Source of the DNA: an uncultured Caulobacteraceae bacterium
GTDB lineage: Bacteria; Pseudomonadota; Alphaproteobacteria; Caulobacterales; Caulobacteraceae
NCBI GenBank assembly: GCA_937890965.1
Contig: CALAEG010000362.1
Coordinates: 1-37,204, forward strand
DNA length: 37,204 nt
Direction of reading: 5' to 3'
Shown piece after piece: positions 1 to 37,204 of the stretch. The notes beneath the pieces were generated by a model, which saw only the letters and a list, made by a program, of their open reading frames with translations, made no database searches and was not told the origin of the DNA. How positions within the stretch are numbered: position 1 is the stretch's first letter; the number at the start of each line of letters is the position of its first letter. A program made the translations under genes and the position numbers.

Positions 1-46
1 CGAGATTGGTCAGTGACTGGAGTTCAGACGTGTGCTCTTCCGATCT
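1..46. other. Illumina TruSeq adapter contamination
   Basis: Positions 13-46 match, base for base from memory, the 34-nt Illumina TruSeq read-2 adapter. Positions 1-6 match the end of the indexed PCR primer, and 7-12 read TGGTCA, the reverse complement of TruSeq index 4 (TGACCA). The block is therefore library primer left at a contig end, not genome. Genomic sequence starts at about 47, and the reading frame that crosses this block on the minus strand ends in adapter-coded residues. Confidence 0.97.
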
Positions 47-779
47 GGGCCGGCGTCGCCAGGGTGTGCGTCAGCCCCGGCCAATCCAGCGAATGCTGCA
101 AATCCGCGTCGTCATACATGACGACGGCGCCGCCCTGACCCCAGACCATGGTCGGCCATATAAAGCCGCCACCGGTCCACAGTCCCAACGACATGATGTT
201 GAGCACCGTGGCGGCGTCCAGCCGGCGAAACCCGTCGCCGAGGGCGTGGTATTCGGCCACCCGGTCGTCGATCAGATCGCGCGTGGCGCCGTAAGGAATT
301 TGCACCTTCTTGCTGGCGCCGGTGGTGCCGGAGGTCAAAAGAATCTGCGCGCCGGCGGCCAGATCGGCGGGTAGCGGCGGCAACGGGCCGCGTTCGAGGT
401 CGGGCTGGCGGGACGGCGAGGCCAGGGTCAGCGCTAGGGCGCCGGACGGCGCCGCGAGCCCGTCCGTCGGCTCGTCGCTGGACGTGATCAGACAGGCGAC
501 ATCAAGACCTTCGAACAGCGCCGCCTGGTCGTGACTGGCGATCAGCGACGCCTCAAGGCCGAGGCTGCGTGCGGCAAAACTGAGAATCCAGGCGTCAAGC
601 ATGTCGCGCACGAGCAGGAGGGCGATGCCGTGGTTGGGGGCCTTCGCCTTCAGGACGCGCCTGGCTCGCTCAATCATCCGCCAGAACCTAGCGTAGGTGA
701 CCGGCCGGCCGTTATGCACCGCCGCAAGCTTGTCAGGCTCGCGGCTCGCGATCCATTGAATCTGTTCGATCAGGAACAC
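47..779 (-). CDS. AMP-binding (ANL superfamily) enzyme, 3' end missing
   Basis: Adenylate-forming enzymes of this superfamily activate a carboxylic acid with ATP, usually to make an acyl-CoA or load a carrier protein. The phosphate-binding motif LLTSGTTGASKK is clear about 150 residues in, and the N-terminal part (REPDKLAAVHNGRPVTYA) is typical of acyl-CoA synthetase-like proteins. The C-terminal catalytic half lies beyond the contig end; residues coded left of 47 come from adapter. I chose the GTG at 779 because family homology begins right after it. An in-frame GTG at 878 would add 33 unconvincing residues. The gene lies downstream of the UrcA-like gene on the same strand. The substrate cannot be told. 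Confidence 0.75.
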
Positions 780-912
780 GGCGCCACCCCGCGGCTCGAC
801 CCCGACGCTACCGGGGTGGCCGGTCGGGATCAACGGCTTCACGAGCCTTAGCGACAGCGCCAGATCGGAGCCAGCCACGAGACGGGCCCCGACCAGAGAC
901 AGGACCGCTGAA

Positions 913-1206
913 CTAGCGGCTGGCGACGCGAGTTGGCGTGGTCGCCGTCACGCTGGCCGTGGTGGCCGGCAGACTGGCCTCGGCGCGGCCGATGGCGTCG
1001 CTGAGGCACTCCGGACGATCGTAGAACACCTCGAGCGGCAATTCGTCGCTAAGCTCGACTCTACACGCGGCTTGGGCGGCGCGGAGGATCGCGGTGCGCG
1101 CGGCCTTGGCGTCGAGACCGTCGAGATTGACCCTGACGCTGGTGGCGGCGGCGGCCGGAAGCGCCAGCGCCGCGACGGCGGTGGCGAGGAGGAGGGTGCG
1201 ATACAT
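913..1206 (-). CDS. UrcA family small secreted protein
   Basis: This 97-residue protein starts with a clear signal peptide (residues 1 to about 21, ending AAAA). The mature part has the layout of UrcA-type proteins, which are common and poorly understood in Caulobacterales and sphingomonads: a short beta strand (SVRVNLDGLD), a helix rich in alanine (KAARTAILRAAQAAC) and two cysteines about 20 residues apart that could form a disulfide. It probably acts in the periplasm. The Thr/Ala-rich tail after residue 80 looks disordered. The family call rests on pattern only. It is transcribed away from the 399-base gap at 1207-1605. Confidence 0.6.
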   Translation of the reverse strand: MYRTLLLATAVAALALPAAAATSVRVNLDGLDAKAARTAILRAAQAACRVELSDELPLEVFYDRPECLSDAIGRAEASLPATTASVTATTPTRVASR

Positions 1207-1340
1207 ATTTTGGTTCCCGAGCTAGAGGTTTTCAGAAAACCCATCGCTCGGACGCTTCCTTAGAAGGACACTTATACTGGTCATTGACCCTCAGATGGGA
1301 CTGGCCGGCGCCCCGGTGCAAACGATAGTCGCGCCGAAGC

Positions 1341-1354
1341 CGCAATATATTGCG
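1341..1354. promoter_or_regulatory. Perfect 14-bp palindrome in the 1207-1605 gap
   Basis: CGCAATATATTGCG equals its own reverse complement and is AT-rich in a GC-rich genome, as expected for the operator of a dimeric regulator. It sits 135 bases upstream of the UrcA-like gene (minus) and 252 bases upstream of the lipoprotein gene (plus), so it could serve either. I cannot name the regulator. The remaining gap, 1207-1605, holds no credible gene; the apparent frame entering from 1413 is the out-of-frame shadow of the lipoprotein gene joined to the methyltransferase frame. Confidence 0.45.
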
Positions 1355-1605
1355 ACGCAGCATGACCTGCCTTAACACTGTTCAGATTGAGCTCGCGTTG
1401 CGGGCATAATCATTGCCTGCTAAGGAATATGGCGAGGCTACACCCGCGTCCAGGCCTATTGCGCCGCACCATTCCTGGGGGCCATGCGGGGTGATTCGCC
1501 CTGGCGTAGCCACTGACCTTAAGCGCCAGCGCCTTTTCCTTGCTGGCCGCGGCCGGGGACCGATAGGGTTCCGAGAAGGACGATGGGTGGGAGCGAGGTG
1601 GGCGG

Positions 1606-2295
1606 ATGACCAGAGGATGGAATCTGAGGTCTTTGGCCCTGCTGGCCGCGGCGCTGGCGCTCGGCGGTTGCAATCTGGTGGTGTCCGAACGGCCGGTGTT
1701 CACGGCGGCCGATGCCGTGGGCGCGCCGTCGCTGCGAGCCGGCGTCTGGTCGGCGTCCCAGCCCGACTGCGACTTCAAGGCCAGCGATCCCGTCGCCGAC
1801 TGGCCGAAGTGCGCCGGCGGCGGCGTCATCACCCCGACCGCCATCATGGCCAGCGTAGACCCGAACAGCCCTGGCTCGCCCGACCAACCGCCGGCGACCA
1901 TCGCCAAACCGCAGATGACGATTCCCTATGTGCTTGCCGCCGGCGACCCGCGTGTGATGAAGATCAATGTGAAGCTTCCGCCGGGAGCCGGGAGCCTTTC
2001 GGCCCTGTTCTATTTCGCGGCGTTGAAGCCTGTGGCGCGCGACGCCGACGGCCGTATCGTCCAGGCCGAGCTGTGGCCGATCCAGTGCGGCCCGCCGCCG
2101 CCGCCGAAAGCCGCCTCGGCCGGCGCCGATGCGGACCAGAGCGGCGTCACCGATCATCCCCTGCCGGGCCTGAAGGCGGCCGACGGCATGTGCACGCCGA
2201 CCGACAAGGCGGCCGTCCAGAACGCCGCCAAGGCCAGCCGCGCCTGGGCCGGCCAGACAGGGACCCTGCGCTGGGTGCGGGACGGGATGAAATGA
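1606..2295 (+). CDS. Predicted lipoprotein of unknown function
   Basis: A 229-residue protein with a lipoprotein signal peptide: a positive start (MTRGWNLR), a hydrophobic stretch, and the lipobox LALGGC, which places the lipidated cysteine near residue 21. The mature part holds several further cysteines (contexts QPDCDF, PKCAGG, IQCGPP, GMCTPT), which could form disulfides in the periplasm. A proline run (PPPPPK) lies around residue 165. A GAGGTGGGCGG ribosome-binding stretch sits just before the ATG. Its stop overlaps the start of the methyltransferase by four bases (ATGA), so the two are probably co-transcribed and translationally coupled. I do not recognise the family. Confidence 0.75.
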   Translation: MTRGWNLRSLALLAAALALGGCNLVVSERPVFTAADAVGAPSLRAGVWSASQPDCDFKASDPVADWPKCAGGGVITPTAIMASVDPNSPGSPDQPPATIAKPQMTIPYVLAAGDPRVMKINVKLPPGAGSLSALFYFAALKPVARDADGRIVQAELWPIQCGPPPPPKAASAGADADQSGVTDHPLPGLKAADGMCTPTDKAAVQNAAKASRAWAGQTGTLRWVRDGMK

Positions 2296-3098
2296 GCGGG
2301 CGCGAAACGAGGATGCAGCTAGACGAGGTCGGCAGGGTCAACCAGGAGGGCTGGGACCGCCGGGTCGAGGAAGAGGATGTCTGGACCCGGCCGGTATCGC
2401 CCGAAGCCATCGCCCGCGCGCGGCGGGGCGACTGGTCGGTGGTGCTGACGCCGAACAGGCCGGTTCCCCGCGACTGGTTCGGCGAGATCGCGGATAAAGA
2501 CATCCTCTGCCTGGCTTCCGGCGGCGGCCAGCAGGGGCCCGTCCTGTCGGCGGCCGGCGCCAGGGTCGTGGTGTTCGACGCCTCGACCAGACAACTCGCT
2601 CAGGACGAGGCGGTGGCGCGCCGGGACGGGCTCTCCCTGGTCACCCAGCAGGGCTTTATGCATGACCTGTCGGTGTTCCCTGACGGCCGGTTCGATCTGA
2701 TCTTCCATCCGGTCTCGAACTGTTACACGCCGGAGATCGAGCCGGTCTGGCGGGAGTGTTTCCGGGTCTTGCGGCCCGGCGGGGCGCTGCTGGCGGCATT
2801 CATGAACCCGTTCGTCTATATCTTCGACGCCGAGGCCGAATTGCGTGGCGAACTGGTGGTGCGCCATGCGCTGCCCTACGCCGACGTCATCGACCGGACC
2901 CCAGAGGACCTGCAACGTGTGATCGCGCGCGACCACACCGTTGAGTTCAGCCACACGCTGGAAACCCAGATCGGCGGCCAACTCAAGGCGGGCTTTGTCT
3001 TGACCCACATGTTCGAGGACACCGATCGCGCCGCGGCGGAAACCGGCCGTTCCCGCTATTTCCCGACCAGCGTCGCGACGCGCGCTCAGAAGCCGTGA
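2292..3098 (+). CDS. Class I SAM-dependent methyltransferase
   Basis: A 268-residue protein with the Rossmann-type methyltransferase layout. Motif I for SAM binding is LCLASGGGQQGP at about residue 73, followed by VVVFDAS (end of strand 2, ribose contact). The strand-4 region FDLIFHPVSNCYTPEIEPVW and the post-motif helix with the ECFRVLRPGGALLAAF signature are typical of the Methyltransf_11 group. It is probably a cytosolic small-molecule methyltransferase; the acceptor is unknown. Its ATG overlaps the stop of the lipoprotein gene (ATGA); an internal ATG seven codons later (MQLDEVG) is a possible alternative start. A hydrolase remnant follows directly. Confidence 0.8.
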   Translation: MSGRETRMQLDEVGRVNQEGWDRRVEEEDVWTRPVSPEAIARARRGDWSVVLTPNRPVPRDWFGEIADKDILCLASGGGQQGPVLSAAGARVVVFDASTRQLAQDEAVARRDGLSLVTQQGFMHDLSVFPDGRFDLIFHPVSNCYTPEIEPVWRECFRVLRPGGALLAAFMNPFVYIFDAEAELRGELVVRHALPYADVIDRTPEDLQRVIARDHTVEFSHTLETQIGGQLKAGFVLTHMFEDTDRAAAETGRSRYFPTSVATRAQKP

Positions 3099-3439
3099 GC
3101 GCTTCAGCGGGAGTCTTTCTCCCTGGGCTCCCCCGCGCTGCGGCATGGAGTGCCCAGATGGCTGTGACGATGGCCGAATCCCCCGAGGTGAGCGTCATTT
3201 CCCCGACGGTGTTCAGCACGGCGCAGCTCCGGGCGATCCATGCACCGACACCTTTGCTCATCGGAGACCAGGAGCGGCTCTACGAGCCGCGCGCCAATCT
3301 GCGCATGGTGATGGCGCGCATGCCCGCCCTGGACGGCGCCGTCGTCCCGGACGCCGATCACATCGCGGCCATGGCTCAGCCCGATGCGGTCAACGCACAG
3401 ATCCTGCGGTTCGTGGAACGGGGCGTCGGCGCCGCGTGA
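3095..3439 (+). pseudogene. C-terminal remnant of an alpha/beta hydrolase
   Basis: The frame opens with a GTG over the methyltransferase stop codon. From about 3146 it codes for what looks like only the last quarter of an alpha/beta hydrolase. The segment STAQLRAIHAPTPLLIGDQE is the strand before the catalytic acid, LYEPRANL follows it, and VPDADHIAAMAQPDAVNAQI carries the catalytic histidine in the usual DxxH context. The nucleophile elbow (GxSxG) and the oxyanion half are absent from the 114 residues and from the sequence upstream, which is the methyltransferase. It therefore cannot be an active hydrolase by itself. I read it as a truncated relic, possibly still translated. Confidence 0.6.
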
Positions 3440-3453
3440 CGCTAGCCCCGCTC

Positions 3454-3482
3454 TTGACCTGACACGGGCGGGCGCCTTTTAT
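3454..3482 (+). promoter_or_regulatory. Candidate sigma-70-type promoter of metZ
   Basis: TTGACC (3454-3459) matches five of six bases of the -35 consensus. After a 17-base spacer, TTTTAT (3477-3482) matches four of six bases of the -10 box. Transcription would start near 3489, about 20 bases before the metZ ATG at 3510. That leaves no room for a leader riboswitch between this start and the gene. Confidence 0.45.
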
Positions 3483-3509
3483 GCCGCTCCTTTTTGCGGG
3501 CAGCGTTTC

Positions 3510-4727
3510 ATGGCCAAGACGACAAGCGACAAGCCCGCGGACTGGGAGATCGCCACCCGCCTGGTGCGCGGCGGGTCGCTGCGCTCTCAGTTTGGCGAGA
3601 CGGCCGAGGCCATCTTCCTCACACAAAGCTTTCTCTACGAGTCGGCCGAAGCCGCCGACGCGCGGTTCGCCGGGGCCGACGATGGCTTCATCTATTCGCG
3701 CTACGCCAATCCAACCGTGAGGATGTTCGAAGACCGGCTGGCCCTGCTGGAAGGCGCCGAGGCCTGCCGGGCTCAGGCTTCGGGCATGGCGTCGGTGCAT
3801 CTGGCGTTGATGGGTCTGGTCCGCGCCGGCGACCATATCGTCGCCGGCCAAGCCCTGTTCGGCTCCAACCGCTGGATTCTGAACAACTGGGCGCCGCGGT
3901 TCGGCGTCGAGACCAGCATGGTGCCGGCGCCCGACATCGCGGCCTGGCGGGCGGCGGTGCGGCCGAACACCAAGGTCTTCCTGATCGAGAGCCCGGCCAA
4001 TCCGTTGCTGGAGATCACCGACATCGCCGCGGTTTCCGCGCTCGCGCGCGAGATCGGCGCCAGGGTGGTGGTGGACAATGTCTTCGCCTCGCCGATCCTG
4101 CAAAAGCCGCTGCAGCTGGGCGCCGACGTGGTGGTCTATTCGGCCACCAAACATATCGACGGACAGGGCCGTGTGCTGGGGGGCGCCGTCCTCGGCGCCC
4201 ACGATCTGCTCGAAGAGGCCTATCGCGACCCAATCCGCCACACCGGCCCGGCGCTTTCGCCCTTCAATGCCTGGGTGCTGCTGAACGGGTTGGTGACGCT
4301 GGACCTGCGCGTGCGGCGGCAGAGCGAGACGGCGGCGGGCCTGGCCGACCGCATCGCCGAACACGCCAAGGTCAGGACCATCCGCTATCCCGGCCGCCCC
4401 GACCATCCGCAGTACGAGATCGCCCGCCGTCAGATGACCGGCGGGACCAACCAGATGCAGGGCGGCGGCACGCTGATCGCCTTCGACCTGGGCGACCAGG
4501 CCGCGGCGTTCAACTTCCTGAACGCGCTACAGCTGGTCGACATCTCCAACAATCTTGGCGACGCTCGCTCGATGGCGACGCATCCGAACACCACCACCCA
4601 CCGCTCGATGACCGAAGAGCAGCGGCTGGAGATCGGCCTGACCGCCGGCTGGGTGCGGCTTTCGGTGGGGCTGGAGGGCCCGGGTGACCTCTGGCGCGAC
4701 CTGGGCCGCGCCCTGGACGCCGCATGA
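3510..4727 (+). CDS. metZ: O-succinylhomoserine sulfhydrylase (MetZ-type)
   Basis: A 405-residue PLP-dependent enzyme of the Cys/Met metabolism family. It most likely makes homocysteine from O-succinylhomoserine and sulfide in methionine synthesis. Visible landmarks are IYSRYANPTV (residues 61-70), ALLEGAEACRAQASGMAS (phosphate cradle), VVVDNVFASP with the PLP-contacting Asp189, and SATKHIDGQGR with Lys214 as the Schiff-base lysine. HIDGQGR and SNNLGDARSMATHP are typical of MetZ rather than cystathionine gamma-synthase. The start at 3510 (MAKTTSDKP) fits the usual family N-terminus; the frame extends further upstream without a credible start. Its stop overlaps the start of apaG, a pairing also known in other Caulobacterales. 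O-acetylhomoserine as substrate cannot be excluded. Confidence 0.9.
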   Translation: MAKTTSDKPADWEIATRLVRGGSLRSQFGETAEAIFLTQSFLYESAEAADARFAGADDGFIYSRYANPTVRMFEDRLALLEGAEACRAQASGMASVHLALMGLVRAGDHIVAGQALFGSNRWILNNWAPRFGVETSMVPAPDIAAWRAAVRPNTKVFLIESPANPLLEITDIAAVSALAREIGARVVVDNVFASPILQKPLQLGADVVVYSATKHIDGQGRVLGGAVLGAHDLLEEAYRDPIRHTGPALSPFNAWVLLNGLVTLDLRVRRQSETAAGLADRIAEHAKVRTIRYPGRPDHPQYEIARRQMTGGTNQMQGGGTLIAFDLGDQAAAFNFLNALQLVDISNNLGDARSMATHPNTTTHRSMTEEQRLEIGLTAGWVRLSVGLEGPGDLWRDLGRALDAA

Positions 4728-5185
4728 GCCGGCTGCCGCGCTCACCGTCGGCGCCCAGCTTTCGCGAGACGCGCCGGGCGCGGGAACGCTCGGTCTATGA
4801 GGCGACGACGCGCGCGATCCTGGTCAGGGTCGAGCCCCACTATTTGCCCGACCAGTCCGACGAGCGCGAAGGCCGCTTCGTCTGGTCCTATACGGTCGAG
4901 ATCGAAAACCATGGCCAGGAGACGGTGCAGCTTTTGTCGCGCCGCTGGCTGATCACCGATGCGCTGAACCACACCGAGTCGGTGGTCGGCCCTGGCGTCA
5001 CCGGCGAGCAGCCGACGCTCAAACCCCGCGAGGCCTTCCGCTACACTTCGGTCTGTCCGCTGCCGACGCCCTCGGGCGAGATGCGCGGCGCCTACCAGAT
5101 GGTCAATGACGAAGGCGCGGCCTTCGAGGTCGAGATCCCGGCCTTCTCGCTGCACCTGCCAAGCGCGCGGCGGACCCTGAACTAA
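4724..5185 (+). CDS. apaG: ApaG family protein
   Basis: A 153-residue protein with the ApaG/F-box-associated immunoglobulin-like beta sandwich. Recognisable parts are YEATTRAILVRVEPHYLPDQS, FVWSYTVEIENHGQETVQLLSRRW, and GPGVTGEQPTLKPREAFRYTS, which contains the conserved GxGVxGEQP glycine loop. ApaG proteins bind divalent cations or nucleotides in vitro and have been linked to cobalt/magnesium tolerance; their true role is unsettled. About 25 residues precede the conserved domain. The ATG overlaps the metZ stop (ATGA), so it is translated from the metZ message. Its last four bases overlap the convergent MarR gene. Confidence 0.9.
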   Translation: MSRLPRSPSAPSFRETRRARERSVYEATTRAILVRVEPHYLPDQSDEREGRFVWSYTVEIENHGQETVQLLSRRWLITDALNHTESVVGPGVTGEQPTLKPREAFRYTSVCPLPTPSGEMRGAYQMVNDEGAAFEVEIPAFSLHLPSARRTLN

Positions 5186-5712
5186 TCCTCGTCGTCGCGG
5201 CGCAGGCTGAGCAGACGCTTGGCCAGGTCCGCGTCCGCGACAAGATTGGCCAGCATGACCTGTTTGGTCCTGACCAGGCTGCGCTGGTCGTCTTCCGCTA
5301 TGCCCTCGAGCGTGCGGCGATTGACCCGATAGACCGCCCGAAGCGCCCGCTCGTGCACCGCGCGCCCGGCCTGGGTGACGGTGAGCAGCACCTGACGGCG
5401 ATCGCTCGCCGGCGTCATGCGCTCGACCAGGCCGCTGGCGAACAGCTGATCGACCGTGCGGGTCATGGTGGTGCGATCGACGGCGCAGAAATCGGCCAGT
5501 TCGGTCATGCCGCAGGGCTGCAGACGCGCCACCACGGCGAGCGCGCGGTGACGGGCGACATTCAGGCCCAGCGGCCGGAACGCCTCGTCCAGCGCCGCCT
5601 CGCGGTGGCGGCCGAGCACGGTGAAGACGTGAAACAGATAGGTGGTCAGATCGAACGGAAACTCGCCGGTCGGATCCACTGTGGTCGGTGGCCGGTGCGC
5701 GGATGTGTGCAT
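5182..5712 (-). CDS. MarR family transcriptional regulator
   Basis: A 176-residue MarR-type winged-helix repressor. The DNA-binding part includes the recognition helix region MTELADFCAVDRTTMTRTVD (residues 69-88) and the wing SDRRQVLLTVT (103-113) with the conserved Asp-Arg-Arg. Flanking helices would form the dimer interface; about 18 residues before DLTTYLFHVF look disordered. Members usually respond to phenolic or aromatic compounds and control a divergent or their own gene. The divergent neighbour is the small gene at 5906. Its stop overlaps the last bases of apaG on the opposite strand, so no terminator fits between them. The ligand is unknown. Confidence 0.88.
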   Translation of the reverse strand: MHTSAHRPPTTVDPTGEFPFDLTTYLFHVFTVLGRHREAALDEAFRPLGLNVARHRALAVVARLQPCGMTELADFCAVDRTTMTRTVDQLFASGLVERMTPASDRRQVLLTVTQAGRAVHERALRAVYRVNRRTLEGIAEDDQRSLVRTKQVMLANLVADADLAKRLLSLRRDDED

Positions 5713-5814
5713 CGTCCAGCCCCAACAACGACGTTGTCCGTCGCCCCGGACCTAGGGAAGCCCAATCCGCTGATTGGCACAAGATGTAACCGTGATATTT
5801 GTAATTTGCATAAG

Positions 5815-5826
5815 GTGCACTTGCAC
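5815..5826. promoter_or_regulatory. Inverted repeat in the marR/5906 divergent region
   Basis: GTGCA-CT-TGCAC, a dyad of five-base arms, lies in an AT-rich stretch 103 bases upstream of the MarR gene and 80 bases upstream of the divergent small gene. MarR proteins commonly bind such short dyads in their own divergent promoter region. This is position plus symmetry only. A second short dyad (CTCGC-GTA-GCGAG) lies nearby at about 5853-5865. Confidence 0.35.
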
Positions 5827-5905
5827 GTTTTTTCTTGACCTCTGAGTGGCGCTCGCGTAGCGAGGCCGCGCTTTACGTCGGCAAGCCGACTCAAGAGAGC
5901 CGAAC

Positions 5906-6121
5906 ATGAGCGACACGCCCGGCCCCGACCAGCCGATCACCTTTCGCGTCGTCAGCGGTCCGGCCGGCTGGCGGATCATCGGCGCCGACGCCGCACCGAT
6001 GTCGACGCTCTATCTCTCGCGCAAGCTGGCGGCCGAGCACGCCCAGGAGATGGTCGATGTCCTGAAAGGCTACGGCCAGCGGGCCCGGGTGGTCGTCGAA
6101 GGCGAGTGTCCCGCGGACTAG
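5906..6121 (+). CDS. Small conserved-looking protein of unknown function
   Basis: A 71-residue acidic protein (MSDTPGPDQP start) with a predicted strand-turn-strand (ITFRVVSGPAGWRIIGAD), a helix rich in basic and acidic residues (LYLSRKLAAEHAQEMVDVLKGY), and a final strand (RARVVVEGE). This beta-beta-alpha-beta layout resembles small DUF2188-like domains, in which a GW-type turn is also common, but I cannot assign it. There is no signal peptide or membrane segment. It is divergent from the MarR gene and may be its target. A palindromic repeat follows. Confidence 0.6.
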   Translation: MSDTPGPDQPITFRVVSGPAGWRIIGADAAPMSTLYLSRKLAAEHAQEMVDVLKGYGQRARVVVEGECPAD

Positions 6122-6160
6122 GCGGCGCCCTGCTGGGGCTCGCTGACAGGCCGCTGAGTG

Positions 6161-6290
6161 CGTGTTCCTTCTCCCCCGCGGGAGAGGGCGCCCCCGCGAC
6201 GGCGGGGCAGGATGAGGGGTCGCCCGAGCGACCGCGGCCGTATCCCCCAGCGCGAATGCGAGCGTTGGGCGCCCCCTCATCCAACCGCCG
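6161..6290. repeat. Palindromic intergenic repeat (REP-like)
   Basis: The gap between the small gene and hslO holds two nested palindromes. One is CTCCC-CCGC-GGGAG near 6171-6184. The other is a perfect 10-bp inverted repeat, GGATGAGGGG (6210-6219) against CCCCTCATCC (6273-6282), with GC-rich internal dyads. Such paired clusters with GGATGAGGGG arms resemble dispersed intergenic repeats I recall from Caulobacter-like genomes. Only one copy is visible here, so repeat status is inferred. It could also act as a terminator for the two converging genes. Confidence 0.5.
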
Positions 6291-6308
6291 TGCGCCTGAC
6301 GGCCTGGG

Positions 6309-7286
6309 CTAGCCGGCCCGCCCCGTATCCACCGCCTCGGGGGCGATGTCGTAGGTGCGCGAACAATATTCGCAGGTCACCCGGATCAGGCCATCGGCCT
6401 CGATCATCTCGGCGCGTTCGGCGGCCGGGAAGGATTTCAGCACGCCTTCAATCCGGTCCTGCGAGCACCGACAGAAGGCTCGCAGCGGCCGGGGCTCGAA
6501 CATGCGCACACCGGTCTCGTGGAACAGCCGGTAGAGCAGCTGCTCGGGCGTGATGGTGGGATCCACCAACTCGTCCTCGCCCAGGGTGGCGATATAGGCC
6601 TGGGCGGTCTCCCAGGCGTCTTCGGTGGGCCCCCGCGCCTCGTCGCCGGCGATATTCTGCAGGATCAGGCCGCCGGCCCGCCAGACGGGCGCGCCGGTGG
6701 TTTGCACCTGGCCAACCGCAAGGCGCACCTTGGTCGGCGTCTGTTCGGACTGGGCGAAATAGTGTTCCGCCGACAGGGCCAGCGTCTCGCCCTCGATCGG
6801 GGTGACGCCTTGATAGCGCTCGGTGTCGGCACCCTGGTCGATGGTCATGATGAAGACCCCGTCGCCGAGCAGGGTCTTGGCCCCCGGCCTGGCAAAGCCG
6901 CCCGAGGCCTCGGCGACGCGATCGGCGTCATAGCGGCAATAGCCGCGCAGCGCGCCGGTGGTGTCGTAGTCGGCCACCACATAGGCGACCGGGCCGTCGC
7001 CCTGGGCCTGCAGGATCAACCGCCCCTCGAACTTCAGGCTGGCGCCGACCAGGGCGGCGAGCGCGCAGGCCTCGCCGAGCAGATTGGCGGCGGCCTCCGG
7101 GTAGTCATGGCGGGTGAGGATGTCGTCGACCGCCGGCCCCAGCCGCACCAGGCGACCGCGCACGGGCTGGCCTTCGATCTGGAAGGCGGTGACGAGGTCG
7201 TCGGTGATGGGAATGGCGTCGGGCACGTCTGGGCTTAGATAGGAAGGCGCTGGATTTGCGAAAGGGCGCGGTTCAGATCGCGCCAA
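6309..7286 (-). CDS. hslO: Hsp33 redox-regulated chaperone
   Basis: A 325-residue Hsp33 protein. Hsp33 is a cytosolic holdase that binds zinc when reduced and becomes active when oxidative stress forms disulfides. The four zinc cysteines are in the expected CxC and CxxC pairs: C272/C274 (FCRCSQ) and C305/C308 (CEYC). Core-domain landmarks include the [12 protein letters not shown] helix and QGDGPV...[16 protein letters not shown]. The usual length is about 290-330. The ATG at 7286 lies 14 bases inside the end of argF, so coupling to argF is likely; a later start near [10 protein letters not shown]-like residues 22-30 would also fit the family. It is the last gene of the argD-argF-hslO run. 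Confidence 0.93.
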
Positions 7287-8208
7287 GGCACCAGGCGATG
7301 ATCGACTTCTGGGCGTGGATGCGGTTTTCCGCCTCGTCCCAGATGACCGACTGCGGCCCGTCGATCACCTCAGCCGTGACCTCCTCGCCGCGATGGGCTG
7401 GCAGGCAGTGCATGAAGAGCGCGTCCGAGGCCGCCAGTCCCATCAGGGCTGCATCGACACGATAGGGTTTGAGCGCGAACAGGCGTTCGTCGCCATCCTT
7501 GTCGCCCATGGAGACCCAGGTGTCGGCGATCACTAGGTCGGCACCCTCGACGGCGGCCTTCGGGTCGCGGGTCACCTCGACACGGCCCTGCAGTTCGGCG
7601 GCGCGAGCGACATCGGCGCGGTTGGGTCCATAGACCACCGGGCTGGCGATATTCAGCTTGAAGCCGAGCTTGGTGGCCGCCTCGATGAAGCTGGAGCAGA
7701 CATTGTTGCCATCGCCGACCCAGGCGACGGTCTTGCCGGCGATCGGCCCGCGATGCGCCTCGAAGGTCATCAGGTCGGCCAAGATCTGACAGGGGTGGCC
7801 GCGATCGGAGAGGCCGTTGATCACCGGCACGCTGGCGTGAGCCGCCATCGCCGCGACATCCGCGTGCTTGTCGGCGCGGATCATGATGGCGTCGACCATG
7901 CGCGACAGCACCCGCGCGGTGTCCTCGATGGTCTCGCCGCGACCGAGCTGCATGTCGGCGCCGGTCGAGATGATCGAAGCCCCGCCCAGCTGGCGGATGG
8001 CCGCGTCGAAGGAAAACCAGGTCCGCGTCGAGTTCTTCTGGAAGATCATCGCCAGGGTGTGGTCGCGCGCCGGCGCGTCGGCGTCGGCGCGGCCCTTCGG
8101 CCAGCCGGCGCGAGCCGCCTTGCGGGCCTTGGCGTCATCCAGCATGGCGCGCAGGGCCGCGGGCTCAATCTCCCACAGGTCGATGAAGTGGCGGGGCTGG
8201 GCGGTCAT
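7273..8208 (-). CDS. argF: Ornithine carbamoyltransferase
   Basis: A 311-residue enzyme that makes citrulline from ornithine and carbamoyl phosphate in arginine synthesis. The carbamoyl-phosphate motif reads STRTW (residues 60-64), where nearly all family members have STRTR, so the second Arg is a Trp. The other landmarks are intact: DRGHPCQ, the helix [26 protein letters not shown], the ornithine region [18 protein letters not shown], and [10 protein letters not shown] with the catalytic cysteine. I placed the start at the ATG at 8208 ([11 protein letters not shown]); the frame continues upstream into argD but the extra residues are out-of-frame shadow. It follows argD after 7 bases. Confidence 0.93.
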
Positions 8209-8215
8209 TGGCCGG

Positions 8216-9427
8216 TCAGGCCGCGGCGTGCTTGCGCACCGTTTGGCACACGCGCTCCAGCTTCTCGACCGCCTCACGCGCCTCATCGATGCTGATGACC
8301 AGCGGCGGCAGCAGGCGCACACAGTTGTCGCCGCCGCCGGCGATCAACAGCTTTTCGTCTCGGGCCAGCGCCATGAAGTCGCGATTGTTGGGGATGAGCT
8401 TGAGACCGATCAGCAGACCCTTGCCGCGCACCTCGGCGATCACGCCGGGATAGCGGTCCGCAAGACCCGACAGCTGCTGGCCGAAATAGCCGGCCACCGT
8501 GCGCACATGGGCGAGCAGTTCGGGCTTTGTAAGCTCGTCGATGGCGGCCAGGCCGACGGCCATGGCCAGCGGGTTGCCGCCATAGGTCGAGCCGTGGGCG
8601 CCGACGGTCATGCCCTTGGCCGCCTCGGTGGTGGCGAGGCACGCGCCGACCGGAAAGCCGCCGCCCAGCGCCTTGGCGACGCACATGATGTCCGGCGCGG
8701 CGTTGTCGGCCCATTCGTAGGCGAAGAGGCGGCCCGTGCGCCCAAGGCCGCACTGGATCTCGTCATAGATGAGCAGCACGCCGGTTTCGTCGCAAAGGGC
8801 GCGCAGCGCGTCGAGCTGGACAGCGCTTAACGACCGCGCCCCGCCTTCGCCCTGGACGGGCTCTATGATGATCGCCGCCGTGGTTGGGCCGATGGCGGCC
8901 TTCAGCGCCTCGTGGTCGCCAAAGGGCAGCTGCACGTAGCCGGGCAGGCGAGGGCCGAAACCCTCGAGATAGCTGGCATTGCCCGAGGCGTTCACGGCGG
9001 CGTAGCTGCGCCCGTGGAAGGAGCCTTCGAAGCCGATCACGTCGATCCGTTCCGGCTGACCGTTGGCGGCGTGGTAGCGGCGGGCGGTCTTCAGCGCGCA
9101 TTCCACCGCCTCGGTGCCCGAATTGGTGAAGAAGATCACATCGGCGAAGGTGGCGGCGCAGAGCCTGGCGGCCAGGGCCTCCTGCTCGGGGATGCGATAG
9201 ATGTTGGAGACGTGCCAGAGCTTCTCGCCCTGGGCCTTCAGCGCCGCGACCAGCTTGGGGTTCGAATGGCCGAGCGCGTTGACCGCGATGCCGGCCACAC
9301 AGTCCAGATAGACGTCGCCGTCGGTTGACCACAGGCGCACGCCCTCGCCGCGTTCGAACGCCAGCGGCGCGCGGTTGTAGACGCCCATGATGTGGGTGTC
9401 GGGGGAACGAGGCTGGCCGTCTGCCAT
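8216..9427 (-). CDS. argD: Acetylornithine aminotransferase
   Basis: A 403-residue class III PLP aminotransferase that makes N-acetylornithine in arginine synthesis; many ArgD proteins also act on succinyl-diaminopimelate in lysine synthesis. Motifs are [15 protein letters not shown] (phosphate cup, residues 102-116), FEGSFHGRS (133-141), [23 protein letters not shown] with Asp222, and [14 protein letters not shown] with the PLP lysine at Lys252. The ATG at 9427 has a GGGAGG ribosome-binding site directly upstream, partly inside a short dyad (GGGAG-GT-CTCCC). It heads an argD-argF-hslO unit. A GC hairpin lies in its leader. Confidence 0.93.
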
Positions 9428-9449
9428 GGGAGACCTCCCAAAAGCGAAC

Positions 9450-9476
9450 GTCCCCGAGCCGAGAGGCCGCGGGGAC
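9450..9476 (-). promoter_or_regulatory. GC-rich hairpin in the argD leader
   Basis: On the minus strand GTCCCCG pairs with CGGGGAC around an inner stem GCC-TCTC-GGC, giving a compact 27-base hairpin 23 bases before the argD start codon. No T-run follows, so a classical intrinsic terminator is unlikely. It could be a terminator remnant of the upstream permease gene, or a leader element that affects argD translation. Only the structure is seen. Confidence 0.35.
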
Positions 9477-9525
9477 TGGAAGGCCGAGGCTTTTCGCCGC
9501 GCGGGCCGCGGCTGTCAACCAGGAC

Positions 9526-10353
9526 TCAGCTTTTCAGGCGGTAGCCAGTCTGGAACAGGATCCAGCAGACCGCGCCCATGACGACGGTGAGGCCGCCCAC
9601 AACGGCAACGCCGATGCCAATCGAGCCGTCGGCTTGGCCGATGAAGCCATAGCGGAAGCCGGAGATGGTGTAGAAGAACGGGTTGTATTGCGACAGGCTG
9701 CGGAAGGGCTCCGGCAGGCGGTCGACTAGGTAGAAGGTGCCCGACAGCATGCTGAGCGGCATGACGATGAAGGTGGTGACCGCCGCCATGTGGTCGAACT
9801 TCTCGGCCCAGAGACCGGCGACCATGCCGATCATGCCCATCATCAAGGCCGCGCCCAGGCCGAAATAGGCCACCGCCCACCAGTGGACAATGTTGTAGCG
9901 GACGAAGAACAGCACCGAGATGGCGGTAACCAGGCCGACGGCCAAGCCTCGGGTCGCGGCGCCAAGCGCGAAGGCGCAGACCTGCTCGGTCGGGGATAGG
10001 GGCGGGGTGATGAAGTCCTGGGTCAGGCCCTGCATCTTGGCCTGCATCAGCGACGAGGACGAATTGGCGAAGGCGGAGTTCAGGATGGCCATCATGATCA
10101 GGCCTGGGCCGATGAACACCGAATAGGGGACGCCGTGCACCGAGGGGCGCAGGCCCTTCATCGCCACCACGAAGATCAGCAGATAGAGCAGGCTGGACAG
10201 CACCGGCGCGGCCAGGGTCTGCATGCCCACCTTCCAGAAGCGCTTGACTTCCTTCATGTAAAGGGTGGTTGCGCCGGTCCAGTTGACCCCGTGGTAGTCG
10301 CGCGGCAGCGGCGGCATAACCTCTGGCGCCGGAAAATCAACGGTATCTTTCAT
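9526..10353 (-). CDS. ABC-2 type transporter permease
   Basis: A 275-residue ABC-2 family permease with about six membrane segments (for example TLAAPVLSSLLYLLIFVVAM, GLIMMAILNSAFA, FALGAATRGLAVGLVTAIS, AYFGLGAALMMGMIGMVAG, FIVMPLSMLSGTFYL and GIGVAVVGGLTVVMGAV). The segment LSGTFYLVDRLPEPFRSLSQYNPFFYTISGFRYGF is the ABC-2 signature region. It likely exports a lipid, polysaccharide or drug through the inner membrane. No ATPase gene lies beside it in the window, so its partner is elsewhere. The start at 10353 (MKDTVDF) is preferred over the frame start 102 bases upstream because the extra residues are proline- and arginine-rich and lack family character. Confidence 0.88.
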   Translation of the reverse strand: MKDTVDFPAPEVMPPLPRDYHGVNWTGATTLYMKEVKRFWKVGMQTLAAPVLSSLLYLLIFVVAMKGLRPSVHGVPYSVFIGPGLIMMAILNSAFANSSSSLMQAKMQGLTQDFITPPLSPTEQVCAFALGAATRGLAVGLVTAISVLFFVRYNIVHWWAVAYFGLGAALMMGMIGMVAGLWAEKFDHMAAVTTFIVMPLSMLSGTFYLVDRLPEPFRSLSQYNPFFYTISGFRYGFIGQADGSIGIGVAVVGGLTVVMGAVCWILFQTGYRLKS

Positions 10354-10412
10354 GGGCCCTGATGTGCCCCCGGCGTCCCCTGGGCGCAAGGGGCGGTCCC
10401 GTGCGGCGATAT

Positions 10413-10444
10413 GACTCGCAGGCGATGGATTCATCTTGGGATTC
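10413..10444. promoter_or_regulatory. Cluster of three GANTC sites upstream of gcrA
   Basis: GACTC (10413-10417), GATTC (10428-10432) and GATTC (10440-10444) fall within 32 bases. In Caulobacter, GANTC is methylated by CcrM, and GcrA acts with RNA polymerase at promoters with methylated GANTC. The sites lie about 200 bases before the gcrA ATG and just upstream of the divergent permease gene. Feedback of GcrA on its own gene or on the permease is possible but is inference. Confidence 0.5.
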
Positions 10445-10490
10445 GAAGGCGCCACAATGGCTTAAGCCAATCCGCTCCATTGAACAGACC

Positions 10491-10516
10491 GTCCACAACA
10501 TCTTGATCCTGTGGAC
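10491..10516. promoter_or_regulatory. Inverted pair of DnaA-box-like sites upstream of gcrA
   Basis: GTCCACA (10491-10497) and TGTGGAC (10510-10516) form a perfect seven-base inverted repeat with a 12-base spacer. Read as nonamers, they are CCGTCCACA and CTGTCCACA, with six and seven matches of nine to the DnaA box TTATCCACA. DnaA is known to activate gcrA in Caulobacter, so the position makes sense. An unrelated dimeric regulator could also use this dyad. Confidence 0.45.
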
Positions 10517-10530
10517 AGACGCGTGGCGCC

Positions 10531-10612
10531 TATTGTGTCTGTTAACGGAGCGTTTACGATATCTAGTAGGGATGGTTCACCGGCTGGGCCATGGGGCACT
10601 AGATATTGTGTC
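10531..10612. repeat. Interlocked inverted and direct 9-mers in the gcrA leader
   Basis: ATATCTAGT (10559-10567) and ACTAGATAT (10598-10606) are a perfect nine-base inverted repeat with a 30-base spacer. TATTGTGTC occurs at 10531-10539 and again at 10604-10612, the second copy overlapping the right arm. A 13-base segment, CACCGGCTGGGCC (10578-10590), also recurs inside gcrA at 10769-10781. The loop could form an RNA stem in the gcrA leader if transcription starts upstream. The function is unknown. Confidence 0.4.
10542..10556 (+). promoter_or_regulatory. CtrA-box-like site upstream of gcrA
   Basis: TTAA-CGGAGCG-TTTA matches the CtrA consensus TTAA-N7-TTAA at seven of eight defined bases with the exact seven-base spacing. 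CtrA represses gcrA in Caulobacter, and the site lies 93 bases before the gcrA start codon, over or close to where a promoter would be expected. Confidence 0.5.
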
Positions 10613-10648
10613 ACGTCGGTGGACTGGCGGCGGCTGGAGGGCAAGCCA

Positions 10649-11137
10649 ATGGGTTGGACCGACGAACGCGTAGAATTGTTGAAGAAACTCTGGCTGGAAG
10701 GTCTTTCGGCCAGCCAGATCGCCAAACAGCTTGGCGGGGTGACCCGCAATGCCGTCATTGGCAAGGTGCACCGGCTGGGCCTCTCCGGCCGCGCCGCGCC
10801 TTCGCAGCCGAGCCGGCCGACCTTCAAGGCGCCGCGTCCGCCGCGTCCGATGGCGCAACCCGCGCCGCGCCGGCTCGAACAGCGGGCGGCCCCGATGCCC
10901 GCTCCGGTCTATTTCGTCGAGGAGCCGGGCTCGGCCACGGTGCTGACGCTCGGCGCGCACATGTGCAAATGGCCGATCGGCGACCCGTCGACCGACAGCT
11001 TCACCTTCTGCGGGCGCCGCGCCGAGACCGAGGGGCCCTACTGCGTCAACCACGCGCGCATCGCCTATCAGCCGCAGCAGCCGCGCAAGCGCTCCGGCGC
11101 CACCGAACTGGCCCGCTCGCTCCGGCGCTACATCTAG
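10649..11137 (+). CDS. gcrA: Cell cycle regulator GcrA
   Basis: A 162-residue GcrA protein. In Caulobacter it binds the sigma-70 RNA polymerase and methylated GANTC promoters and drives genes of S phase and division. The N-terminal helix-turn-helix, MGWTDERVELLKKLWLEGLS followed by ASQIAKQLGG and TRNAVIGKVHRLGLSGR, spans residues 1-48 and is nearly diagnostic. A proline/arginine-rich linker (50-80) follows. The C-terminal domain that contacts sigma-70 holds HMCKWPIGDP, FTFCGRR and GPYCVNHARIAY, with three conserved cysteines. The ATG has GGAGG eight bases upstream. The upstream region holds GANTC, DnaA-like and CtrA-like sites, matching the known control circuit. A two-hairpin repeat ends the gene. 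Confidence 0.96.
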   Translation: MGWTDERVELLKKLWLEGLSASQIAKQLGGVTRNAVIGKVHRLGLSGRAAPSQPSRPTFKAPRPPRPMAQPAPRRLEQRAAPMPAPVYFVEEPGSATVLTLGAHMCKWPIGDPSTDSFTFCGRRAETEGPYCVNHARIAYQPQQPRKRSGATELARSLRRYI

Positions 11138-11139
11138 GC

Positions 11140-11252
11140 AGAGCGGGTGGAGTGAAAGTGCGAAGCGGTTTTCCGCCCGCAACCCGCTCTAACTCCTAGG
11201 AATCGATCACGTTCATGATTTTGGATTGGTTCAATCCGAAATCATCGTGATC
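11140..11252. repeat. Two-hairpin repeat, copy 1 (likely bidirectional terminator)
   Basis: Hairpin A pairs AGAGCGGGT (11140-11148) with ACCCGCTCT (11182-11190) and encloses GAAAGTG and a small GCGG-TTTT-CCGC hairpin. Hairpin B pairs GATCACG (11205-11211) with CGTGATC (11246-11252), has a 5' bulge TTC, and continues as ATGATTTTGGATTG (11215-11228) against 11232-11245. It separates converging gcrA and the glycosyltransferase gene, whose stop codon lies inside hairpin B. A structurally matching copy lies at 33154-33270. Copies of similar elements are, to my recollection, common in alphaproteobacterial intergenic regions. Confidence 0.7.
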
Positions 11253-13266
11253 TCGGCGCGTAGATCGTCCGGTCTTCGCCCACCGTCCGCGATCCGTCGC
11301 GGCCGGTGACGCGGATGGCTAGGCGGTGCGCGCCGGGGGTCAGGGCGGCTTTCGGCAGCTCGAAGGTGAAGCGCAGCTTCGGATAGTCCGGATCGTAGGC
11401 CAGGGTCGGCGAGGTCGCGGGCGCGCCGGGCCATGTCTGATGCAGGCGGCCTTGCGAGACCGCGCGGCCGTCCAGCAGGATATCGACGCGGGCGACGCCG
11501 CCCGGGCTGGCGGCCAGGCCGGAGAGGTTCTTCAGGGTGTCGGGGTTCAGGATGTCGGTTCGCTTGGGACGGCTGACATAGATCCGCGGCAGGAAGGGGC
11601 AGGGCCTGGCGATGGCCGGCGCCGCGCCGCCCACCCGGGCGGTGAAGGTCTGCATCACCAGGCGGCCGGGTGAGGCCTCCACCGTCTCCACCGGGGCGAT
11701 GTCGCTGAAGCTGTTGCAGAGTTCGGTGCGGAACTGGGTCTCCGCGGGCGTGTCGTAGAGATAGGTGGGCTCTGGCAGGAGGATGACCACGGCGGCGCCG
11801 GCGTGCTCGGCCAACAGGGCGCGGCGGTCGAGATGGATGGCGGCGCGGAAGATGTCGAAATGAGCGGTCATTTCGCGCGGATCGCCGAGCGCGAAGACCT
11901 GACGGCCGGGCTGGCCCGGAAATTCCAGCTTCACCGCCTCCACATGGCCCGCCGTGGCCAACAGCGGCTCGGCGCCGAAGCGCTGGCGCGCCAGGACCTG
12001 GGCGCGGGCGATAGCCGGCTCGAACTGGGCGAAGGGTTCGTAGTCGGTGGTGATCCGATCGCGAATGGAAAGCGCGACCCGGTCGGGATGCGCCCAGCCG
12101 ACCGCGGTCCAGAGGCTGGCCAGGACGAAGAGGACGCCGACCATGACCGGGCCGGTCCCGACCAGGGCCATCCGCAGGCGGCGATGAACCTCCGATCGCG
12201 CGCTGTCGACATAGGCCGCGAGCGCGCCGGGCAGGAAGGCGATCAGCGGCACATAGGCCTCGATCGGCCATTGCGGCGCGAGCTTCTGGTCTAAGGGGCT
12301 GAGCAGTGCATAGGCGCCGAAAAGAACGCCACCCACCCAGAGCAGCAGGGTGGAGGCCTCATCCCCCACCTGGGCCCGCCGGAAGGCGCGGACCGAGCCC
12401 GCCGCCATGCCCAGGAAAAAAACCGGTGTGCAGAGGGCGGCCTGGGCGGCGACATAGGCCAGCGGGCCAATCAGGTTGAGCTGCCAAGCCTGCTGGCTGA
12501 GCAGGTGATAGCTGATCGCCGGCGCGTGGGTGGCGAGGCTGTACAGCACCGAGGGCGCCAAGCCGGCCGCGGCCAGGGCGCCGGCCAGCCAGAAACCGGG
12601 TTCGCGCCACAGCCGGCGGCCGGGCCGGCTGGCCAGCACGAAGCCCAGTATGCCCAACCCCACCCCGGCGAAACGATAGTGCACAAAGAGACCGAGACCG
12701 GCCGCCACACCGGTCAGGACCCACCAGCCCAGCTGGCCGCCGCTCATGCCGCGGATGAGCCCGCCCAGCATCAGCGCCAGCAGCAGTTGCATGGCCGCCT
12801 CGGAATAGAAGATCGCACCACCGGCCCCGAGCGCCGGAACCAGCATCGACAACAGGCCGGCCCAGATGGCGCCCCGCCGCCCGACGACGGGGGCGGCCAT
12901 GAAATAGATGCCGAAGGGCACGGCCTGGGCGACGAGAAGGCTTGGGACCCGCACCGCCAGCGGCGACCAGCCGAACAGGGCCACGCAGGCGCGCGCGAAC
13001 AGCGGCCAACCGGCGGGAATGTCGGGATAGGCCAGCGCCGGGTGCATGCCAGCGACGACGAAATGCGCCTCTTCCCAGACGACGCCGATATGGGCGGCCA
13101 GGGCGAGCTTCCACAGGCTCATGCCCAGCCAGAGGGCGGCTGCGGCGGTCGCCAGGCCCTGGTCGCTGCCGAACAGCACATCCGGGCGTGCTGCGACGCC
13201 CGCGCGCTCGCGTGTTACGGCCCGCGGCATGAGCCATGCCGCGTCGGCCTCGCGTCCGACTGTCAA
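11242..13266 (-). CDS. Membrane glycosyltransferase, GT39/ArnT-like
   Basis: A 674-residue polytopic membrane protein of the PMT/ArnT type (dolichol- or polyprenyl-phosphate sugar transferases). The first periplasmic loop holds WEEAHFVVAGMHPALAYPD, the place where such enzymes carry an acidic catalytic motif, then GWPLFARACVALFGWSPLAVRVPSL. About 10-12 membrane segments fill residues 35-385. After the last one, residues from about 400 form a large soluble domain, ending in an Ig-like beta region (LRFTFELPKAALTPGAHRLAIRV). The frame starts at a TTG (13266) with GGGGGA six bases upstream; an ATG at 13230 is the alternative. Two GANTC sites (13270-13274 and 13281-13285) lie right upstream. It may modify lipid A or a surface polysaccharide; the substrate is unknown. 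Confidence 0.7.
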   Translation of the reverse strand: MTVGREADAAWLMPRAVTRERAGVAARPDVLFGSDQGLATAAAALWLGMSLWKLALAAHIGVVWEEAHFVVAGMHPALAYPDIPAGWPLFARACVALFGWSPLAVRVPSLLVAQAVPFGIYFMAAPVVGRRGAIWAGLLSMLVPALGAGGAIFYSEAAMQLLLALMLGGLIRGMSGGQLGWWVLTGVAAGLGLFVHYRFAGVGLGILGFVLASRPGRRLWREPGFWLAGALAAAGLAPSVLYSLATHAPAISYHLLSQQAWQLNLIGPLAYVAAQAALCTPVFFLGMAAGSVRAFRRAQVGDEASTLLLWVGGVLFGAYALLSPLDQKLAPQWPIEAYVPLIAFLPGALAAYVDSARSEVHRRLRMALVGTGPVMVGVLFVLASLWTAVGWAHPDRVALSIRDRITTDYEPFAQFEPAIARAQVLARQRFGAEPLLATAGHVEAVKLEFPGQPGRQVFALGDPREMTAHFDIFRAAIHLDRRALLAEHAGAAVVILLPEPTYLYDTPAETQFRTELCNSFSDIAPVETVEASPGRLVMQTFTARVGGAAPAIARPCPFLPRIYVSRPKRTDILNPDTLKNLSGLAASPGGVARVDILLDGRAVSQGRLHQTWPGAPATSPTLAYDPDYPKLRFTFELPKAALTPGAHRLAIRVTGRDGSRTVGEDRTIYAPRSR

Positions 13267-13371
13267 AGAGAATCCCCCGAGAGTCTTATCGACTTTTCTA
13301 GGGTGAAGTCTGCGCGCTGGGCTATGTCTTGGCTAGACGCAGTCGGTGGTTCGCGTCCAATCGCCGCGTGA

Positions 13372-14061
13372 TTAGGCGGCGACGTCCAGGGAATAGCCCG
13401 CGGAACGGACAGTGCGGATCGGATCGGCGTTCAGGTCGCGGTTCAGCGCCTTGCGCAGGCGGCCGATATGCACGTCGACCGTGCGGGCCTCGACATAGAC
13501 GTCGGAGCCCCAGACCGCGTCGAGCAGCTGTTCGCGGCTGAACACACGGCCGGGATGCTGCATCAGATAGTCGAGCAGGCGAAACTCGGTGGGGCCGAGG
13601 TGGATCTCCTTCTCGGCCCGGCGCACCCGATGGGCGGCGCGGTCGACCACGATGTCGCCGTGATGCAGCCGGTCCTCGGCCAGCCCCGGCCGGATCCGGC
13701 GCAGCACCGCGCGGATGCGGGCGGCGAGTTCGCTCATGGAGAAGGGCTTGACCACATAGTCGTCCGCGCCGGTGTCCAGGCCGCGGATGCGATCGCTCTC
13801 CTCGCCGCGGGCGGTGAGCATGATGATCGGCAGGTTGCGGGTCTCAGGGCGGGCGCGCAGCCGGCGGCAGACCTCGACGCCCGAGACCTTGGGTAGCATC
13901 CAGTCGAGCACGATCAGGTCGGGCATCTGCTCGTCGATCAGCACCAGGGCCTCTTCGCCGTCGCCGGCGACGGTGACGGCGTAGCCCTCCTTGTCGAGAT
14001 TGTACTGGAGCAGGGCGCTCAGCGCGTCCTCGTCCTCGACAACCAGCACCTGGGGAATCAT
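13372..14061 (-). CDS. phoB: Phosphate regulon response regulator PhoB
   Basis: A 229-residue OmpR-type response regulator. The receiver domain has the acidic pocket (VVEDED, residues 7-12), phosphoacceptor Asp53 in LDWMLP, Thr83 (MLTARGEE) and Lys105 (VVKPFS). The DNA-binding winged helix covers about 130-226, with LGPTEFRLLDYLMQHPGRVFSREQLLD and the recognition helix YVEARTVDVHIGRLRKAL. The sequence GVEVCRRLR and SDRIRGLDTGADDYV are typical of PhoB. Phosphorylated PhoB binds Pho boxes to turn on phosphate starvation genes. It follows phoU by one base, and a Pho box precedes phoU, so self-activation is likely. Confidence 0.93.
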   Translation of the reverse strand: MIPQVLVVEDEDALSALLQYNLDKEGYAVTVAGDGEEALVLIDEQMPDLIVLDWMLPKVSGVEVCRRLRARPETRNLPIIMLTARGEESDRIRGLDTGADDYVVKPFSMSELAARIRAVLRRIRPGLAEDRLHHGDIVVDRAAHRVRRAEKEIHLGPTEFRLLDYLMQHPGRVFSREQLLDAVWGSDVYVEARTVDVHIGRLRKALNRDLNADPIRTVRSAGYSLDVAA

Positions 14062-14062
14062 T

Positions 14063-14818
14063 TCAGCCTTCTCTCGTCATGGATTGGACCCTGTCGGATG
14101 TCAGGGGCCCCTCGAGCATTTCCGAACGGCGTTGCAGGGCGTCCCACTTGGGCCGCTCGCCTGTCATTTCCTCGCCGGTGACCTCAAAATGGATGATCTC
14201 GGCGATATTGGTGGCGTGGTCGCCGATGCGTTCGAGGTTCTTGGCGATGAACAGCAGGTGGGCGCCGGGCGTGATGGTGCGCGGGTCGCCCATCATATAG
14301 GTCAGCAGTTCGCGGAAGAGGCTGTTGTAGTGCTCGTCGACCTCCTCGTCGCGGGCCCAGACCCCGGCCGCCTTCTCGATCTCGCCGCCGGTATAGGCGT
14401 CCAGCACCTCCTTCAGGCGCGCGCCGACCAGCCGGCCGAGGCGCTCGATGGAGCGGGTCAGCGGCGTCAGTGGCTCGCTCTCGCTCAGGATCAGCGAGCG
14501 CTTGGCGATGTTGCGGGCCAGGTCGCCGCAGCGCTCCAGGTTCATGGCGATCTTCAGCGCCGCCACCGTACGGCGCAACTCGCGGCCGACCGGCTGGCGG
14601 GTGGCGATCAGCTCGATGGCGCGCCGCTCGATATCGGCCTGCAGCGCGTCCAGTTTGGGATCGCGCGCCACCACGGCATGGGCCAGCGCCACGTCGCGCC
14701 TGGAGATGGCGTCCAGGCAGTCGGCGATCTGCGCCTCGGCCAGGCCGCCGAGACGGGCGACCTCCGCGACCAGGGGCTCAACCAGGTCGCCACTCACCGT
14801 CACCCACTGTTCGGTCAT
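14063..14818 (-). CDS. phoU: Phosphate signalling protein PhoU
   Basis: A 251-residue PhoU protein with two three-helix PhoU repeats. Markers are DVALAHAVVARDPKLDALQADIERRAIELIATRQPVGRELR (first repeat) and TRSIERLGRL with the conserved metal-binding motif pattern ERxGDxxxNIAK (ERCGDLARNIAK, about residues 93-104) and, in the second half, KNLERIGDHATNIAE. PhoU sits at the inner membrane and keeps PhoR in the off state when phosphate is ample, through the Pst transporter. Here it lies between phoR and phoB, without pstSCAB. It begins at ATG 14818, about 80 bases after a Pho box. Confidence 0.93.
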   Translation of the reverse strand: MTEQWVTVSGDLVEPLVAEVARLGGLAEAQIADCLDAISRRDVALAHAVVARDPKLDALQADIERRAIELIATRQPVGRELRRTVAALKIAMNLERCGDLARNIAKRSLILSESEPLTPLTRSIERLGRLVGARLKEVLDAYTGGEIEKAAGVWARDEEVDEHYNSLFRELLTYMMGDPRTITPGAHLLFIAKNLERIGDHATNIAEIIHFEVTGEEMTGERPKWDALQRRSEMLEGPLTSDRVQSMTREG

Positions 14819-14897
14819 CGAATCCCGTTACAAAAAGCCGCATAGCCGACTCAAGGAAGCGCCCCAAAAGACCCTGCCCGCCGATTGCTGTCGCTAT

Positions 14898-14926
14898 GCG
14901 ACGGTTTTGTGACAGTTTTGTTACAG
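14898..14926 (-). promoter_or_regulatory. Three-unit Pho box upstream of phoU-phoB
   Basis: On the minus strand, CTGTAAC, CTGTCAC and CCGTCGC start at 14926, 14915 and 14904, an exact 11-base period with AAAA between units. This is the classic PhoB-binding layout (seven-base direct repeats with four-base AT spacers). The first unit overlaps the phoR stop codon (TAA, 14921-14923). A PhoB-activated promoter here would drive phoU and phoB apart from phoR. Confidence 0.85.
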
Positions 14927-16084
14927 CCGCGGAAGGTAGGCGGTGAAAGTCGTCCCCTGGCCCGCGACGCTTTCGATCGCCAGCCCGCCGCGATGGCGGT
15001 TGATGATGTGCTTGACGATGGCCAGGCCAAGGCCCGTGCCCAGGCGCTCGCCGCTCTTCTGGCCCTCGACGCGATAGAAGCGTTCGGAAAGCCGTGGCAG
15101 GTGCTCGCGCGCGATTCCCGCCCCATGGTCGGTGCAGCGCAGCACCACGAAGCGCTCGCCGCCGACTAGGTCGGGGCTGAGCAGGGAAAGTCGGGCCGCG
15201 CCCGCCCGGGTGGGCGCCAGCGCGGCTTCGGCGGTGACGTCGTCGACCACGTCAATCTCCACCGTCCCGCCGGGTGCGGAGAATTTCAGGGCATTGTCGA
15301 TCAGGTTTTGCGCCACCTGCAGGATCTGGTCGCGGTCGCCTGTGATCATCGCCCGGCCGCGCTCGGCCATGCGAATCTCCAGCTTCACCCCGCGCTCGGC
15401 GGCGAGCGGCGCCAGGGCGTCGATCACGTCCAGCGTCACCAGCGCCACATCGACCTTGCCTTCCGGCGCGATATGCTCGTTCAGCTCGATGCGGCTCAAG
15501 GACATCAGGTCGTCGATCAGCCGCGCCATCCGTCCGGCCTGAGCGGCCATGACGCCCAGGAAGCGTTCGCGGGCGGCCGCATCGTCGCGGGCGTGACCGC
15601 GCAGGGTCTCGATGAAGCCGGTCAGCGAGGCCAGCGGCGTGCGCAGCTCGTGGCTGGCATTGGCCAGGAAGTCGGCGCGCATCCGCTCGTTGCGGCGCGC
15701 ATCGGTCTCGTCGCGGATGACCATCAGCGCCAGGCGCGCGCCGTCGGCGGCGGGGGCCAGCGGACGGGTGCGCACGCGCCAGAAACGGTCCTGGGCGCCG
15801 CCGGTCTCATAGGCCGCCTCGCCATTCAGCCCGCCGAACAGGCTCTCGTCCACCGCCTCCAGCACCTCAGGGTGTCGGATGGCCGAGACCAGAGGCCCGC
15901 CCGCCGCCTGGATGCGCAATAGCTCGCGCGCCGCCAGGTTGGCGAAGACCAGCCGCCGGTCGGAGGCGTCTTCCGCGTCGCGGGCGGAGACCACCATCAC
16001 CGGGTCCGGCAGGCTGTCGACCAGAGCGGCGAAGGCCGGCTGGTCATGGTCGGTCTCGATGGTTTCGACGGCGTCTGTTGGCAT
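14921..16084 (-). CDS. phoR: Phosphate regulon sensor kinase PhoR-like
   Basis: A histidine kinase of 387 residues from this ATG. A PAS-like domain covers about residues 15-125 (FAALVDSLPDPVMVV to ALMVIRDET). The H-box FLANASHELRTPLASLTGF holds the phosphorylated His145, and the ATPase part has NLIDNALKFS (N box), CTDHGAGIAREHLPRLSERFYR (G1/F) and GTGLGLAIVKHI (G2). HELRTPLASLTGFIETL and FYRVEG are typical of PhoR. Unlike most PhoR proteins it has no membrane helix; an in-frame stop lies at 16160-16162, so even the earliest ATG (16153) adds none. Genes phoU and phoB follow. It would phosphorylate PhoB when phosphate is low. Confidence 0.88.
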   Translation of the reverse strand: MPTDAVETIETDHDQPAFAALVDSLPDPVMVVSARDAEDASDRRLVFANLAARELLRIQAAGGPLVSAIRHPEVLEAVDESLFGGLNGEAAYETGGAQDRFWRVRTRPLAPAADGARLALMVIRDETDARRNERMRADFLANASHELRTPLASLTGFIETLRGHARDDAAARERFLGVMAAQAGRMARLIDDLMSLSRIELNEHIAPEGKVDVALVTLDVIDALAPLAAERGVKLEIRMAERGRAMITGDRDQILQVAQNLIDNALKFSAPGGTVEIDVVDDVTAEAALAPTRAGAARLSLLSPDLVGGERFVVLRCTDHGAGIAREHLPRLSERFYRVEGQKSGERLGTGLGLAIVKHIINRHRGGLAIESVAGQGTTFTAYLPRL

Positions 16085-16153
16085 GGTCGCGAGGGTTTCC
16101 GGTCGGCGGCGCAAGCTAACCGGTCGGGCGGGTTCAGCAAAGCTGAGCGGCAT

Positions 16154-16330
16154 ACCAATTTATCTCTATGGAATTGATAGGGTTACATCACTAGGGAAGC
16201 CGGACGGTCCGGATGGGCGACCGGCGTTGACGGATTGCAAACCATGATCGGGGTAGAGCCGCGATATGTAGGTCAACTGCATATCCATCTGATCTAGGGC
16301 CGCGAACGCGGCGCGCGAGGGGCAATTCAA
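16154..16330. promoter_or_regulatory. Divergent phoR/porin control region
   Basis: Two short dyads are visible: CAATT (16157-16161) with AATTG (16173-16177), and GATATG (16263-16268) with CATATC (16280-16285). Both have 11-base spacers, as for dimeric regulators binding one helix turn apart. The AT-rich stretch 16156-16190 may be the promoter zone. No clear Pho box is seen for the porin gene. A GAGGGG ribosome-binding site (about 16316-16321) precedes the porin ATG. Confidence 0.35.
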
Positions 16331-17974
16331 ATGACACGCACGACTCGAACCTGGGGCCTTGGCCTCATCAGCATTCTGGCCGCCGGGGTCTCCAGCACGG
16401 CCCTGGCGCAAGCCGCGGCTCCGCCGGCCGCGGACCCGCGCGAGGCGCGGATCGATCAGCTGGAGTCCGAGGTCCAGGACCTCGCCGCCGAGGTGCAGGA
16501 CCTGAAGCGCGGCCAGGCCGCCCAGATCCAGACCCTCGCCGACGTGCAGGCCAAGGAACCCGCGCCGCCCTCGGTGCTGACCACGCTGGCCAACGGCGTG
16601 CCGTCGATCAAGAGCGCCGACGGCCGCTTCACCGCCAATTTCCACGGCATCCTGCAGTTCGACGCCGGCGAGTACAATCAGTCCAGCCTCGGCCCGATCG
16701 CCACCGATCTGCGCCGCAGCGGCCCCGCGCTCGGCGCCTCGGCCTCCAATGTCGATCTGACCCATGCCCGCAAGCTGAAGGACGGCGACGATTTCCGCCG
16801 CGCCCGCATCGGCGTCGACGGCAAGGCTTTCGGCGACTGGGACTACAAGTTGATCTTCGACTTCGCCGGTTCGGGCGTCGAGAACGCCGGCCAGCTCTAT
16901 GAGGGGTGGATCCAGTACTCGGGCCTCAAGCCCGTCCACCTGCGCGTCGGCGCCTTTTCGCCCTCGATCGGGCTGGAAGACCAGGCCTCCACCAATGGCA
17001 TGCCGCTGCTCGAGCGCTCGGTGGTGGAAGACATCGCCCGCGGCTTCGTCGCCGGCGACACCCGCACCGCCGTCGAGCTCTGGGGCTCGGGCGACCATTG
17101 GCTGGCCTCGGCGGCCCTGACCGGCCGGGTGATCGGGGTGCTCAACACCGGTACGGCCACTGCCGTGCCGCAGAGCTTCGGCGATCAGCTCGGCGTGGTC
17201 GGCCGCCTCGCTGGCACACCGTTCCACGGCGAGGACTGGCTGGTCCATGTCGGCGCCCACGGCAGTTATCTGATCGATCCGCCCAATCTCACCGGGCCGA
17301 CGGCGGCCGGTCTGGGCGTGGCGCCCAATGCCGAGGTCGTCGCCTTCTCCAACACTCCGGAACTGCGCGTCGACGGCACAAAGCTGCTCAACACCGGCAA
17401 TATCCCGGCCAAGCATGCCTCGACCACCGGCCTGGAATTCGCCGCCCAGAAGGCCAACTTCCTGTTCCAGACCGAGTACGACTATTTCACCGTCAATCGC
17501 ACCGACGTGCCCTCGACGCCCACCTTCAGCGGCTATTATTTCGAAGGCGGCTGGGTGATCACCGGCGAGCCGCGCGTCTACAACAAGCAGACCGCGGCGT
17601 TCGATGCGCCGAACGTGGCCCACCCCTTCTCATTCGATGGCGGCGGAACCGGCGCGTTCGAACTGGTGGCGCGCTATTCAGACATGGACCTGAACTATCA
17701 CCAGGGCGCCGCCGGCACGGCCCCGAAGCCCACCGCCATCCGCGGCGGCGACGAGCAGAACTTCACGATCGGCCTGAACTGGTACCCCAACCAGTTCACC
17801 AAGTTCATGCTCGACGTCTCCGAGGTGCAAATCCACCGCCTGTCGCCCTGCACCAACACCGGCGCTGGGGTGAACAACACGTGCACCGGCGCCGTCCTGT
17901 GGAACACGCCGGTCGGTTCGCAGATCGGACAGAACTTCACCGATGTGGCGATCCGTTCGCAATTCGCCTTCTAA
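16331..17974 (+). CDS. OprO/OprP-type outer-membrane porin
   Basis: A 547-residue outer-membrane protein with a signal peptide (residues 1-26, ending TALAQ), an N-terminal coiled coil (EARIDQLESEVQDLAAEVQD, about 38-57) that would trimerise in the periplasm, and a 16-18-strand beta barrel ending in the outer-membrane signature phenylalanine (IRSQFAF). DGDDFRRARIGVDGKAFGDWDYKLIFDFAG and DGRFTANFHGILQFDAGEY are typical of the Porin_O_P family, which includes phosphate- and pyrophosphate-selective channels. It is followed after 20 bases by a periplasmic sulfate-binding protein, and lies back to back with phoR, so an oxyanion role (phosphate or sulfate) is likely. Confidence 0.88.
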   Translation: MTRTTRTWGLGLISILAAGVSSTALAQAAAPPAADPREARIDQLESEVQDLAAEVQDLKRGQAAQIQTLADVQAKEPAPPSVLTTLANGVPSIKSADGRFTANFHGILQFDAGEYNQSSLGPIATDLRRSGPALGASASNVDLTHARKLKDGDDFRRARIGVDGKAFGDWDYKLIFDFAGSGVENAGQLYEGWIQYSGLKPVHLRVGAFSPSIGLEDQASTNGMPLLERSVVEDIARGFVAGDTRTAVELWGSGDHWLASAALTGRVIGVLNTGTATAVPQSFGDQLGVVGRLAGTPFHGEDWLVHVGAHGSYLIDPPNLTGPTAAGLGVAPNAEVVAFSNTPELRVDGTKLLNTGNIPAKHASTTGLEFAAQKANFLFQTEYDYFTVNRTDVPSTPTFSGYYFEGGWVITGEPRVYNKQTAAFDAPNVAHPFSFDGGGTGAFELVARYSDMDLNYHQGAAGTAPKPTAIRGGDEQNFTIGLNWYPNQFTKFMLDVSEVQIHRLSPCTNTGAGVNNTCTGAVLWNTPVGSQIGQNFTDVAIRSQFAF

Positions 17975-17994
17975 CCCCATGAGGAACAGCCGCG

Positions 17995-19047
17995 ATGACC
18001 GTCGATAACAACACGCGCTCGCCCACCCGGCGGAGGGTCTTCTCCCTCGCCGCGGCGGGGGCGGCGGTCATCGCGGCGCCGTCCATTCTTCCAGGTCGCG
18101 GCCACGCGGCCGGGCCGCTGAAGCTGCTCAATGTCAGCTACGACCCGACGCGCGAGCTCTATCGCGACATCAACGCCGCCTATTCGGCCTTCTGGAAGTC
18201 GCACACCGGCCAGGAGCTCGACATCGACCTCAGCAACGGCGGTTCGGGCAAGCAGGCGCGGGCGGTGATCGACGGCCTGCAGGCCGACGTGGTCACGCTG
18301 GCGCTCGCCTACGACATCGACGCCATCGCCCAGCACGGGCATCTGCTGCCGGCCAACTGGCAGTCGCGCCTGCCGGACAATTCGACGCCCTACACCTCGA
18401 CCATCGTCTTCGTGGTGCGCAAGGGTAACCCCTGGAAGATCCACAACTGGGGCGACCTGATCCGGCCGGGCATCCAGGCCATCACGCCCAATCCGAAGAC
18501 CTCCGGCGGGGCGCGCTGGAACTATCTGGCCGCCTGGGCCTGGGCCCTGAAGCAGCCGGGCGGCAACGCCGCAACGGCGCAGGCCTTCATCCAGAGGCTG
18601 TATAAGCAGGTGCCGGTGCTGGATTCCGGCGCGCGCGGCTCGACCACCACCTTCACCGAGCGCGGCATCGGCGACGTGCTGCTGGCCTGGGAAAACGACG
18701 CCCACCTGGCCCTGACCGAACTGGGGCCGGGCAAGGTCGAGATCGTCTATCCGTCCATGTCCATCCTGGCCGAGCCGCCGGTAGCGCTGGTCGACAAGGT
18801 GGTCGACCGCAAGGGCACTCGCGTCGTGGCCGAAGGCTATTTGAAGTTCCTCTACAGCCCGCTGGCCCAGGACCTGATCGGCAAGAACTTCTACCGGCCG
18901 CGCAATCCGGAATATGCGGCGAAATACGCCAAGCAATTCCCGAATATCCCGATGGTCACCATCGCCAGTTTCGGCGGCTGGACCAAGGCCCAGGCCACCC
19001 ACTTCGCCGACGGCGGCGTCTTCGACCAGATTTACAAGCCGGGCTAA
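17995..19047 (+). CDS. sbp: Sulfate ABC transporter substrate-binding protein
   Basis: A 350-residue periplasmic binding protein of the Sbp/CysP family. The N-terminus has a Tat-type motif (TRRRVFSL) and a hydrophobic segment ending near AAG at about 39. Family markers are [20 protein letters not shown], the oxyanion-binding [39 protein letters not shown], and [13 protein letters not shown]. It would bring sulfate to a CysTWA permease, which is absent here. It shares a message with the OprO/P-type porin and ends in a strong terminator. Family members can also bind thiosulfate or, less often, other oxyanions. Confidence 0.9.
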
Positions 19048-19073
19048 CATCCTCCCCTGGAACGCCCGAGTCT

Positions 19074-19111
19074 GCCCCGGTTCCCCGATGAGCGGAACCG
19101 GGGCTTTTTTT
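19074..19111 (+). terminator. Rho-independent terminator after the porin-sbp pair
   Basis: GCCCCGGTTCC (19074-19084) pairs perfectly with GGAACCGGGGC (19094-19104) around a nine-base loop, followed by seven T (19105-19111). This is a textbook intrinsic terminator for the plus strand, 27 bases after the sbp stop. The minus strand lacks a matching T-run, so the converging pyk gene is probably not stopped well here. Confidence 0.95.
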
Positions 19112-19171
19112 GTGCGCTCATCGCTTGCGGACGGCGAGGTGGCCCGAACAAGTCGGGCCATGACGGTGATC

Positions 19172-20593
19172 TTAACGCGGCGGGGCGTGGGCCAGTCTCA
19201 GCAGGTTGGCCGCTCCCGGGGAGCCAAACGGCGTGCCGGCCAGGATGAGGACACGGCCGTTGGGTGGGGTGAGGCCGAGGTCGAAGGCCAAGCTGGCGGC
19301 GCCCTTGGTCAGGTGGTCGAGGCCCTTGGGTTGCTCGGCCAGTCGCGGTTCCAGACCCCAGACCAGGGCCAGCCGCCGCGCCACGCGGATATCCGAGGTC
19401 AGGGCGAGCACCGGCTGCAGAGGCCGCTCGCGCGCCAGCCTTAGCGCGGTGACGCCGGTGGTGGTGAAGACCGCCAGGCAGGCGGTCGAGCCGGACTCCG
19501 CCGCGCGGCGGGCGGCGGCGACCAGGGCGTCGGCGTCCTCGTCCTCGACCCGGCCATGTTCGGCGTCCATCAGGCCCGGCCAGTTGGGGTCGCGCTCCAC
19601 CCGCTGGATGATCTTGCTCATCATCGCCGTCGCCTCGATCGGATAGAGGCCGACGGCGGTTTCCGCCGACATCATCAGCGCATCGGCGCCCTCATAGACC
19701 GCATTGGCGACGTCCGAGGCCTCGGCGCGGGTCGGCGCGGGCGAGCTGGTCATGGAGTCCAGCATTTGGGTGGCGATGATCACCGGCAGGCCGCGGTTCC
19801 TGGCGGCGCGCACGATGGTCTTTTGCGCCACCGGCACCTCTTCGGGCTCCAGTTCGACGCCCAGGTCGCCGCGCGCCACCATCACCCCGTCGCACTGGTC
19901 GAGGATGGCGGCGAGATCCTTAAGCGCCGCGGGCTTTTCGATCTTGGCCAGGACGGCGGCGCGGCCAAGCACCAGGCGCCTGAGCTCGGCCATGTCCGCC
20001 GCCCGCTGCACGAAGGACAGGGCCACCCAGTCGACGCCGATGCGCAGGGCGAAGGCCAGGTCGTCGCGGTCCTTGGGCGTGAGCGCCGGCAGCGGGATGA
20101 CCGCGCCGGGCAGGGCGATGCCCTTGTGGTCCGACAGGGCGTTGCCCTGGATCACCACCGTGTTGGCGGAGGCGGCGCCGCAGTCGCTGACCTTCAGCCG
20201 CACCTTGCCGTCATCGAGCAGCAGCTCAGCCCCCGGACTGAGCGCGGCGAACAGCTCCGGATGCGGCATGCAGACCCTTTCGGAGTCGCCCGGCGCCGGG
20301 TCGAGGTCGAGCCGGAAGTGCTGGCCCGGTTCGATGGTCGCCTTGTCGCCCTTGAACTCGCCGAGGCGGAATTTCGGGCCCTGCAGGTCGGCCAGCGCCG
20401 CCAGCGGGCGTTCGATGACCGCCTCCGCCGCGCGCACCGCCTCCAGCGCCGCGGCGTGGTCGCTGTGCGCGCCGTGGCTGAAGTTGAGCCGGAAGACGTC
20501 GACCCCGGCCTCGGCCAGGGCCAACACCCGGTCGGGCCCCTGGCTGGCCGGGCCGAGCGTGGCGACGATGCGGGCGCGCCGCGCGCGGATCAT
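19172..20593 (-). CDS. pyk: Pyruvate kinase
   Basis: A 473-residue pyruvate kinase that makes pyruvate and ATP from phosphoenolpyruvate and ADP. Landmarks are IVATLGPAS (residues 9-17), [15 protein letters not shown] (substrate and K/Mg site), [24 protein letters not shown] (catalytic Lys), [18 protein letters not shown] (Mg/PEP site) and [15 protein letters not shown]. Length is normal for type II enzymes; the C-terminal domain is present. Its ATG overlaps the glk stop by four bases (ATGA). It is the last gene of edd-glk-pyk, so the operon holds both an early and the final step of glucose breakdown. Confidence 0.95.
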
Positions 20594-21558
20594 CTGAGGT
20601 CGCCCAGCAGAGCCGCCGCGCCGATCAGGGCGGCGTGCGGCTGCAGCACCACGCGGGTGGGGATGGCGCGCAGATAGTCGCCCATGCGGTCCTTGGTCTC
20701 GAAGCGGCGGCGAAAGTCGCTGGCGGCGAGAAAGTCGAATATGTCCGGCGCGATTCCGCCGGAGATATAGACCCCGCCCTGCGCGCCCATGGCCAGGGCC
20801 AGATTGCCGGCGACGGAGCCCAGGATGGCGCAGAAGCGGCCGAGCGCGTCACGCGCCAGCCCCGGACCGGCCAGACCCGCATGGGTGACCTGGTCGGGCG
20901 CGGTCAGGCTGGCCGGCTTTCCCGCCATGTCGGCGAGAGCCTGGTAGAGGTTGAACAGGCCGGGACCCGACACCACCCGTTCGATGGAGACCTCGCCGAA
21001 GCGGGCGGTCAGGCGCCGCAGGATCTCGATTTCGACCTCGTCCTCGGGCGCGAAGGCCGAATGGCCGCCCTCGCCGGTCAGCACCGCGTTGGCGCGGCGA
21101 TCCCTGACCAGGGCCGCGGCGCCAAAGCCGGTGCCGGGCCCCATGATCGCGGCGGTGGCGTCGGCGCGGCCCCTGACGTCGGGCCCGATTCGCCGCGTGT
21201 CGCCGGGTCCCAACCGGTCGATTGCCAGCGCCTGGGCGGTGAAGTCGTTGATCAGCCTGACCTCGGCGAATCCGCACTTTTTCGCCATGCGGCGCTCGGA
21301 AAACCCCCAGCCTTCATTGTTGGTGAAGCTGACCTTGCCCTTGTGGATCGGCCCCGCGGCGGCGATCACCGCCAGGTGCGGGCGCTTGCCCTTCAATCGC
21401 TTCAGATAGGCTTCGAGCGCCGCCTCGCCGGTCGGATAGTCAGCCGCGTCAAGCACCGCCGCGTGCCTGATCCTGGTCCGCCGGCCATGGGTTTCGGCGA
21501 TGGCGAAGCGGGCATGGGTGCCGCCGACATCGCCGACCAGGCCGGAGACCTTGGCCAC
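20590..21558 (-). CDS. glk: Glucokinase
   Basis: A 322-residue bacterial-type glucokinase (Glk, PF02685 type) that makes glucose 6-phosphate. It shows the ATP-phosphate loop [15 protein letters not shown] near the N-terminus, [39 protein letters not shown] (glucose and metal contacts), and [12 protein letters not shown]. The C-terminal ADDRESS-like region is [17 protein letters not shown]. No ATG fits: the best start is GTG at 21558, two bases after the edd stop (TGA-gc-GTG), with a TTG overlapping that stop as the alternative. The frame runs much further upstream as an edd shadow. It is translationally coupled to edd and to pyk. Confidence 0.94.
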
Positions 21559-21560
21559 GC

Positions 21561-23363
21561 TCAAAACAGGACCGAGGCGCCGGCCTCGGCCGGGCCGACC
21601 GCGCGGCGCATGTGGCCGAACAGTTCGCGGCCGAAGCCGTGCTGCCGCGGCCGGCATGTCGCCGGGGCGCGGCGACGAAGCGCCGCGGCGTCGACCTTGA
21701 TCTCCAGCACCCCTGCCTCCGCATCGATGCGGATGATGTCGCCGTCGCGGACATAGGCCAGCGGACCGTCCTCGATGGCTTCCGGCGTCACATGGATGGC
21801 GGCCGGGACCTTGCCCGAGGCGCCCGACATGCGCCCATCGGTGACCAGGGCGACCTTCTGGCCGCGATCGAGCAGCACGCCCAGCGTCGGGCTCAGATTG
21901 TGCAGTTCGGGCATGCCGTTGGCCGTGGGACCCTGAAAACGGACCACCGCGATGAAGTCGCCGGTCAGCCGGCCGGCCTCGAAGGCCCCCAGGAGGTCGT
22001 CCTGGTCGTCGAACACCAGGGCCGGCGCCTCGATGGCGCGATGCTCCAGCTTGACCGCCGAGGTCTTCATCACGGCCCGGCCAAGGCCGCCGCTCAGGAC
22101 GCAGATGCCGCCGTGGTGGTCGAAGGGATCGCTGACCGGCCGCAGGATCGATGCGTCAAGCGAGGTCGAGCGGCCCTCGCGCCAGACCAGGGTCTCGCCA
22201 TCGAGAAACGGTTCCTGCCTGTAGAGGCTGAGGCCCGGCCCGGCGACGGTGGTCACCGCCTCGTGCGCCAGGCCGGCGGCGAGCAGTTCGCGGACCACGA
22301 AGGCCATGCCGCCGGCGGCGTGGAAGTGGTTCACGTCGCCGTTGCCGTTCGGATAGACCCGCGCCAGCATCGGGGTCACGGCGGACAGATCGGCGAAGTC
22401 ATGCCAGTCGATCTCGATCCCGGCGGCGCGGGCCATGGCGACCAGGTGCAGGGTGTGGTTGGTCGAGCCGCCGGTGGCCAGCAGGCCGACGACGCCGTTG
22501 ACCACGGCCTTTTCGTCGATCACCCGGGCCATGGGCGTATAGGCTTGGCGGCGCGGGCCGATCTCCACGGTGCGCCGGGCCGCGGCCATGGTCAGGGCCT
22601 CGCGGAGGGCGGTCCCCGGATTGACGAAGGCGGCGCCCGGCAGATGCAGGCCCATCATCTCCATCAGCATCTGGTTCGAATTGGCCGTGCCGTAGAAGGT
22701 GCAGGTGCCCGGCCCGTGATAGGCGGCCATTTCCGAGGCCAACAGCTCTTCGCGGGTCGCCTGGCCCTGGGCGTAGCGAGCCCGCACGGCGGCCTTTTCG
22801 GGGTTGGAGAGGCCGCTGGTCATCGGCCCGGCCGGTGCGAAGACGCTGGGCAGGTGGCCAAAGGCCAGGGCGCCGATCACCAGGCCCGGCACGATCTTGT
22901 CGCAGACGCCGAGCAGGATGGCGCCGTCGAAGGCGTCGTGGGTGAGGGCGATCGCCGTGGCCATGGCGATGACGTCGCGGGAAAACAGCGACAGCTCCAT
23001 GCCCGGTCGACCTTGGGTGACGCCGTCGCACATGGCCGGAACGCCGCCGGCGAACTGGGCCGTGGCGCCGGCCTCGCGGGCGGCCCGCCTGATCAGGTCG
23101 GGATAGTGTTCCAGCGGCTGGTGGGCCGAGAGCATGTCATTATAGGCCGAGACAATGGCGATGTTGGGCGCGCCCGGGTCCATCATCTTCAGCTTGTCGC
23201 CGGCCGGCTGGGCGGCGAAGGCGTGGGCCCAGTTGGCGCAGGACAGCTTGGCGCGCCCCGGACCTTCGTGACCGGCGGCCTCCATCCGGGCCAGATAGTC
23301 CGCGCGCCGGTCGCGGCTGCGCGCGGTGATTCGGGCGGTGACCTCGGCGACGACCTCATGCAT
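21561..23363 (-). CDS. edd: Phosphogluconate dehydratase
   Basis: A 600-residue Entner-Doudoroff dehydratase that turns 6-phosphogluconate into 2-keto-3-deoxy-6-phosphogluconate. It belongs to the IlvD/Edd family with an iron-sulfur cluster. Markers are [49 protein letters not shown] (cluster cysteine), [11 protein letters not shown] (cluster cysteine), [30 protein letters not shown], and [18 protein letters not shown]. The start at 23363 ([12 protein letters not shown]) has GAGGAG about ten bases upstream; the 36 bases before it lack family character. It heads edd-glk-pyk. The aldolase (eda) and zwf/pgl are not in this window. A tandem repeat lies 105-174 bases upstream. Confidence 0.95.
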
Positions 23364-23467
23364 GGAATTCGAACTCCTCGCGGCCCCGCCAAGGCTCACC
23401 CGCCAACCGCATGGCGGGACAAACTGTTCCTAGCACAGGCGAGGCGGCGTTTTCACCGGCTTCGGCC

Positions 23468-23537
23468 TGGACTTTTGAGTGGTTACGGCGAGATATCTTC
23501 AACTTGGACTTTTAAGTCGTTGCGGCGGGATACCTTC
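23468..23537. repeat. Two-copy tandem repeat (37-bp period) between edd and the DUF992 gene
   Basis: The 33-base units 23468-23500 and 23505-23537 agree at 28 of 33 positions and are 37 bases apart. Each has a core TGGACTTTT-(G/A)AGT, which in unit 2 forms a dyad GACTT-TT-AAGTC; then GGCG(A/G)GATA(T/C)CTTC. It sits in the divergent promoter region of edd (minus) and the DUF992 gene (plus). Two helical-phase-shifted copies of a dyad look like a double operator, but a simple duplication is also possible. Confidence 0.6.
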
Positions 23538-23608
23538 GGAACTACCCTAGCTGTCGCCCGTTTGACCTTAGGTCGGGGCCAGATCACGGAATCACGGAGA
23601 CCTTATCC

Positions 23609-24094
23609 ATGTCTATTTTGCATCGTTCGATCCTGGGCGCGGTTGCCGCGGCCGGGTTAGCGCTCGAGGCGAGCGCGCCCGCGCATGCCCAATCGGGCGT
23701 CAGGGTTGGCGTTCTGACCTGTAACGTGGCCAGCGGTTGGGGCCTCGTGTTCGGCTCCAGCAAGGAGGTGAATTGCACCTTCTCGCGCGATGGCCGCGAC
23801 CTCGCCCACTATCAGGGCCATATCGACAAGTTCGGCGTCGACCTCGGCTATACCGCCGGCGGCGTGATGGTCTGGGCCGTGTTCGCGCCGACTTCAGGAC
23901 CGCCCCCGGGCTCGCTCGATGGCACCTACGGCGGCGTCACCGCGAGTGCGACGGCTGGTGTCGGCGTCGGCGCCAACCTGCTGATCGGTGGTTCGGATCG
24001 GTCGATCTCGCTGCAGCCGCTGAGCGTCGAAGGCAATACCGGCCTGAACGTCGCCGGTGGCATCGCCGGGCTGCGCCTGCACTATCTGCCTTAA
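23609..24094 (+). CDS. DUF992 family secreted protein
   Basis: A 161-residue protein with a signal peptide (residues 1 to about 27, ending AHA-QSG). The mature part is the DUF992 domain, recognisable by VRVGVLTCNVASGWGLVFGSS (residues 31-51), VNCTFSRDG, HYQGHIDKFGVDLGYTAGGVMVWAVFAPTS, and the glycine-rich tail GGVTASATAGVGVGANLLIGGS. Cys38 and Cys56 are the conserved pair and probably form a disulfide. The protein is periplasmic or outer-membrane associated; the function of the family is unknown. It ends three bases from the converging aldo/keto reductase gene. A short direct repeat ATCACGGA x2 precedes its start. Confidence 0.85.
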   Translation: MSILHRSILGAVAAAGLALEASAPAHAQSGVRVGVLTCNVASGWGLVFGSSKEVNCTFSRDGRDLAHYQGHIDKFGVDLGYTAGGVMVWAVFAPTSGPPPGSLDGTYGGVTASATAGVGVGANLLIGGSDRSISLQPLSVEGNTGLNVAGGIAGLRLHYLP

Positions 24095-24097
24095 GCC

Positions 24098-25036
24098 TCA
24101 GTTACCTGAGACGCTGTCCACCGCGCCAAACAGCCCCCGCAACCGCTCGACAATCTCGGGCGCGAGCGGGGGACCCTGGATGGCGGCGAGGTTGGCTTCC
24201 AGGTGCTCTACGTTCCCGGTGCCGGTCAGTATGACTTCGGCGCCGGGTTCGTGGCGGCAGAAGCGATAGGCCGCCTCGGTCAACGAACCCACATCCGAGC
24301 GATCACGCAGGAAGCCCAGGGGATCGGCGGCGTCGATCTTGCCGGCGTCCACCTCTCCACGCTCGATCAATCCAGCCACCACCTCCTGCAGCGCCCCCGG
24401 CTGACTCAAGGAGCGCCGCACCGCGAACATGATCAGCGTGCCGACCGCGTGCTTCAGCGTCTCGGGAAAGACCCTGGTCCGCGCCGAGGGATTGAGCAGG
24501 TTGAAGCCGACCATGATCACGTCGAAGTGGTCATCGGGCAGGGCGCGCGTCAGCATCTTGTGGGCCGTGTCGCCGCCGAACTGCTCGGTGGCGCCGATGA
24601 AGCGGATCTTGCCCGCCGCCTGCTGACGCTTCATCTCGGGAACCAGCACCTCGGCGCAATAGTCGTATTGGCTGGGCGTGATCCCATGCAGGTGGAAGAC
24701 ATCGACATGGTCGGTGCCCAGTCGCCTGAGGCTGCCGTCCAGGCTCTCGGACAGTTCGGCGGCGGTGAACATGCGCTCGCCGCGGCCAGCGCTGGACTTG
24801 GTCGACAGGAAGACCTCGTCGCGCCGCCCGCGAATGCCCAGCCCCACAGCCTCTTCCGTGCCGTAGTTGCGGGCGGTGTCGATGAAGGTGACGCCCAGCT
24901 CAATGGCGCGACGGACGACGCTCGCCGCCTGCTCGGCATCCGCGCCCGTGGCCATGCCCAGCCGGCTCGCGCCGCCGCAGCCGAGGCCGGCGACACTGAC
25001 CTCGGCGCCGGTGCGTCCTAGCCGGACGGTCTGCAT
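24098..25036 (-). CDS. Aldo/keto reductase
   Basis: A 312-residue NAD(P)H-dependent reductase of the AKR fold, acting on aldehydes, ketones or sugars. The catalytic set is visible: Asp53 (VTFIDTARNYG), Tyr58, Lys80 (FLSTKSS) and His115/His117 (VDVFHLHG). The N-terminus LGRTGAEVSVAGLGCGGASRLG and the cofactor region VILTGTGNVEHLEANL are typical. Its ATG overlaps the stop of the CYP153 gene (TGATG-type overlap), so it is co-translated with the P450 and could process the alcohol or aldehyde it makes; that role is inference. Confidence 0.88.
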   Translation of the reverse strand: MQTVRLGRTGAEVSVAGLGCGGASRLGMATGADAEQAASVVRRAIELGVTFIDTARNYGTEEAVGLGIRGRRDEVFLSTKSSAGRGERMFTAAELSESLDGSLRRLGTDHVDVFHLHGITPSQYDYCAEVLVPEMKRQQAAGKIRFIGATEQFGGDTAHKMLTRALPDDHFDVIMVGFNLLNPSARTRVFPETLKHAVGTLIMFAVRRSLSQPGALQEVVAGLIERGEVDAGKIDAADPLGFLRDRSDVGSLTEAAYRFCRHEPGAEVILTGTGNVEHLEANLAAIQGPPLAPEIVERLRGLFGAVDSVSGN

Positions 25037-26295
25037 CAGCCGACGATACGGACCGGCAGCGTCTCGTAGCCCTTGACGAAGCTCGAGCGCACCCGGACCG
25101 GCTCCTCGACCACCTCGATCTTCGACCAGCGCTTGAGGATCTCTTCCCAGACGATCTTCAGCTGCATCTCGGCCAGCCGGTTGCCGACGCAGCGATGGAT
25201 GCCGAAGCCAAAGGACAGATGCTGGCGCGGCCGTTCGCGGTCGATGATAAAGGCGTTGGGCGTCTCGATCGCCTCTTCGTCACGGTTGCCCGAGACGTAC
25301 CACATGACCACCTTGTCGCCTTGTCTGATGGTCTTGTCGCGCAACTGAATGTCTGCCGTCGCCGTGCGCCGCATGTGGGCCAGCGGCGTCTGCCAACGAA
25401 CGATTTCCGGCACCATGGAGGTGATCAGGTCGTGGTTGCCCCGCAGCTTCTCGTACTGGTCGGGGTTTTCGTTCAGAGCCAACAGGCCGCCGCTGATCGA
25501 ATTGCGGGTGGTGTCGTTGCCGCCGATGATCAGCAGGATCAGGTTGCCGAGATATTCGTTGCGATCCATGTTCCGGGTCGCCTCGCCATGGGCCAGCATG
25601 GAGATCAGGTCGCCGGCCGGCGGCGCGTTGATCCGCTCGTTCCAAAGCCCGACGAAATAGTCGAGACAACCCATCAGGATCGCCTGCTTCTCGTCCTCTG
25701 TCTCGACCAGGGCGCCGGGCATCGGCGCGGTGGTGGCGACGTCCGACCAATAGGTCAGCTTGCGCCGCTCCTCGAAGGGGAAGTCGAACAGGGTGGCCAG
25801 CATCTGGGTGGTCAGCTCCACCGAGACCCTGTCGACCCAGTCGAAGGTCTCGCCGATCGGCAGCTCGTCCATGATCCTGGCCGCCCGCTCGCGGATGATC
25901 GGCTCCATATTGGCCAGGTTGGACGGCGAGACGATCGGGCTGACCGTCTTGCGCTGGGCGTCGTGCTTGGGAGGGTCCATCGAGATGAAGCTGGCGCGGC
26001 GCAGCTCCGGCGCGGCGTCTCGGATGGTGATGCCGCCCAAAGCCGATTCGGAGGAAAAGACCTGATGGTTGGTGTCGACCGCCATGATGTCGGCGTACTT
26101 GGTCACTGACCAATAGGGGCCGAACTCGCTATCGCGGCACCAGTGCACCGGCTCCTCGGCGCGCAGGCGCTCGAACCAGGGCCAGTGGGTGTTGGTGAGG
26201 AAGAGTTCAGGATCGCCGACATTGAAGTCCGCGAGCGGCGTCGAATAGGCCCGCTCGCGCGCGTCCTGCGCCACTCTCCCCGATCCGTCGGCCAT
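25036..26295 (-). CDS. CYP153-type cytochrome P450 alkane hydroxylase
   Basis: A 419-residue soluble bacterial P450. The heme-binding loop is FGFGIHRCVGNRLAEMQL with Cys369 as the iron ligand; the oxygen-binding I-helix is LIIGGNDTTRNS (256-266), and EIVR (297-300) is the ExxR helix. Family-specific stretches such as NTHWPWFERLRAEEPVHWCRDS, FGPYWSVTKYADIMAVDTNH, and SMDPPKHDAQRKTVSPIVSP point to CYP153, whose members hydroxylate the ends of medium-chain alkanes and fatty acids. The ATG at 26295 has GAGGGAG nine bases upstream; the frame start 51 bases earlier is less likely. No ferredoxin or ferredoxin reductase gene is present. The substrate is inferred. Confidence 0.88.
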   Translation of the reverse strand: MADGSGRVAQDARERAYSTPLADFNVGDPELFLTNTHWPWFERLRAEEPVHWCRDSEFGPYWSVTKYADIMAVDTNHQVFSSESALGGITIRDAAPELRRASFISMDPPKHDAQRKTVSPIVSPSNLANMEPIIRERAARIMDELPIGETFDWVDRVSVELTTQMLATLFDFPFEERRKLTYWSDVATTAPMPGALVETEDEKQAILMGCLDYFVGLWNERINAPPAGDLISMLAHGEATRNMDRNEYLGNLILLIIGGNDTTRNSISGGLLALNENPDQYEKLRGNHDLITSMVPEIVRWQTPLAHMRRTATADIQLRDKTIRQGDKVVMWYVSGNRDEEAIETPNAFIIDRERPRQHLSFGFGIHRCVGNRLAEMQLKIVWEEILKRWSKIEVVEEPVRVRSSFVKGYETLPVRIVG

Positions 26296-26391
26296 GACGG
26301 GAACTCCCTCGTTTCGCGGCGCCCTCGGCTGGACGTCTCCCCCCATGATGGCGCCAAGCCGCGCCTCGGGATAGCCGACATCCGGGCCGCG

Positions 26392-27216
26392 CTATTCGGG
26401 CGAGTTGCGCCGCACCTCACGGTACCAGGCCAACTGCTCGCTGGTGGCCAGCAGCTTGCCGTCTCTGCGCCAGTAGCTCGAGCGTTCATCCGAGGCGCCG
26501 CCGCCACCCACCCGGCCCTCGCACTCCACCAGGATGAAGTCGTCGCCAACCTCGGCGATCTCCTCGACGGTGGCATGCAGATAGGCCGTGAGCGTCAGGG
26601 TGGTGGTCATGATCGTCGGCCCCAGCGCGTACATCGCCCGCGGCGCTGAATTGTCGGTGATCATACCCAGCAGCGCCTTGTCCAAGGGCCCGCGCCGCGA
26701 GCGCACCCAGGCAAGCGACCGTGAATCCCCGGACGGCGCCGGCGGAAACCCCTCCAGGGTGCGCCGCTCGAAGGCGGAAGCTCCGTAATGCGTCGCGGCG
26801 CCCGGCATTTCGGGGCTCGGCAGGCTCTCCGGATCGGGGGCGTCGGGCATCTTGGCGAAGGCGAAATCCGGGGTCTTCGGCCGCCGCGCCATGGTGACGA
26901 TGCCGTGCACGCCGACCTGGTCCGATCCGGCCGGCAGCAACTCGACCTCCCACACCCCGACGGAGCCGCCTTGCCGCAGTCGCCGCGTGCGGATGTCGAG
27001 GTCGCCCGAGGGCAGCCCCGCGGCATAGGTCAGGGTCAGCGAGAGCGCTTCGCCCACCGCCTCCGGCTCGGCCTCCAGCACCCGGATGCAAAGCCCGATC
27101 GCGTAGCCGCCCCAAAGCCCGCCCCCGGGGTTGCTCCATTCCGGTCCGGCGAGGCTGGTCCATCGCCCGGGCGCGACGTGGGTGAGGGGAATAGACAGGG
27201 CGTGTGTTGAGCTCAT
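26392..27216 (-). CDS. TesB-like acyl-CoA thioesterase
   Basis: A 274-residue double-hotdog thioesterase-family protein. The first hotdog has WTSLAGPEWSNPGGGLWGGYAIGLCIRVL (residues 19-47), a common substrate-tunnel stretch, and DLDIRTRRLRQGGSVGVWEVEL. The second has LTAYLHATVEEIAEVGDDFILVECEGRVGGGGASDERSSYWRRDGKLLATSEQLAWYR. Such enzymes split acyl-CoA. It lies 96 bases upstream of the CYP153 gene on the same strand, which fits fatty-acid or alkane metabolism. I infer the catalytic class from the fold signature only. Confidence 0.75.
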   Translation of the reverse strand: MSSTHALSIPLTHVAPGRWTSLAGPEWSNPGGGLWGGYAIGLCIRVLEAEPEAVGEALSLTLTYAAGLPSGDLDIRTRRLRQGGSVGVWEVELLPAGSDQVGVHGIVTMARRPKTPDFAFAKMPDAPDPESLPSPEMPGAATHYGASAFERRTLEGFPPAPSGDSRSLAWVRSRRGPLDKALLGMITDNSAPRAMYALGPTIMTTTLTLTAYLHATVEEIAEVGDDFILVECEGRVGGGGASDERSSYWRRDGKLLATSEQLAWYREVRRNSPE

Positions 27217-27384
27217 GCGTTCACTGTAGCCAGCCGCCCCAAGGTCGCGGAAGAGCAGATGCGTCCAATTGGGCTTGTGCCGCGACCGGCTTTTGCGGAT
27301 GCAATCGCCGCCCCGACCGCGTCGACAACTAGGCCGCCTACCGCGGCGGCCGGCTCTGTTTGGAACCGGCGCCGCGGAGGCCGG

Positions 27385-27762
27385 TCAGCCCATCCGGTGC
27401 AGGCCGCAGAGCTTGTTGCCGTCGGGATCGCGCAGATAGGCGAGATAGAGCTTGCCCATGCCGCCTTCGCGTACGCCCGGCGGGTCCTCGCAGGTGGTCC
27501 CGCCATTGGCGACGCCGGCCGCGTGCCAGGCGTCGGCCTGGGCCGGCGAGCTGCAGGCGAAACCGATGGTGCCCCCATTGGGCGCTGTGGCGGGCTTGCC
27601 GTTGATCGGTTCGGACACCGAAAAGACCCCGGTCGGAGTCATGTAGAAGATCCGGTGGCCATCGACCCTGGCGGGCGGAACATCGAGCGTGCCAAGCAGC
27701 GCGTCATAGAACGTCTTGGCTTTGTCCAAGTCGTTGGTTCCGATCATGATATGCGAAAACAT
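27385..27762 (-). CDS. VOC (glyoxalase-like) family protein
   Basis: A 125-residue vicinal-oxygen-chelate protein. It starts FSHIMIGTNDLDKAKTFYDALLG, the usual first beta-alpha-beta unit with a metal-site histidine (His4), continues with YMTPTGVFSVSEPINGKPATAPNGGTIGF, and ends with YLAYLRDPDGNKLCGLHRM, the conserved RDPDGNK turn. Such proteins can be glyoxalases, dioxygenases or resistance proteins; this class (with N-terminal HIMIGTND) has no assigned role. The ATG at 27762 is the first credible start; the upstream extension is out of character. Genes on either side on the same strand are an MFS transporter and a thioesterase. Confidence 0.85.
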   Translation of the reverse strand: MFSHIMIGTNDLDKAKTFYDALLGTLDVPPARVDGHRIFYMTPTGVFSVSEPINGKPATAPNGGTIGFACSSPAQADAWHAAGVANGGTTCEDPPGVREGGMGKLYLAYLRDPDGNKLCGLHRMG

Positions 27763-27900
27763 CCTGCTGTTCCTTCCATTCCTGCGACTCAAGCAGAGCT
27801 TCCGTCCGGCTGTCGGCGCGCGACGGTAATCCCCCACACCCCCCGCACATGCGGGAAGATCGGCTCGATGACAATCCTGGGCGCCGGACAACTTCACACC

Positions 27901-29061
27901 CTAGCCTGGTCGCCCGCGTCCGCGCGCTCGCGCCAGATAGGTCAGGCCGATGGCGATGCCGGCGGCGCCGCAGGCCATAAAGGCGGTGCGGTAGGAGGTC
28001 GCCTGGGCCAAGGGCCCGAAGACCAAGTAGAGGCCGGTGACGCCGATCTCGCCGGCGAAACCCTTGACCGAGCCGATGGTGGCGCGGCGATCGGAGGGGA
28101 TGGCCTGCTGCAGCCGGCCCTCGAACACCACGTCGATCATCTTCAAAAGGCCGCTGTAGAGGGCGAGCAGGATCATGGCCGGGGGCGAGAAGAGGCCGGC
28201 GGCGACCGCCAGCATCGCTCCGCCCAGGGTGAAGAGGCCGTAGATCCGCCGCGTCGCCAGGCGCGAGACCCGGTGGGCGAGCAGGCTGGCCAGCATCTCG
28301 GTGGCGCTCTGGACCCCGACGAAGACGGCAATGAGCGGCCGCTGCAGGCCGACCTTGATCCCGAAGATGGGCCAAAACTCCTCCAGCGCCCCGCCAAGCG
28401 CCAGCACGATGGCGGAAAAGAGCAGGATGCTCAGCACCGCCGGCTCGCGCAGCGACAGGCTCAGGCCCAGGCGAAGGTGGGTCAGATAGTCGTGCTCGCT
28501 GGCCATCCTGGCCTTGTCCGCCGGTGGCAGGCTGAGCGCCGCAGCGACCGCGAAGCTGATCGAGCCCAGGCTGGCGGCCAGTTCCAGCGAATAGCCGTGG
28601 CGCGCCACGGCCGCCGCGCCCAGGGCGGCCAGGACCACGCCCGCGGCCTGCACCGCGCGCGCCCGGCCATAGATGCGGGTGTAGTCATAGGCGCTGCCTT
28701 GCGCCTTCAACTCGTCATAGAGCAGGGCCTCGAACGTGCCGGAGGTGAAGGCGCTCTTGATGCCCCAGAGCACCAGGCCGGCGAGAAAGCTCCAGAAGTG
28801 CGGATAGAGCAGCCAGACCACGAACCCCGCGGCGCGGGCCAGCTGAGCCAGCGCCAATATGTGCCGGCGCGACCAGCGATCGGCGATGACGCCGGAGGGG
28901 ATCTGCAAGGTGAAGGCGGTCGCCGACCAGGCGATCAGGGCGACCGAGATCTGCACAGGCGTCAGGCCCGCATCCACGAACATCACCGCGTAGAGCGGGA
29001 CGATCAGAATGAAGGAATCGAAGAACTTGAAAGCATAGAGTCGGGCGAGGAAGCTGGTCAT
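27901..29061 (-). CDS. MFS transporter
   Basis: A 386-residue membrane transporter of the major facilitator superfamily with about 12 predicted segments. The N-terminal half has the MFS loop-2/3 motif as VIADRWSRRHILALAQLARA (residues 57-76), after helix 2, and the layout ARLYAFKFFDSFILIVPLYAVMF, which is shared by an MFS subgroup with unknown substrates. The second half has GLLKMIDVVFEGRLQQAIPSDRRATIGSVKGFAGE. The solute is unknown. It starts 75 bases from the divergent DUF1905 gene. A remnant of a related gene start lies at 29603-29680. Confidence 0.82.
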   Translation of the reverse strand: MTSFLARLYAFKFFDSFILIVPLYAVMFVDAGLTPVQISVALIAWSATAFTLQIPSGVIADRWSRRHILALAQLARAAGFVVWLLYPHFWSFLAGLVLWGIKSAFTSGTFEALLYDELKAQGSAYDYTRIYGRARAVQAAGVVLAALGAAAVARHGYSLELAASLGSISFAVAAALSLPPADKARMASEHDYLTHLRLGLSLSLREPAVLSILLFSAIVLALGGALEEFWPIFGIKVGLQRPLIAVFVGVQSATEMLASLLAHRVSRLATRRIYGLFTLGGAMLAVAAGLFSPPAMILLALYSGLLKMIDVVFEGRLQQAIPSDRRATIGSVKGFAGEIGVTGLYLVFGPLAQATSYRTAFMACGAAGIAIGLTYLARARGRGRPG

Positions 29062-29135
29062 GCGCCACAGGCGTGACAGGCGTTCCAGCCAAAGTAAAAT
29101 GCGGGTCGAGGCGTCGAGCGGCGACGGAGGGTAGG

Positions 29136-29576
29136 ATGAAGTTCAAGGCCACGATTCAGCTCAACGGCAAGACGGCAACGGGGATCGAAGTTCCCGCCGC
29201 GGCGATCGACGCGCTGAACGCCGGCAAACGCCCCGCCGTGGTGGTCAAGGTGAATGCTTATGAATACCGGACCGCGGTTGGCGTCATGGGCGGCCGGACG
29301 CTGCTGCCGTTCAGCGCCGAGCACCGCGAAAAGTCCGGGCTCAAGGCCGGCGACGCGGTCACGGTCGAGCTCAGCCTCGACACGGCGCCGCGCGAGGTTA
29401 TCGTTCCGGAGGATCTGAAGCTGGCCCTTGGAAAGACCGCTGCGGCCGGCGAGGCGTTCGACGTGCTGTCCAACAGCCGGCAGCGCGCGATTCTCACCGA
29501 CCTGGACGGGGCGAAAACGGCCGAAACGCGCGCGAAGCGGCTCGCACGCGCGGTTGCGAGCCTGTCCGGCGGCTGA
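29136..29576 (+). CDS. DUF1905/YdeI-like domain protein
   Basis: A 146-residue cytosolic protein with two parts. Residues 1-92 form a DUF1905-type beta-barrel domain (MKFKATIQLNGKTATGIEVP to GDAVTVELSLD). Residues 93-146 form a YdeI/OmpD-associated (OmdA) C-terminal helix region (VPEDLKLALG, AFDVLSNSRQRAILTDLDGAKTAETRAKRLARAV). The tail helix with (AS)xRxR-like basic residues is typical of this bacteriocin-protection-like family. The role is not established. GGAGGGTAGG sits directly before the ATG. It lies between the divergent MFS gene and the decayed MFS gene start. Confidence 0.82.
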   Translation: MKFKATIQLNGKTATGIEVPAAAIDALNAGKRPAVVVKVNAYEYRTAVGVMGGRTLLPFSAEHREKSGLKAGDAVTVELSLDTAPREVIVPEDLKLALGKTAAAGEAFDVLSNSRQRAILTDLDGAKTAETRAKRLARAVASLSGG

Positions 29577-29602
29577 GTGGATCGGCGCGGGCGCGAGGTC
29601 TT

Positions 29603-29680
29603 GAACACTGCCACGCAAAACGACAAGGTCAGGATCAAGGCGCCGAAGACCTTGCAGGCATAGAGGCGGGCGCAAAGCAT
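29603..29680 (-). pseudogene. Remnant of an MFS transporter gene start
   Basis: From the ATG at 29680 the minus strand codes [19 protein letters not shown] followed by SFCVAVF, then leaves the family pattern. It aligns with residues 4-28 of the MFS gene at 27901-29061 (FLARLYAFKFFDSFILIVPL then YAVMF), with about 10 identical residues of 23 and clear DNA similarity in the first 35 bases. No helix 2 follows. I read it as the decayed 5' end of a second, related gene, possibly left when the neighbouring gene was inserted or duplicated. Confidence 0.5.
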
Positions 29681-29732
29681 CCTTAACCCTATTCGGTCAG
29701 TCTTCGCGTCCGAGCTTGGGGGCTTGAGAACG

Positions 29733-31562
29733 GTGACTGTGCAGGAGACCGCCGACCGCGCTTCGCCGCGCGCGCCCGCAACCGCGGACAGCGCCAGCGA
29801 GGCGTCGCTTCGGCTGTTCGTCGCCTCCAGCCGCAACGTCCGCAACCGCATGATCCACGCGACGGCCATGGGCGTCGGCTCGGCCGTGCTGCTGCCGGGG
29901 GTGATGAGCTATGTCTGGTTCGCCGCCGCCGCCATCCTGACCTTCTACGCCGCGGCGGTGGCGCGCGGGGCGGGCGCGACGATCGATCCCAAGGCCCGGG
30001 CCTATGCCGGCCGGATCCTGTTTGCGGTCACGCTGCTCAGCGCCTGCGTCTATTCCGCCTGGTTCGTCAGCTTGTGGCGATCGGGCGACGACGCGGCGCG
30101 ACTCTTCGCCATGGTGATGGTCTTCGTCTCCTTCACCTACATGCTGATGCAGTATTACGCCGTGCCGCGCACCTTCGTGGCGCTGATCTCGCCCTATCTG
30201 GTCACCCTGCTGCTGGTCGGCCTCGACATCATTTGGGATCGGACCCGGGCGGGCCATCCGTGGATCGTCGTCGCCATTGTGGCCGGCGGCGTCGGCCTGG
30301 CCAACTTTCTGCGCAACGCGCGCAGCCAGCTCGACGGTTCGCGCACCGCCTTGCGCGAGGCTCGCGCCCTGGCGCGCAGCGGCGAACAGGCCGCCGATGC
30401 GGCGAACGCGGCCAAGAGCGCCTTTCTGGCCACCATGAGCCACGAGATCCGAACGCCGCTGAACGGGGTGCTCGGCATGGCCCAGGCCATGCGCGCCGAC
30501 GAGCTGACGCCCGTGCAACAAGAACGCATCGCCATTGTGCAGCAGTCGGGCGAGACGCTGCTGGCCATCCTGAACGATATTCTCGACCTCTCGAAGATCG
30601 AGGCCGGTCGGCTAACGCTGGAATCGGTCCCGTTCGACCTTGAGGAGATCGTGCGCGGCTCGCACGCGGTGTTCGCGGCGATCGCCGAGGAGCGCGGCCT
30701 GGTCTTTCGCCTGGACCTCGAGGCGGGCGCAGGCGGCCTCTACCGGGGCGACCCCACCCGCGTCCGGCAGATCCTGCACAACCTCGCCTCCAATGCGCTC
30801 AAGTTCACGGCGGCTGGCGAGGTCTGCGTCAGCCTGTCCGCGCTCGAGCCGGGCGTCCGCATCGCCGTCTCCGACACCGGGGTCGGCATCGCGCCGGAGG
30901 TGCTGGAGACCCTGTTCGACAAGTTCGTCCAGGCCGACGTCTCGACAACACGACGCTATGGCGGCACCGGGCTTGGCCTCTCCATCTGCCGAGAGCTGGC
31001 GCAGATGATGGGCGGCTCGGTCCGCGCCGAAAGCCGCTTAGGCTGTGGCTCGACCTTCATCGTCGAGCTGCCCCTGGTGCGGCTGGGCGAGGTCGAGCGT
31101 GCGCCGGCGACCGAAGCGATGGAAGAGACGAACGCCGACCTGACCGGCTTACGCGTCCTGGCCGCCGAGGACAATCTCACCAACCAGCTGGTGCTCAAGA
31201 CCCTGCTGGCCCAGGTCGGGATCGAGCCCCTGATGGTCGAGAACGGCCAGCTGGCGTTCGAGGCCTGGGCGGCCGCGCCCTTCGACCTCATCCTGATGGA
31301 CATGCAGATGCCGGTCATGGACGGCCTGACCGCCACCGGCCTGATCCGCGCGGCGGAGGCCCGCACCGGTCGCGCCCGCACCCGGATCGTGGCCCTGTCC
31401 GCCGACGCCCTGGCCCATCAGGTGGCGGCCTATGCCCTGGCCGACATGGACGGCTGCCTGGCCAAGCCGATCGAGGTGCATCGACTGTTCGAGACTCTGC
31501 AGGCGGCGATGCAACCCCCTGAGACGGCGAATCCGGGCCGTATGGCCGCGCCGGCAGCCTAG
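29733..31562 (+). CDS. Hybrid histidine kinase with receiver domain
   Basis: A 609-residue membrane sensor kinase. Residues from about 45 to 195 hold roughly six membrane segments (for example [21 protein letters not shown] and [16 protein letters not shown]), an MHYT- or seven-TM-like sensor of unknown ligand. The kinase core has [13 protein letters not shown] (His about 237), [10 protein letters not shown] (N box), [22 protein letters not shown] and [14 protein letters not shown]. The C-terminal receiver has the acidic pair in AAEDNLTNQ, the phosphoacceptor Asp in [12 protein letters not shown], and LAKPI. The start is GTG 29733 with GGGGG 11 bases upstream; TTG 29724 is the alternative. 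No regulator gene is adjacent, so it may act in a phosphorelay. Confidence 0.9.
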
Positions 31563-31698
31563 GCGCCGGCCTGATCGGACGGCCGTCCAGGCCTCGGTCA
31601 CATCGCCGCGCAGGGCTCGAAAATCCCTTCTCCCCCTTGCTTTTCAGCCTTGGACGAGTCGTGATCACGAGCGCCGACGCGGAAGACCGTGCGGACCT

Positions 31699-33156
31699 AT
31701 GGGCCCTGGGAGACGCCGTTTGACTTCAGATGCGCCGAAGGCCGCCGCGCGGCGGCTGGGCCTGCCGACCATCCTGACCTTCTCGGCCGTCACCCTGCCG
31801 ATGAGTTCGCTGGGCATCGCCCTGGCCATCTTCCTGCCGCGCTATTTCGCCAGCCATCTGGGCGTCAGCCTGACCGCGGTGGGCTTCGCCTTCTTCGCTG
31901 TGCGGCTCATCGACGTGCCGGTCGATCCGGTGCTCGGGCTGATGATGGACCGCACCCGGACCTTCCTTGGCCGCTATCGGCTGTGGCTGCTCATCGGCGC
32001 GCCGATCCTGATGCTGGCGGTCTATCAGCTGTTCATGGCGCCGATGGGCATATCGCGGGGCTATCTGATCGTCTGGCTACTGTGCATGTATCTCGGCACG
32101 TCGATCATCGGGCTATCCCACACAGCCTGGGCCTCGACCTTGGCCGCCGCCTATCACGAGCGCTCGCGCCTGTTCGGGGTTATCACCATGGTCAGCGTCG
32201 TCGCATCGGTGGCGGTGCTGGGCATCCCGACGCTCGCCAAGCACTATCATCTGGGCGACCCGGACGGGGTCCAGACCATGGGCTGGCTCACGATCTGCCT
32301 GATCCCCATCGGCATAGGCCTGGTGGCGTGGCGCATCCCCGAGCACGTCGCCGTCGATGTCCACACCACCCAGCAGTTCGCCTTCAGCGACTATTTGGGG
32401 CTGATCAGAAAGCCGGCCATGATCCGCCTGATCCTGGCCCAGGTCTGCCTGACGCTCAGTCCAGGCTGGATGAGCGCGCTCTACCTCTTCTTCTTCAAGG
32501 ACGTGCTCGGCTTCACCATCGCCACGGCCTCGGCCCTGCTCGGCGTCTACGTCCTGGCCGGGGTGGCCGGGGCGCCGATCACCACCTGGGTCTCGTCCAA
32601 GATCGGCAAGCACCGCACGCTGATGTTGACCACCTCGGCCTATTCGATCGGCCTGTGCGCGGTCATCGTCATACCCAAGGACGGCAACCTGCTCGCCGCC
32701 ATTCCGGTGATGCTCTGGTGCGGCGGCATGGCCTCGGGCTTCAACCTTTTGATCCAGTCCATGACCGCCGACGTGGGCGACGAGGTGAGGCTCGAGCAGG
32801 GTAAGCAGCGAATGAGCCTGATCTATTCGCTAACCAGCCTGGCGGCGAAGATCGCCGGAGCGTTTGCGATAATCCTGACCTACTGGGTTTTGGCCAAGGT
32901 CGGCTACAACGCAAAGGACGGCGCGCACAATACTGCCCATGCCGTCCTGGGCCTGGAACTTGCCTATGTGATCGGGCCGATCTTCTTCGCCATGCTGGGC
33001 GGCGCCTGTTTCATCGGCTGGAAGCTGGACGCGGTGCGCCACGGCGAGATACGCGAGCAGCTCGACGCCAGAGACGCCCAGTTCAACGAGGCGCCGATCA
33101 TCGAGAGCCTGACTGGCCAGCCGGCCATCCCGGTGCTCGCCACGGAAACGGACTAG
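31699..33156 (+). CDS. GPH/MelB-type sugar transporter (MFS)
   Basis: A 485-residue symporter of the glycoside-pentoside-hexuronide (MelB-like) group. It has 12 predicted membrane segments. The loop DPVLGLMMDRTRTFLGRYRLWLLIGAPILM is the diagnostic GPH signature, with the Asp pair near helix 2 and the RxGRxRxWLL pattern. Later, SSKIGKHRTLML and VGDEVRLEQGKQRMSLIYSL are also typical. It likely imports an oligosaccharide or glycoside with Na+ or H+. The ATG at 31699 is provisional: a TTG at 31720 has GGGAG seven bases upstream. Downstream are a deacetylase and an alpha-mannosidase, suggesting a mannose-containing glycan. Its stop codon lies inside a two-hairpin repeat. Confidence 0.87.
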   Translation: MGPGRRRLTSDAPKAAARRLGLPTILTFSAVTLPMSSLGIALAIFLPRYFASHLGVSLTAVGFAFFAVRLIDVPVDPVLGLMMDRTRTFLGRYRLWLLIGAPILMLAVYQLFMAPMGISRGYLIVWLLCMYLGTSIIGLSHTAWASTLAAAYHERSRLFGVITMVSVVASVAVLGIPTLAKHYHLGDPDGVQTMGWLTICLIPIGIGLVAWRIPEHVAVDVHTTQQFAFSDYLGLIRKPAMIRLILAQVCLTLSPGWMSALYLFFFKDVLGFTIATASALLGVYVLAGVAGAPITTWVSSKIGKHRTLMLTTSAYSIGLCAVIVIPKDGNLLAAIPVMLWCGGMASGFNLLIQSMTADVGDEVRLEQGKQRMSLIYSLTSLAAKIAGAFAIILTYWVLAKVGYNAKDGAHNTAHAVLGLELAYVIGPIFFAMLGGACFIGWKLDAVRHGEIREQLDARDAQFNEAPIIESLTGQPAIPVLATETD

Positions 33157-33270
33157 AGCATGTTAGGCGAAAGTGTGGGCGGTTTCGCCGCTCGAACATG
33201 CTCTAAACTTATGATTCTAGACCCTTTTTATCTGGTTCAGATGGGTCCATCTGAGCCAGAAAGGGTCTAG
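33154..33270. repeat. Two-hairpin repeat, copy 2
   Basis: Hairpin A pairs TAGAGCATGTT (33154-33164) with AACATGCTCTA (33195-33205) and encloses GAAAGTGTG and GCGGTTTCGCC, matching copy 1. Hairpin B pairs CTAGACCCTTT (33217-33227) with AAAGGGTCTAG (33260-33270). It has a 5' bulge TTAT and a second stem 33232-33244 against 33247-33259. The stems differ in sequence from copy 1 but keep the same architecture and bulge side. It lies between the sugar transporter and deacetylase genes and would attenuate or end the transcript. Confidence 0.75.
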
Positions 33271-33291
33271 GGGGCTGAGAGCCGCCGCTCG

Positions 33292-34140
33292 ATGACCGCC
33301 AGTCTCGCCGAACGCCTGGGCTATGGCGCCGATGAGCGCCTGTTGATCGTCAATTGCGACGACCTGGGCTCCAGCCACGCCGCCAACACGGCGATCGAGG
33401 AGTCCATCCGCCGCGGCTTCGCCACCAGCGCCACCCTGATGGTTCCCTGTCCCTGGGCGTTCGAGGCGGCGCGGGGCCTCGCCGATCTCGACATCGGCGT
33501 GCACCTGACGCTGACGGCCGAATATCCCGGCTACCGCTGGCGCTCGCTCACCGGCGCCGCCTCGCTACACGACGCCGACGGCTTCATGCCGGCGACCGCC
33601 GAGGCGGTGTTCGCCAACGCCGATCTTGCCGAGGTCCGCGCCGAATGCCGCGCCCAGATCGACCAGGCCCTGGCCTGGGGCGTCGACGTCACCCACCTGG
33701 ATTCGCACATGGGTACGGTGCAGACCGAGGCCCGGTTCTACGACGTCTACGCCGAGCTGGCCGCCGAGTACCGCCTGCCGCTGCGCATGGCCGGCGCCAG
33801 CGCGGAAAGGGTCCTGGGCTTCGAGTTCCGCCGCCCGGCCGCCGAGCGTGGGCTGGTCTTTCCCGACCACTTCCTGTCGCCGCGGTGGGGGTTTCCGACC
33901 CGGCAGGTGCTGATGGACAGCCTGCGGCGCCTGCGGCCAGGCGTGACCGAGGTCTTGCTTCATCCGGTCGTCGATGGGCCGGAGCTGCGCGCCTATGACA
34001 AGGCCGCTCCTGAGATCCGCGCCGGCGACTACGCCAACCTGCTGGACGATGAGTTACGGGCTCTCCTAGAAGACGCCGGCGTGCGCCTGATCAGCTTCCG
34101 GCCGCTCCGCGATCTGCAAAGAGGCCTTGTCCATGCATGA
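33292..34140 (+). CDS. ChbG/YdjC family carbohydrate deacetylase
   Basis: A 282-residue YdjC-fold protein. The ChbG/YdjC family removes an acetyl group from chitooligosaccharides or other N-acetylated sugars with a metal ion. The metal and catalytic residues are visible: LLIVNCDDLGSSHAAN (Asp23, Asp24), GVHLTLTAEYP (His71), VTHLDSHMGTVQ (His135, Asp137, His139), and TEVLLHPVVDGPEL (conserved His). ATG 33292 follows the two-hairpin repeat by about 20 bases and has no strong ribosome-binding site. It overlaps the alpha-mannosidase by eight bases, so the two are coupled. The substrate here may be a mannose/GlcNAc glycan. Confidence 0.88.
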   Translation: MTASLAERLGYGADERLLIVNCDDLGSSHAANTAIEESIRRGFATSATLMVPCPWAFEAARGLADLDIGVHLTLTAEYPGYRWRSLTGAASLHDADGFMPATAEAVFANADLAEVRAECRAQIDQALAWGVDVTHLDSHMGTVQTEARFYDVYAELAAEYRLPLRMAGASAERVLGFEFRRPAAERGLVFPDHFLSPRWGFPTRQVLMDSLRRLRPGVTEVLLHPVVDGPELRAYDKAAPEIRAGDYANLLDDELRALLEDAGVRLISFRPLRDLQRGLVHA

Positions 34141-37100
34141 GTTGCTCAGTCTCGACCAGCGGGTGCGTCGCGCGCGCCGGCGGCTTGGCGAGATCGCCAT
34201 CTGGCGGGTGCGTGAGACCAAGGAGATCGGCGGCTGGAGTTTCGACGCCAAGCCGATCGGCCTTGGCCAGGCTTGGCCGGACAGGCTCGGAGTCCACGAG
34301 CTGATCAGCGGCCCGTTCGAGGTCCCGGCCGGCTGGCCGCTGAAAGAGGCGAAGCTCGCGCTGGATGTCGGCGGCGAGAGCCTGCTCACCATCGTCTATG
34401 ACCAGGGCGGCTGGCTGCAGCTCGGCCTGGACGTCAACCACAATGAGTTTCCGCTCGATGCGCGCCGCGGCCGGCTTGAGGTCGAGGCGGTGGCCCGCGC
34501 GCCGTTCGGTCAGGTGATCGAGGACCCGCGCCTGCGCCGCGCCGAACTGCGCTGGGTGGAGACCGGGCTGATCGACCTGGCCCAGACCATCGACTTGGCC
34601 ATCGGCCTGGCGGCCGGCCTGGGCCAGCACGAGCTTTCGCCGCTCGTGCTGGAGCTGGTCGAGAACGCCATGGCGCGGCTTGACCTGCCGACGCGGACCG
34701 AGGACGTGGTTGGGCGCGAGAGCCCCTTCGCGCGCGGCTATGGCGGTCGCGAGCTGGAGCCCAAGGCCTGGCCGATCACCGCCCTGAGCGCCGACGCTCG
34801 CGCCTCGGTGACGGAGGCCCTGACCTGGCTGCAAGGCGAGCTCCGGGCGCTGAAGACGCAGTTCCCGCCGCACGGGGCGGTGGCCTATGTCGGCCACGCC
34901 CACCTGGACACCGCCTGGCTGTGGCCGATCGAGGAGACGCGGCGCAAGGCGCGTCGCACCTTCTCCACCGCCGTCGATCTCCTGAAGCGCAACCCGGACT
35001 TCCGCTTCGCCCAGTCCTTCGCCGAATACTACCGCTACCTGGAGGACGACGACCCGGACCTGCTCGACCTGGTCAAGGCCCAGGTCAAGGCCGGTGGCTG
35101 GGCGCCCACCGGCGGCCTGTGGGTCGAGCCGGACATCAACATGCCCTCGGGCGAGTCCCTCGTGCGCCAGGCCATGTACGGCCAGCTCTATTTCGAACGC
35201 ACCTTCGGGGTGCGGCACAGCACGGGCTGGCTGCCGGACACCTTCGGTTTTTCGCCCGCCCTGCCGCAGATCCTGAAAGGCGCTGGCCTGACCAGCCTCT
35301 TCACCATCAAGCTCGGCTGGTCGGAGACCAATCCATTTCCCCACACCCGCTTCTGGTGGGAGGGCATCGACGGCTCAAAGGTGCTGGTTCAGCAGTTCAA
35401 TCGGCCGGAAGACACCTACAACGGCCAGGTCAATCCGGCATCGCTGCTGCGCGCCTGGCGCAACCACACCGACCGGCGCTTCGCCAGCGAGGTGTTGCAG
35501 CCCATCGGCTATGGCGACGGCGGCGGCGGCGTCACCGCCGAGATGGTCGCGGCGCAAAAGGTGCTGGCCGACTTCCCGCTGCTGCCCGCGACCCGCTTCG
35601 CCACGCCGGAAGCCTATTTCGAGACGGCACATGCCGAGGCGGAAACCGCGCCCTTCGCCACCTGGGTTGGCGAGCTCTATCTCGAATATCATCGCGGCGT
35701 CCTGACCAGTCAGGGCCGCACCAAGCGGCTGCATCGCCAGGCGGAGCGCGGCCTGGTCGCGGCCGAGGCCTTGGCCGGCATGGCGGCCCTTCTGGGCGGA
35801 GAACAGCCGGCCTCGCTGGAGGACCGCTGGCGCACCCTGATGGTCAACCAGTTCCACGACATCCTGCCCGGATCGAGCATCACCGAGGTCTATGTCCGCA
35901 CCGAGCGCGAGCTGGCCGAGGTGGTCGCCGCCGCCGACGCCGCCAGCGACACGGCCATGGACGACATCGCCGACCGGCTGGCCGGCCCGGGCGAGGACGG
36001 CCTCTTGGTCGTCAATCCCGACCTGAACGAACGCCCGGTGCGGCTGCAGAGCGCCACCCCCATTCCCGGCGGCCAAGCGGCGGAGGAGGGTTTCGTGCTG
36101 GCCTCCAGCGCCCGCGTTCCCGGGCTCGGCGCGCTCACCGGCCACGTCCCGCGCGAAGCCTCGGTGAAGGTTGATGGCCGTGTGCTGGAGAACCGCTTCT
36201 TGCGGGTGGAATTTGCCGACGACGGAAGCTTAAGCCGCGTCTATGACAAGAAGGCCGAGCGCGAGGTGCTGGATGGGCGCGGCAACCAGATCTGGGCCTA
36301 TCGCGACCAGCCGCGCGACTATGACGCCTGGGACGTCGAAGAGGACTACCAGCGGGCCGGCGAGGAGATCACCGCAGACTCGATCGAGATCGTTGAGGCT
36401 GGCGGCCAGCGCGGAGCCCTACGCATCACCCGCACGCACAAGGCCTCGACCATCGTCCAGTCGGTGCGGCTGTGGGCCAATTCGCCCCGGGTCGACTTCC
36501 ACACCCGCTTCGACTGGCACGATCGGCGCATCCTGGTGAAGGCGCGTTTCCCGCTCGCCATCCGCGCCGATCAGGCGACCTTCGAGTGCGCCTTCGGGGT
36601 GCATCATCGCCCGACCCACGCCAATACCAGCTGGGACGCGGCCAAGTTCGAGGTGGCGGCGCACCGCTTTGTCGACCTGTCGGAGCCCGGCTACGGCGCG
36701 GCCCTGCTCAATGACGGCCGCTATGGCTGTCACGCACGGGGCAATGAACTGGGTCTCAGCCTGCTGCGCTCGCCCATCCTGCCCGACAAGCTGGCCGACG
36801 AGGGCGTTCAGAACCTGACCTATTCGCTGCTGCCGCACGCGGGCGACTGGATCGCCGGCGACGTTCTGGCCGAAGCCGAGGATCTGAACCGCCCGCTGTT
36901 CCACCGCCCGATCCGGGCCAGGGACGCCGAGCACCGGTTCCTCAAGGTCGCCGGGACGGACGTGGCCCTGGGCGCGCTGAAGCCCGCCGAGGACGGCGAC
37001 GGCCTGATCCTGCGCGTCTACGAGTCCGCCGGCGCCCGCGGCCAGGTGGAGATCACCCCTCCGGTGGGGTGGCGAGTCTCCGGCCCGGTCGATCTGCTGG

Positions 37101-37174
37101 AAGACGGCATCGAGAGGACAGAGCCCGGCATCGGCCCGTTCGAAATCCGCTGCTGGCGTGTGACCCGGCAATAG
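34133..37174 (+). CDS. GH38 alpha-mannosidase
   Basis: A 1013-residue alpha-mannosidase of glycoside hydrolase family 38, a retaining, zinc-dependent enzyme that releases alpha-linked mannose. The N-terminal beta domain covers about 1-240. The catalytic domain begins with the zinc motif AYVGHAHLDTAWLWPIEETR (His257 and Asp259), has the nucleophile Asp369 in GWLPDTFGFS, GYGDGGGG (459-466), ELYLEYHRGVLTSQG, and VNQFHDILPGSS with His575. C-terminal beta domains follow. No signal peptide is seen, so it is probably cytosolic and acts on imported sugars. ATG 34133 is eight bases inside the ChbG gene; AAAGAGG lies about eight bases upstream. Confidence 0.94.
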   Translation: MHELLSLDQRVRRARRRLGEIAIWRVRETKEIGGWSFDAKPIGLGQAWPDRLGVHELISGPFEVPAGWPLKEAKLALDVGGESLLTIVYDQGGWLQLGLDVNHNEFPLDARRGRLEVEAVARAPFGQVIEDPRLRRAELRWVETGLIDLAQTIDLAIGLAAGLGQHELSPLVLELVENAMARLDLPTRTEDVVGRESPFARGYGGRELEPKAWPITALSADARASVTEALTWLQGELRALKTQFPPHGAVAYVGHAHLDTAWLWPIEETRRKARRTFSTAVDLLKRNPDFRFAQSFAEYYRYLEDDDPDLLDLVKAQVKAGGWAPTGGLWVEPDINMPSGESLVRQAMYGQLYFERTFGVRHSTGWLPDTFGFSPALPQILKGAGLTSLFTIKLGWSETNPFPHTRFWWEGIDGSKVLVQQFNRPEDTYNGQVNPASLLRAWRNHTDRRFASEVLQPIGYGDGGGGVTAEMVAAQKVLADFPLLPATRFATPEAYFETAHAEAETAPFATWVGELYLEYHRGVLTSQGRTKRLHRQAERGLVAAEALAGMAALLGGEQPASLEDRWRTLMVNQFHDILPGSSITEVYVRTERELAEVVAAADAASDTAMDDIADRLAGPGEDGLLVVNPDLNERPVRLQSATPIPGGQAAEEGFVLASSARVPGLGALTGHVPREASVKVDGRVLENRFLRVEFADDGSLSRVYDKKAEREVLDGRGNQIWAYRDQPRDYDAWDVEEDYQRAGEEITADSIEIVEAGGQRGALRITRTHKASTIVQSVRLWANSPRVDFHTRFDWHDRRILVKARFPLAIRADQATFECAFGVHHRPTHANTSWDAAKFEVAAHRFVDLSEPGYGAALLNDGRYGCHARGNELGLSLLRSPILPDKLADEGVQNLTYSLLPHAGDWIAGDVLAEAEDLNRPLFHRPIRARDAEHRFLKVAGTDVALGALKPAEDGDGLILRVYESAGARGQVEITPPVGWRVSGPVDLLEDGIERTEPGIGPFEIRCWRVTRQ

Positions 37175-37183
37175 GAACGGCGA

Positions 37184-37204
37184 ATGAAGCACGGTGGGCC
37201 GACG
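37184..37204 (+). CDS. Possible start of the next gene (cut by window end)
   Basis: An ATG nine bases after the alpha-mannosidase stop opens seven codons (MKHGGPT) before the window ends, with AGGAACG upstream as a weak ribosome-binding site. It may be the next gene of the same operon. Nothing more can be said. Confidence 0.25.

Follow-up and report, generated by a model that had tools for sequence, protein, structure and literature searches.

Two double hairpins in a Caulobacteraceae contig as probable copies of a RIME/CIR/Bru-RS-type mobile repeat inserting at CTAG

The window analysed here, a stretch of 37,204 nt of contig CALAEG010000362.1 from an uncultured Caulobacteraceae bacterium, carries two elements that each consist of two hairpins. 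These are very probably copies from two subfamilies of a non-autonomous mobile repeat of about 110 bp, of the kind known as RIME, CIR and Bru-RS, which inserts at CTAG and for that reason lies at gene 3' ends.

Results and Discussion

Structure of the two elements

An earlier note had described a double hairpin at two places in the window, with several features in common. Both double hairpins are present (Table 1), and their RNA folds lie far below those of shuffled sequences, at -57.7 kcal/mol for copy 1 (z -5.1) and -64.3 kcal/mol for copy 2 (z -7.5), with none of 200 shuffles as good in either case. The single hairpins of both copies, folded separately, gave z values from -4.1 to -7.1. The AGAGC/GCTCT edge, GAAAGTG, GCGGTTT...CGCC and a 5'-side bulge of 3-4 nt in hairpin B were likewise found in both copies. 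Two details needed slight correction: copy 1 reads GCGGTTTTCCGCC and copy 2 GCGGTTTCGCC, and the elements reach beyond the edges first given, to the limits in Table 1. Intact copies are bordered by CTAG at both ends. The junctions of copy 1 are altered, reading CTAG-GC-AGAGC on the left and GATCTCG, with TCG where TAG is expected, on the right. At 11242-11255, the end of the convergent glycosyltransferase gene falls within hairpin B of copy 1, so that the gene owes its last codons and its stop to the element.

Table 1. Coordinates of the two elements, their parts and the adjoining genes in the window.
Feature	Position	Strand	Description or basis
gcrA, GcrA cell-cycle regulator, upstream of copy 1	10619..11137	+	PF07750, 4.6e-57
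CTAG holding the gcrA stop (TAG 11135-11137)	11134..11137	+	sequence
Element copy 1	11140..11255	+	subfamily F1, RIME-like; covariance-model score 125.8 bits
Copy 1 hairpin A	11140..11190	+	AGAGCGGG...CCCGCTCT; folding
Copy 1 linker GANTC (CcrM-type) site	11200..11204	+	reads GAATC; sequence
Copy 1 hairpin B	11205..11252	+	GATCACG...CGTGATC, 5'-side TTC bulge; folding
PMT_2 glycosyltransferase gene, convergent, downstream of copy 1	11242..13230	-	stop within hairpin B
MFS sugar transporter gene, upstream of copy 2	31720..33156	+	PF13347
Element copy 2	33153..33270	+	subfamily F2; CTAG borders 33153-33156 and 33267-33270
Copy 2 left CTAG	33153..33156	+	TAG within is the MFS transporter stop codon
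Copy 2 hairpin A	33154..33205	+	TAGAGCATGTT...AACATGCTCTA; folding
Copy 2 linker GANTC site	33213..33217	+	reads GATTC; sequence
Copy 2 hairpin B	33217..33270	+	CTAGACCC...GGGTCTAG; folding
YdjC-like gene, downstream of copy 2	33292..34140	+	PF04794

Copy number and distribution

Copies 1 and 2 represent two multicopy subfamilies, F1 and F2, and not an isolated pair. A DNA search of the genome with copy 1 returned dozens of copies, about 88-95% identical, and the same search with copy 2 returned ten full copies, of which the nine besides the query were 87-96% identical. Counting with a covariance model of 33 copies and with profile searches gave about 57 F1 and about 11 F2 copies (about 68 in total), some of them partial or at contig ends of the fragmented assembly. 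The earlier opinion that this was more than a simple copied repeat is thus not borne out, as the element is a copied mobile repeat. Of four other genomes of the genus, three had related subfamilies and the fourth had no copy. The relatives' subfamilies have different stem sequences, such as CTAGAGCACGTT and CTAGAGCGCGTTCC, on a constant plan of CTAG, hairpin A with a GAAAGTG or AAAAGTG core, linker, hairpin B and CTAG.

The copy sets are species-specific, few neighbours are common to different species, and within the order the occurrence is patchy (19 of 150 genomes under strict filters). F1 matched 266 plasmid records, nearly all from Sinorhizobium and Rhizobium; 152 records, again nearly all rhizobial, matched at least 80% of its length, and the best plasmid matches were 83-89% identical over the full length. 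The megaplasmids of S. meliloti have 20-30 F1-matching places each. A search of Rfam at gathering and relaxed thresholds gave nothing relevant.

Some copies have unusual arrangements. One (L173, in relative G003) is a mosaic in which hairpin A and hairpin B come from different subfamilies by exchange of arms. Head-to-tail triple arrays with 113 bp spacing and shared terminal bases were seen at G032:C29:19356-19696 and G032:C30:4700-5040, as expected if the element targets its own CTAG end. The repeat is also borne by a Limisphaerales MAG contig (L270, PLJQ01000309); as the repeat is alphaproteobacterial, this contig is probably misbinned.

Covariation of the stems

Pairing was said to be kept while the stem sequences of the two copies differ, which was taken as a sign of selection on structure. 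Both statements agree with the wider set of copies, in which stem covariation across subfamilies is strong. All tested subfamilies have the two-hairpin fold, and in every subfamily the stem positions are less variable than the unpaired ones. For hairpin A of 19 diverse copies, 95.7% of cells are paired and 10 of 16 pairs are changed on both sides, giving 45 double-changed cells, where shuffles have 16.4 and slid controls 3-5. Within F1 alone, both sides are changed at five pairs (shuffle expectation, 0.8), and one F1 copy (L016) has lost one base from each side of a pair.

Given their stability and the covariation of their stems, the hairpins could be structures of RNA 3' ends that selection maintains at the ends of genes, whether for terminating transcription or for stabilising mRNA. 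Copies of the relatives carry T4-T5 3' of hairpin A, which would suit a terminator; however, the T-tract is interrupted in F1 and F2 of the window genome, and a terminator scan found no terminator-like site at copy 1 or copy 2, neither of which has the GC-rich hairpin followed by a U-tract of an intrinsic terminator. In addition, single-sided pair changes gave G-U in 58 cases and A-C in 61, without strand asymmetry. Selection acting on RNA from a single strand would be expected to spare G-U, so that pairing in the DNA itself, or on both strands, is an equally good or better explanation.

Insertion at CTAG

Empty and occupied states could be compared at three sites on Sinorhizobium megaplasmids. 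The empty site holds one CTAG, the occupied site holds the element between two CTAGs, and the net insert is 112-114 bp. The empty site GGCC-CTAG-GAGATACG (L341, L343) thus compares with CTAG-element-CTAG (L334), and AGT-CTAG-ACG (L342) with its occupied counterpart L335; a polymorphism within S. meliloti sets an empty site with an extra T (L344) against an occupied one (L338). The pairs correspond to duplication of TA within CTAG or of CTAG itself, which are indistinguishable. Empty sites and target duplication, the marks of a MITE, are therefore found at all three sites, with CTAG as the target. Copy 1 counts against a clean duplication, since its element is set off from the stop CTAG by GC and has TCG in place of TAG on the right.

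The repeat could alternatively be of the REP/REPIN type, with its hairpins mobilised as single strands by a Y1 transposase (RAYT/IS200-IS605). The ends of REP and IS605 are hairpins with a foot tetranucleotide and 5'-side bulges, and our elements resemble them in both features. However, duplication of CTAG or TA is unexpected for Y1 elements, and the Y1 domain PF01797 is absent from the window genome and two element-rich relatives, the only one being in G004; the copy-rich genomes therefore lack the RAYT transposase of REP/REPIN systems, and such an origin is extremely unlikely.

In the favoured reading, the mover would be a TA-duplicating DDE transposase supplied in trans. Among the IS5/IS630-type loci of the genus that were examined, none had terminal repeats matching the element. 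DUF4096-type IS5 enzymes were rejected, being absent from the window genome and having other terminal repeats in G003; IS630-type DDE_3 and DDE_Tnp_1 loci were rejected for terminal repeats unlike GAGC. IS5-type insertion sequences lie in the left-end YTAG of the element itself at L340 (565-1500) and L349 (about 957-1809). The one in L340 starts with TA-GAGC, as does the repeat, with no other terminal match, and this likeness is suggestive only. Another insertion sequence of the window genome (G000:C403; L354, 53-1490) has perfect, unrelated 14 bp ends, GCACTACTTTGGCA, and sits in a C-TA-G site; its flanks, C-TA and TA-G, mark it as a putative further CTAG-targeting element.

Placement at gene 3' ends

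Placement was scored against gene calls from a simple script with a codon-usage gene caller. By these calls, 4 of 126 copies lay within predicted genes, so that the repeat is essentially intergenic, as is CIR. In 48 of the 126 the stop codon of a neighbour was exactly the terminal TAG of the element. Of the 86 stops that touch an element, 66 were TAG, compared with 107 of 339 stops at other places (odds ratio 7.2, p 4e-14). The 3'-end clustering that the earlier note had predicted is thus real, but it does not exceed what the availability of CTAG predicts. Outside the elements CTAG is rare, with 202 sites in about 449 kb: 45 at stops, 83 at other non-coding positions and 74 in coding sequence, which makes up 90% of the bases. 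Among non-coding positions, a stop was shared by 48 of 122 elements (39%) and by 45 of 128 CTAG sites (35%; p 0.5). Since the stop share of the elements matches that of non-coding CTAGs, the bias is explained by target choice, and CTAG preference together with loss of intragenic insertions suffices for it. In a 1.2 Mb sample of G001, the stop at the orthologous gene end was not always TAG, although clear cases were few.

These data also bear on a role in RNA. Many copies lie a few bases from stops, and 38 of the 106 classified copies are in convergent gaps, a class that makes up 52 of the 262 background gaps, as would be expected of terminators. On the other side, orientation relative to tandem genes has no significant bias (28 same, 17 opposite; p = 0.14), the 3'-end bias equals CTAG availability, and occurrence is patchy across species. 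The termination role suggested for the two 3' ends finds no counterpart in a U-tract, a significant orientation bias or a strand asymmetry; RNA structure is an improbable basis for the repeat, and weak or condition-specific effects of the copies on RNA are conceivable.

GANTC sites and gcrA

GcrA is a regulator that binds CcrM-methylated GANTC, and its gene adjoins copy 1, whose linker bears GAATC. The repeats might accordingly be portable GANTC sites linked to CcrM and GcrA, set in a hairpin loop or linker and selected for cell-cycle control, an idea that the literature raises for CIR. Of 116 copies, 97 have GANTC in hairpin B or the linker (background, about 1.75 per kb). Among the 42 full F1 copies, 33 retain the linker site. 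The terminal loop has GANTC, as GATTC in F2 and F3, in 7 of 10 F2 copies of the window genome and 17 of 22 F2 copies of G003. However, the loop site is gone from most F1 copies of the window genome, 7 of 42 retaining it by a strict pattern, and CTAG insertion accounts for the placement. Moreover, the gcrA end bears no copy in the four genus relatives, and in three of them the orthologue has the terminal CTAG without the element. Because the element is missing there, the position of copy 1 next to gcrA may be a coincidence. Selection as methylation sites is highly unlikely.

At the apex of hairpin B in F1 of the window genome (model position 90, around 11229 in the window), one loop base is near random, with A, C, G and T all common, or is missing, although the bases around it are conserved. 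This position, where F1 varies most, is that of the adenine in the loop GATTC of other copies. The element might be a methylation-gated transposon, with the GANTC of its linker or loop read by CcrM and GcrA, hairpin extrusion and movement confined to a hemimethylated interval of the cell cycle, and F1 freed to multiply by loss of the loop site; we consider this very unlikely.

Relation to known repeats

RIME reportedly stands for Rhizobium-specific intergenic mosaic element, as described by Osteras et al. in 1995. Judged by architecture and distribution, there is good reason to place our elements in the alphaproteobacterial class of RIME, CIR and Bru-RS, intergenic repeats of about 110 bp with two palindromes. 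RIME is named in PMC2573895 and in the reference list of PMC1273637, which cites RIME and CIR together as long alphaproteobacterial repeats. With RIME the elements share a length of about 110 bp, two large palindromes, intergenic position and dozens of copies in Sinorhizobium and Rhizobium, the F1 matches being of this kind in rhizobial replicons, where elements on the megaplasmids are 83-86% identical to F1 across 98-100% of its length; any identification with RIME1 is based on host, copy number and architecture. Unlike RIME in its strict sense, the elements also occur in Caulobacteraceae and hence are not Rhizobium-specific.

CIR is described in PMC2229807 as an intergenic repeat of about 110 bp with two arms and a linker, TA termini and GANTC. 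Our elements are of the same length and likewise intergenic, with a linker connecting two independent long stem-loops, TA termini and GANTC, and come from the same bacterial family; they differ in that GANTC is mostly in the terminal loop in F2 and F3 and mostly in the linker in F1. In that source the target duplication of CIR is given as unknown; use of CTAG is seen in the rhizobial relatives of our elements. Bru-RS1 and Bru-RS2 of Brucella, likened here by description, are palindromic intergenic repeats of about 103 bp. PMC3163539 describes a Bru-RS1 element interrupted at a YTAR site by the Brucella insertion sequence IS711, which duplicates TA there; this parallels the IS5-type insertions at the YTAG of our element (L340, L349). 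RUP and the NEMIS/Correia MITEs are also small and non-autonomous, with TA termini and signals for neighbouring genes. However, they form one end-to-end inverted repeat and not two separate hairpins, and the terminal inverted repeat of our element is only about GAGC.

Proposed mechanism and significance

In the proposed mechanism, an element enters a pre-existing CTAG and ends up bounded by CTAG, with TA or CTAG duplicated. Copies would then build up at gene 3' ends, since stop codons account for many of the non-coding CTAGs and most intragenic insertions are purged, and the terminal TAG of the element would act as the stop codon of a neighbour in more than a third of cases. Selection would maintain the pairing, most likely either because it is in folded form that the DNA acts as substrate, or binds protein, during spread, or because the palindromes template their own repair. 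The insertion chemistry of the Sinorhizobium type presumably also acts in this Caulobacteraceae genome.

In the literature, both the function and the mobility of RIME, CIR and Bru-RS are given as unknown. The present element is an ordinary member of this class, and what is added is a mechanism, CTAG insertion, and a null model for 3'-end placement. The empty sites show that the RIME-like relatives insert at CTAG, and the null model is simple: the repeats bring portable TAG stops, and a terminator is unneeded. For functional claims on RIME, CIR and Bru-RS repeats, this means that an enrichment must exceed that of CTAG sites.
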